From assembly GCA_021791515.1 (NCBI GenBank), contig JAJYWK010000046.1, forward strand, positions 1 through 38,611: a DNA stretch of 38,611 nt, given 5' to 3'. Positions 1 to 38,611 of the stretch are shown piece after piece. The translations under genes and the position numbers were made by a program. The notes beneath the pieces are model-generated. The model saw only the letters and a list, made by a program, of their open reading frames with translations. It was not told where the DNA came from and ran no database searches. The stretch's first letter is position 1; every line of letters starts with the position of its first letter. The stretch is from a bacterium. Lineage in GTDB: Bacteria > Patescibacteriota > Doudnabacteria > UBA920.

Positions 1-122
1 CGTTCATTGCCGCGCGTATCGTGTTACTTTTATTGGGGCAGGTTTTCTTGTCAAAAGCAAGGAAACTCCCCCCAAGAAAAGTATACCAGATTGTTAAGGA
101 TTGAGGGGTTTCGTTATTCAAA

Positions 123-145
123 GCCTCGGAGCAGAACTCCGAGGC
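123..145. repeat. 9-bp perfect hairpin
   Basis: GCCTCGGAG and CTCCGAGGC form a perfect 9-bp stem around a 5-nt loop. It lies in the gene-free first 290 bases. No coding region is convincing there: the only open frame (7-207) is Arg/Lys/Ser-rich with no family features. The hairpin could be a terminator for a gene to the left, but it has no clear T-run. Confidence 0.4.
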
Positions 146-177
146 ATTGCACCCGAGGAGCTAATAAAAAAATACAC

Positions 178-205
178 AAAATCGCCTGTAACCACAGGCG
201 ATTTT
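178..205 (-). terminator. Terminator of the DoxX-like gene
   Basis: AAATCGCCTGT pairs with ACAGGCGATTT around a 4-nt loop. On the minus strand the stem is followed by a T-rich stretch. It sits about 85 bases past the stop of the DoxX-like gene. The symmetry lets it work on the plus strand too. Confidence 0.7.
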
Positions 206-289
206 GATTTATCCACCAACAAATATATGCATCAGTCTCAAATTTCCCGCGACTAAAACCGCGGCGTTCGGCAAAGGCTTATAAAAGCC

Positions 290-841
290 CTACTTCTTAA
301 ACGCGCCGCCCGGCTGCCAGGGCGTGCCGAGCCAATTAAGCATAAAGCGGTCAATCCCCCACCAGCCTGCCACGCGCCAGGCTAATATCAAAAACAGCTG
401 TAATAAAAACAATAGCGGGTTTACGCTCACCGTGCCGGCAAACAAATAATTCATATTCATAAAACTGCCAAAAAAAGCCGCAATGCCGGTGAATAAGCCT
501 AAAATCAAAGCTATACCTACGGCAATTTCGCCGTACGTTACCAAATAGGAAAAGGCGGTCGAGTTCGGCAAGGCCACGCTGTTAATAAACGCCGCGTACC
601 AGCCGGAAACATCCGGATGCAGGCCTGAGGTTTTTTGCAAAGCGGCGTTTAAAAACCCCTGCACAGCCACGCCCGCTTTATCCCCCACCCATACGGGATT
701 GTGAAATTTTGCCCAGCCGGACTCCAGCCACTGCCAGCCCACATACACCCTAACTATCAGCCAGAACCAGGCAAAGCGTTTGTCCGAAAACAAAAAACGC
801 GACAGTGCCGGCTCCGGAATTTGCATATTTGTTTCTTGCAT
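290..841 (-). CDS. DoxX-family membrane protein
   Basis: A 183-residue integral membrane protein of the DoxX/DoxD-like family. Visible features are the early YVGWQWLESGWAK block (about residues 33-45), typical of DoxX proteins, and further hydrophobic segments around residues 100-120, 122-135 and 140-155. DoxX members are small four-helix proteins tied to quinone or thiol redox chemistry. Substrate and partners cannot be read here. It follows the ABC-F gene by about 60 bases on the same strand and ends before a good terminator, so it may be the last gene of that unit. The family call is firm; the role is not. Confidence 0.8.
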   Translation of the reverse strand: MQETNMQIPEPALSRFLFSDKRFAWFWLIVRVYVGWQWLESGWAKFHNPVWVGDKAGVAVQGFLNAALQKTSGLHPDVSGWYAAFINSVALPNSTAFSYLVTYGEIAVGIALILGLFTGIAAFFGSFMNMNYLFAGTVSVNPLLFLLQLFLILAWRVAGWWGIDRFMLNWLGTPWQPGGAFKK

Positions 842-903
842 AATTAATGTCTTAAATGATTAACTTTTTCTTATTGTATCAAAAAAATAAAAAATTGGCG
901 ATT

Positions 904-2370
904 TTACAGAGCGTTTAAATCAATCACTTGATCTATGCGAATTTGGGAAACAAAATCCGGAATATGGGAAACCATAATACTCGCGCCTTCATAATTATCC
1001 AAAGCCTTTGCAATAATCGGCAAATGGCGGAAGTTAATGTGGTTGGTTGGCTCGTCTAAAATTAACAGCCCGGGTTTCATTAAAACCAGTCTGCAAAAAG
1101 ACAAAAGCCCCTTTTGGCCTTCGGAGAGGGCGGCAATGGGCTGGTCCAGCAATTTGCCGTCCAATAAAAACCCGGCAGCCGCGGCCCTTAAATTATGCTC
1201 GTCGTACTTTTCCATTACTTCTTTTAGCGCGTCAAAAGCTTTTTGCTGAAAATCAAAATTGCTAAAATCCTGCTTATAGTAGCCAATCTTAATTTCTTTG
1301 GCGATTACGGCATGCTCATCTTTATTATTGGCGATATTTTCGAGCATGGTAGATTTGCCTATGCCGTTGGGCCCCGTAATTAGCACATGGGTGTTTTTTC
1401 GGATGGCCAAATCCACCTCTTTGCTTACCACTCCGTGAGCTTTAATTGCCGAGATGGAATTAAAGTGCAGGATTTTTCCGTCAAAAAATTTATCAAACTC
1501 CTGCGCCGGAATTTTAAACTCCCGAATGGTCCTGTCTTCCTGGCGCACGCTAACAATAGCGCTTTCCGCCTCTTCGGCCGATTCTCTCATGCGTTTGGCT
1601 ACCGCGCGGAGCTTGCCGCCTTTGTGCGCAAAAACTTCGGCCTGGGCCAATTTTTCCTTAATTTGCATTTGCATTCGGGCATTCTGCAAATTTTCCCGCT
1701 CAATGCGATTTTTTATTTCTTCCACCACGTCATAATAGTTGCCGGTATACTGTTCAATTTTATGGGTAAACACATCCAAATACAGCACGCCGTCGGAAAA
1801 GGCGTTTAAAAAATCCGCGTCGTGGGAAATTACCATTACGGTTTTTTCATACATCATTAAAAAGCCGGTCAAGTGTTCTATGCCTGCCTGGTCTAAATTG
1901 TTGGTCGGCTCATCCAAAAGCAGAATATCCGGATTTTGAATAAGCGCGTGGGCCAAAAGCAGCCTGGCCTGCTGTCCGCCGGAAAGAGCCTTAACTTGCC
2001 TGTCCAGCGGCAAATCCACGTTTACCACTTCAAATATATCCCTGATTAATTTGTCCAGGTTGTATTTTTTATCCGCAAAAGCCGTGGCAAAATAGTCGCG
2101 GATGCTTAATTCTGCCAAATTTTGCGGCATAACCTGCCTGGCAATGGCAATGGAAACATCCTTGGGCGTAAAATAAATATTTCCCGAAGTTGGTTTAATT
2201 TCTCCGGTAATCATTTTAAACAGTGAAGATTTCCCGGCGCCGTTCTGACCCATTAAAGTAATTCTGGAACCCGAGCGCAAACTAAAACTGGCCTCATCTA
2301 AAATGGGCTTGTTGTGGGTATATTCAAAATTTACGCCGCTAAAGCGCAGGATAACGTTATCGTTGGACAT
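904..2370 (-). CDS. ABC-F family ATP-binding protein
   Basis: A 488-residue soluble protein with two ABC ATPase domains in tandem and no membrane segments, the ABC-F layout. Domain 1 has Walker A GQNGAGKSS (about residues 41-49), signature LSGGQ and Walker B LLLDEPTNNLD. Domain 2 has GPNGIGKST, a variant signature LSEGQ and LLILDEPTNHIN. A charged coiled-coil linker (about residues 215-275) joins them. ABC-F proteins act on the ribosome E site, as translation factors (EttA, Uup, YdiF) or antibiotic-protection factors. The linker is short and gives no sign of a resistance type. The start ATG is supported by the immediate N-terminal ABC strand. Confidence 0.88.
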   Translation of the reverse strand: MSNDNVILRFSGVNFEYTHNKPILDEASFSLRSGSRITLMGQNGAGKSSLFKMITGEIKPTSGNIYFTPKDVSIAIARQVMPQNLAELSIRDYFATAFADKKYNLDKLIRDIFEVVNVDLPLDRQVKALSGGQQARLLLAHALIQNPDILLLDEPTNNLDQAGIEHLTGFLMMYEKTVMVISHDADFLNAFSDGVLYLDVFTHKIEQYTGNYYDVVEEIKNRIERENLQNARMQMQIKEKLAQAEVFAHKGGKLRAVAKRMRESAEEAESAIVSVRQEDRTIREFKIPAQEFDKFFDGKILHFNSISAIKAHGVVSKEVDLAIRKNTHVLITGPNGIGKSTMLENIANNKDEHAVIAKEIKIGYYKQDFSNFDFQQKAFDALKEVMEKYDEHNLRAAAAGFLLDGKLLDQPIAALSEGQKGLLSFCRLVLMKPGLLILDEPTNHINFRHLPIIAKALDNYEGASIMVSHIPDFVSQIRIDQVIDLNAL

Positions 2371-2446
2371 AATGGATTATTAGTAATCCGTCTTCGTCCG
2401 CCTAAGGCGGATGACTCTCTATAAATTATATTTTTTGTGAGTCAAA

Positions 2447-2475
2447 AAATTATCCCGGATGTCCCGAGATAATTT
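2447..2475 (-). terminator. Terminator after mscL
   Basis: An AAATTATC-CCGG stem pairs with CCCG-GAGATAATTT (one small irregularity). On the minus strand it is followed by TTTTTTGAC. It lies just past the mscL stop and ends the pyrD-mscL unit. Confidence 0.65.
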
Positions 2476-2512
2476 ATGTAGCTATTATAGTATATTTTGC
2501 GGCTTTGGTCAA

Positions 2513-2926
2513 TTACAAAACCGCCTGGCAGCAGTGCGCGCAGCGCTTGGCTTCTTTTGGAATTTCGCTCAAGCACTCCGGGCATTTTTTAGTGGCGGGA
2601 TCTTCCGGGGCTTCTTTGCGCGCTTTGGCAATCAGCGTATTAATCGGTATAACCACAAAAAAATACACCGTAGAGGCCACTATTAAAAAAGAAACGAGCG
2701 CGTTAATAAAACTGCCGTACATAAACCGGCTGTGATTCAGGGTAAAATACAATCCGGAAAAATCCGGTTGTCTGAATATTGCCGCGACCAGCGGAGTGAG
2801 CAAATCTTTTACCAAGGAGTTGACTATGGAAGTAAAGGCCGCGCCAATAACAACGCCTACAGCCAAATCCACCACATTGCCCCGCAAAATAAATTGCCTA
2901 AATCCTTTTAATGTGTCTTTAATCAT
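2513..2926 (-). CDS. mscL: Large-conductance mechanosensitive channel with zinc-ribbon tail
   Basis: A 137-residue MscL: an osmotic safety valve opened by membrane tension. The N-terminal helix and pore-lining TM1 are clear (FRQFILRGNVVDLAVGVVIG, residues 10-29), then an extracellular loop with FTLNHSRFMYGSF, then TM2 (about residues 76-95). Instead of the usual short cytoplasmic helix the protein ends in a Cys4 zinc ribbon (CPECLSEIPKEAKRCAHCC, about residues 114-132). It starts 9 bases after pyrD, so the two are probably co-transcribed, perhaps only by packing. The channel call is firm; the role of the ribbon is unknown. Confidence 0.92.
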   Translation of the reverse strand: MIKDTLKGFRQFILRGNVVDLAVGVVIGAAFTSIVNSLVKDLLTPLVAAIFRQPDFSGLYFTLNHSRFMYGSFINALVSFLIVASTVYFFVVIPINTLIAKARKEAPEDPATKKCPECLSEIPKEAKRCAHCCQAVL

Positions 2927-2935
2927 AAATTAAGC

Positions 2936-4033
2936 TTAATGACTATCTCTTCCCACGGCTTCACTAATATTATTATACCCGTCTTTTTTTAACAGTTCCA
3001 CCAAACCCTGGTTAATTTCGCTGATTAATTGCGGGCCCTGGAAAATCATTCCTGTAATTAACTGGATAAGCGAAGCGCCGAGTTTGATTTTTTTATAGGC
3101 ATCTTCGGCGGAAAACACGCCCCCGCAGCCGATAATATTTTTTTTGCCGCCGTAAAACTTATACACTTTAGAAATCATCTGATTAGAAAGCTCTTCCACC
3201 GCTTTGCCGGAAAACCCGCCTTTGCCATGATGATTTAACAAGTTAATTTTTGTTAGGTTGGTGCAAATAAAACCGTCTAAGGGATGTTTTGCTCCGACTT
3301 GAAGAATTCCATCGAGCTGATCTTTTGCTAAATCCGGCGAAAGCTTTACAAACACCGGCTTAGTTTTGGGAATAGAAAACAGTTTGGCAAGGAGCAAATC
3401 TAAATTTTCCGCCTGGGCGAAAATCGGACTGGCTTCGCAGGTATTGGGGCAGGAAATATTGATGGTAAAATAATCGCCGATGTCCTGAAAAATTTTGTAG
3501 CTTTCAAAATAATCCTCAATCCCCGACTCTACATGCGAGGTTGCCTCGGAATTGGTTTTGGCAATACTAATACCCAAGGCAAAATTAAATTTTTTGCCTA
3601 AGAGGTATTTATGGATTTTTGGCGCGCCGGAACTCTTTAGGCCGTAATTTACTCTTAGGGCCTTATGTTCCGGCAGGCGCCACATCCAGGGCCTCGGGTT
3701 GCCGGAAAAAGGCTTGGCGGTAATGGAACCGGCCTCCTCAAAACCAAAGCCCACAGAGGGCAAAATTGGAGCGATGTGCGCTTCCTTATCAAACCCGGCA
3801 GCCAGGCCGATAGGGTTTTTAAATTCAACTCCCGCGACTTTTTGAGTAAGCATGGGATTCTGATAATTAAACATCAGGCTTATAAGCCCGCGGGTAATGG
3901 GATTGCTACCTAAAAGCTTGCCGGCCCAAATCATCAGGTCATGCACTGACTGCGGGTCAAACAAAAAGAAAACCGGCTTTAAACATTTCCGGTACAAAAA
4001 TCCAATAATTAAATTGCGTAATTTTATCATCAC
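2936..4033 (-). CDS. pyrD: Dihydroorotate dehydrogenase, class-2-like
   Basis: A 365-residue FMN enzyme oxidising dihydroorotate to orotate in pyrimidine synthesis. The hydrophobic N-terminal extension (about residues 5-45) is the membrane-docking element of class 2 (quinone-using) enzymes. The flavin core shows IGLAAGFDKEAHI (about residues 75-87), NISCPNT, FVKLSPD, CTNLT and GCGGVFSAEDA. At the catalytic-base position class 2 enzymes normally have Ser (NISSPNT in E. coli); here it is Cys, as in class 1. Reading can begin at GTG 4033 or ATG 4030. The start abuts a MITE-like element, so promoter signals must lie in or beyond that element. mscL follows directly. Confidence 0.9.
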   Translation of the reverse strand: MMIKLRNLIIGFLYRKCLKPVFFLFDPQSVHDLMIWAGKLLGSNPITRGLISLMFNYQNPMLTQKVAGVEFKNPIGLAAGFDKEAHIAPILPSVGFGFEEAGSITAKPFSGNPRPWMWRLPEHKALRVNYGLKSSGAPKIHKYLLGKKFNFALGISIAKTNSEATSHVESGIEDYFESYKIFQDIGDYFTINISCPNTCEASPIFAQAENLDLLLAKLFSIPKTKPVFVKLSPDLAKDQLDGILQVGAKHPLDGFICTNLTKINLLNHHGKGGFSGKAVEELSNQMISKVYKFYGGKKNIIGCGGVFSAEDAYKKIKLGASLIQLITGMIFQGPQLISEINQGLVELLKKDGYNNISEAVGRDSH

Positions 4034-4302
4034 TAGGACTTACGCTTTTGAGCCAAATTCTAGGCATTTTCCGACAATAGCTTGCTTGGCCCGAGTTCGG
4101 GCTTAGCCCGAACTTTAGGGCCAAGCATAATGCTACAGGATTTTGTGAGGCGTAGCCCAGCTACGCCGATAAAAACCGCAGGAAAATAACGAATCGGGGT
4201 TCCCCGAAAATCTGAAAGATTTTTGGGGTGATCAAGAAATTGGCCAAAGCCGCTTGCGGACCCGGCTCCGCCGTGTCTAAAGCGGCAAGAGCGTAAGTCC
4301 TA
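4034..4302. mobile_element. MITE-like element with terminal inverted repeats
   Basis: A 269-bp non-coding block opens with TAGGACTTACGCT and closes with its inverted copy (13 perfect matches, then one mismatch and three matches). The TA at each end could be a target-site duplication, as in IS630/Tc1-type insertions. The interior is packed with hairpins: GCTTGGCCC/GGGCCAAGC at about 4082-4126, GGCGTAG/CTACGCC near 4150, and further stems around 4190-4225 and 4250-4285. There is no transposase, so it would be non-autonomous. It fills most of the pyrD-aguB gap. Confidence 0.6.
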
Positions 4303-4398
4303 ATTATTTTAAAAAAATACGGGCAATCCACCCGTGCATAATTGTAGCATAAATTTTCAAAATATAGTAGAATTAGGCAGTATTCTTAAAAATGTACT

Positions 4399-5340
4399 AT
4401 GAAGCAAAAATGTACCACGGTTGGTTTGGTCCAAAATAAAGTCGGGCCGGAAATGTCCAAAAATTTCGCCCGAACCTGCAAAATGGTGGAAACGGCGGCA
4501 AAAAAAGGCGCGCAAATTATTTGCCTGCAGGAACTTTATAACACTACCTACTTCCCGCAAAAACAACATGAAAACAAAGATAAGTTCGCCGAATTTATTC
4601 CCGGCGCGTCTACTTCCATGTTTGCAGAAGTGGCAAAAATTTACGGCGTCGTAATTATTGTGCCGGTGTATGAAAAGGCAAAAAACAAGGCCGGCAAATG
4701 GGAGTATCACAATTCCGCGGCAGTTATTGACCACAACGGAAAACTGCTGCCAACTTACCGAAAAATCCACATCCCCCAGGACCCCGGCTTTTATGAAAAA
4801 GATTATTTTAAACAAAGCGACAGCGGCTATAGAGTTTACAAAACAAAGTTTGGAACAATCGCGGTTTTAATCTGCTATGACCAGTGGTACCCCGAAACCG
4901 CGCGCGCGGTAAGGCTCATGGGCGCGGAAATAATTTTTTACCCAACCGCGCTTGGCAATATTATTGGTTACAAAGCCGAAGGCGACTGGCACGAAGCCTG
5001 GCAAACCATAATGCGCGGACATGCCATTGCCAATAGCGTGTTTGTGGCCGCCGTTAACCGAGTCGGCACTGAAGGCAAAATGAAATTTTTTGGACAATCA
5101 TTTATTTGCGATCCGTTCGGCAAAGTTCTAAAACGCGCCGGCTCCGGCCAGGATGAAATTTTAATTCAAAAAATTGACCTGGAAAAAAATAAATTCTTTG
5201 CCGAAGGCTGGGGCTTTTTAAGAAACCGCCGGCCGGATACCTACAAAAGCTTAACAGCCAACAAATTGGTATCTAAATCAAAAAAACTTAAAAACGTCGC
5301 CCACTACAAAGACGAAAAAAAAGCTTTGGGTCAAACTTAA
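4399..5340 (+). CDS. aguB: N-carbamoylputrescine amidase
   Basis: A 313-residue nitrilase-superfamily hydrolase that releases CO2 and ammonia from N-carbamoylputrescine to give putrescine. The Glu-Lys-Cys triad is visible: E45 in LQELYNTTYFP, K122 in YRKIHIP and C159 in VLICYDQWYPE. The motifs and the length match the AguB branch rather than general nitrilases. The next gene, 32 bases on, encodes the enzyme making its substrate, so the pair forms a two-gene putrescine operon in the order aguB-aguA. The C-terminal Lys-rich tail is a little longer than usual. The start ATG directly precedes the first beta strand. Confidence 0.92.
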   Translation: MKQKCTTVGLVQNKVGPEMSKNFARTCKMVETAAKKGAQIICLQELYNTTYFPQKQHENKDKFAEFIPGASTSMFAEVAKIYGVVIIVPVYEKAKNKAGKWEYHNSAAVIDHNGKLLPTYRKIHIPQDPGFYEKDYFKQSDSGYRVYKTKFGTIAVLICYDQWYPETARAVRLMGAEIIFYPTALGNIIGYKAEGDWHEAWQTIMRGHAIANSVFVAAVNRVGTEGKMKFFGQSFICDPFGKVLKRAGSGQDEILIQKIDLEKNKFFAEGWGFLRNRRPDTYKSLTANKLVSKSKKLKNVAHYKDEKKALGQT

Positions 5341-5372
5341 TCTTGGTCAATTTTACTTAATTTCATTTGATT

Positions 5373-6410
5373 ATGGTCAATTACAGAATGCCAGCGGAAT
5401 GGGAACCGCACTCTGCCATCTGGCTCTCCTGGCCGCACGACGAAATTTCTTTTCCCGGCCGGGTAAAAAAAGTCCAGGAAGACCTGGCAAAAATTATTTC
5501 TGCCATCCACCAATCTGAGCAGGTGGAGCTGTTTGTTTTGGATGCTGAAATGCAAAGAATAGTTTCCAATAAGCTTGCGGAGATTAATGTTGATTTAAGC
5601 AAAGTGACTTTTCGAATAGCCAATTATATGGACGGCTGGATGCGGGACTGCGGACCGATTTTCGTAAAAAATCAAAGCGGCGGAATGTCGCTGATTAAAT
5701 GGATATTTAACCAGTGGGGCGGCAAATTTCCCGACCTACTGCCCGATGACGCACTGCCTTACAAAATGAAGCAGTGGCTGGATTTGGAAATGCAGCAGCC
5801 CGAACTTGTGCTGGAAGGCGGAGCCATTGATGTAAATGGCCAGGGCCTATGCCTGACCACGGAACAATGTGTGCTTAATGAAAATAGAAACTTAGGCAAG
5901 ACCAAGCAGGACGTGGAAAAATTTCTTGCCGATTATTTAGGCATTCAAAAAACCATTTGGCTGTGGAAAGGCTTGGTCAACGATCACACCGACGGACACA
6001 TAGACGAAATTGCCCGTTTTGTCGGACCCAACAAAATTGTCTGCGGTTATGAAGAAGATGAAAAAGATGAAAACTACGCGATATTAAAAAATAATTACGA
6101 AACTCTAACAGCCGCGACTGATTTAGAAGGCAAACCTCTGGAAATTATTAAACTGCCAATGCCGCATGTAAATTTTGCCGATGTTGCCCCTGGCACGGAA
6201 AAAGGCGCCAAAGCTCCGGTATCTTATACCAACTTTTATATTGGCAATAAAGTGGTATTGGCCTCTATATTTAACGACCCAAATGATCAAAAGGCGCTAG
6301 AGATACTCCAAAACTGCTTTCCAGACAGAAAAGTTGTACCAATTGACTGCTTGGACATTATGTACGGCGGTGGCGCCATCCACTGTATGACCCAGCAACA
6401 ACCTTTGTAA
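5373..6410 (+). CDS. aguA: Agmatine deiminase
   Basis: A 345-residue guanidino-group-modifying enzyme turning agmatine into N-carbamoylputrescine and ammonia. Family features are MPAEWEPHSAIWLSWPH at the N-terminus, MRDCGPIFV, the NDHTDGHIDE block, and GGGAIHC near the C-terminus with the nucleophilic Cys (about residue 338). ATG 5373 is chosen: the alternative TTG two codons upstream adds nothing conserved. With aguB it forms the agmatine-to-putrescine pathway. No arginine decarboxylase is seen in the window, so agmatine must come from elsewhere. Confidence 0.93.
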   Translation: MVNYRMPAEWEPHSAIWLSWPHDEISFPGRVKKVQEDLAKIISAIHQSEQVELFVLDAEMQRIVSNKLAEINVDLSKVTFRIANYMDGWMRDCGPIFVKNQSGGMSLIKWIFNQWGGKFPDLLPDDALPYKMKQWLDLEMQQPELVLEGGAIDVNGQGLCLTTEQCVLNENRNLGKTKQDVEKFLADYLGIQKTIWLWKGLVNDHTDGHIDEIARFVGPNKIVCGYEEDEKDENYAILKNNYETLTAATDLEGKPLEIIKLPMPHVNFADVAPGTEKGAKAPVSYTNFYIGNKVVLASIFNDPNDQKALEILQNCFPDRKVVPIDCLDIMYGGGAIHCMTQQQPL

Positions 6411-6523
6411 AAACAACTAACAATCTCCGCCAAAGGCGCCATATCCGCCTCTGGCTGGGGGTTCGCCTCCGGCGGAAACGATTGACGATTAACAAGAACA
6501 CGCGGCAGTGGCCTGGATTTAAT

Positions 6524-6552
6524 TTGACAGATATATACAAAGTATATATTAT
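6524..6552 (+). promoter_or_regulatory. Promoter with palindromic operator for the toxin-antitoxin pair
   Basis: TTGACA (6524-6529), a 17-bp spacer and TATTAT (6547-6552) make a near-consensus sigma-70 promoter. A perfect palindrome, ATATATAC-AAA-GTATATAT (6531-6549), fills the spacer and touches the -10 box. This is where RelB/DinJ-type antitoxins and their complexes usually bind to repress their own operon. Confidence 0.7.
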
Positions 6553-6586
6553 TTATATATGAATATTAATTAACAAACTAAAACTT

Positions 6587-6865
6587 ATGATAACCCAAGT
6601 AATATTTAAAATTGACAAGGCCTTAAAAGCAAAAGCCCAAAAAAAAGCCAAGCTGGATGGCTTAAGTTTTTCCGATATTTTGCAAATGTCCACCCGGGCT
6701 TACGTGGAAGGCAAGCTACAGCCGCAAATGGTGCAAAAGGAAGAAAAATTTAATGCTAAAACCAGGCGCATTTTAGACCGCAGGCTGGGAGATATAAAAG
6801 AGGGCAAAAACTTGGTTGGGCCATTTAAGAACGTGGAAGAAATGAAAAAGTATCTTATGGAATAA
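6587..6865 (+). CDS. RelB/DinJ-type antitoxin
   Basis: A 92-residue basic protein. The N-terminal 45 residues look like a ribbon-helix-helix: a strand (TQVIFKIDKALKAKAQKKA) followed by the LDGLSFSDILQMSTRAYV helix pair typical of RelB/DinJ. The rest (KTRRILDRRLGDIKEGKN) is the toxin-wrapping tail. Its stop overlaps the next start by one base (TAATG), giving translational coupling. The promoter just upstream carries a palindrome, consistent with autorepression. The type II antitoxin call rests on fold-like pattern and context. Confidence 0.8.
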   Translation: MITQVIFKIDKALKAKAQKKAKLDGLSFSDILQMSTRAYVEGKLQPQMVQKEEKFNAKTRRILDRRLGDIKEGKNLVGPFKNVEEMKKYLME

Positions 6866-7122
6866 TGAACCCTGCTTTACATAAAAGCTTTAAAAAAGAT
6901 TTTAGAAAGCTTCCCGAAAAAATCCAGGAACAGTTTTTTGAAAGGGCGGCTTTATTTTTTGAAAATCGATTTAACCCGTTATTAAACAACCATTCGGTTG
7001 ATGCGGCATATCCCGGTTGCAGAAGTATAAATATTACCGGAAATTACCGAGCTATATTCAGGGAAGAAAATGGGGACGCTGAATTTTTACATATTGGCAC
7101 CCATTCGCAGTTGTATGGATAA
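6865..7122 (+). CDS. RelE/YafQ-type toxin
   Basis: An 85-residue RelE-superfamily toxin, expected to cut mRNA on the ribosome. Marks are the N-terminal HKSFKKDFRKLPEKIQEQFFER helix pair, NPLLNNHSV, the central GCRSINITGNYRAIFRE strand hairpin, and the C-terminal FLHIGTHSQLYG, where the His matches the YafQ/YoeB-like catalytic end. It starts on the last base of the antitoxin stop codon. A terminator follows at once, so the pair forms a compact two-gene unit. Activity is untested from sequence. Confidence 0.85.
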   Translation: MNPALHKSFKKDFRKLPEKIQEQFFERAALFFENRFNPLLNNHSVDAAYPGCRSINITGNYRAIFREENGDAEFLHIGTHSQLYG

Positions 7123-7135
7123 TTTCTAAAATCGA

Positions 7136-7175
7136 GGGCAGTGGTTGGAATGCATCCGACACACTGCCCCTTTTT
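7136..7175 (+). terminator. Terminator of the toxin-antitoxin operon
   Basis: GGGCAGTG (7136-7143) pairs with CACTGCCC (7162-7169) and is followed by CTTTTT. It lies 14 bases after the toxin stop. Confidence 0.75.
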
Positions 7176-7180
7176 GCGTA

Positions 7181-7585
7181 CTATCTGCAAACGTGAAGAG
7201 TGCGAAGAGTCCTAGCCATCTCTTCGGTTTGCGCGGTAATTCTTGCGCCACACCTTCCACATTGATATTCAATCGGTTTGGACGGTTTGGATACAGGCGG
7301 CAATTCGCGTTGGGGGCTGGGTGGTAGCTGGCGTTGGAAGAGAATAACCCCGGAGGAATGATCCGAAATGACGCGAAATCGACAACCTGTGATTGCCTGT
7401 ATCAACTTGACGACAAACAGGAACGATACCGGATTAAATCCGGATGCCTTATTATCGCCGCATCCAAGATCAATCGCGTCGTCGCCATCTGTCATATGGC
7501 TAGTGGAAAGTTTGATGGTTCCCCGCGCCCTGTCCAAACTTATGGTTTGCACATCTTTCAAATGATCAATGGTGAATTCCTTCAT
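7181..7585 (-). CDS. Hypothetical small protein with Cys/His zinc-finger tail
   Basis: Not recognised. From ATG 7585 it is 134 residues: a soluble N-terminal part with DVQTISLDRARGTIKLS, a middle hydrophobic stretch (FNPVSFLFVVKLIQAITG), a Pro/Ser-rich linker, and a tail CGRCG...LHVC that could bind one zinc (C-x2-C...H-x-C). ATG 7585 is chosen because AAAGGAGG sits 6 bases before it, one of the strongest Shine-Dalgarno sequences in the window. Base composition is more GC-balanced than its neighbours and it runs against them, which suggests recent arrival. A plus-strand frame through the same bases has no such start signal. Confidence 0.6.
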   Translation of the reverse strand: MKEFTIDHLKDVQTISLDRARGTIKLSTSHMTDGDDAIDLGCGDNKASGFNPVSFLFVVKLIQAITGCRFRVISDHSSGVILFQRQLPPSPQRELPPVSKPSKPIEYQCGRCGARITAQTEEMARTLRTLHVCR

Positions 7586-7712
7586 CGTTAACCTCCTTTT
7601 GGTCAATAAAATAGATTATCAAATTTAGAAATTTTGTCTAAAATAAAGGCTTTCTTAATATAAAAGTAAAACAACTCTTTACTTTTTATGTTATTTATGG
7701 CATTATTACTAT

Positions 7713-8555
7713 ATGCTTTTAGCACAATCTCAAACTATTGAAGACCACATTCTTACCCATCTAAAAAATGGTCCTAAAATTATTGTGGAGTTGATTAATG
7801 CCATAAAAAAACAACGCCCCGGGACAACTAAACAGGGAGTTTACAACGCTTTGCGGATTTTAAAAAAAGAAGAAATAGTTGTAACTCACAAAAAACAAGC
7901 TTCTTTAAATCTGGCATGGGTGAATAAAATAAGCGCTTTCACCTCCCAAACCCAAAATTTTTACCTAAAGGGCCGCTTGGACAGAGTCAGTCTTAATGTA
8001 TTAGATCAAGGGGGAAAGATCCAATATTTTTTCAAAAATCCCACACTTGCCGACGCTTTTTGGTGTCATGCGATTTATATATTGCTTGAATCTGTCCCAA
8101 AAGGCCAAGCTGTGTACTTATACAACCCTCATTGCTGGGTATATATTACCCGTCCGGAAAGCGAACGGGCTTTAAGAGACTACATTACTTCCAAGGATAT
8201 TAAATATTTAGTTGCCGTTCATGACAAACTTCCCCTGGATAAATATATTAGTAATGAATTTGACGGCGAAGCCAGCCAGTATTACATGAGCGGGACGCTA
8301 CCTTTTAAACCAGATAATTATTATTTCAATGTTATAGGCGATTATTTAATTGAAGTTTGGGAAGATGTTGGGCTTACTTCAAAAATTGAAGATTTATATA
8401 AACGCGCGTTTATTATTACCGAAAAAGAAATAGGCGAGTTAAGAAAAATTGTCATATCAACGGGAAAGACAAAATTAGCAATTTCTAAAAATCCAAAAAA
8501 AATCCAAAAATACAAACGAATTTTTGAAAAGCATTTCTATATAAAAAAACTTTGA
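7713..8555 (+). CDS. Winged-helix DNA-binding protein, unknown target
   Basis: A 280-residue protein. Residues 8-65 read as a winged helix: DHILTHLKNGPKIIVELINA, then KQGVYNALRILKKEEIVVTHKKQ with the expected recognition helix and wing. The remaining 200 residues (from about NFYLKGRLDRVSLNV) form an alpha/beta domain I do not recognise, rich in aromatic residues (DAFWCHAIYILLE, WVYITRPESERAL). The layout resembles a regulator with a ligand or nuclease-like C-terminal domain. The stop codon overlaps the -35 box of the next gene's promoter, so the two are adjacent but separately transcribed. It might regulate that gene; this is a guess from position. Confidence 0.7.
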   Translation: MLLAQSQTIEDHILTHLKNGPKIIVELINAIKKQRPGTTKQGVYNALRILKKEEIVVTHKKQASLNLAWVNKISAFTSQTQNFYLKGRLDRVSLNVLDQGGKIQYFFKNPTLADAFWCHAIYILLESVPKGQAVYLYNPHCWVYITRPESERALRDYITSKDIKYLVAVHDKLPLDKYISNEFDGEASQYYMSGTLPFKPDNYYFNVIGDYLIEVWEDVGLTSKIEDLYKRAFIITEKEIGELRKIVISTGKTKLAISKNPKKIQKYKRIFEKHFYIKKL

Positions 8556-8582
8556 CATATTCACCATATCTGTTAATATTAT
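8552..8582 (+). promoter_or_regulatory. Strong promoter of the deoxyhypusine-synthase-like gene
   Basis: Consensus TTGACA (8552-8557) overlaps the stop codon of the upstream gene. TAATAT (8574-8579, 16-bp spacing) or TATTAT (8577-8582, 19-bp spacing) is the -10 box. It would start a leader of about 90 nt. Confidence 0.65.
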
Positions 8583-8588
8583 CTCGTA

Positions 8589-8682
8589 ATTAATCCTTTT
8601 CGCTTGAACTTTAAACAAAGTCCCCCGCAAAAAACGGGGTCCGAAGGTAATAAGAAATTCGCGAAAAGCAAAAGGATCTCAA
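8589..8682 (+). promoter_or_regulatory. Structured leader that can mask the ribosome binding site
   Basis: ATCCTTTT (8593-8600) is an exact complement of AAAAGGAT (8670-8677), which holds the Shine-Dalgarno six bases before ATG 8683. The overlapping TTTTCGC (8597-8603) is an exact complement of GCGAAAA (8661-8667). The two pairings share bases and exclude each other. Between them are the hairpin CCCCG/CGGGG (8623-8639, A-rich loop) and a small ACTTT/AAAGT stem. The layout resembles a translational riboswitch or thermosensor. I match it to no known class. Confidence 0.55.
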
Positions 8683-9783
8683 ATGGACAAAAAGAAAATC
8701 AGCAAACTCTCCAAGGGTTTGCAAAAGCTAATTTTAGAAGAACCCAATGCCAAAACTACGGGCACGGTTAGCGGCCTTGTTAAAAGCGCCAAAACTCCTG
8801 TTTCGGCTTACGCTGAACGCACTCTAAACCATTTAAACGCGGGAGCGGCTTTACAGTCTGCCTTGTGGCTTAAAGATCATTTAAAAAAAGGCGGTAAAAT
8901 TGTAGTTACCATTGCCGGAGCGCTTTCGTCTTTCCAGGTCGGCGTTATGCTGGCTGAACTTATCCGCAAAAACAAAGTCCATTTAGTCTCCGCCACCGGC
9001 GCCAACCACGAGGAAAGCTATTACCGCTATGTGGCCCATTCCCATTACGCCTATATCCCCCGCTACACCGAATTAACGCCAGAGCAGGAAGCCGAACTAC
9101 GCGACGCGGGCCTAAGAAGGATTACTGACACTTTTTTGCCGGAAGATGAAAGTGTGCGCATTATGGAACCGCATTTATTAAAAATGTGGCGAGATGCGGA
9201 AAAAACAGGAGAAAAATATTTTCCCCACGAATACTTCCGGAGATTGTTTAAAGAAAAACTAATTAAGCCCGACCCTAAGGCTAATCCGTCTGATTGCTGG
9301 GCTTACGCGGCTTACGAAAAAGATATTCCCATTATCATTCCGGGGTTTGAAGACTCCACTATGGGAAATATTTTTGCAAGCTATACCTACCAGGGCGCTT
9401 TAAAAAATAAGGGCGATACGGTAATTGACAGCCGGGTAATGAAAACAGGATTGGACTATTTTCATTTAATGTACGACTGGTATATTAAAGAAAGTAAAAA
9501 TTCCCCAATTGCCTTTTTGCAATTAGGAGGCGGTATTGCGGCGGACTTCCCTATTTGCGTAGTTCCTTCCATTAAACATGATTTAAAACATCATAACGTT
9601 CGGGATTGGGCCGGATTTATAGAAATCGGCTCCTCCCCTATGTCTTACGGCTCCTATTCGGGCGCCGGCGGCAAGGAAAAAATAACCTGGGACAAGCTTT
9701 CCACCAAGAGCTACTATCAAATTATCCAGTCCGATGTTACCGTAGTTTTCCCCTGGATAGCGGCAATACTACTGGGTCTGTAA
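8683..9783 (+). CDS. Deoxyhypusine-synthase-like protein (probable polyamine aminobutyl-transferase)
   Basis: A 366-residue NAD-dependent enzyme of the deoxyhypusine synthase family. Family marks are VTIAGALSSFQVG (about residues 75-87), ATGANHEES, PIIIPGFEDSTMGN, LQLGGGIAADF and GSYSGAGGKEKITWDKLS. In the last block the Lys of TWDKL (about 338) aligns with the catalytic Lys of eukaryotic DHS (SWGKI), the residue that carries the butylamine group. Bacteria lack eIF5A, and related bacterial enzymes make homospermidine or spermidine, so a polyamine product is likely. Putrescine genes lie 3 kb upstream. It has its own promoter and a structured leader. Confidence 0.85.
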   Translation: MDKKKISKLSKGLQKLILEEPNAKTTGTVSGLVKSAKTPVSAYAERTLNHLNAGAALQSALWLKDHLKKGGKIVVTIAGALSSFQVGVMLAELIRKNKVHLVSATGANHEESYYRYVAHSHYAYIPRYTELTPEQEAELRDAGLRRITDTFLPEDESVRIMEPHLLKMWRDAEKTGEKYFPHEYFRRLFKEKLIKPDPKANPSDCWAYAAYEKDIPIIIPGFEDSTMGNIFASYTYQGALKNKGDTVIDSRVMKTGLDYFHLMYDWYIKESKNSPIAFLQLGGGIAADFPICVVPSIKHDLKHHNVRDWAGFIEIGSSPMSYGSYSGAGGKEKITWDKLSTKSYYQIIQSDVTVVFPWIAAILLGL

Positions 9784-9798
9784 AACTAAACATAAGTC

Positions 9799-10086
9799 AT
9801 GAAGTCTTATTTCGTTTATATTCTCACGAGCAAGAGAAACGGGACTTTATATATTGGAATAGCGAATGATTTAATAAAAAGAGTTTGGCAACACAAAAAT
9901 AACCTTATTGCTGGTTTTACAAAAGAACACAAAGCTCACCTTTTGGTCTATTTTGAAGAAACAACTGATGTACTTAGTGCAATTGCAAGAGAAAAACAAT
10001 TAAAAAACTGGCATCGGCAATGGAAAATAAACCTAATCAATCAGCATAATCCGGAATGGAAAGATTTATACCCAGGATTACTCTAA
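9799..10086 (+). CDS. GIY-YIG nuclease-family protein
   Basis: A 95-residue single-domain GIY-YIG protein of the UvrC N-terminal/YhbQ type. The two motif strands are YFVYILTS and GTLYIGIAND, followed by LIKRVWQHKN with the conserved Arg, and later the catalytic Glu in AIAREKQLKNW. Such stand-alone domains are common and often multi-copy in CPR genomes. Some cut branched or single-stranded DNA; the physiological role is unclear. It starts 15 bases after the deoxyhypusine-synthase-like gene and may be read through from it. Confidence 0.85.
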   Translation: MKSYFVYILTSKRNGTLYIGIANDLIKRVWQHKNNLIAGFTKEHKAHLLVYFEETTDVLSAIAREKQLKNWHRQWKINLINQHNPEWKDLYPGLL

Positions 10087-10183
10087 TGTGTCATCCCAAA
10101 CTTGTTTCGGGATCCATAATACAAAGAGTGGGTCCTGAAATAAACCTGTCCCGTACTTGATACGGGATTCAGGACGACACACT
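10087..10183. repeat. Composite inverted repeat (CATCCC/GGACGAC type)
   Basis: The block opens with GTGTCATCCC and closes with GGACGACACAC. Inside are CCCAAACTTGTTTCGGG and CCCGTACTTGATACGGG, two small hairpins. It belongs to a loose family of GTCATCCC/GTCATTCC palindromes seen again at 35453-35552 and 38330-38350. It is non-coding. Confidence 0.6.
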
Positions 10184-10194
10184 AAGATACAAAC

Positions 10195-10234
10195 GTAAAA
10201 CCCCTTTGTCCTAATATGGATTAAGGGGTTTTAC
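10195..10234. terminator. Bidirectional terminator
   Basis: GTAAAACCCCTT (10195-10206) and AAGGGGTTTTAC (10223-10234) form a perfect 12-bp stem with a T-run on either strand. It can end the plus-strand unit finishing with the GIY-YIG gene and the minus-strand candidate ncRNA. Confidence 0.8.
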
Positions 10235-10407
10235 TTCAGGCTAGCTTTTCCCATATGCGATTTTCTTTTTTCTAGACATCCGCGCTTTGCGCGGCACTAG
10301 TTTTTTTCAGGTATAAGCACCTGTAGGCTTTATCGCGTCCCGCTAAAGCGGGATTTAGAAAAGCTACCTGTTCCTTAACCTGTTAATCATCTATTGCTTT
10401 CCTTTCT
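10195..10407 (-). ncRNA. Candidate structured RNA, about 210 nt, unknown class
   Basis: On the minus strand a good promoter (TTGCAT, 17 bp, TAAAAT) is followed by a multi-branched fold and a perfect terminator. The closing stem is AGG-TAGCTTTTC (10358-10369) with GAAAAGCTA-CCT (10238-10250), 12 bp with one bulge. Inside are the hairpins CCCGCT/AGCGGG (10339-10352), CAGGT/ACCTG (10308-10323) and CCGCGC/GCGCGG (10280-10294, flanked by CTAG/CTAG), plus a GCGAT/ATCGC helix (10257-10261 with 10332-10336). An 8-codon frame preceded by AAGGA (10364-10390) runs into the closing stem. I find no tmRNA, RNase P or SRP signature; a 6S RNA is possible but not shown. Confidence 0.5.
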
Positions 10408-10413
10408 GCTTTA

Positions 10414-10442
10414 ATTTTACGCCCATCCAAATTTTTATGCAA
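10414..10442 (-). promoter_or_regulatory. Promoter of the candidate ncRNA
   Basis: Read on the minus strand: TTGCAT (10437-10442), exactly 17 bp, TAAAAT (10414-10419). It lies downstream of the rpoD terminator and points away from rpoD, with only the structured region ahead of it. Confidence 0.6.
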
Positions 10443-10528
10443 TGGATAATAAGTGGATAACCTGCAAAATTATTTTAATCCGGCCAAAAAAAATTTTTTT
10501 CCCTTTAAACACAAAAACTAAATAACAA

Positions 10529-10556
10529 AAAATCGCCCCCAAATAAGAGCGATTTT
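10529..10556 (-). terminator. Terminator of dnaG-rpoD
   Basis: AAAATCGC pairs with GCGATTTT around a 12-nt loop. On the minus strand it is followed by GTTTTTTG. It is 17 bases past the rpoD stop. Confidence 0.7.
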
Positions 10557-10572
10557 CCTATAGTGGATAACT

Positions 10573-11925
10573 TTAGTAGTCGCGAAGCTTGTTTATGTCT
10601 ATATGCTCCCTTATGCGCTCTAACGCTTTGCTTTCAATTTGGCGGATGCGCTCGCGGGTGACGCCAAACTCCTCGCCCACTTCTTCCAATGTGTGCGTAA
10701 CGCCGTCTTCCAAACCAAAGCGCATTTTTAAAATTTTCTGTTCACGCGGGTCCAAATCTTTTAAAATGCCGCCCACGTATTCCTTTAAAATTTGCCGGCC
10801 GGCCATTTCGTTGGGCTTGGTGGTATCTTCGTCCACAATAAAATCGCCCAAGGATGAATCTTCACCGTCATCTTCCCCCACCGGCGAGTCTATGGACACC
10901 GTCTCTTGCGAGATCTTTTTTAAATGATAAACTTTTTCCACTTCAATACCCATTTCCGCGGCAATTTCTTCCGGCAAGGGCTCGCGGCCCAAATCCTGCA
11001 CGAGCGATCTTTCCGCCTGCGCGTACTTATTTAAAGTTTCCACCATGTGAACCGGAATGCGGATAGTACGACTCTGATCGGCAAGCGCGCGGGTAATGGC
11101 CTGACGAATCCACCAGGTGGCGTACGTGGAAAATTTATAACCCTTAGTCCAGTCAAATTTTTCCACCGCGCGAAACAACCCCAAATTGCCTTCCTGAATT
11201 AAATCTAAAAGTCCTAAGTTCCTGCCCATATACTTTTTGGCAATGCTTACCACCAAGCGCAAGTTGGCTTCGGTAAGTTTTTTGCGCGCGGCTACATCGC
11301 CCTTTTCCACCCTTTTAGCCAATTCAATTTCTTCCGCGCCGGCCAAAAGCGGCACTTTACCGATTTCACGCAAATACATTTGGATGCTGTCGTCGTAAAT
11401 ATCGCCCAAATCAAAAGCGTCAACCGCCTCTTCCTGTTTTTTCTTTTTGGCCTTGGCCTTGGCGCCTTTGCCGGCCGGTTTTTCTTCCGCCTGCGCCGGC
11501 GCTTTGTTCTGTTCCCACACGCTGGCTACTTCCTGATCAACAATTTCAATCCCCCGCTTGTCCAGCGCGTCCATAACCTTTTCCAAAACTGAAATATCTT
11601 CCTCAAAATACGGCATGGCGTGCAATAGCTCGGCTTCCGTAACAAAACCCCTTTCTGCGGCCTTTTCCATTAAGTTCTTCATTAACTTCTCAGAGTCAAC
11701 TTTCGGCATCTCCAATGTCAAAACTGCCTGCCTGCCCTGCCTACCGGACAGATAGGCGGCAGGCAGTGCCTGCGCCGATTTTTTTGACGCAGCCTTTTTA
11801 GCTTTCATTTTAGAAGGCCTTTGGCTTTTGGCTTTTTTAACCGGTTTAACCTTTTTCTTTTTAAGCTTCAATTTCTTAAACTTCTTTGCCCGGTTAAGAC
11901 GCTTCTTTTTTTTATTCTTGGCCAT
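10573..11925 (-). CDS. rpoD: Primary sigma factor (sigma-70)
   Basis: A 450-residue RpoD. The first 55 residues are an extreme Lys-rich stretch; region 1.1-like residues follow (about 75-125), then a Lys/Ala linker. Region 1.2 ([16 protein letters not shown]), region 2 ([34 protein letters not shown]), region 3 ([12 protein letters not shown]) and region 4 ([19 protein letters not shown]) are all intact, so it is a full housekeeping sigma. A 43-bp palindrome (11724-11766) lies in frame in the N-terminal part and encodes the non-conserved AYLSGRQGR segment. It follows dnaG on the same strand, the classic macromolecular-synthesis order. Confidence 0.96.
11724..11766. repeat. Palindromic element inside rpoD
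   Basis: CTGCCTGCC (11724-11732) and GGCAGGCAG (11758-11766) form a perfect 9-bp stem, continued by CCTA/TAGG. The block is translated as part of the flexible N-terminal region of RpoD. Its GC content is far above the surrounding Lys-codon sequence. Confidence 0.65.
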
Positions 11926-11936
11926 AAATCGAGATT

Positions 11937-12030
11937 AATGACAAAAACGACGAAAATGACAAAATTGAACAAAAATAAGCTGCAATTCTAAATTTTTGTC
12001 ATTTTTTTAATTTTTTTAAATTTTGTTCAT
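11937..12030. repeat. Word-type inverted repeat between dnaG and rpoD
   Basis: The left half repeats ATGACAAAA/GAACAAAA words; the right half carries their complements (TTTTTGTCATTT, AAATTTTGTTCATTT). It fills the dnaG-rpoD spacer, so the transcript would fold it into a long AT-rich hairpin. Confidence 0.5.
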
Positions 12031-12035
12031 TTATT

Positions 12036-13784
12036 TTATATTTGTTTTTCAAATTCCAATCGAGCCTTGGAAATTTCCGCAAACTCCCGGCTTAACTTCT
12101 CCACTTTTGCCTTATCTTTTGCCAGTTCCGCCGTTTTTACCTGATTTTGTAAACTTATTTGCTGCCTTTTGAAGGAATTAACCTTTAAAAGCGCCAAAGA
12201 CTTTAGCAGGCTTTTCTTTAGCTTTTCTGTATCACCCTCCAGTTCTTCCAACTGTGATTCTACCATAAAACTTGCCTCTTTGGCTAGCGTGGCAACATTG
12301 ACTTCATTTGTTGATCCAGACCGATGGAGAATTAACTCCACTATTTGTCTGATTTCAGGATCCTCGAAATCATTCATCTCAAGTTGACTCTTGGCTTCCA
12401 GTATAAAATCGTTTGAAAACAACAGACCGCCCAGCACTTCTTTTTGAAGCAGTAAGCCGTTGTGAGTTAAGGGACTATTTACCGCTGATTCGCTTATTTG
12501 CTTGCCAACTGATTTTTTAATATTGTCGCGGATGATTTTTTCTGAGATGGAGAATTTAGTGGACATTTTGCGGATATAGTGGTCCTGCTCCAGCGGATCT
12601 TGAATAAAACCCAAAAACGGCAAGACTTGCGCGCTTAAAAAATGCTTCTGCTCAACTGAATCCGGCGCAAAAGAAGTTTGGGCTAAATCTATATAATAAT
12701 CCAAAAACCACACTGCTTCTTTTACCGCCCGCTCCCAAAGTCCGGGGCTTTTTTTAATTAACTCGTCAGGATCTTTGGCCGCTTGCAGTTTAATAACTTT
12801 TAGTTTAAAACCCTGTGGCAGGGCCATCTCCCCTGCCCGGCGGCTCGCCGTTTTACCGGCTTGGTCAGCGTCAAAACAAAATTTTAAATTTTTAGTTAAA
12901 CGGCCGAGTTGCGCCAGGCCAACTTCCGTTAAAGCCGTACCGCTAACCGCCACTGTATTTTCAAATCCGGCCTGATGCGCGGCAATACAGTCCATTTGGC
13001 CTTCCACCAACACGGCCTCATCTTTTTTGCGGATGGAATCTTTGGCAAAATTCAGACCAAATAAAGTTCTGCTTTTGTTGTAAATTGGCGTTTCGGGAGA
13101 ATTAACGTACTTCGCCGATTTCCCGTCATCGGTGAGGATTCGGGCGGAGAATCCCACCACTTCGCCAAAATAATTAAAAATCGGAAAAGTAATCCGGCCG
13201 CGAAAACGGTCATAAACCTGGCCGCGCTCATTTTTTGCCGACACGCCGGCCTTGATCATGTCTGCCTGATTAACTTTTTTTACCAATAAAGCCCGCTCAA
13301 GGCTATGAAAATCGTCCGGCGCAAAACCAATTTGCCACCGTTCAATAGTGCCTTTGGTTAAACCGCGATTTATTAAATAGACATAAGCCCGCTCTCCCTG
13401 TTGGCTGTTTAACACCTTATGGTAAAACGCGGCCGCAAAGCTGTTTATTCTAAGCAATAAATCTTTCTCGTCCTGTTCATGCTTATTTTCCGGACGGTAT
13501 GAAGGCAACTTAACTCCGGCTTTGTCCGCCAAAAGTTTAAGCGCGTCGCGAAATTCCAAATTTTCGTACTTGATTACAAACCCAAATACATCCCCGCCCT
13601 CGCCGCAGCCAAAGCAATGCCAGATTTGTTTTTGCGGGGAAACGATTAAGGACGGCGTTTTTTCATGGTGAAACGGGCACGGCGCCTTAAAATTGACTCC
13701 GGCTTTCTTCAGCGTGATGTAGCCGCCAATAACATCAGCAATATTTAATCTATCTTTGATTTCTTGTAAAACCTGATCAGCCAT
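12036..13784 (-). CDS. dnaG: DNA primase
   Basis: A 582-residue DnaG that makes RNA primers at the replication fork. The N-terminal zinc-binding domain has CPFHHEKTPSLIVSP and WHCFGCGEGGDV (C36, H39, C57, C60). The catalytic core has YDRFRGRITFPIFN and the TOPRIM motif AVLVEGQMDCIAAHQAG (about residues 256-272) with CFDADQAGKTA, whose DAD binds metal. The C-terminal part (about 430-582) is the helicase-interaction region, ending in a long coiled coil. Length is usual. It precedes rpoD in the same orientation. It runs divergent to the tRNA-Ser gene. Confidence 0.96.
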   Translation of the reverse strand: MADQVLQEIKDRLNIADVIGGYITLKKAGVNFKAPCPFHHEKTPSLIVSPQKQIWHCFGCGEGGDVFGFVIKYENLEFRDALKLLADKAGVKLPSYRPENKHEQDEKDLLLRINSFAAAFYHKVLNSQQGERAYVYLINRGLTKGTIERWQIGFAPDDFHSLERALLVKKVNQADMIKAGVSAKNERGQVYDRFRGRITFPIFNYFGEVVGFSARILTDDGKSAKYVNSPETPIYNKSRTLFGLNFAKDSIRKKDEAVLVEGQMDCIAAHQAGFENTVAVSGTALTEVGLAQLGRLTKNLKFCFDADQAGKTASRRAGEMALPQGFKLKVIKLQAAKDPDELIKKSPGLWERAVKEAVWFLDYYIDLAQTSFAPDSVEQKHFLSAQVLPFLGFIQDPLEQDHYIRKMSTKFSISEKIIRDNIKKSVGKQISESAVNSPLTHNGLLLQKEVLGGLLFSNDFILEAKSQLEMNDFEDPEIRQIVELILHRSGSTNEVNVATLAKEASFMVESQLEELEGDTEKLKKSLLKSLALLKVNSFKRQQISLQNQVKTAELAKDKAKVEKLSREFAEISKARLEFEKQI

Positions 13785-13873
13785 ATATCCTTATTTTAGC
13801 CGATAAATCGGCACGCTACAAATCTCGACAAAACTGACCCTTAATGGTAGAATAATGAAGATTTTGGCCATAA

Positions 13874-13963
13874 GGAAGCGTCGCATAGTGGTCGAGTGCA
13901 CCGTCTTGGAAAGGCGGCAGCCTATCAAAGGGCTCGAGGGTTCGAATCCCTCCGCTTCCGCCA
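13874..13963 (+). tRNA. tRNA-Ser (anticodon GGA)
   Basis: A 90-nt class II tRNA. The acceptor stem is GGAAGCG with CGCTTCC, discriminator G and an encoded CCA. The anticodon arm CCGTC-TTGGAAA-GGCGG places GGA at positions 34-36 (reading UCC/UCU). The long variable arm and T-loop GGTTCGAATCC are clear. Both the class II form and the anticodon give serine. Confidence 0.95.
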
Positions 13964-13999
13964 GATTACCAAATTTGAACCACTTTAAAATAAGGCTTT

Positions 14000-14881
14000 A
14001 TGACCCCAAAATTAATAAAGAGTGCCGGGGATTTACAAACCAAACATCGTGCTATATGTGATGGTTTTCTAAGTCAAGCGCTACAAAAAACGGAGAAGGC
14101 TAGACCGTTCGTCGAGAAAGCAAAAACTTTTTATACTACCCTCAAGAAAGTCAAGAATATTGAAGGTCTTCTGGCTAACCTTGAATTTCGTAAAGATTTA
14201 GCTTCAGCTTGTGGTTTTTCTGATAAGGCTATGGCTAGATTGTCCAGTACTGAATTAAATGGCGCAGTTAAAAAGGTTCTCGGTAAAATTTATAAAGAAT
14301 CCGGTAAAGAATTTAGAGAAAATATTTTATATAGATATCTTCTGACTAAGGGTGATACCTTGGGAGGGAGTATGCGCAATATTACTGGTGCGTCGGCAGG
14401 CACCAAGCTTACTGAGAAAATAATCGAACGACTTTCTAACAAAAAGATCCAGGTTGTAAAAAGTAAAACAGAAAAAATTCAAAGAGTAATTTGGGATGGA
14501 AGAACGTTACTTTTTGATGTTAAACCAAAATTAATTGGTAAAAATGTAGATGTCGTTTTGATAAATACCGGAGATGCGACCACTTCGGAGGAAAAATTAC
14601 TATCTGATAAAAGTAACTACATAGCCTGTGGTGAGTTAAAGGGTGGAATCGACCCAGCAGGAGCGGATGAACATTGGAAAACAGCAAATAGCGCTTTAGG
14701 GAGAATTAGAACAGTATTTGGTCGAAAAGTGCCAGCTTTATTTTTTGTGGGAGCGGCAATCGAAGCCGCAATGGCGAAAGAGATCTATAAACAACTTCAA
14801 AAAGGTAAACTCGCCCATGGGGCAAATCTTAACGAAGAGGATCAAATAAACGATCTTGTAGATTGGCTTTTAACTCTATAG
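14000..14881 (+). CDS. AvaI/BsoBI-type restriction endonuclease
   Basis: A 293-residue type II restriction enzyme of the AvaI/BsoBI family. The block IACGELKGGIDPAGADEHWK (about residues 211-230) holds the E-x-K catalytic pair and the family's nearly invariant stretch; upstream NVDVVLINTGDA likely supplies the metal-binding Asp. AvaI and BsoBI cut at CYCGRG; the site here is inferred only from the family. Its end overlaps the convergent methyltransferase by 6 bases. No strong promoter is visible, so it may be read through from the tRNA. Codon use is more AT-rich than its neighbours, consistent with transfer. Confidence 0.87.
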   Translation: MTPKLIKSAGDLQTKHRAICDGFLSQALQKTEKARPFVEKAKTFYTTLKKVKNIEGLLANLEFRKDLASACGFSDKAMARLSSTELNGAVKKVLGKIYKESGKEFRENILYRYLLTKGDTLGGSMRNITGASAGTKLTEKIIERLSNKKIQVVKSKTEKIQRVIWDGRTLLFDVKPKLIGKNVDVVLINTGDATTSEEKLLSDKSNYIACGELKGGIDPAGADEHWKTANSALGRIRTVFGRKVPALFFVGAAIEAAMAKEIYKQLQKGKLAHGANLNEEDQINDLVDWLLTL

Positions 14882-16285
14882 TTTGCGCCAAACATACACG
14901 CATTTTCTCAATTCTTCTCGTCCGTGAGCACCCATTTGTTGGCTACTGTTTCCTTTACCAATAGGCAGCACCCATATTTTTTCAACATCAAAGCCTGCTT
15001 TTTGGGCTATGTCTGACAGAATTAAATCAACTGGAATGTTCGCTCCCGCATAACGGACATTGTCATTAACCATGACAAACGGTGCGCCCTTTTTTAATAT
15101 CCGTGCACTTTCAAAAATTATTAGAGAAGTTTCATAAAAATAATTTTTCACCATTCTCACAATACCAGGATTATTCAGTTCTTTATTATTCTTTTTTTCT
15201 TCAAGATACTTGATGATAGCCTGCAATTCTTTTTGCTCCTCAAATGCTTTGCCAGCTTTCTGAAAAGTACTGTGCGAAAAAAGACGATCAAGATTCTGTT
15301 TATCCTTGTTCTCAACTGTGCAGGACATCATATCTTGCCGTAGATCTCTGATTTTTTTCTCATCAACATCAAGTAAAGCAAGCTCTAAAGCATAAGTTCT
15401 AGTATAATCATAACGATTACAATAAGGCGGCGAAGTCATTAAAAAATCAAACTCGTCGCTTTTTAAATTTGGAAGGATTGTTAAACAAGATCCTTTCAAA
15501 ATTTCAATATTTCCAGTTTTTTCCTTCGGCTCTTTGGGAAAGTCAAAAAGAACATCTTCTCCTTTTAAATCACTTAAAATATCTTGGAGTTTTTGAATTA
15601 TGGCTTGATTAAAACCTTTTATTATACCTTTATTAAATTTATTGCCCCCATAACCTCGCCCTGAACGGTAATCCCAACGCAGATACTGGCCATCTTTCCT
15701 TGTAAAACTAATCTCTTCTAGTACGCAGAGAAGGACAAAGCGCAATATTCGGCGATAATTTTTATTTTTTACCTGATCAATAGCATTTAAAAATTTGCCT
15801 AAGAGATCCTCTGTTGTTTCAGGAAATGCGCCATCCGTAATATTAAGGTGATTGATTTTTCGCCCTCCTTTTTCTCCAATCCACGGTTTATTTTCAATCC
15901 ATTTCTGTAAAAATTTATTAAGCTTATTGTGATTGTTACTTTCAAAAATAATTTTTCTTACCTCAATAATTTCTGCTCCTATGGGCAAAAGCTCTATCCC
16001 AACTGCATCAAGCCCGTGTTCCGCTGAAGCAAAAAGTGATGTTCCACTCCCGGCAAATGGATCAATAATTTTTCCTGATTTAAAATTTAGTTGACTTAGA
16101 GCGTAATCAACAAGTGCGGAAGAGTATCCCTCCTTAAATTTATACCAACGATAACCGGGACTTTTCTTGTTAGCTTGAAAACTAACAAGAGTTCTTTTTA
16201 GATCCTGATTTACGATAAGCTTGCCCCGAAAGCGGTTTTCGAGCTTTTTATTAAGTTCTTGAATTTTATCCAGTGTTACCACCAT
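14876..16285 (-). CDS. DNA methyltransferase (cognate modification enzyme)
   Basis: A 469-residue amino-group DNA methyltransferase. The SAM-binding motif IIDPFAGSGTS comes first (about residues 70-80), the catalytic motif TSPPYCNRYDYTR much later, with SFTRKDGQYLRWDYRSGRGY between. TSPPY fits an N4-cytosine or N6-adenine enzyme; N4-cytosine would suit a CYCGRG-type partner. ATG 16285 is chosen: the frame stays open to 16354, but a consensus promoter occupies that extension, so initiation there would precede the transcript start. It converges with and overlaps the nuclease gene, completing a type II system. Confidence 0.87.
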   Translation of the reverse strand: MVVTLDKIQELNKKLENRFRGKLIVNQDLKRTLVSFQANKKSPGYRWYKFKEGYSSALVDYALSQLNFKSGKIIDPFAGSGTSLFASAEHGLDAVGIELLPIGAEIIEVRKIIFESNNHNKLNKFLQKWIENKPWIGEKGGRKINHLNITDGAFPETTEDLLGKFLNAIDQVKNKNYRRILRFVLLCVLEEISFTRKDGQYLRWDYRSGRGYGGNKFNKGIIKGFNQAIIQKLQDILSDLKGEDVLFDFPKEPKEKTGNIEILKGSCLTILPNLKSDEFDFLMTSPPYCNRYDYTRTYALELALLDVDEKKIRDLRQDMMSCTVENKDKQNLDRLFSHSTFQKAGKAFEEQKELQAIIKYLEEKKNNKELNNPGIVRMVKNYFYETSLIIFESARILKKGAPFVMVNDNVRYAGANIPVDLILSDIAQKAGFDVEKIWVLPIGKGNSSQQMGAHGREELRKCVYVWRKL

Positions 16286-16335
16286 GTTATTAATTTTTGT
16301 TTGTTTTTCACGGCAATCCTCAAAGTTATAATATA

Positions 16336-16364
16336 ATAGTATACTTTCGTTCACCCATTGTCAA
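16336..16364 (-). promoter_or_regulatory. Promoter of the methyltransferase
   Basis: Read on the minus strand: TTGACA (16359-16364), 17 bp, TACTAT (16336-16341). Transcription would start near 16329, which decides the ATG at 16285 over the upstream GTG. Confidence 0.7.
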
Positions 16365-16389
16365 CCCCCCCCTTGTGGATAAATAAAAC

Positions 16390-16405
16390 AGCCTCTGCTG
16401 AGGCT
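16390..16405 (-). terminator. Terminator after ppsA
   Basis: AGCCTC and GAGGCT pair around TGCT; T-rich sequence flanks both sides. It lies 37 bases past the PEP synthase stop. Confidence 0.6.
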
Positions 16406-16441
16406 ATTTTATCACTTTTTTTAACTTATTACCACCATTTC

Positions 16442-18910
16442 TTATCTCCCAATCTTCTCTTCCACTTCCTTAATCTTCAAAGTGCCTTTTAGTACTGTAT
16501 CGGGGTTTAATGATATTGAATCGATTCCCAAGCCAACCAAGAATTCCCCAAAGTCAGGAAAATCCGAAGGCCCCTGGCCGCAAATGCCGACTTTAAGGCC
16601 TCTGGCATGAGCTTCTTTAATTAACATTTCAATTAACTTAAGCACTGATTTGTTGCGCTCGTTGCCAACGTGGGCGATTAATTTACTGTCGCGGTCAAGC
16701 CCCAAAGTGCATTGGGTTAAATCGTTGGAGCCGATGGAGAAGCCGTCAAAAATTTCCGCGAATTCGTCTACCTGCAAAATATTGGAGGGAATTTCCGCCA
16801 TTACCCAAATCTCCATCGGTTCAACCGGCTCGCCATTTTTCTTTTTGGCTCGCTGCTCGGGCGTAATGCGGGAAGTAAGGCCGTTTTTATTAATTTCTTC
16901 TATAACTTTCTTACCCTCTTCCGGCGTGCGGCAGAACGGAATCATTACGCTTAAATTCCAAAGACCCATTTCCTCGCGCACCTTTTTAACCGCCTTGCAT
17001 TCCAAAGCAAACGCGTCCTGGAAATTTGGGTCATAATAGCGGCTCGCTCCGCGCCAGCCGAGCATCGGATTTTCTTCTATCGGTTCATACAATTTGCCGC
17101 CAATTAAATTGGCGTATTCGTTGCTCTTAAAATCGCTAAAACGGAGCAATACGTCGTACGGATAAAAAGCGGCAGAAAGCTGAGCCACGCCGTAGGCAAA
17201 CTTGTCCAAATAATACTGAACCTTATCGCTATAACCAATGGTTAACTCGTCAATTTGTTTTTTGACTGTTTCGTCGGTTAAAGTGTTGTAGTTAATTAAG
17301 GCTTTAGGATGGATTTTGATAAAGTTGGAAATGACGAATTCCACGCGGGCGAGTCCTACGCCTTTGTTGGGCGTAAAAGAATGGCTAAAAGCCAATTCCG
17401 GGTCTGCGGCAATCATTTTAATGTCTACTTTGGGAGCTTGAAAATTGGTTAGATCCGTGCGGTTAACCTGAAACTTTAAAAGTCCCTCGTAAATTTTTCC
17501 CACTTCCCCTTCTGCGCAGGAAACAGTAATTTCCTGGCCGGACTTGAGCACCTGCGTTGCGGTGCCTGTGCCTACCACGGCCGGAATTCCAAGTTCGCGG
17601 GACACAATGGCGGCGTGCGAGGTTCTGCCTCCGCTGTTGGTTACAATAGCCGAAGCGATTTTCATAATCGGCTCCCAGTCAGGGTCGGTAATATCAGTAA
17701 CCAATACTTCGCCTTTTTGAAATTCCGAAATTTGGGTGGCGTCTTTAATAAAGTGGGCTTTGCCCGCGCCGATTTTCGCGCCGACCGCGGCGCCCTGGCA
17801 AAGTACCTTGCCTTTTTCCAGCATTACGAATTCTTCCAATACCGTGGCGGACTTTCTGGCCTGCACGGTCTCCGGCCTGGCCTGCACTATAAACAATTCC
17901 TGCCTCTCGCCGTCAAACGCCCATTCAATATCCATTGGACGCTGATAATGCTCTTCGATAATTACAGCCCACTTTGAAAGCTTTAATATCTGTTCATCGT
18001 TCAGCACAAAACGGTGTCTGTCCTCTGCCGCCACCGGCAACTCCTTGGTAGAGCCGGTACCTTCCGATGCGTAAATTAACTTTTTTTCCTTGCTGCCTAA
18101 TTTTTTGCTGATGATTGGCTTAAACCCCGTCTTTAAAGTTGGCTTAAAAACTTTATATTCATCCGGCGTCACCACGCCTTTTACCACAAATTCGCCCAAA
18201 CCCCAGGACGCGTTAATTAATACCAAATCTTTAAAACCGCTTTCCGTATCCAAAGTAAAAATAACCCCGCTGGCGCCTCTGTCCGAACGGGCCATTTTTT
18301 GCACCGCGACTGACAGCTTAACCTGGAAGTGGTCAAATTTTTGATCCACGCGGTAAGAAATAGCGCGGTTAGTAAATAAGGAAGCAAACGCTTTTTTAAT
18401 GGCCTCCAACAATTCATGGTCTCCGCGCACATTTAAATAACTTTCCTGCTGGCCGGCAAAGGAAGCGTCCGGCAAATCTTCGGCCGTGGCGCTTGAGCGA
18501 ACCGCAACATCTAGTTCATGCGAAGACAAATTTAATTTTTTGCCCAGCTCGGCAAACGCGGATTTAATTTCTTTTTCTAAATCCGCAGGAAAATTGGCCT
18601 CTAAAATCAATTGCCTGACTTTTTGCCCCTTATCTTCCAGCTGTTTAATATCGTGGGTATTTAGGTCTGCCAAAATGTCCTTAATTTTCTGGTCCAGCAC
18701 GTTTTCTTTTATAAAATGCGCGTAAGAAGCGGCTGTTACGGCAAAACCATAAGGCACGGAAATTTGTTCGCCTTTAAAAAGACCGCTTTCGGCCTTGGTT
18801 AAATTCTGGTACATTTCTCCCAAATTAGCGTTTTTTCCACCCACCAAATGGACGTCTTCTTTCTTAATTTCATCAAACCACAAAATAAACGCACTATCTC
18901 TGTTATCCAT
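16442..18910 (-). CDS. ppsA: Phosphoenolpyruvate synthase
   Basis: An 822-residue enzyme making PEP, AMP and phosphate from pyruvate, ATP and water. The N-terminal ATP-grasp-like domain has VGGKNANLGEMY (residues 23-34) and VRSSATAEDLPDASFAGQQ. The swivelling domain has GGRTSHAAIVSRELGIPAV with the phosphorylated His near residue 430. The C-terminal barrel has GSNDLTQ and VGICGQGPSDFPDF with the catalytic Cys near 777. This set separates it from pyruvate phosphate dikinase, which is longer and has a different His loop. Next to pyruvate kinase it allows flow both ways between PEP and pyruvate. Confidence 0.95.
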   Translation of the reverse strand: MDNRDSAFILWFDEIKKEDVHLVGGKNANLGEMYQNLTKAESGLFKGEQISVPYGFAVTAASYAHFIKENVLDQKIKDILADLNTHDIKQLEDKGQKVRQLILEANFPADLEKEIKSAFAELGKKLNLSSHELDVAVRSSATAEDLPDASFAGQQESYLNVRGDHELLEAIKKAFASLFTNRAISYRVDQKFDHFQVKLSVAVQKMARSDRGASGVIFTLDTESGFKDLVLINASWGLGEFVVKGVVTPDEYKVFKPTLKTGFKPIISKKLGSKEKKLIYASEGTGSTKELPVAAEDRHRFVLNDEQILKLSKWAVIIEEHYQRPMDIEWAFDGERQELFIVQARPETVQARKSATVLEEFVMLEKGKVLCQGAAVGAKIGAGKAHFIKDATQISEFQKGEVLVTDITDPDWEPIMKIASAIVTNSGGRTSHAAIVSRELGIPAVVGTGTATQVLKSGQEITVSCAEGEVGKIYEGLLKFQVNRTDLTNFQAPKVDIKMIAADPELAFSHSFTPNKGVGLARVEFVISNFIKIHPKALINYNTLTDETVKKQIDELTIGYSDKVQYYLDKFAYGVAQLSAAFYPYDVLLRFSDFKSNEYANLIGGKLYEPIEENPMLGWRGASRYYDPNFQDAFALECKAVKKVREEMGLWNLSVMIPFCRTPEEGKKVIEEINKNGLTSRITPEQRAKKKNGEPVEPMEIWVMAEIPSNILQVDEFAEIFDGFSIGSNDLTQCTLGLDRDSKLIAHVGNERNKSVLKLIEMLIKEAHARGLKVGICGQGPSDFPDFGEFLVGLGIDSISLNPDTVLKGTLKIKEVEEKIGR

Positions 18911-19004
18911 ATATGATAAAGTATGATAATTATTGTGCTTTGATTATAGCACACATTAAAGCCATTTTAAACCCGGAGCATAACCTCGGATTTTATATCC
19001 GCGT

Positions 19005-19066
19005 TATCAGATTTTTATCTGCGCCCGCCTGCAACGCTATGCGTAACATTGCGGGCAGGTATCTGC
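19005..19066. repeat. Palindromic sequence after the pyruvate kinase gene
   Basis: GCCCGC...GCGGGC encloses GCAACGC/GCGT and related short stems; TCAGAT/ATCTG words flank it. It lies directly after the pyruvate kinase stop and may help end transcription. Confidence 0.4.
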
Positions 19067-19068
19067 GA

Positions 19069-20460
19069 TCAGACTGTCTTTACTTCCACCAAATTTAGGT
19101 TCTCTTTTTGGCCCAAAGGCTCGCCCGTTACCACCACAATTTTCTCGCCTCTCTTGGCAAGTTTTTTTGCTCTTACCATCTGCGTCATTTTTTTCATTAA
19201 ATCTTCGAAATTCTTAAATTCAGGTATGATAGCCCCTTCCACGCCCCAGATCATATTAATTTGCCTTAGAGTTTTTGCCTTGGGGGTAAGCATTAACAAA
19301 TGCTGATGATACGGCCTTTCGTGCGCCACCTCGCGAGCGGTAAAGCCGCTATCGGTTGCGCCAACAATTACTTTTGCATTGGTATGCATAGCTAAATCGT
19401 AAACACCCTCGGCCACGGCCTCAACTTTGGTAACCACTTTGTCGGAAAGATGTTTATGCATCGGTAGAAACGCGCTTTTCTCTGTAGTCTCAATTATCCT
19501 GGCCATTTCCGCGACCGCCTTAACCGGGAATTTGCCAAAAGCCGACTCACCGGAAAGCATCACGCAATCAGCTTGGTCAATTACCGCGTTGGCAACATCG
19601 CTAACTTCCGCCCTGGTGGGGCGAGGGTTTCGTATCATACTGTCCAGCATTTGCGTGGCCACAATTACGGGTTTTGAGGCCTTGAGGCATTTTTGAATAA
19701 TGGTTTTTTGGATAATCGGTACCTGGTTTTCCGGCATTTCCACTCCCAAATCCCCGCGCGCGACCATTACGGCATCCGCCTCTCTTAAGACCGAATCAAA
19801 ATTCTTTACCGCCTCAGGTTTTTCTATTTTGGCAATAATTTTCGGTGGAATTAAATTTTTTGGATTATACTTTAAGATCAATTTTCTTAAATTTTTCACA
19901 TCCTGGACGTTTCGCACAAAAGACAAAGCTATATAATCAACATCTGCCTTAAGGCCAAACTTTAAGTCCTGGATGTCTTTTTCTCCCAAGATAGGAATTT
20001 TTAATTTCGTGCGCGGCAAATTCACGCCTTTATGGGATTGGATTTTGCCCGGGGAAAGCGCAATACAATAAATTTTTCCCCTTGTGATTTTTTCCACTTC
20101 CAGTTCAATTAAACCATCCTCAATAAGTATTCTTTGCTTAGGGCGGATAGATTTCATTACGTCCAAATCCAATTTAAAATCCTGGCCAATTATTACAGTC
20201 TGTCCGACTTTTACTAAAAGAGGCTGTTTCATTTCCAAAACGCGGATTTTTGGCCCGTGCAAATCCTGGATAATGGTGATTGTGGTATTCAACTTTTTAG
20301 CCACGCTGCGAATATTGTGGATAAGCAAAGCATGGTTTTCGTGGTCACCGTGGGAAAAATTAAGCCGCGCCACGTTCATCCCCGCCTTAACCATTTCGGT
20401 TAAAGTTTTAATGGATTGGGAAGTGGGCCCAAGCGTGCAGACAATTTTTGTCTTTTTCAT
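19069..20460 (-). CDS. pyk: Pyruvate kinase
   Basis: A 463-residue pyruvate kinase. The barrel opens with KIVCTLGPTSQS (residues 4-15) and NVARLNFSHGDHENH, then shows IAKIEKPEAV, MVARGDLGVEMP, KPVIVATQMLDSM and the CVMLSGESAFGKFPVKAV block. The B domain lies between about residues 70 and 165. Length is normal for the short bacterial form without an extra C-terminal domain. It produces ATP and pyruvate from PEP. Same strand as PEP synthase but separated by 158 bases, so probably its own unit. Confidence 0.96.
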   Translation of the reverse strand: MKKTKIVCTLGPTSQSIKTLTEMVKAGMNVARLNFSHGDHENHALLIHNIRSVAKKLNTTITIIQDLHGPKIRVLEMKQPLLVKVGQTVIIGQDFKLDLDVMKSIRPKQRILIEDGLIELEVEKITRGKIYCIALSPGKIQSHKGVNLPRTKLKIPILGEKDIQDLKFGLKADVDYIALSFVRNVQDVKNLRKLILKYNPKNLIPPKIIAKIEKPEAVKNFDSVLREADAVMVARGDLGVEMPENQVPIIQKTIIQKCLKASKPVIVATQMLDSMIRNPRPTRAEVSDVANAVIDQADCVMLSGESAFGKFPVKAVAEMARIIETTEKSAFLPMHKHLSDKVVTKVEAVAEGVYDLAMHTNAKVIVGATDSGFTAREVAHERPYHQHLLMLTPKAKTLRQINMIWGVEGAIIPEFKNFEDLMKKMTQMVRAKKLAKRGEKIVVVTGEPLGQKENLNLVEVKTV

Positions 20461-20660
20461 AAATTTGGAGAATTAGAGAACTAGAAAATTAGTGAGTTAG
20501 GTTTTCAGATTTTTAAATTTCAATTTGATAATTAATGCGCTAAGTATTTTTTCACTTCACTTATTAAATTAAAGGCTTCGTTGATCTTTACCAAACAACC
20601 AATTCCTTATAGGTTTTTATCTTTGGCATAAATCTAATTCTCTGACTAGCTAATTCTCTA
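20461..20660. repeat. Word-type inverted repeat (AATTAG/CTAATT)
   Basis: Near the pyk start are AGAATTAGAGAACTAG and AAAATTAGTGAGTTAG; near the phosphatase stop are CTAATTCTCT and CTAGCTAATTCTCT. The two arms are degenerate tandem words and each other's complements. The right arm runs into the last codons of the phosphatase gene. Confidence 0.5.
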
Positions 20661-21297
20661 TTTCTCTCTTATTTACTCCCACTGTTTCCCTAATAAAAAA
20701 ATCAACCCCATCGGACTCAATCATGCAATAACCGGTATTTTCAATTGAGCCGGCCGGCAGTTCATCGTAATTAGCAAAGCCCAAATGCATTAGCATCGCC
20801 CGCATAATTGAGCCGTGCACCACCACGCAAATCGTTTGGCCCAAATAGGTTACGGCTACTTCTCTTAAAAAGGTCATCAGCCTCCAGGCAATGTCATCAT
20901 CACTCTCATAGCCGTAATTCATTTTGGAAGCGCGCTTGCCTTCTTCCGTCAGTGTTTTACGCCACTCTATCATATGCCTGCTCTCTTCCATCACCTCTTT
21001 GGTCGGTCGGCCTTCCCAATCCCCGAAACACCTTTCGCGAATTAACCTGGCAGTATTGACTGCCAACTTCCTGTCAGCCGCAATAACTTCCGCCGTCCGC
21101 TTTGCTCTAACAAGATCGGAAGAAAATATGGCGTCAAAATGGATGTGTTTTAAGGTCTCCGCGCGCTCTTTGGCCTGTTTTTCGCCCACAGGCGTCAACG
21201 GACTGTCAAAATGCCCGGAAACTATTTCTTGTTCGTTAGCTTCTGTCTGGCCGTGCCTGACAATGTAAAATTTAGTATAATTTTCAGATTTTTGCAT
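20650..21297 (-). CDS. Histidine phosphatase family protein (phosphoglycerate-mutase-like)
   Basis: A 215-residue member of the histidine phosphatase superfamily. The phospho-acceptor motif is IVRHGQTEAN (His about residue 15), followed by FSSDLVRAKRTAE, the RERCFGDWEG block and the second catalytic His in VVVHGSIMRAML. The family includes cofactor-dependent phosphoglycerate mutase, CobC-like and broad phosphatases. Position beside pyruvate kinase makes a glycolytic role tempting, but the motifs do not settle it. Confidence 0.82.
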   Translation of the reverse strand: MQKSENYTKFYIVRHGQTEANEQEIVSGHFDSPLTPVGEKQAKERAETLKHIHFDAIFSSDLVRAKRTAEVIAADRKLAVNTARLIRERCFGDWEGRPTKEVMEESRHMIEWRKTLTEEGKRASKMNYGYESDDDIAWRLMTFLREVAVTYLGQTICVVVHGSIMRAMLMHLGFANYDELPAGSIENTGYCMIESDGVDFFIRETVGVNKREIEN

Positions 21298-21423
21298 CTG
21301 TTTTATTATAGCAGAAATGTTAAAACAAACTAGTTTGCTTGGGCTTTTTTAATAACTTTTCCCTCTCTGCCTCGCTAAAAACCCCACACCAATTATTATC
21401 AATTAATTTGAACAACTTAATTA

Positions 21424-22728
21424 TTAAAATAGGCTCCTTTGGGTGTTTGGACGAGAATTGGTGTTGGGGTAAATATGGATTTTTCCAAACACGCCGTCAT
21501 ACCCGCCTTCCACATGCGCATTGCCTTGCCTAACTCTTATAACCGCTTCCGCAATTTCTTTATTTCCTAATTTCTCAATTTCCTCTTTGGTTAAATCTAA
21601 TAATATACCAAACTCTGTGTTCCGACCCGCCGATTCACCGACCCGCCGATTCACCATTTGCTCATACATCTCCATAACCTTCTTGCTCTGCGTGCCAACT
21701 TCCAAAACATCCGCGATTACCTCTTCCAACGGAATTACGCTTTTAAAAGGAATTGAGCGGGGCGGAACCAAACCGTACGCCCGATCAGCCAAATCTTCCA
21801 CGCGGTTTAAAACACCAACCAAAAGTTTTTTTCCGCATACCGGGCATACGCCGCCCAATTTTTTGGTTTGCTGGGGCAAGCAACTGAATTTGCAATCCCT
21901 GTGCCCGTCTAAATGATATTTCCCCTCTTCGGGGAAAAATTCAATAGTGAATAAAAACCTTTTCGGGTCTTTGCTGTAAAGCGCGGCTATTATTTCCGCA
22001 TACGATAATTTGTTTTCATCAATTTCCAGCACGTTCGCTTCCCTGCCTAACTTTCTTAAGCTATGCGCGTCGGAATTGGAAGTTAGGGAATATTTATCAA
22101 GGTTCGATATCTGCCAATTCATCTTCGGGTCGCTTGATAAACCGGTTTCAATGGCCTTAATGTACTTGGCTTGGTTGCCAAAAGCCTCCTCAATGGAATT
22201 AAAACCCGACAGACTGCCAAACACTCCAAAGTGCGGCGTCCAGGCATGAGCGGGAACGACTTCGGCGCGCTCTGATGAATCTTTAACTATCTTAACTAAA
22301 TCATCGCAGTGTATTCCCATAATCGGCCGGCCATCTGCCTTTAGATTCGCCCCGCGCTTTTCCAGCCCCGCGATAATTTTATCCACCGCCGCAAAATCCG
22401 GCGCCCAAATCATATTGTGCACGCGACGCACTTTGTCGCCCTGTTTGTAGATACTTGATACTTCCGCCGTCAACATAAACCTGGCAGAGGGGACACCTCT
22501 GGAAAGAGGTGCCCCCTCTGCTCCACGCAACTGATAAAGTCCGGGACTGGTTTCCTCCAAAGCTTCTTTCAATTCCAAAAGCCATTTTGGATGCGTAAAA
22601 TCCCCAGTGCCAATAACACTAATGCCTTTTTTGTCAGACCAAGCGCCTATATTTTTTGGCGTTAACTCCTGTGAACATGCACGGCTGTATTTTGAATGTA
22701 TTTGTAAATCAGCAATGATACGCATCAT
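21424..22728 (-). CDS. Endonuclease Q family (PHP-domain DNA repair nuclease)
   Basis: A 434-residue PHP-fold protein of the EndoQ/TIGR00375 type. The N-terminus ADLQIHSKYSRACSQ is the metal-binding start of a PHP domain; GTGDFTHP, GIHCDD, AHAWTPHF and NSDAHS add further metal ligands. A zinc module follows (FSCLPQQ...GGVCPVCGKKL, about residues 286-310). EndoQ nicks DNA 5' of deaminated bases such as uracil and hypoxanthine; it is known from archaea and some bacteria. Two repeats lie in frame inside it: a palindrome at 22484-22521 and a 16-bp tandem duplication at 21623-21654. ATG 22728 is preferred to TTG 22740. Confidence 0.85.
   Translation of the reverse strand: MMRIIADLQIHSKYSRACSQELTPKNIGAWSDKKGISVIGTGDFTHPKWLLELKEALEETSPGLYQLRGAEGAPLSRGVPSARFMLTAEVSSIYKQGDKVRRVHNMIWAPDFAAVDKIIAGLEKRGANLKADGRPIMGIHCDDLVKIVKDSSERAEVVPAHAWTPHFGVFGSLSGFNSIEEAFGNQAKYIKAIETGLSSDPKMNWQISNLDKYSLTSNSDAHSLRKLGREANVLEIDENKLSYAEIIAALYSKDPKRFLFTIEFFPEEGKYHLDGHRDCKFSCLPQQTKKLGGVCPVCGKKLLVGVLNRVEDLADRAYGLVPPRSIPFKSVIPLEEVIADVLEVGTQSKKVMEMYEQMVNRRVGESAGRNTEFGILLDLTKEEIEKLGNKEIAEAVIRVRQGNAHVEGGYDGVFGKIHIYPNTNSRPNTQRSLF
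21623..21654. repeat. 16-bp tandem duplication inside endoQ
   Basis: CGACCCGCCGATTCAC occurs twice head to tail near the 3' end of the endonuclease Q gene. The reading frame stays open even though 16 is not a multiple of three. Confidence 0.75.
22484..22521. repeat. Palindromic element inside endoQ
   Basis: GCAGAGGGG (22484-22492) pairs with CCCCTCTGC (22513-22521) and CACCTCT (22494-22500) with AGAGGTG (22505-22511). It is translated as GAEGAPLSRGVPSA between GLYQLR and the conserved FMLTAEVSSIY strand, a place where the family normally has a short loop. Confidence 0.65.
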
Positions 22729-22739
22729 ATTAGTTAACA

Positions 22740-22855
22740 ATTAATTTCTACTTTATTTCTATTAATTTCCATTTATTTCCTGAAATTCATTGAAATTAGC
22801 TCGTCTTCCAAACTCGCGAAATAAATAGAAATTGGAACGCTAACTACTACCATTA
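22740..22855. repeat. Word-type repeat (AATTTC/GAAATT)
   Basis: The endoQ-suhB spacer holds several copies of ATTTCTA/ATTTCC and their complements (GAAATTCATTGAAATTAGC, ATAGAAATT). It sits between divergent genes, so both promoters must lie in or beside it; none is clear enough to name. Confidence 0.4.
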
Positions 22856-22883
22856 TATCACTTTTTCCTGTATAATAAACGTT

Positions 22884-23657
22884 ATGAATAAGCCTGATAA
22901 ATACCTAAAGATAGCGATAAAAGCCGCTAAGCAAAGCGGCAAAATTTTTGTCCGCCATTTTGGCAAAATCAAAGACTACAAGCAAAAAAACAACGACCCG
23001 CGCAACTTGGTTACGGCCATAGATTTAAAAATTGAAAAAAATATTAAGGCGTGCATCCACCGCCACTTTCCCGATCATCAACTTATGGGCGAAGAATTCG
23101 GTTGGCAAACGTCTGCAAAAAAAACCGGATTTAAATGGTACATTGATCCAATTGACGGCACCTCCAACTATATTCAAGGACTTCCTTTAGCTTGTATTTC
23201 CATAGCCTTGTGGGATGAATTCGGGCCCTTAGTAGCCGTAGTTTACAATCCGCTATTAAAACAGGTCTATACGGCCCAAAGGGGCAAGGGCGCGTATTTA
23301 AACGGCAAAAAAATAAAAGTTTCAAAAGTTAAAAGTTTCTCAGGCGCGTTTGGCTCCATTGGCTGGGTGGAACGTTCAAACGGCGTTAAACTTTTTGCCA
23401 AAATTATTCGCGTTTGCCGCAAAGTCAGAGGCCTGGCCACAAGCGCGCTTCAAACCTGTATGGTCGGCAACGGAATTTTAGATTTTTACGTAACACGAGA
23501 TTTACACATTTGGGATTTTGCCGCGGCCATATTGATTGTTAAGGAAGCCGGCGGCCAGGTCACCGATTTTCAAGGACGGTCCTTAACTGAAAACAGCAGC
23601 GGCATTGTGGCAAGCAACGGCAAATTCCATAATGAGATATTAAAAACTATCAAATAA
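22884..23657 (+). CDS. suhB: Inositol-monophosphatase family protein
   Basis: A 257-residue Mg-dependent phosphatase of the IMPase superfamily. The metal-binding motifs are GEEFGW, WYIDPIDGTSNYIQG (about residues 89-103) and HIWDFAAAILIVKEAGGQV (about 212-230). These fit SuhB-type inositol-1-phosphatase, but histidinol-phosphate, fructose-bisphosphate and PAP phosphatases share them, so the substrate is open. It is a single plus-strand gene between minus-strand neighbours, ended by a very strong palindrome. Confidence 0.85.
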   Translation: MNKPDKYLKIAIKAAKQSGKIFVRHFGKIKDYKQKNNDPRNLVTAIDLKIEKNIKACIHRHFPDHQLMGEEFGWQTSAKKTGFKWYIDPIDGTSNYIQGLPLACISIALWDEFGPLVAVVYNPLLKQVYTAQRGKGAYLNGKKIKVSKVKSFSGAFGSIGWVERSNGVKLFAKIIRVCRKVRGLATSALQTCMVGNGILDFYVTRDLHIWDFAAAILIVKEAGGQVTDFQGRSLTENSSGIVASNGKFHNEILKTIK

Positions 23658-23677
23658 CAGCTAGCGACAAATCTTAA

Positions 23678-23714
23678 CAATAATGCCCATTGCGCAGCGC
23701 AATGGGCATTATTG
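23678..23714. terminator. Bidirectional terminator, perfect 18-bp palindrome
   Basis: CAATAATGCCCATTGCGC (23678-23695) is followed after one base by its exact complement (23697-23714). It stands between the convergent suhB and gap genes and can stop both. Confidence 0.85.
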
Positions 23715-23730
23715 TATTTTTGTCATTCTT

Positions 23731-24774
23731 TTAATTTTTGTCATTTTTGGCAATGACTCTTGCCATATGCTCTAAAACATACACCATCTGCTGCACATAC
23801 CCCCATTCGTTATCGTACCAGGCCAAAAGCGATAGCAAATTGCCGTCAATTACATCGGTGGAAAGCAAATCCACAATCGCGCCATTGGGGTTGCCGCGAA
23901 AGTCGGAAGATACCAGCGGCAAATTACAAACCGCCAAATGTTTTTTTAATTCCCCGCCTGCGGCTTTTTCAAACGCCTTATTAACCGCCTCTTTGGTGGT
24001 TTTTTTCTTTAAAACCGCCGTCAAACAAACAATAGAAGGGTTTAAGGCCGGCACGCGCAGGGAAATTGCGGACATTTTTCCCTTTAAATGCGGATATAAT
24101 TTCGTAATGGTTTTACTCACACCCGAAGTGGTGGGAATAATAGACTGGCTGGCCGTGCGCGCCCTTCTTAAATCTTTATGAGAATTATCCAAAATGCTTT
24201 GGTCGGAAGTAAAAGCGTGAACCGTGTTAATAAAACCCTGTTTTACGCCAAAATTTTCTTCCAAAACTTTGGTTACCAAAGTGGAGCAGACAGTCGTACA
24301 GGAAGCGGCGGAAACAATTTTATGCTCCGCCGGCTTAAAAGTATTATGATTAGCCTTAATTACAAAAGTGGCATCCGGATCATCCATAGGCGCGGTGGCC
24401 AGCATAAACTTGGCGCCATCATTTAAATGTTTAACCGCTTTTTCCCGCTTGGTGTAAATTCCGGTTGCGTCAACCACAATATCCACACCCATTTTTTTCC
24501 ACGGCAACCTTCCGTCGTCGCTTGCCGAAACATAAGGAATGGATACATTATCAATCATCAGCTTATTATTTTTCACCCTCACATCCTTGTCCCAAATGCC
24601 GTAAGTGGTATCGTACTTAAGCAAATGCGCGTAGGTTTCAAGGCCGCTCCTGCTGTGCGCGCCGACAATTTGAAAATTTGGATTATTATATGCAATACGC
24701 AAAAAAATCCGGCCAATTCGCCCAAGGCCGTTAAGGACAACTTTAATTTTTTGTTTGGAGGATGATTTTGCCAT
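23731..24774 (-). CDS. gap: Glyceraldehyde-3-phosphate dehydrogenase, type I
   Basis: A 347-residue GAPDH, linking glyceraldehyde-3-phosphate and 1,3-bisphosphoglycerate. Features are LNGLGRIGRIFLR (residues 14-26), the catalytic SAASCTTVCSTL (Cys159), TVHAFTSDQ, RRARTASQSIIPT and WYDNEWGY. After the second beta strand the usual Asp (as in INDL) that favours NAD is replaced: the loop reads GAHSRSG, with Ser and Arg. That could permit NADP, by analogy with NADP-using forms. It is a single gene between two terminator-like regions. Confidence 0.96.
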   Translation of the reverse strand: MAKSSSKQKIKVVLNGLGRIGRIFLRIAYNNPNFQIVGAHSRSGLETYAHLLKYDTTYGIWDKDVRVKNNKLMIDNVSIPYVSASDDGRLPWKKMGVDIVVDATGIYTKREKAVKHLNDGAKFMLATAPMDDPDATFVIKANHNTFKPAEHKIVSAASCTTVCSTLVTKVLEENFGVKQGFINTVHAFTSDQSILDNSHKDLRRARTASQSIIPTTSGVSKTITKLYPHLKGKMSAISLRVPALNPSIVCLTAVLKKKTTKEAVNKAFEKAAGGELKKHLAVCNLPLVSSDFRGNPNGAIVDLLSTDVIDGNLLSLLAWYDNEWGYVQQMVYVLEHMARVIAKNDKN

Positions 24775-24852
24775 AGTTAGTCTAAAAAATTTAATTATAA
24801 ATTGATACTGAAATTAAAAAATTATTTTTACCCTGCCCTAATTTCCCAATTT

Positions 24853-25692
24853 CTAATTTCTACTAATTTCTTTGACTGCTTGCTTATACGCCGCGCTGCT
24901 GGAAATATCCAGCCATAAGCCCTCGTACGGATAACCAAAAAGCTTGCCTTCCTGAGCCAGCCTTGGAAACACATCGCTTTCCAATTTGCTTGATTTTGCA
25001 TCTATAAATTTAAAAATTTCCGGTTCTACCATATATAAACCCGCGTTGACCAGACGGGAAAAAGTTTTGGGGTTCTGGGGTTTTTCTTCAAATTCTACAA
25101 CTCGGTTGCCCTGTAGCCTCGCCAGTCCCCACAAATTTACCGCTTCGGTGCTGGTTAAAGCCATTGTGCAAGTTGCAGATTTTTGGCTTCTATGAAATTC
25201 CACCAAATCTCCATAGTCAATGTCGGAAAGCACATCTCCGTACAGCAGCAAAAACGGGCCATCCAAAAACTGCCGGGCCTGCGATACCGGCTGGGAATTG
25301 CCCTGATTTTTTTTATCCTGAATAATGTAAGTTATATTCAAACCCATTTTGGAACCGTCGCCAAAATAATCTTCAATAATGTTGCCGCCCTCGCCCACGG
25401 AAATATACACGTCCGTAAGCTTGGCCGATTTTAACCGCTGCAGTGTTTGCTCGAGTAGCGGCTTGCCCGCGATTTTTACCATAGCTTTTGGCAAAGCCTT
25501 TTTTTCTGATTCAAAGTAGACCGGTTTGCCGCCGGCTAAAATTAAAACCTTCACGGTCTTATGCCCCAATGAGCGCGACAAAAAATACTCAATCGCGTGG
25601 CTACGGTTTCTTAAGCGATCTCCATCCACCTCGGCGTCTAGGGCTTTAAGCAAGTCGGAGCGGAGTGTAATTGTAAGGCGTTCTCTATTCAT
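24853..25692 (-). CDS. Ribbon-helix-helix domain fused to a sugar-phosphate nucleotidyltransferase
   Basis: A 279-residue two-domain protein. Residues 1-43 read as a ribbon-helix-helix DNA-binding domain (RLTITLRSDLLKALDAEV, then RNRSHAIEYFLSRSL). Residues 47-279 are a nucleotidyltransferase fold: VLILAGG, PKAMVKIAGKPLLEQ, LLLYGDVLSDID, EFEEKP, NAGLYMVEPEI and LWLDISSSAAYKQA. These match glucose-1-phosphate thymidylyl/mannose-1-phosphate guanylyl-type enzymes. The usual GxGTRL loop after LAGG is replaced by KPVYFESEKKA, so catalysis may be altered or lost. The fusion suggests a regulator that senses a sugar nucleotide, or an enzyme controlling its own gene. Start ATG opens the first strand. 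Confidence 0.82.
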   Translation of the reverse strand: MNRERLTITLRSDLLKALDAEVDGDRLRNRSHAIEYFLSRSLGHKTVKVLILAGGKPVYFESEKKALPKAMVKIAGKPLLEQTLQRLKSAKLTDVYISVGEGGNIIEDYFGDGSKMGLNITYIIQDKKNQGNSQPVSQARQFLDGPFLLLYGDVLSDIDYGDLVEFHRSQKSATCTMALTSTEAVNLWGLARLQGNRVVEFEEKPQNPKTFSRLVNAGLYMVEPEIFKFIDAKSSKLESDVFPRLAQEGKLFGYPYEGLWLDISSSAAYKQAVKEISRN

Positions 25693-25696
25693 AAAG

Positions 25697-25790
25697 CTAC
25701 AAAACTACAAATTTAGATGCACTACGAATGACTACAAATATTCCAAATTTCCGTAGGTATCTGTAGTGTTCCCGCTGTAGTGTCTTTAGT
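25697..25790. repeat. Word-type repeat, left boundary of the aminotransferase island
   Basis: CTACAAAACTACAAA and CTACGAATGACTACAAAT (25722-25739) recur in similar order at 27898-27940. Further GTAGT/CTACA words follow to about 25785. Confidence 0.55.
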
Positions 25791-25828
25791 ATGATAATAT
25801 CATATATTTAAAATCTTGTAAAAATGAA

Positions 25829-25880
25829 AGCGGGGCGGTCGGCTGTGGGTTTGATGCCACTGCCGCCGCCCGCTTTTGCT
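25829..25880. terminator. Terminator of the aminotransferase gene
   Basis: AAAGCGGG-CGG-CGGC and GCCG-CCG-CCCGCTTT form a GC-rich stem with a few irregularities. On the minus strand it is followed by TTTCATTTTT. It lies about 70 bases past the aminotransferase stop. Confidence 0.6.
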
Positions 25881-25949
25881 TGGTTGAAAGGAGAATGAAC
25901 TCATCCGCGGGCCCTTGGACCGGCGGAGGAGGTGTGGGCGTGGTTAGCC

Positions 25950-27116
25950 CTAGAGATAGTCGCACGCCCGAATCGGCGTCGGTGCTGGGACATCAGCAGT
26001 CTTCATAACTTCACAGACTGCCGCGCAGGCGCCCCTGGTTACCCGGTCGGGTTCCCGCAGACACCAACGGACCCGGCCCTCTTTGCCGAAGATGGTTCCC
26101 GGCCGCACCGTGTAACCGCGCTTGGCCAGTTCACGGGCGAAGTCCTCGCTGTTGCCTGGGACTTGGAACCAGAGGAACATGCCGCCCTGCGGCACGAAGA
26201 CCTCTTTCAAACCGGCCTTGTGAAGCAAGGACACGGTCAGCTCAGCGCGATGCAAGTAGACTCGGGCCAACTTCTTGGTCGGAAAACGACGACACCACCG
26301 ACGCGCGGTGGCATAGGCCAACTGCGCGGGGACATTACCACCCTCGCTATACAAGCACTTGGCCTTGGTGATAGACGCAATCCGCTCCGGACTGGAAATA
26401 ACCACACCGACCTTCCAGCCAGCGCCAGCGAAAGCCTTAGAAGCGGACTTTGTAATTACAATCCAAGGCAAGTACTCCAGAATGTCCTTGACATCGAAGA
26501 CGCTCGTGACCGGTCCGTGATAGACCAATTCACGATACGCTTCGTCAAAAACAACCAAGACGTTATGTTCCTTGGCCATGCGAAGAATTTCGCGATAGAC
26601 ATCTACCTCGCAAGGCAACCAGACGGGATTGTCTAGACAGAAAATCACCGCGGAAATGCCGTGCCCAGATTGCCGAAGCAGTTCTCTGACGCGGAGGGCG
26701 AAGTTCTTGGCCGAGATCAGCGGAACGAACAGGGGTTCGCACCCCTGCGCCTTGATCGCGTCAAGATGGCCAGGGTAGTAAGGCTGTGGCAGAACCACCT
26801 TCCCGCCTTCGGGAAGAGCGAAGATGCAAGCGCTGCGCGAACCTTCAGTGATGGTGATGTTCGCGTTGGGATCAAGACCAATCCCGTAGGTCGCCCGATG
26901 CCAGTCGGCTTCGGCTTGGCGAGTCTCATCCATGCCATTCTGGAGGCCGTACCCGTGCTTCTTACTAAACGGGTTAATGAGCTCCCAGATATAGCGTAGG
27001 ATGGCCAGCCAAGGCGGCATATCGTTGGGGCTTCCTAGGCCGAAGTCCCCCTTGACTCCACCGGCCTCAGCGGCCAGCAGAGCCAGTTCTTTCACGATCC
27101 CGTTTCCGTTTCTCAA
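25950..27116 (-). CDS. Class I/II PLP-dependent aminotransferase
   Basis: A 388-residue fold-type I aminotransferase. Visible are the N-terminal GSPNDMPP substrate loop, the ITEGSRSAC cofactor loop, VVLPQPYYPGH, the NPVWLPCE segment, VVFDEAYRELVY with the PLP-ring Asp, and KSASKAFAGAGWKVG with the Schiff-base Lys (about residue 227). Aspartate, LL-diaminopimelate and branched-chain enzymes share these; the substrate is open. TTG 27116 is chosen because AAAAGGAG stands 7 bases before it; TTG 27134 is a weaker alternative. Base and codon use are clearly GC-richer than the neighbours, and direct repeats bound the locus, both signs of transfer. Confidence 0.88.
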   Translation of the reverse strand: MRNGNGIVKELALLAAEAGGVKGDFGLGSPNDMPPWLAILRYIWELINPFSKKHGYGLQNGMDETRQAEADWHRATYGIGLDPNANITITEGSRSACIFALPEGGKVVLPQPYYPGHLDAIKAQGCEPLFVPLISAKNFALRVRELLRQSGHGISAVIFCLDNPVWLPCEVDVYREILRMAKEHNVLVVFDEAYRELVYHGPVTSVFDVKDILEYLPWIVITKSASKAFAGAGWKVGVVISSPERIASITKAKCLYSEGGNVPAQLAYATARRWCRRFPTKKLARVYLHRAELTVSLLHKAGLKEVFVPQGGMFLWFQVPGNSEDFARELAKRGYTVRPGTIFGKEGRVRWCLREPDRVTRGACAAVCEVMKTADVPAPTPIRACDYL

Positions 27117-27141
27117 GGTTTTTCTCCTTTTCAAACTTCAT
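27067..27141 (-). CDS. Possible 24-residue leader peptide overlapping the aminotransferase start
   Basis: ATG 27141 is preceded by GGAGG at 4-base spacing and opens a frame of 24 residues, almost all Lys, Glu, Arg and Asp. It ends inside the aminotransferase gene in another frame, spanning that gene's TTG start. It could couple translation or act as a leader peptide. The alternative is a strong ribosome entry site with no functional peptide. Confidence 0.35.
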   Translation of the reverse strand: MKFEKEKNLEKRKRDRERTGSAGR

Positions 27142-27161
27142 CACCCCTCCTCTTGGATTGG

Positions 27162-27257
27162 GGTGTCCTTGCCTTGATGTCTTGGGATAGAACCAAGGCA
27201 AGGCGCGGATTTTAAACCTTAAAAATTTCAGGCCTAAAATCCGCCGGCAAGGACACC
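27162..27257 (-). promoter_or_regulatory. Long structured leader with competing stems upstream of the aminotransferase
   Basis: GGTGTCCTTGCC (27162-27173) and GGCAAGGACACC (27246-27257) form a perfect 12-bp outer stem. Inside, GCGGATTTTA (27205-27214) pairs perfectly with TAAAATCCGC (27235-27244). A second option pairs CCTTGCCTTG (27167-27176) with CAAGGCAAGG (27194-27203). The outer stem and this local stem use the same bases and exclude each other. The block ends 11 bases before the GGAGG of the leader frame. A riboswitch is possible; so is a mobile palindrome. Confidence 0.5.
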
Positions 27258-27694
27258 TAATGTGCGTTGCTCTGATATTGTTTGATACCAGCAGCAAATT
27301 TTATAATTCAATTTTTTAAATCATAAAACCTGTTACCGTTATTATGATGCGGACATCATCTGAAAAGTCGTAAACCGCGAGGTTTGCCAACTAAACAAAC
27401 AAGTGTCCGCATGCGATGGGTTGAGGGAGGGACTTTTGGAGCCCCTTATCTTTTGAACAGCGGTTAAGAAAGCGGATGTAAAACATCTTTATAGTCCGCT
27501 TTGCGCCGCGGACACGCCCCCTATCTGCTTTCTCAAAAGCATCTGCCCGAATTTCACGGACACCCCCAAACTTATTGCCTCCTTGATGCTAAAGGCAGAG
27601 GCGGAGTCCCATCCGCCTTAGGCGGATTGGGCCCCACATCTGCCTTAAATTTTGATGTTGATTTTTACTCATCATCACCCCTTTTTCTCATCCG
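27258..27694 (-). other. Hairpin-rich, non-coding stretch upstream of the aminotransferase leader
   Basis: No convincing gene. On the minus strand it holds nested stems: AAGGCAGA/TCTGCCTT around ATCCGCC/GGCGGAT (about 27592-27656), AAGCGGA/TCCGCTT (about 27450-27485) and ATGCGGACA/TGTCCGCAT (about 27342-27412, enclosing AAACC/GGTTT). A 27-codon frame (27589-27672) has GGGG five bases before its ATG, and AAGGAGG at 27578-27584 precedes a TTG frame of 26 codons; neither resembles a known protein. A structured transcript or degraded gene would fit. Confidence 0.4.
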
Positions 27695-27733
27695 TATGAT
27701 AGCATCATACTATATCATAATATACTTAGTCAA
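27694..27733 (-). promoter_or_regulatory. Promoter with palindromic operator
   Basis: Read on the minus strand: TTGACT (27728-27733), 18 bp, TATGAT (27704-27709). A perfect palindrome, GTATGAT-AGC-ATCATAC (27694-27710), covers the -10 box. It would drive the hairpin-rich stretch and possibly the aminotransferase. Confidence 0.55.
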
Positions 27734-27850
27734 CCCAGTAGAATCAGATTACAATTTTCTCTTATTCAAGCCTTAAATGACCAAATTACCTACTATCTAT
27801 TATGAAGGTTATGCACAAAATAATTTGCAATCTAGCTCTACTGGGTCAAA

Positions 27851-27879
27851 CAAAAAATCTCCTCTTATTTAAAAGGAGT
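27851..27879 (-). terminator. Terminator of the yvcK operon
   Basis: CTCCT-TT and AA-AGGAG pair around ATTT; on the minus strand TTTTTTG follows. It lies past the end of the uridyltransferase-like gene. Confidence 0.5.
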
Positions 27880-27897
27880 GAGTGTATGATATCCACT

Positions 27898-27987
27898 CTA
27901 CTAAACTACAAAATTGACCCTCTACGAATGACTACCAAATTTGTAGTCATTGGTAGATTCGTATTTATTCGTAGTTTTGTAGTAATT
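27898..27987. repeat. Word-type inverted repeat, right boundary of the aminotransferase island
   Basis: CTACGAATGACTACCAAAT (27922-27940) is followed by its near-complement GTAGTCATTGGTAGATTCG. The first part matches the repeat at 25697-25739 in the same orientation. The right end runs into the last codons of the uridyltransferase-like gene. Confidence 0.55.
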
Positions 27988-28711
27988 TTTCAGCAACAAT
28001 CAGATCCTCTCTACTGTTTATGCCGATAATTTCTTTTGGCTCCACCATTAAACTGCGCGCCTTTAACCCCTGGCTTACGGCCAAACCAACAATGTCGGTT
28101 AAATAATACTCCTGCTGCTTATTTTTATTTTCAATCTTAGATAAATTTTCCCAGAGCCATTTGGTATTAAACATATAAATGCCGGGGTTAACTTCTTTTA
28201 TCTTTTTCTGGCCAGCGCTGGCATCTTTAAACTCCACCACTCCGGCAATTTGGTGGTAAGTGTCCCGCACTATCCGGCCAAAGTGTTCCAGCGATGTATA
28301 CACTCCCCTAAAGTTAGGCACTTGGGCAGTAAGCATGGTAATGGCCGCGCCGGTTTTAAAATGCATGCTTATTAATTCCTTTAAACTGCCTGATTTTATA
28401 AACGGCATATCGCCGTAAAGCACCAAAATATTTTCCGCCTTAATCTTTCGCTTGGCGGAAAACAACGCATGCGCTGTGCCTAACTGTTCATCCTGATAGG
28501 CATATAAATAATCGTCCCCCACCACGCCTTTGACCTTGTCCGCACCAAAACCCACCACTACCACGGGCTTAATTAGTTGATTGATTTTTTCTATTTCGTG
28601 CAAAACGTAAAAAATCAGCGGTTTGTTTTTAAGCATTACCAAAACCTTTGGGATGTTTCCACCCATTCTGGTACCCTTCCCGGCCGCGAGAATTACGATT
28701 TGATTCCTCAT
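27965..28711 (-). CDS. GlmU-like nucleotidyltransferase, uridyltransferase domain only
   Basis: A 248-residue enzyme with the nucleotidyltransferase signature VILAAGKGTRMGGNIPKVLV (residues 6-25), then DEQLGTAHALFSA, VLYGDMPFI, NPGIYMF and EYYLTDIV. QLGTAHA, GDMPF and YYLTD are typical of the N-terminal half of GlmU, which makes UDP-GlcNAc from GlcNAc-1-phosphate. The left-handed helix acetyltransferase half is absent. A GNAT-type acetyltransferase lies one base upstream in the same operon, and YvcK before that. Likely UDP-GlcNAc synthesis for cell wall or glycans. Confidence 0.85.
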   Translation of the reverse strand: MRNQIVILAAGKGTRMGGNIPKVLVMLKNKPLIFYVLHEIEKINQLIKPVVVVGFGADKVKGVVGDDYLYAYQDEQLGTAHALFSAKRKIKAENILVLYGDMPFIKSGSLKELISMHFKTGAAITMLTAQVPNFRGVYTSLEHFGRIVRDTYHQIAGVVEFKDASAGQKKIKEVNPGIYMFNTKWLWENLSKIENKNKQQEYYLTDIVGLAVSQGLKARSLMVEPKEIIGINSREDLIVAEKLLQNYE

Positions 28712-28712
28712 A

Positions 28713-29051
28713 TTATTTAAGATTCATACGAAACTCAAACCCGTATTTTTTAAAGCCAAAACGTTCATAAAAAGTATGGATTTGCGTCCGAAAAGTCCTG
28801 CTCGTACCGATTAATTTATAGCACCTGCGCTTTTTAGCTTCTGAAATTAAAGCTAAAATCAATTTCTTGCCCAGCCCTTGGCTTCTATAAGTTTCTACCA
28901 CGAACAAATCCTCCATAAGCCCGTAGGGACGCTTATGCAGGCCGTTTTGGATGATATACAAAAAGGCTCTGCCGACAACTTTTTTGCCGTCTTTAATTTC
29001 CATCTTTATAGCCTTGCTGGGCTTAACTGATTTTTTGATTGGATAATTCAT
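28713..29051 (-). CDS. GNAT-family N-acetyltransferase
   Basis: A 112-residue GCN5-related acetyltransferase. The acetyl-CoA loop is YRSQGLGKKLILALISEAKK (about residues 65-84, Q/RxxGxG/A type), preceded by MEDLFVVE and followed by FYERFGFKKYGFEF. The substrate is not shown by sequence. It sits between yvcK (overlapping by 29 bases) and the GlmU-like gene (one base apart), so an amino-sugar substrate is attractive: it could replace the missing GlmU acetyltransferase domain, as Gna1 does in eukaryotes. That is inference from position. Confidence 0.8.
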   Translation of the reverse strand: MNYPIKKSVKPSKAIKMEIKDGKKVVGRAFLYIIQNGLHKRPYGLMEDLFVVETYRSQGLGKKLILALISEAKKRRCYKLIGTSRTFRTQIHTFYERFGFKKYGFEFRMNLK

Positions 29052-30003
29052 AAACTAATTCAGCTAATTTTTTTGAGTCATGGCGCAAAAAGCTCCTTTT
29101 TAGCACATCGCCCTTAACTTTTTTTGCTTCTTGTTTTAATAATAAATTTTCTAGAATGATATTGACTCCTGCGGCTTTCAGGCGGTCTTTATCTAATTGT
29201 ACCATTTCACTCTTGCTATCGCGATATTTCCTTACAAGATTTTGCGGAGGAATCTGTTTATTAAAAATCGCATAATTCAAATTTGGCACATATTCCAAAA
29301 CGCTGAAAATAAAATCCGATGCCTGAAAACCGTTGGTTTGCCCGTCTTTAGTCATTAAATTGCCAATAAATACTTTTGTTGCCTTTGATTTTAAAACAGC
29401 CTGGCCAATACCCGGAGCTACCAAGTTCGGCAAAACGCTGGTATATAAATCCCCTGGGCCAAAAACAAGCAGGTCGGCATTTTTTATGGCCAAAACCGCC
29501 TTGCGGTTAAATTTGGCTGACATTAACTGAATGGATTTGATTGGTGAAAATTTTCCTTTCCTAGGACTGTCCACCAAATGTTCGCCGATAATTTTTCTAC
29601 CATCTTGTAACTTTGCAACCAAAACAGCAGAGCTTAATGTGGCAGGAAAAATTTCCGCCTGCACACCCAATAGCTTTTTTGCAATTTCTATTGGCTCTTC
29701 CACACTGCCCGTTATTTTTTGCAAATTAGCCAAAAATAAATTCGCCGCGGTGTGACCCTTTAATTCCCCTTTTGCAAAACGGTATTTAAAAAAATTTTTC
29801 CAATAGCCTTCCTCTGCCAAAGCCGCCAGACATTGGCGGATATCACTAAACGGAAAAGCCTTTAGCTCTCGTCTCAAACGCCCGTTACTGCCGCCGTCAT
29901 CCCAAGATGAAACTATTACCGACAGTTTAACCGGATACTTTTTTAAGCCTTTAAGTAAAGTGGAAACTCCGGTGCCGCCACCGAGAATTACAATGCGTTT
30001 CAT
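29023..30003 (-). CDS. yvcK: YvcK/GlmR-family protein (CofD-like fold)
   Basis: A 326-residue Rossmann-type protein. It opens with IVILGGGTGVSTLLKGLK, then shows VSSWDDGGSNGRLRRE, DIRQCLAALAE, HTAANLFLA, NADLLVFGPGDLYTSVLPNL and FIGNLMTKDGQTNGF, all standard for YvcK. In Bacillus the protein (GlmR) binds UDP-GlcNAc and stimulates GlmS. ATG 30003 is chosen: the frame extends 12 codons upstream, but that part lies in repeat sequence and IVILGGG should be N-terminal. It leads an operon with the GNAT and GlmU-like genes; glmS is 3 kb away. Confidence 0.92.
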   Translation of the reverse strand: MKRIVILGGGTGVSTLLKGLKKYPVKLSVIVSSWDDGGSNGRLRRELKAFPFSDIRQCLAALAEEGYWKNFFKYRFAKGELKGHTAANLFLANLQKITGSVEEPIEIAKKLLGVQAEIFPATLSSAVLVAKLQDGRKIIGEHLVDSPRKGKFSPIKSIQLMSAKFNRKAVLAIKNADLLVFGPGDLYTSVLPNLVAPGIGQAVLKSKATKVFIGNLMTKDGQTNGFQASDFIFSVLEYVPNLNYAIFNKQIPPQNLVRKYRDSKSEMVQLDKDRLKAAGVNIILENLLLKQEAKKVKGDVLKRSFLRHDSKKLAELVYELSNQKIS

Positions 30004-30066
30004 TTTAGCAATAAGCCGTAAGCTATAAGCAATAAGCACTTACTGCTTACTGCTGTTTGCTTACTG
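30004..30066. repeat. Word-type inverted repeat (ATAAGC/GCTTACT)
   Basis: The yvcK-kbl spacer is built of AGCAATAAGC words on one side and TTACTGCTTACTGCT words on the other, which can fold together. It fills the spacer entirely. Confidence 0.5.
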
Positions 30067-31380
30067 CTACTTAATTATTTCCATTTCTTTGCCCACTTCT
30101 TCAAACGCCTTAACCGCTTTATCCATTTGTTCTTTGGTATGCGCCGCGGAGATTTGCACTCTTATGCGCGCTTTGCCTTTGGGCACCACCGGATAAGTAA
30201 ACCCGCGCACGTAAATTCCTTTGGCAAAAAGTGCTTTGGCCATTTCTTGGGCCAGCTTTTCTTCCATTAGCATAACCGGGGTAATCGCGTGTATTGCCCT
30301 GCCCGCCATCGGCTGCGCCTCAGGCGCTGGCAGGCGGGCGTCACCGCCCAAAACAAAACCCAATTTTTCCATGGCTGATCTAAAATAATTTGTGTTCTCC
30401 ACCAGTTGTTTTCTATTTTGATCGAATTTTTCGTCATAATTTTGTAAAACGAAAAGTGCCGCATTGGCTATGGCCGGCGGCAAACTGTTGGAAAAAAGCG
30501 TGGTGCGGCTGCGCTGATGAAGAACCTGGATAATTTCTTTTTTCCCGGCAGTAAAGCCGCCGCCGGCCCCGCCTAAGGCTTTACCAAAAGTTGATGTTAA
30601 AATATCCACGCGATCCATTAGTCCTTCTACGCTTCCCCGGCCATGTTTGCCTAACACACCGCTTCCGTGCGAATCATCTACCATAACCATTGCGCCATAT
30701 TTTTCCGCTAAATCGCAAATTTGCTCAACCTTGGCGGTTATGCCATCCATGCTAAATACACCGTCTGTCGCAATAAGCATTCTTGGTGAACGTGATGGTT
30801 TGCCTTCCGCGTTAGTCGGCGTTGAATCCGCGTTAGTCCGCGAGCTAAATACTTTTAGCTGCGCCTCCAAATCTGCCATATCGGAATTCTTATACCGAAA
30901 ACGTTCGGCTTTGCACAAGCGAATTCCATCTATGATGCTGGCGTGATTAAGTTCATCGCTAAACACCGCGTCTCCTTCTTTTAAAATAGTTTCAAACAAA
31001 CCGGTATTGGCATCAAAACAGGAAGTGTAAGTAATGGCATCCTCTGTACCAAAAAATTTGCAAATTTCGCTTTCCAAATCTTTGTGGATGGTGGATGTGC
31101 CCACGATGAATCTTACTGATGCCTCACCGAAGCCGTACTTATCCACGCCTTCTTTGGCGGCCTTTGCTAATTCATCACTTGATGCCAAACCCAAATAATT
31201 GTTCGCGCAAAAATTGAGTAAACGCCTACTTTGTTGATGGGAACCATCCTGATGGTTCCCATCAAGCATGCTAATCTCCGTCCCCTGCTTCCCCTCCATT
31301 ACCCCCACCTCTTTCCACATCCCGCTGTCCTTAATTTCCTTGAGTTCGCCTGCAAATTGTTGTTGATAATTTTTGTACAT
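30067..31380 (-). CDS. kbl: Glycine C-acetyltransferase (2-amino-3-ketobutyrate CoA ligase)
   Basis: A PLP enzyme splitting 2-amino-3-ketobutyrate with CoA into glycine and acetyl-CoA. The core is clear: LNFCANNYLGLA, YTSCFDANTG, DELNHASIIDGIRL, MLIATDGVFSMDG, VDDSHGSGVLGKHGRGS and the Lys-bearing TSTFGKALGGAGGGF, ending GIYVRGFTYPVVPKGKARIRVQISAAHT. At 437 residues it is about 40 longer than E. coli Kbl (398). The excess falls in three repeat-derived inserts, near LDGNHQDGSHQQSRR, SSRTNADSTPTNAEGKPS and ARLPAPEAQPMAGR. Tdh is the next gene upstream and makes the substrate. Confidence 0.94.
   Translation of the reverse strand: MYKNYQQQFAGELKEIKDSGMWKEVGVMEGKQGTEISMLDGNHQDGSHQQSRRLLNFCANNYLGLASSDELAKAAKEGVDKYGFGEASVRFIVGTSTIHKDLESEICKFFGTEDAITYTSCFDANTGLFETILKEGDAVFSDELNHASIIDGIRLCKAERFRYKNSDMADLEAQLKVFSSRTNADSTPTNAEGKPSRSPRMLIATDGVFSMDGITAKVEQICDLAEKYGAMVMVDDSHGSGVLGKHGRGSVEGLMDRVDILTSTFGKALGGAGGGFTAGKKEIIQVLHQRSRTTLFSNSLPPAIANAALFVLQNYDEKFDQNRKQLVENTNYFRSAMEKLGFVLGGDARLPAPEAQPMAGRAIHAITPVMLMEEKLAQEMAKALFAKGIYVRGFTYPVVPKGKARIRVQISAAHTKEQMDKAVKAFEEVGKEMEIIK
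30297..30342. repeat. Palindromic element inside kbl (third insert)
   Basis: GCCCGCC (30301-30307) pairs with GGCGGGC (30333-30339); GCGCCT (30315-30320) pairs with AGGCGC (30322-30327). It encodes ARLPAPEAQPMAGR between LGGD and AIHAITPVML. E. coli Kbl joins these two parts directly. Confidence 0.7.
30805..30845. repeat. Repeat inside kbl (second insert), shared with the 23S intron
   Basis: CCGCGTTAGTC occurs at 30807-30817 and 30828-30838. The 15-mer CCGCGTTAGTCCGCG (30828-30842) recurs as its complement in group I intron 1 (38223-38237). It encodes part of the extra TNADSTPTNAEG segment, before the conserved MLIATDGVFSMDG. Confidence 0.7.
31236..31263. repeat. Perfect palindrome inside kbl (first insert)
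   Basis: GATGGGAACCATC (31236-31248), two bases, GATGGTTCCCATC (31251-31263): 13 bp perfect. It is translated as GNHQDGSHQ just before the conserved LLNFCANNYLGLA. Confidence 0.75.
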
Positions 31381-31382
31381 AA

Positions 31383-31500
31383 AGTTAACACGGACACTAC
31401 GGATTGATCACGGAACTACTGATTACTACTGATACACACTGTTCATCGGCATCCGTAGATATCCGTTGTTCCGTGTATCATCAGTAGATCCGTGTTAATA
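31383..31500. repeat. Long inverted repeat between tdh and kbl
   Basis: TTAACACGGA at the left end and TCCGTGTTAA at the right are exact complements; inside, CACGGAAC and TTCCGTG, and CTACTGAT and ATCAGTAG, also pair. The whole tdh-kbl spacer forms one hairpin of degenerate words. Confidence 0.65.
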
Positions 31501-31501
31501 A

Positions 31502-32698
31502 TTAAAACTTAATTATAAACTTCGGATGCTCTTTAAGCATTTCTTCAAATTTTTCTTTGGAATAATCTTTAATATCCAAAATTGTGCCTTTGCCGTTGTT
31601 AAGTAAAACAGTCCACAATTTTTCCGCCACTTGATTAGACTTATCTTCAAAAAGTTTTTTGGTAATTTCCCATGTGCCCCAAATCTGCCGGCCGGCGACG
31701 CAATACATAGTAATACCCTTCATTACTAGTTTATTAAAATCTTCAAAAACAAAATCGCCGTTTTTGAGGCCGAACAAAATAACTTCGCCGCCGCGGCGTA
31801 CAGAGGCAATGGCGTTGTTCACCGAATCGTTAAACCCGGCCATTTCAAACGTTACATCCACACCAAGGCCATTAGTTAACTTCATAATTTGATCTACAAC
31901 CTCTTGATTATGAGCGTAAGACTTAACCTCACCTAATCTCTCCTTTGCAAGGAGAGGAATGTTCTTATTTCCCTCCTTGTCTAAGGAGGGATTAAGGGAG
32001 GTTAATTTGATCAAATAATCAACGCCAAGTTTTTTCCCCATTTCAATCGCTTTATCGCTCGGTTCAATTCCGATAATGGTTTTAGCGCCAAGTCCGCGGG
32101 CAATGAGCACCAAGAACGAGGCAATAGGCCCCAGGCCAAAAATTGCCACGGTTTTGCCTTTCAAATCCACTTTACTGGCCGCGTGCACAGCATTGCCGAA
32201 TGGCTCGTGCAAAACCGCCACCTCGGGACGGATTTTATTCATATCCACTTTCCAGGCGACCTGCGCCGGCACTTTGGCGTATTCGGCAAAACCACCGTCT
32301 ACGGAAATACCAAGAATTTTTTCGTTAGTACAAACATTTTTCTGTCCGTTCAAACATTGAAAACATTCATTGCAAACCACGTGGCTTTCGCAAGCAACAA
32401 AATCTCCAATTTCAATATCCTTTACATTTAATCCTTTATCCTTTACTTGCCCAAAAAATTCATGGCCAAGCTGGCGATAGGTTTTATTTTCTTTGTCGAT
32501 AGATGATAATATTTGCTCTTTAAACGCCTGCCGATTCCAAATTCCCTTATCCGTCCCGCACACGCCGGCATAGTGGACTTTAAGAATGATTTTATCTTCA
32601 TCCCCTTCACCCAAAACCGGCTCGGGAATATCCACGAGCTCAAAACCCTTACTTGTTTCCCAGTCATATTTACTTTTATCAAATACCAAAGCTTTCAT
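31502..32698 (-). CDS. tdh: Zinc-dependent dehydrogenase, probable L-threonine 3-dehydrogenase
   Basis: A 398-residue medium-chain zinc dehydrogenase. The catalytic zinc region is AGVCGTD and LGHEFFG; the structural zinc loop is CNECFQCLNGQKNVC; the coenzyme fold has VAIFGLGPIASFLVLIARGLGA (GxGxxA-like) and an acidic IGIEPSDKA, favouring NAD. Followed by kbl, it fits threonine dehydrogenase, giving 2-amino-3-ketobutyrate for Kbl. An in-frame repeat of about 83 bp (31923-32005) adds roughly 30 residues (TSLNPSLDKEGNKNIPLLAK and on) between YLI and QEVVDQIMKL, in the helix after the nucleotide fold. Substrate by context. Confidence 0.88.
   Translation of the reverse strand: MKALVFDKSKYDWETSKGFELVDIPEPVLGEGDEDKIILKVHYAGVCGTDKGIWNRQAFKEQILSSIDKENKTYRQLGHEFFGQVKDKGLNVKDIEIGDFVACESHVVCNECFQCLNGQKNVCTNEKILGISVDGGFAEYAKVPAQVAWKVDMNKIRPEVAVLHEPFGNAVHAASKVDLKGKTVAIFGLGPIASFLVLIARGLGAKTIIGIEPSDKAIEMGKKLGVDYLIKLTSLNPSLDKEGNKNIPLLAKERLGEVKSYAHNQEVVDQIMKLTNGLGVDVTFEMAGFNDSVNNAIASVRRGGEVILFGLKNGDFVFEDFNKLVMKGITMYCVAGRQIWGTWEITKKLFEDKSNQVAEKLWTVLLNNGKGTILDIKDYSKEKFEEMLKEHPKFIIKF
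31923..32005. repeat. Composite palindromic element inside tdh
   Basis: TTAACCTC (31923-31930) and GAGGTTAA (31998-32005) form the outer stem. Inside are two hairpins: CTCTCCTT/AAGGAGAG (31938-31956) and CCCTCCTT/AAGGAGGG (31971-31990). The whole block is translated in frame within tdh. Confidence 0.75.
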
Positions 32699-32724
32699 AA
32701 TATTCTTATATCTTAATTCTTAAA

Positions 32725-34584
32725 TTACTCTACCGTCACGCTTTTTGCCAAATTCCTGGGCCGGTCGACATCGCGGCCAAGGGCAACTGCCATATGATAG
32801 GCAAATAACTGTAGTGGTATGGTGTTAAGCAGCGGTTCTAAAAGTTCCATAGTGTCCGGCACATAAATAATATCGCTGGCCACCTCTTTAGCTTCCTCGT
32901 CGCCAACAGTAGCAATTATTAAAGTTCTGGCGCCGCGGGCACGGACTTCCTGGATACTGCTTTTCATTTTTTCATACAACTGGTCCTTGCTTAAAACGGC
33001 AACCACCGGCACATCACTACTTACCAAAGCAAGCGGCCCATGCTTTAATTCTCCTCCGGCAAAACCTTCGGCGTGAATGTAAGAAATTTCTTTTAATTTT
33101 AACGCGCCTTCTAAAGCCACCGGAAAATTAACTCCCCTGCCTAAAAATAAAACGTCTTTGTAATTTTTACAATCTTCCGCGATTTTCTTTATTGCATCAT
33201 TTTGCTTAAGTACCAAATTCATTTTTTCCGGAATTTCTAACAATGCCTGAAGCACCCTTTGCCCTGTGGCCAAAGATGTATGTTTGAGCCGTCCAAATTC
33301 CAAAGCATACAAAATTAGTACAGCTACCATGTTGGTATAAGCTTTGGTGGAAGCCACTGCCAGTTCGGGACCCGCGTGAATGTAGGTGCCTGCTCCGGTT
33401 TCCCGGGCAATGGTACTGCCTACCACATTCACAATCCCGCGAACAAACGCGCCTTTTCTTTTTGCCTCCCTCGCGGCCATTAAAGTATCGGCGGTTTCGC
33501 CGCTTTGCGAAATTACAAACACCAAAGTATTTTTATTTACAATCGGGTCGCGGTAGCGGAATTCAGAAGAATAATCAACTTCCACTGGCAAATTTGCAAG
33601 GCGTTCAAAAGCATATTTGCCAACTAAACCAGCATACCTGGCCGTGCCTTCGGCAATTATGCACACACGCTTAATCTCCCGCATTTGTTCATGCGTCATA
33701 TTTAGCCCGCCTAAAACCGCCGTGCCTTCATCCATATTCAAACGGCCGCGTAATGCATCTTCAAACACCATTGGCTGGTCAAAAATTTCCTTAAGCATAA
33801 AATCCGCGTAGCCCCCTTTTTGCGCTTTGGCCTGATCCCAATCAATATTGCTAAGAACTTTCGCAACTAATTCATTATTTAAATTTGAAATCTTTGGTGT
33901 CCCTAAATCTATCACGGCAATTTCACCATCATCTAAGAACGCCATTCTTTTTGTAAACGGTAATATCGGCGTGGCATCACTCGCTATATAATTCTCTCCC
34001 TCCCCATAACCGATAACTAAAGGACTCCCCAATCTTGCTGCTACTAATTCAAACGGGTTATCTTTATGCATAACAACCAAACCATACGTACCCCTGACTT
34101 GTAAAAGCGCGGCTCTCACTGCATCGCGCAGAATATCAGACGCACCCGGTTTCATACCCGAACGCTCCAAATTTTTATACTCCTGATATATTAAACATCC
34201 CAAAACTTCCGTATCGGTCTCTGATTCAAATTTTACAGATTGCTTTTCTAATTTAATTTTTAGCTCCCGATAATTTTCAATAATCCCATTGTGAACCACG
34301 GCCAATTTACCGTCTACAATATGAGGATGGGCGTTAAATTCCGTTACTCCCCCGTGAGTGGCCCAGCGGGTGTGGGCAATACCAACGGTGCCTTGGATTT
34401 TCTTTTCCCCGATCTTCTGCGTAAGCTTATCCACCTTACCCACCTCACGAACGCGATCGATTGCCCCATTATCCAAAACCGCCACGCCTGCGCTGTCGTA
34501 GCCTCTATACTCCAAATCCCTCAATCCCTGAAGCAGGATTGGGAGGGCTTGTTTTTTACCAATGTAACCGACGATTCCGCACAT
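32725..34584 (-). CDS. glmS: Glutamine-fructose-6-phosphate aminotransferase
   Basis: A 619-residue GlmS, first step of amino-sugar synthesis. The glutaminase domain begins CGIVGYIG with the nucleophilic Cys after the initiator Met, then LEYRGYDSAGVA, HTRWATHGGV and HNGIIENY. The two SIS domains show SEFRYRDP, VFVISQSGETADTL, GAGTYIHAGPELAVASTKAYTN and FLGRGVNFPVALEGALKLKEISYIHAEGFAGGELKHGP. It ends LAKSVTVE as in other GlmS. No ribozyme or clear leader is seen upstream; the preceding 100 bases are repeat-like. The TrmB-type gene before it on the same strand may control it. Confidence 0.97.
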   Translation of the reverse strand: MCGIVGYIGKKQALPILLQGLRDLEYRGYDSAGVAVLDNGAIDRVREVGKVDKLTQKIGEKKIQGTVGIAHTRWATHGGVTEFNAHPHIVDGKLAVVHNGIIENYRELKIKLEKQSVKFESETDTEVLGCLIYQEYKNLERSGMKPGASDILRDAVRAALLQVRGTYGLVVMHKDNPFELVAARLGSPLVIGYGEGENYIASDATPILPFTKRMAFLDDGEIAVIDLGTPKISNLNNELVAKVLSNIDWDQAKAQKGGYADFMLKEIFDQPMVFEDALRGRLNMDEGTAVLGGLNMTHEQMREIKRVCIIAEGTARYAGLVGKYAFERLANLPVEVDYSSEFRYRDPIVNKNTLVFVISQSGETADTLMAAREAKRKGAFVRGIVNVVGSTIARETGAGTYIHAGPELAVASTKAYTNMVAVLILYALEFGRLKHTSLATGQRVLQALLEIPEKMNLVLKQNDAIKKIAEDCKNYKDVLFLGRGVNFPVALEGALKLKEISYIHAEGFAGGELKHGPLALVSSDVPVVAVLSKDQLYEKMKSSIQEVRARGARTLIIATVGDEEAKEVASDIIYVPDTMELLEPLLNTIPLQLFAYHMAVALGRDVDRPRNLAKSVTVE

Positions 34585-34587
34585 AAT

Positions 34588-34682
34588 GTATTCGAAAATA
34601 TCATCCGAAACTACGAAATGTTATACGAAAAAACTTTTCGTAGTCTTTTCGCAGTTTCGCATATGTTTCGCAGTTTCGCATT
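34588..34682. repeat. Word-type repeat (CGAAAC/GTTTCG) between trmB-like gene and glmS
   Basis: GTTTCGCATATGTTTCGCA and GTTTCGCA words on the right, CGAAACTACGAAA on the left, with an ACGAAAA/TTTTCGT hairpin in the middle. It fills the 100-bp spacer. Confidence 0.5.
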
Positions 34683-34684
34683 AT

Positions 34685-35437
34685 TTATAATTTTGACCAA
34701 TTAAACTCAAACACTCTCTTCTGAGTCTGATAAATTGCCTCGTTTTGTATAAGCACGCCAACCGGATTTTCCTTGTCGTCCAAGCTAATATGCGCAACCT
34801 TACCGGCGTAAATTATTTCATGGGTGGATTTGACCGCCTTGCCGGCCGTGGGCATGGATTTTCTTTCATCCAGCCCGGCCAATTGCCCGCCTTCACCCAA
34901 GGAAATAATTTTTACGCTAATGTTTTTGGCAATTCTTTTCTTGCTAAAATCCGGCATATCGGCATAAACGCTTTTTCTGTCTTCCGCCGTGGAAGAAGAA
35001 TACAGATAATATTCTTTTTCCGCTGATTTTGAAGTACAAGCCAGTACATCTTCCAAAATTTGCTTTATGCCCTTGGCTCCTTCATATAGTTTGACGCTTG
35101 GCTTGCCGCCTTGTTTTTCAAATAGAGTTTTTATTAAAGGCAAACTTTGTTCAATATGCCCCCGCACTTCGTCTAAATCTTCTTTTTTTTGATCTATTGC
35201 GGATAATAATTTCTCCGGCGGCTCAGCAATAAAATATTGCTTGCTTTCCTTGTTGTAATAGGAAACAATGCCAATACCGATTAAAGATTTTAAAATATCA
35301 TAAGAAGTGCCGCGATTAACTTTGGATTTAGCTGATATCTCACGGACTGATGATGGCCCCAGTTCCACCAAAGCCAAATAGACGGCAATTTCCTTTTCGC
35401 TAAGGCCGAAGTTTTTAAGAATGATTTCTATTTGCAT
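34685..35437 (-). CDS. TrmB-family transcriptional regulator
   Basis: A 250-residue regulator. The N-terminal winged helix (IEIILKNFGLSEKEIAVYLALVELGPSSVREISAKSKVNRGTSY, described here as residues 3-46) is TrmB-like; a coiled-coil segment follows (SAIDQKKEDLDEVRGHIEQS), then an alpha/beta effector domain ending VFEFNW. TrmB proteins mostly sense sugars. ATG 35437 is chosen: the ATG seven codons earlier lies inside a GTCATTCC-type repeat. The promoter carries a perfect 15-bp inverted repeat, so autoregulation is likely. glmS follows after 100 bases, making amino-sugar control plausible. Confidence 0.83.
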   Translation of the reverse strand: MQIEIILKNFGLSEKEIAVYLALVELGPSSVREISAKSKVNRGTSYDILKSLIGIGIVSYYNKESKQYFIAEPPEKLLSAIDQKKEDLDEVRGHIEQSLPLIKTLFEKQGGKPSVKLYEGAKGIKQILEDVLACTSKSAEKEYYLYSSSTAEDRKSVYADMPDFSKKRIAKNISVKIISLGEGGQLAGLDERKSMPTAGKAVKSTHEIIYAGKVAHISLDDKENPVGVLIQNEAIYQTQKRVFEFNWSKL

Positions 35438-35452
35438 AATAATCTCTTGCGG

Positions 35453-35552
35453 CGTCATTCCGAGGAGTGTAGCCGACGAGGAATCTCTTAAAGTTTGTTA
35501 ATTATCAACCGATAAGGGATCCCTCGTCCGCCTTCGGCGGACTCGGGATGAC
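35453..35552. repeat. GTCATTCC-type composite palindrome
   Basis: GTCATTCCGAGGAG at the left and CTCGGGATGAC at the right close the block; GTCCGCC/GGCGGAC forms an inner hairpin. It separates the trmB-like gene from its promoter and so lies in its 5' leader. Confidence 0.6.
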
Positions 35553-35599
35553 AAAAAGAATATATATGCAAGTGTAAACGAATATATTCTTTTTGTCAA
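35551..35599 (-). promoter_or_regulatory. Promoter and operator of the trmB-like gene
   Basis: Read on the minus strand: TTGACA (35594-35599), 17 bp, TACACT (35571-35576). ACAAAAAGAATATAT (35551-35565) and ATATATTCTTTTTGT (35582-35596) are a perfect 15-bp inverted repeat that covers the -35 box, spacer and start region. Confidence 0.7.
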
Positions 35600-35629
35600 C
35601 CTTTTTTCTACAAAATTGTGGATAAATAA

Positions 35630-35655
35630 AAATATCCCTTATTTAAGGGATATTT
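35630..35655 (-). terminator. Terminator of the methyltransferase gene
   Basis: AAATATCCCTT and AAGGGATATTT form a perfect 11-bp stem around ATTT, followed by a T-rich stretch on the minus strand. Confidence 0.7.
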
Positions 35656-35680
35656 AATCTCAAAAATTAAATAAAAAAGC

Positions 35681-36217
35681 CTACACTTTTTTATAAATAT
35701 AGATTTCGTGAGCTTTGGGCAAAAAGTACTTTTCCATATACTTCATATTTGGAAACGGAAAATCGCGAATTATGGCAATACTGCCGGGCTTCATTTCTTT
35801 CTTAAACTTCTCCTCAATCCTGCCCATTAATGGTGGATATAAATAGCAGTAGATGATGTTAGCTTTGGACCAGTCTTCTTTAAAAAAATCCCGATTTTTA
35901 AATTTTATTTTCCTATTGCCTATTGCCTGTTGCCTGATTTTCGAAAACAAGACAGTCCACCAGCTGAGCTCAAATCCCACACAGGTTGCGCCGGTAAGTT
36001 TACTTACCAAAAATACCACCTTGCCGTTGCCGCTGCCTAAATCGTAAAAAACGTCACTCGATTTAATTCCGAGTTTATTTACAATAAATTCTATATCCCC
36101 CGCATGCGTAGGCACAAACGGCACCCGAGTCCGCGCAAAAGCAACAAATTCGCTGGAAATTACAAATAACAAAAGCAGGGTTAACAGTAAAAAGAAGAAC
36201 AAGATTGTTATTGTCAT
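35681..36217 (-). CDS. Membrane-anchored class I SAM methyltransferase-like protein
   Basis: A 178-residue protein. Residues 1-22 form one very hydrophobic helix, probably an anchor. The rest is a compact Rossmann methyltransferase: FYDLGSGNGKVVFLVSKL (motif I, about residues 57-74), GFELSWW (acidic motif II), and a YCYLYPPLM stretch at motif IV. PTHAGDIEFIVNKLGI before motif I is typical of a small methyltransferase group common in CPR. The substrate is unknown. A repeat of AGGCAAT words lies in the coding part for SKIRQQAIGNRK (about 35912-35940). It is followed by a clean terminator and lies just downstream of the rRNA operon. Confidence 0.78.
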   Translation of the reverse strand: MTITILFFFLLLTLLLLFVISSEFVAFARTRVPFVPTHAGDIEFIVNKLGIKSSDVFYDLGSGNGKVVFLVSKLTGATCVGFELSWWTVLFSKIRQQAIGNRKIKFKNRDFFKEDWSKANIIYCYLYPPLMGRIEEKFKKEMKPGSIAIIRDFPFPNMKYMEKYFLPKAHEIYIYKKV

Positions 36218-36235
36218 ACAAATATTATAGCATAT

Positions 36236-36268
36236 GAAAAACTCTCCAATTACGGAGAGTTTTTCATA
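36236..36268 (-). terminator. Strong terminator at the end of the rRNA operon
   Basis: GAAAAACTCTCC and GGAGAGTTTTTC pair perfectly. It stops transcription between the rRNA operon and the methyltransferase gene. Confidence 0.8.
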
Positions 36269-36270
36269 AA

Positions 36271-36335
36271 CGGGCGACTACCTACCCCGTTACCAGTCGC
36301 TCCGACGTACGTCGGCTCCGCTACGGGGTTTGCAA
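36271..36335 (-). repeat. Fragment of a second 5S 3' end with hairpin
   Basis: CGGGCGACTACCTAC (36271-36285) repeats exactly the 3' end of the 5S gene (36385-36399). Beside it are CCCCGT/ACGGGG and the perfect palindrome CCGACGTACGTCGG. It looks like the remnant of a duplicated 5S end. Confidence 0.6.
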
Positions 36336-36346
36336 AAGATTGGCAA

Positions 36347-36375
36347 AAGAAAAACCTCCCTGGTTTAGGAAGGTT
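36347..36375 (-). terminator. First terminator after 5S rRNA
   Basis: AACCT-CC and GG-AGGTT pair; on the minus strand TTTTTC follows. It is about 10 bases past the 5S 3' end. Confidence 0.65.
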
Positions 36376-36384
36376 AATCATTAT

Positions 36385-36503
36385 CGGGCGACTACCTACT
36401 TTTGCGAAGTAAAAACTTCACTATCATTGGCCCAGGCTGTTTTGACTTCTGAGTTCGGGAAGGGATCAGGTCGGACCCAGCCGGAAATGCCACCCTTCGT
36501 CGC
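36385..36503 (-). rRNA. rrf: 5S ribosomal RNA
   Basis: On the minus strand it contains the conserved 5S core: GGGTGGCATTTCCGGCTGGG, GTCCGACCTGATCCC, TTCCCGAACTCAGAAGT and the GGGCCAATGATAGT helix, with GCGAC/GTCGC closing the ends. About 119 nt. Exact ends are uncertain by a few bases. It lies downstream of 23S, separated by an unusually long spacer. Confidence 0.92.
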
Positions 36504-36559
36504 ACTTTATTTCGCTTGTTCATTTTTGGCTTAAGCCAAAAATTCACTAGCTTCATAAA

Positions 36560-36752
36560 GTACTCCTCTTCCCCAAAAATCCGTGCTCACCACCCTTCGG
36601 GTGGTTGCGCTCCTGATTTTCGGGGGCCCCACTAAACAATAAAGGGCGACGAAGGATGCACTGCCTAAATTTTTAACGTACTCCTCTTCCCCAAAAATCA
36701 GTGCTCGTCCCGCCTTCGGTGGGACCGCGCTCCTAATTTTTGGGGGGCCCCT
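36560..36752 (-). repeat. Two covarying hairpin repeats between 23S and 5S
   Basis: Two copies (about 36560-36631 and 36680-36752) share GTACTCCTCTTCCCCAAAAA on one side and GCGCTCCT...GGGGCCCC on the other. Each folds into CCCCAAAAAT/ATTTTTGGGG (copy 1 has GATTTTCGGGG) around an inner stem with a TTCG loop. The inner stems differ (CCACCC/GGGTGG versus GTCCC/GGGAC), but both pair, so the fold is kept while the sequence changed. Confidence 0.65.
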
Positions 36753-36785
36753 TGGAATGAAATACGACGAGGGGGAACTTCGCCA

Positions 36786-36893
36786 TTAAGGTCTTAATGC
36801 GTATACCGTGCCTTGGGTTAATACCAAGAAACCCAACGTTACCGCCAAGATTACCAGCAGTAAAAATAGAACCTTAAAATGGGATTTAAACAT
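36786..36893 (-). CDS. Possible small membrane peptide or signal-peptide remnant
   Basis: A 35-codon frame lies in the 23S-5S spacer. The peptide starts MFKSHFKVLFLLLVILAV and ends TQGTVYALRP: basic N-terminus, about 20 hydrophobic residues, then an Ala-containing possible cleavage area. A good promoter (TTGACT, 17 bp, TATAGT) ends 36 bases before the ATG. No Shine-Dalgarno is visible. It may be a real small protein, the decayed start of a secreted protein, or chance. Confidence 0.35.
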   Translation of the reverse strand: MFKSHFKVLFLLLVILAVTLGFLVLTQGTVYALRP

Positions 36894-36928
36894 TGTATGT
36901 ACTAAGTTAATGCGACTCTACTTATATT

Positions 36929-36957
36929 ACTATAATAAGTCACAAATTGCTAGTCAA
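36929..36957 (-). promoter_or_regulatory. Promoter within the 23S-5S spacer
   Basis: Read on the minus strand: TTGACT (36952-36957), exactly 17 bp, TATAGT (36929-36934). It could give 5S and the spacer hairpins a transcript separate from 23S. Confidence 0.5.
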
Positions 36958-36960
36958 TTT

Positions 36961-36996
36961 ACCCGCCTAAATTTCCTCACGGAAATTTTGGTGGGT
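36961..36996 (-). repeat. 16-bp stem just past the 23S 3' end
   Basis: ACCCGCCTAAATTTCC and GGAAATTTTGGTGGGT pair around TCAC with one mismatch and one wobble. No T-run follows on the minus strand, so a processing stem is likelier than a terminator. Confidence 0.5.
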
Positions 36997-37074
36997 TAAG
37001 ATAAAGAATAAAATTTTCGGTTGATTAGTACTGCTCAGCTGAACACATTACTGTGCTTACACCTGCAGCCTATA

Positions 37075-37150
37075 TGCTAGCTTGTAGCTTGTAGTTGGTA
37101 GCTTGTAGCATTGCTGCTACTAACTACTTCCTACTTACTACCAGCTAGAT
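37075..37150. repeat. Word-type inverted repeat inside 23S domain VI
   Basis: CTAGCTTGTAGCTTGTAG and GTAGCTTGTAGC words face CTACTAACTACTTCC and CTACTTACTACCAGCTAG. The arms can pair and would extend a variable 23S helix. Confidence 0.6.
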
Positions 37151-37332
37151 TGATACGGGGTAGTCTTCCCCGAACCTATATTCAGACTTGCGTCTGAAAA
37201 CGAAATCTAGTTTTGTGGACGGCTTCACGCTTATATGCATTCAGCGCTTATCCAAACTATACCTAGCTACCCCGCCATGCCCTAGACAGGACAACGGGTA
37301 CACCAGAGGTATATACATCTCGGTCCTCTCGT

Positions 37333-38126
37333 CACTTATTCTTCTGTCGCCAGAAGCGCAGACTATATCTTCATCCTATCTTATACCTTAGCTCGTCCGC
37401 CAATGGCGGACGGACATAGTATTTTATTAATGATAGGCGTCGGCGTATTATTCCAATATAATAATTGGAATCTCCCCTTTCGGGTCAGTCGTTACGGGGT
37501 CAAACCTAAAACTTTAAATAATTCAGTTGCGGTCTTCTTTTTCCGGGTTACGTAGTTATTATTTTGAATTATTACTATACAGCTTATAATTTCTTTCAGT
37601 TCCGATTGCGTAAATTGCGCAATAGTTTTACTTTCCAGAATATCGGCTGCTTTATAAAGAGCAGCCGCCTGTTGCTTCTTAAAACGTATGTATGGAAGCA
37701 ACTGTTTAAGAATATTTTTGATTTGAGCAACTCCGTTAATACGGAGCTCGCTCATCCCGTCGTTGCGGCGAGACAAGTACCCAATACCTAAAATTTTCTT
37801 AATCCAGAAAAGTCCGGTTTCATGGCGGCTATCCTGATAAAAACAGATAGTGCACATAAACCGAAACTTTATTTTTCCATCTTTCCGTTTTTTGATTTGA
37901 AGCATTAAGCTGCCGTCTCCATCGAGAAAGCCAGCAATATAAGCTAAATCAGTTTTAGATCGACTTCCCACGGTATTGTCTTAATATTCTTGGTCCTCAA
38001 GTAATTGTACCATAATTGGGGAACCGTTTCCAATTATGGCTATCAACGGATACAAAAAATATTAAGATTTCACCGTTATTAGCCGAGTTTTCAATTCGCC
38101 TTACGGCGAAAAGTAGCAATCACTTT
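37333..38126 (-). other. Group I intron 2 in 23S rRNA (sarcin-ricin loop site)
   Basis: A 794-nt intron between CTCTAGT and ACGAGAGGACC, that is after U2656 in E. coli numbering. Core elements on the minus strand: P (AACGGTGAAATCTT, about 38066-38085), Q (AAGACAATACCGTGGGAAG, about 37964-37985), R (CGTAACGACTGACC, about 37485-37500) and S (GAAGATATAGTCTGCGC, about 37356-37372). Exon UAGU can pair with intron GCUA, giving the U-G pair at the 5' site, and the intron ends in G. It carries a LAGLIDADG gene between Q and R. Confidence 0.85.
37492..37971 (-). CDS. LAGLIDADG homing endonuclease inside group I intron 2
   Basis: A 159-residue homing endonuclease with a single LAGLIDADG helix, YIAGFLDGDGSLM (about residues 10-22), followed by the strand-rich DNA-binding region (KDGKIKFRFMCTICFYQ) and basic helices. 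One motif implies it acts as a dimer. Such enzymes cut intron-less 23S copies at the insertion site and spread the intron. The likely start is GTG 37971, which lies in the intron's Q element, and the TAA stop lies at the R element, so gene and catalytic core overlap at both ends. The frame is intact, suggesting recent activity or selection. Confidence 0.9.
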   Translation of the reverse strand: MGSRSKTDLAYIAGFLDGDGSLMLQIKKRKDGKIKFRFMCTICFYQDSRHETGLFWIKKILGIGYLSRRNDGMSELRINGVAQIKNILKQLLPYIRFKKQQAAALYKAADILESKTIAQFTQSELKEIISCIVIIQNNNYVTRKKKTATELFKVLGLTP

Positions 38127-38178
38127 ACTAGAGATGTGACCACTCAAATTTCGAACACCCACAGCAGATAAGGACCAA

Positions 38179-38484
38179 CAAACTTTGTTATTTCGTTGTT
38201 CGCGGAAGCACGCGGAATTTAACGCGGACTAACGCGGAAACGAAGCATGGGCATTTCTGCCATGCTCTACATATCACTATGCAGTTCGGACTATATCTTC
38301 AACTATATTCTAGTGGTTCATTACTAGATTCCCGCTTTCGCGGGAATGATAATATAATGTCTGGCGTGTAGTCTCTACGGGTTTTCATCTAACTGATGAA
38401 TCTTCCCTCGGTATTGTCTCACGTTTTCTACCATGAGAGTTTCACCGATTTAGCCAAATTTATAGACAGCATGGTTTTCCTTTT
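38179..38484 (-). other. Group I intron 1 in 23S rRNA (site 2500 region)
   Basis: A 306-nt intron without a gene, between ACAGT and TTGGTCC, near E. coli position 2500. Exon GACAGU pairs with intron GCUGUC (38465-38470), placing the U-G wobble at the 5' splice site; the last intron base is G (38179). Core elements: P (AATCGGTGAAACT), Q (GACAATACCGAGGGAAG), R (AGACTACACG) and S (GAAGATATAGTCCGAAC). P7 pairs GACTA with TAGTC. Two repeats sit in its peripheral loops: CATTCCCGC/GCGGGAATC (about 38328-38350) and CGCGGACTAACGCGG (38223-38237). Confidence 0.88.
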
Positions 38485-38521
38485 ACTGTCTCACGACGTT
38501 TTGAACCCAGCTCGCGTACCA

Positions 38522-38558
<37 letters not shown>

Positions 38559-38562
38559 TCAC

Positions 38563-38601
<39 letters not shown>

Positions 38602-38611
38602 TCTCGTCGAT

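Follow-up and report, generated by a model that had tools for sequence, protein, structure and literature searches.

Genes of the SpeY-like locus

The window, which is the whole stretch of 38,611 nucleotides analyzed here, contains on its forward strand a gene for a SpeY-like protein, with putrescine-synthesis genes (carbamoylputrescine amidase-like and agmatine deiminase-like) located upstream of it (Table 1). The encoded protein scores 106 bits against PF01916 (DS domain; cut-off 27), and its matches in the PDB are deoxyhypusine synthase structures, in agreement with an earlier note on this DNA, which had called the gene deoxyhypusine-synthase-like. The protein falls under all NCBIfam equivalog cut-offs for homospermidine, bis-guanidino-azanonane and deoxyhypusine synthase. 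Because its best equivalog scores (72, 68 and 67 bits versus cut-offs of 500, 450 and 304) lie so far under these thresholds, the exact product is left without assignment. SpeY, a bacterial homolog of the deoxyhypusine synthase fold, makes homospermidine (PMC10407285), and another bacterial homolog of this fold couples two agmatines (PMC10981699). The enzyme encoded in the window is probably homospermidine-forming. The 1.17-Mb CPR genome of which the window is contig 16 carries two genes with a PLP-decarboxylase domain, which, together with the agmatine deiminase and carbamoylputrescine amidase genes, make a route from arginine through agmatine and putrescine to homospermidine plausible.

Table 1. 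Features of the SpeY-like locus, in positions of the window.
Feature	Position	Strand	Details
N-carbamoylputrescine amidase-like gene	4399–5340	+	TIGR03381 276 bits, under its cut-off; PF00795
Agmatine deiminase-like gene	5367–6410	+	PF04371 388 bits; TIGR03380 297 bits, under its cut-off
Predicted promoter	8552–8580	+	TTGACA 8552–8557, spacer 16–17 nt, extended -10 TGTTAATATT
5´ leader, about 97 nt (inferred)	8586–8682	+	from promoter position and ortholog comparison
Anti-SD arm of state A, AUCCUUUU	8593–8600	+	pairs with 8670–8677 in the minimum-energy fold
H1 5´ strand	8596–8611	+	CUUUUCGC (pairs with 8661–8668), UUGAA (conserved internal-loop side), CUU (pairs with 8652–8654)
Apical subdomain inside H1, ACAAAGUCCCCCG...CGGGGUCCGAAGGU	8615–8648	+	hairpin 8623–8627/8635–8639; common to L036 only
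H1 3´ strand	8652–8668	+	AAG, AAAUUC (conserved internal-loop side), GCGAAAAG
SD region AAAAGGAU	8670–8677	+	core AAGGA 8672–8676
SpeY/deoxyhypusine-synthase-like gene	8683–9783	+	366 aa; PF01916 106 bits

In orthologous loci L030–L033 and L036, the agmatine deiminase gene lies immediately upstream of the SpeY-like gene. The interval between the two genes in the window (6587–8555) holds a small two-gene cassette, in which an unassigned 92-aa ORF (perhaps an antitoxin) is paired with a ParE-like toxin, as well as a 280-aa protein that matches no Pfam family. An ORF with a GIY-YIG domain (9799–10086) immediately follows the SpeY-like gene. The SpeY-like protein (L029–L107) is 71–87% identical over many CPR phyla and a few bins labeled as proteobacteria, which suggests wide horizontal transfer or misbinning. 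No SpeY relatives were found in viral contigs.

Predicted promoter and extent of the leader

The predicted promoter matches the consensus at 10 of 12 positions, and sites of such a score are no commoner than chance. The earlier note had a strong promoter set the start about 90 nt before the ATG. Support for the promoter comes from comparison: in most family orthologs it and the downstream initial transcribed sequence CGTAATTAA are found at the same place. The element occurs at a single place in the window when up to three mismatches are allowed. From its position we infer a transcription start at about 8586.

The terminator scan returned sites on the - strand and no terminator-like site on the + strand of the leader, so control at translation is likely, and transcription attenuation was rejected on this ground. 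An upstream ORF starting at a conserved UUG was also rejected because its peptide is not conserved: L031 and L032 have a stop once four codons have been read, and in L030 the frame is that of the gene itself.

Two mutually exclusive pairings in the window

Two helices share one segment of the leader. In helix A, AUCCUUUU (8593–8600) forms eight Watson-Crick pairs with the SD region AAAAGGAU (8670–8677). In helix B, which is the base of a hairpin termed H1, CUUUUCGC (8596–8603) forms eight pairs with GCGAAAAG (8661–8668). Helices A and B exclude each other because nucleotides 8596–8600 are common to both. Pairing of 8593–8603 with either the SD region or the segment preceding it had been proposed before, and both alternatives are confirmed here, the second being one pair longer than was claimed.

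The SD-pairing fold is the predicted minimum (-23.2 kcal/mol) and leaves the SD almost wholly paired, and the H1 fold (-18.4 kcal/mol) lies about 5 kcal/mol above it. When the H1 core is enforced, the predicted probability that the window SD is unpaired rises from about 0.01 in the free ensemble to 0.36. As a control, all sequence upstream of the SD was shuffled with the SD retained (2000 trials). An SD helix of 8 bp or longer appears in 1% of these shuffles. Two helices in competition occur in 0.25% when each must have 7 bp or more, and in none of the 2000 when each must have 8 bp or more. As a whole, the leader folds just moderately better than its shuffles (z -2.2; 3 of 200 are equally good). 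Elsewhere in the window, several leaders fold at least as well and one SD is just as hidden; beside these leaders, folding energy alone is unremarkable.

Hairpin H1 is conserved in five leaders

At its base H1 has a CGC/GCG stem; above this come the invariant internal loop and then a short upper stem with compensatory changes. In the window, L030, L031, L032 and L036, the promoter and initial transcribed sequence are followed by the invariant 5´ core CGCUUGAACU (8601–8610 in the window), a variable apex, and the 3´ core AG(A/G)AAUUCGCG (8653–8663), with 20 of the 21 core positions identical. The proteins encoded by these five genes share 79–86% identity, and their four-fold sites are saturated (36–48% identity). 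Descent without selection therefore fails to explain a core that has stayed invariant.

When the five leaders are aligned on H1, 98% of the cells pair, and three pairs are altered on both sides (CG/UG/UA in the base; AU/CG/UA and UA/GU in the upper stem), while 6 of the 7 pairs of the lower helix never vary. The covariation score is reached by 4 of 500 shuffles, and slid controls are far lower. RNAalifold finds both stems, base and upper, by itself, and the unpaired UUGAA and (A/G)AAUUC between them form an invariant internal loop, which we assume is possibly closed by GAA/UUC pairs.

In each of the five leaders, which are 59–144 nt in length, H1 starts about 5–15 nt downstream of the inferred 5´ end. 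Apex length and the distance to the AUG vary widely, which suits a structured RNA better than a DNA operator; an operator is also disfavored by the spacing of the two conserved halves, which ranges from about 9 to more than 40 nt. The apical sequence ACAAAGUC...GGUCNGAAGGU is present in 2 of 380 phylum genomes (the window and L036) and absent from L030, L031 and L032. The protein tree places L036 apart from the other four H1 genes with weak support, which suggests an early origin of the longer apical form and its later loss in L030–L032.

H1 is confined to one bacterial family

A search for relatives and one scan of a genome collection gave more than 70 close orthologs across CPR phyla. Within the family, H1 is present in five of eight orthologs including the window (four of seven without it) and absent from L029, L033 and L038. 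L029 is the closest to the window by protein, and L033 shows a CCGC/GCGG base pairing in its minimum-energy fold despite having no H1. The H1 model found nothing beyond chance in 74 further ortholog loci, and in 49 genomes of the order the model (R1) found only these five leaders. Weak R1 matches elsewhere in the order (L116–L122) were rejected, as the core is broken, only part of the model is matched or the match lies inside other sequence, and none is the leader of a SpeY-like gene. A match in the viral collection (L123), antisense within a phage gene, was rejected as being at about chance expectation. Three of the 22 family genomes contain the strict pattern CGCTTGAACT-N5-35-AATTCGCG, in every case upstream of a SpeY-like gene; the pattern misses the window because the spacing there exceeds the allowed range. 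The leader element is confined to one bacterial family and five sequences, and most of the named relatives that have such a leader belong to Candidatus Doudnabacteria.

Two wirings for blocking of the start

Of the five leaders, only that of the window has the full anti-SD arm UCCUUUU; L032 retains a 6-bp version of it, and L030, L031 and L036 have none. Conservation of the pairing upstream of orthologs, on which the earlier note had staked its proposal, thus holds for H1 and its compensatory changes in five of the eight family members and fails for the SD-sequestering arm. In L030, L031, L032 and L036, the 3´ strand of H1 (AGGAAUUC) is complementary to start-proximal sequence more than shuffles are (p = 0.001, 0.0005, 0.005 and 0.002, respectively), and these four are among the strongest for this complementarity when compared with the start regions of 66 other orthologs. 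The corresponding pairing in the window is no better than chance (p = 0.24), being weakened by an A for G in its H1 3´ strand (AAGAAAUUC); there the 5´ strand of H1, not the 3´ strand, blocks the start. In all five leaders, H1 and the blocking of the start use the same strand and so exclude each other. The pairing that would turn translation off is not homologous between the window and its relatives.

With H1 enforced, the predicted accessibility of the SD increases from 0.47 to 0.63 in L030 and from 0.40 to 0.95 in L031. Enforcing H1 gives no SD release in L032 and L036, in which a weak local SD hairpin persists, so release is predicted in three of the five leaders (the window, L030 and L031).

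In the L036 leader region (4874–5000), GAGGAAUUC appears twice, in the H1 3´ strand and in the SD, which gives an 11-bp pairing and a palindromic SD. The leader of a Magasanikbacteria ortholog (L040, 4900–5003) is unrelated and also highly structured, with a CCGCGC/GCGCGG stem followed by AUGAAUU/AAUUCAU just upstream of the start codon.

Comparison with known regulatory RNAs

The Rfam gathering scan of the window returned rRNA, tRNA and a group I intron, and no riboswitch or leader class. With permissive settings, the leaders of the window, L036 and L031 yielded nothing beyond chance matches under the threshold, and no SAM-family match was found in 8480–8760 up to E = 10. The statement in the earlier note that the motif fits no known riboswitch class agrees with these scans.

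Validated spermidine riboswitches are variants of SAM-I that act by premature transcription termination and turn expression off (Salvail et al. 2023, PMC10853860). The leader described here resembles them in being an RNA upstream of a polyamine biosynthetic (PF01916) gene for which control by a metabolite has been proposed. In contrast, it has neither the SAM-I aptamer architecture nor an intrinsic terminator, and H1, if it is the sensing part, would turn expression on. In the polyamine modulon of Escherichia coli (oppA, rmf and others), spermidine changes the shape of bulged hairpins located at translation starts (PMC7177335). By analogy, this modulon is the nearest functional counterpart, since both have a bulged hairpin close to the translation start and a link to polyamines, which for H1 comes from gene context. 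However, the E. coli cases are described as effects on the structure of single mRNAs, from genes that are not biosynthetic (PMC7177335), whereas the internal loop of H1 is phylogenetically conserved, precedes a gene for a polyamine enzyme and has a competing fold. With translational riboswitches and autoregulated leaders in general, the H1 leaders share two exclusive folds, one of which hides the ribosome binding site (anti-SD/anti-anti-SD), but the arm responsible for their OFF state pairs in one way in the window and in another in the relatives. An expression platform that excludes the putative aptamer fold, as expected of a riboswitch, is predicted in all five leaders, in these two wirings.

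Proposed mechanism and alternatives

The conservation of H1, its compensatory changes and the mutual exclusion of the folds are direct observations. On balance, they lead us to favor a family-specific small cis-regulatory RNA that would control translation of the SpeY-like gene, with H1 as the inferred ON state and the alternative fold as the OFF state. H1 occupies the extreme 5´ end, is transcribed ahead of the ribosome binding site and could therefore fold first. If H1 is held, the SD would be free and the ribosome would bind; if it is not, the leaders of the window, L030, L031 and L036 would refold to a more stable state in which the start is blocked. The block would come from the 5´ strand pairing with the SD in the window and from the 3´ strand pairing with the sequence just before the AUG in the four relatives. 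Whatever stabilizes or breaks H1, be it a metabolite, a protein or a physical condition such as temperature, would set the output of the enzyme. Of the translational switch first proposed for this leader, the two exclusive folds are retained, and its SD-blocking arm applies to the window and partly to L032.

Among the alternatives, the one that survives best, although we hold it to be unlikely, is that H1 is a conserved 5´-terminal hairpin that binds a protein (SpeY or other) or shields the mRNA from decay, with competition for the SD being incidental or secondary. Its position near the inferred 5´ end in all five leaders and its invariance, set beside an OFF pairing that differs between the window and the relatives, are consistent with such a role. 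However, complementarity to the start in the four relatives exceeds that of shuffles and of nearly all other orthologs, and an invariant internal loop would be needless for stability alone.

Ranked next, and also improbable, is a polyamine riboswitch in which the H1 loop, with the apical subdomain in some leaders, would bind putrescine, agmatine, spermidine or homospermidine as an aptamer and control access to the SD. The invariant internal loop between covarying stems, the nearby genes for agmatine deiminase and carbamoylputrescine amidase (the former adjoining in L030–L033 and L036) and the action of polyamines on bulged hairpins at E. coli translation starts (PMC7177335) speak for a sensor of this kind. 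Against it are the very narrow distribution, the three family orthologs without H1 and the failure to match Rfam. Moreover, a hairpin of about 40 nt would be the whole aptamer in the minimal member L030, which is small for a selective polyamine site, and the H1-bound state would be ON, which fits a precursor better than a product. A more specific proposal is less probable still: H1 with its internal loop, joined in the window and L036 by the apical subdomain, would be the aptamer of a new CPR riboswitch that turns translation on, opening the SD upon sensing a polyamine precursor such as putrescine or agmatine.

That the AU-rich leader has no function, its pairings being fortuitous and its likeness due to common descent only, is very improbable: equally strong folds and an equally buried SD elsewhere in the window and the family orthologs lacking H1 would allow it, but not a core kept invariant against saturated four-fold sites, the compensatory changes in H1 and a dual 8-bp pairing that no shuffle reproduced.

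As a candidate cis-regulatory RNA, the H1 leader is a new, narrowly distributed addition to the structured translational leaders, with polyamine as a possible trigger. Few regulatory RNAs of CPR bacteria have been characterized, and only one class of polyamine-sensing riboswitch is well supported. The H1 leader is a conserved, Rfam-negative, short RNA (40–100 nt) upstream of a gene for a polyamine enzyme, and it can be synthesized directly. It also appears to be a case in which a conserved hairpin is kept while the arm that blocks the start has been rewired between close relatives.

At the far end of the window (37492–38611, - strand), the end of a 23S rRNA gene is split by a group I intron (RF00028, 38267–38514). 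The 159-aa ORF that lies after the 23S rRNA end (37492–37971, - strand) looks like a putative homing endonuclease.
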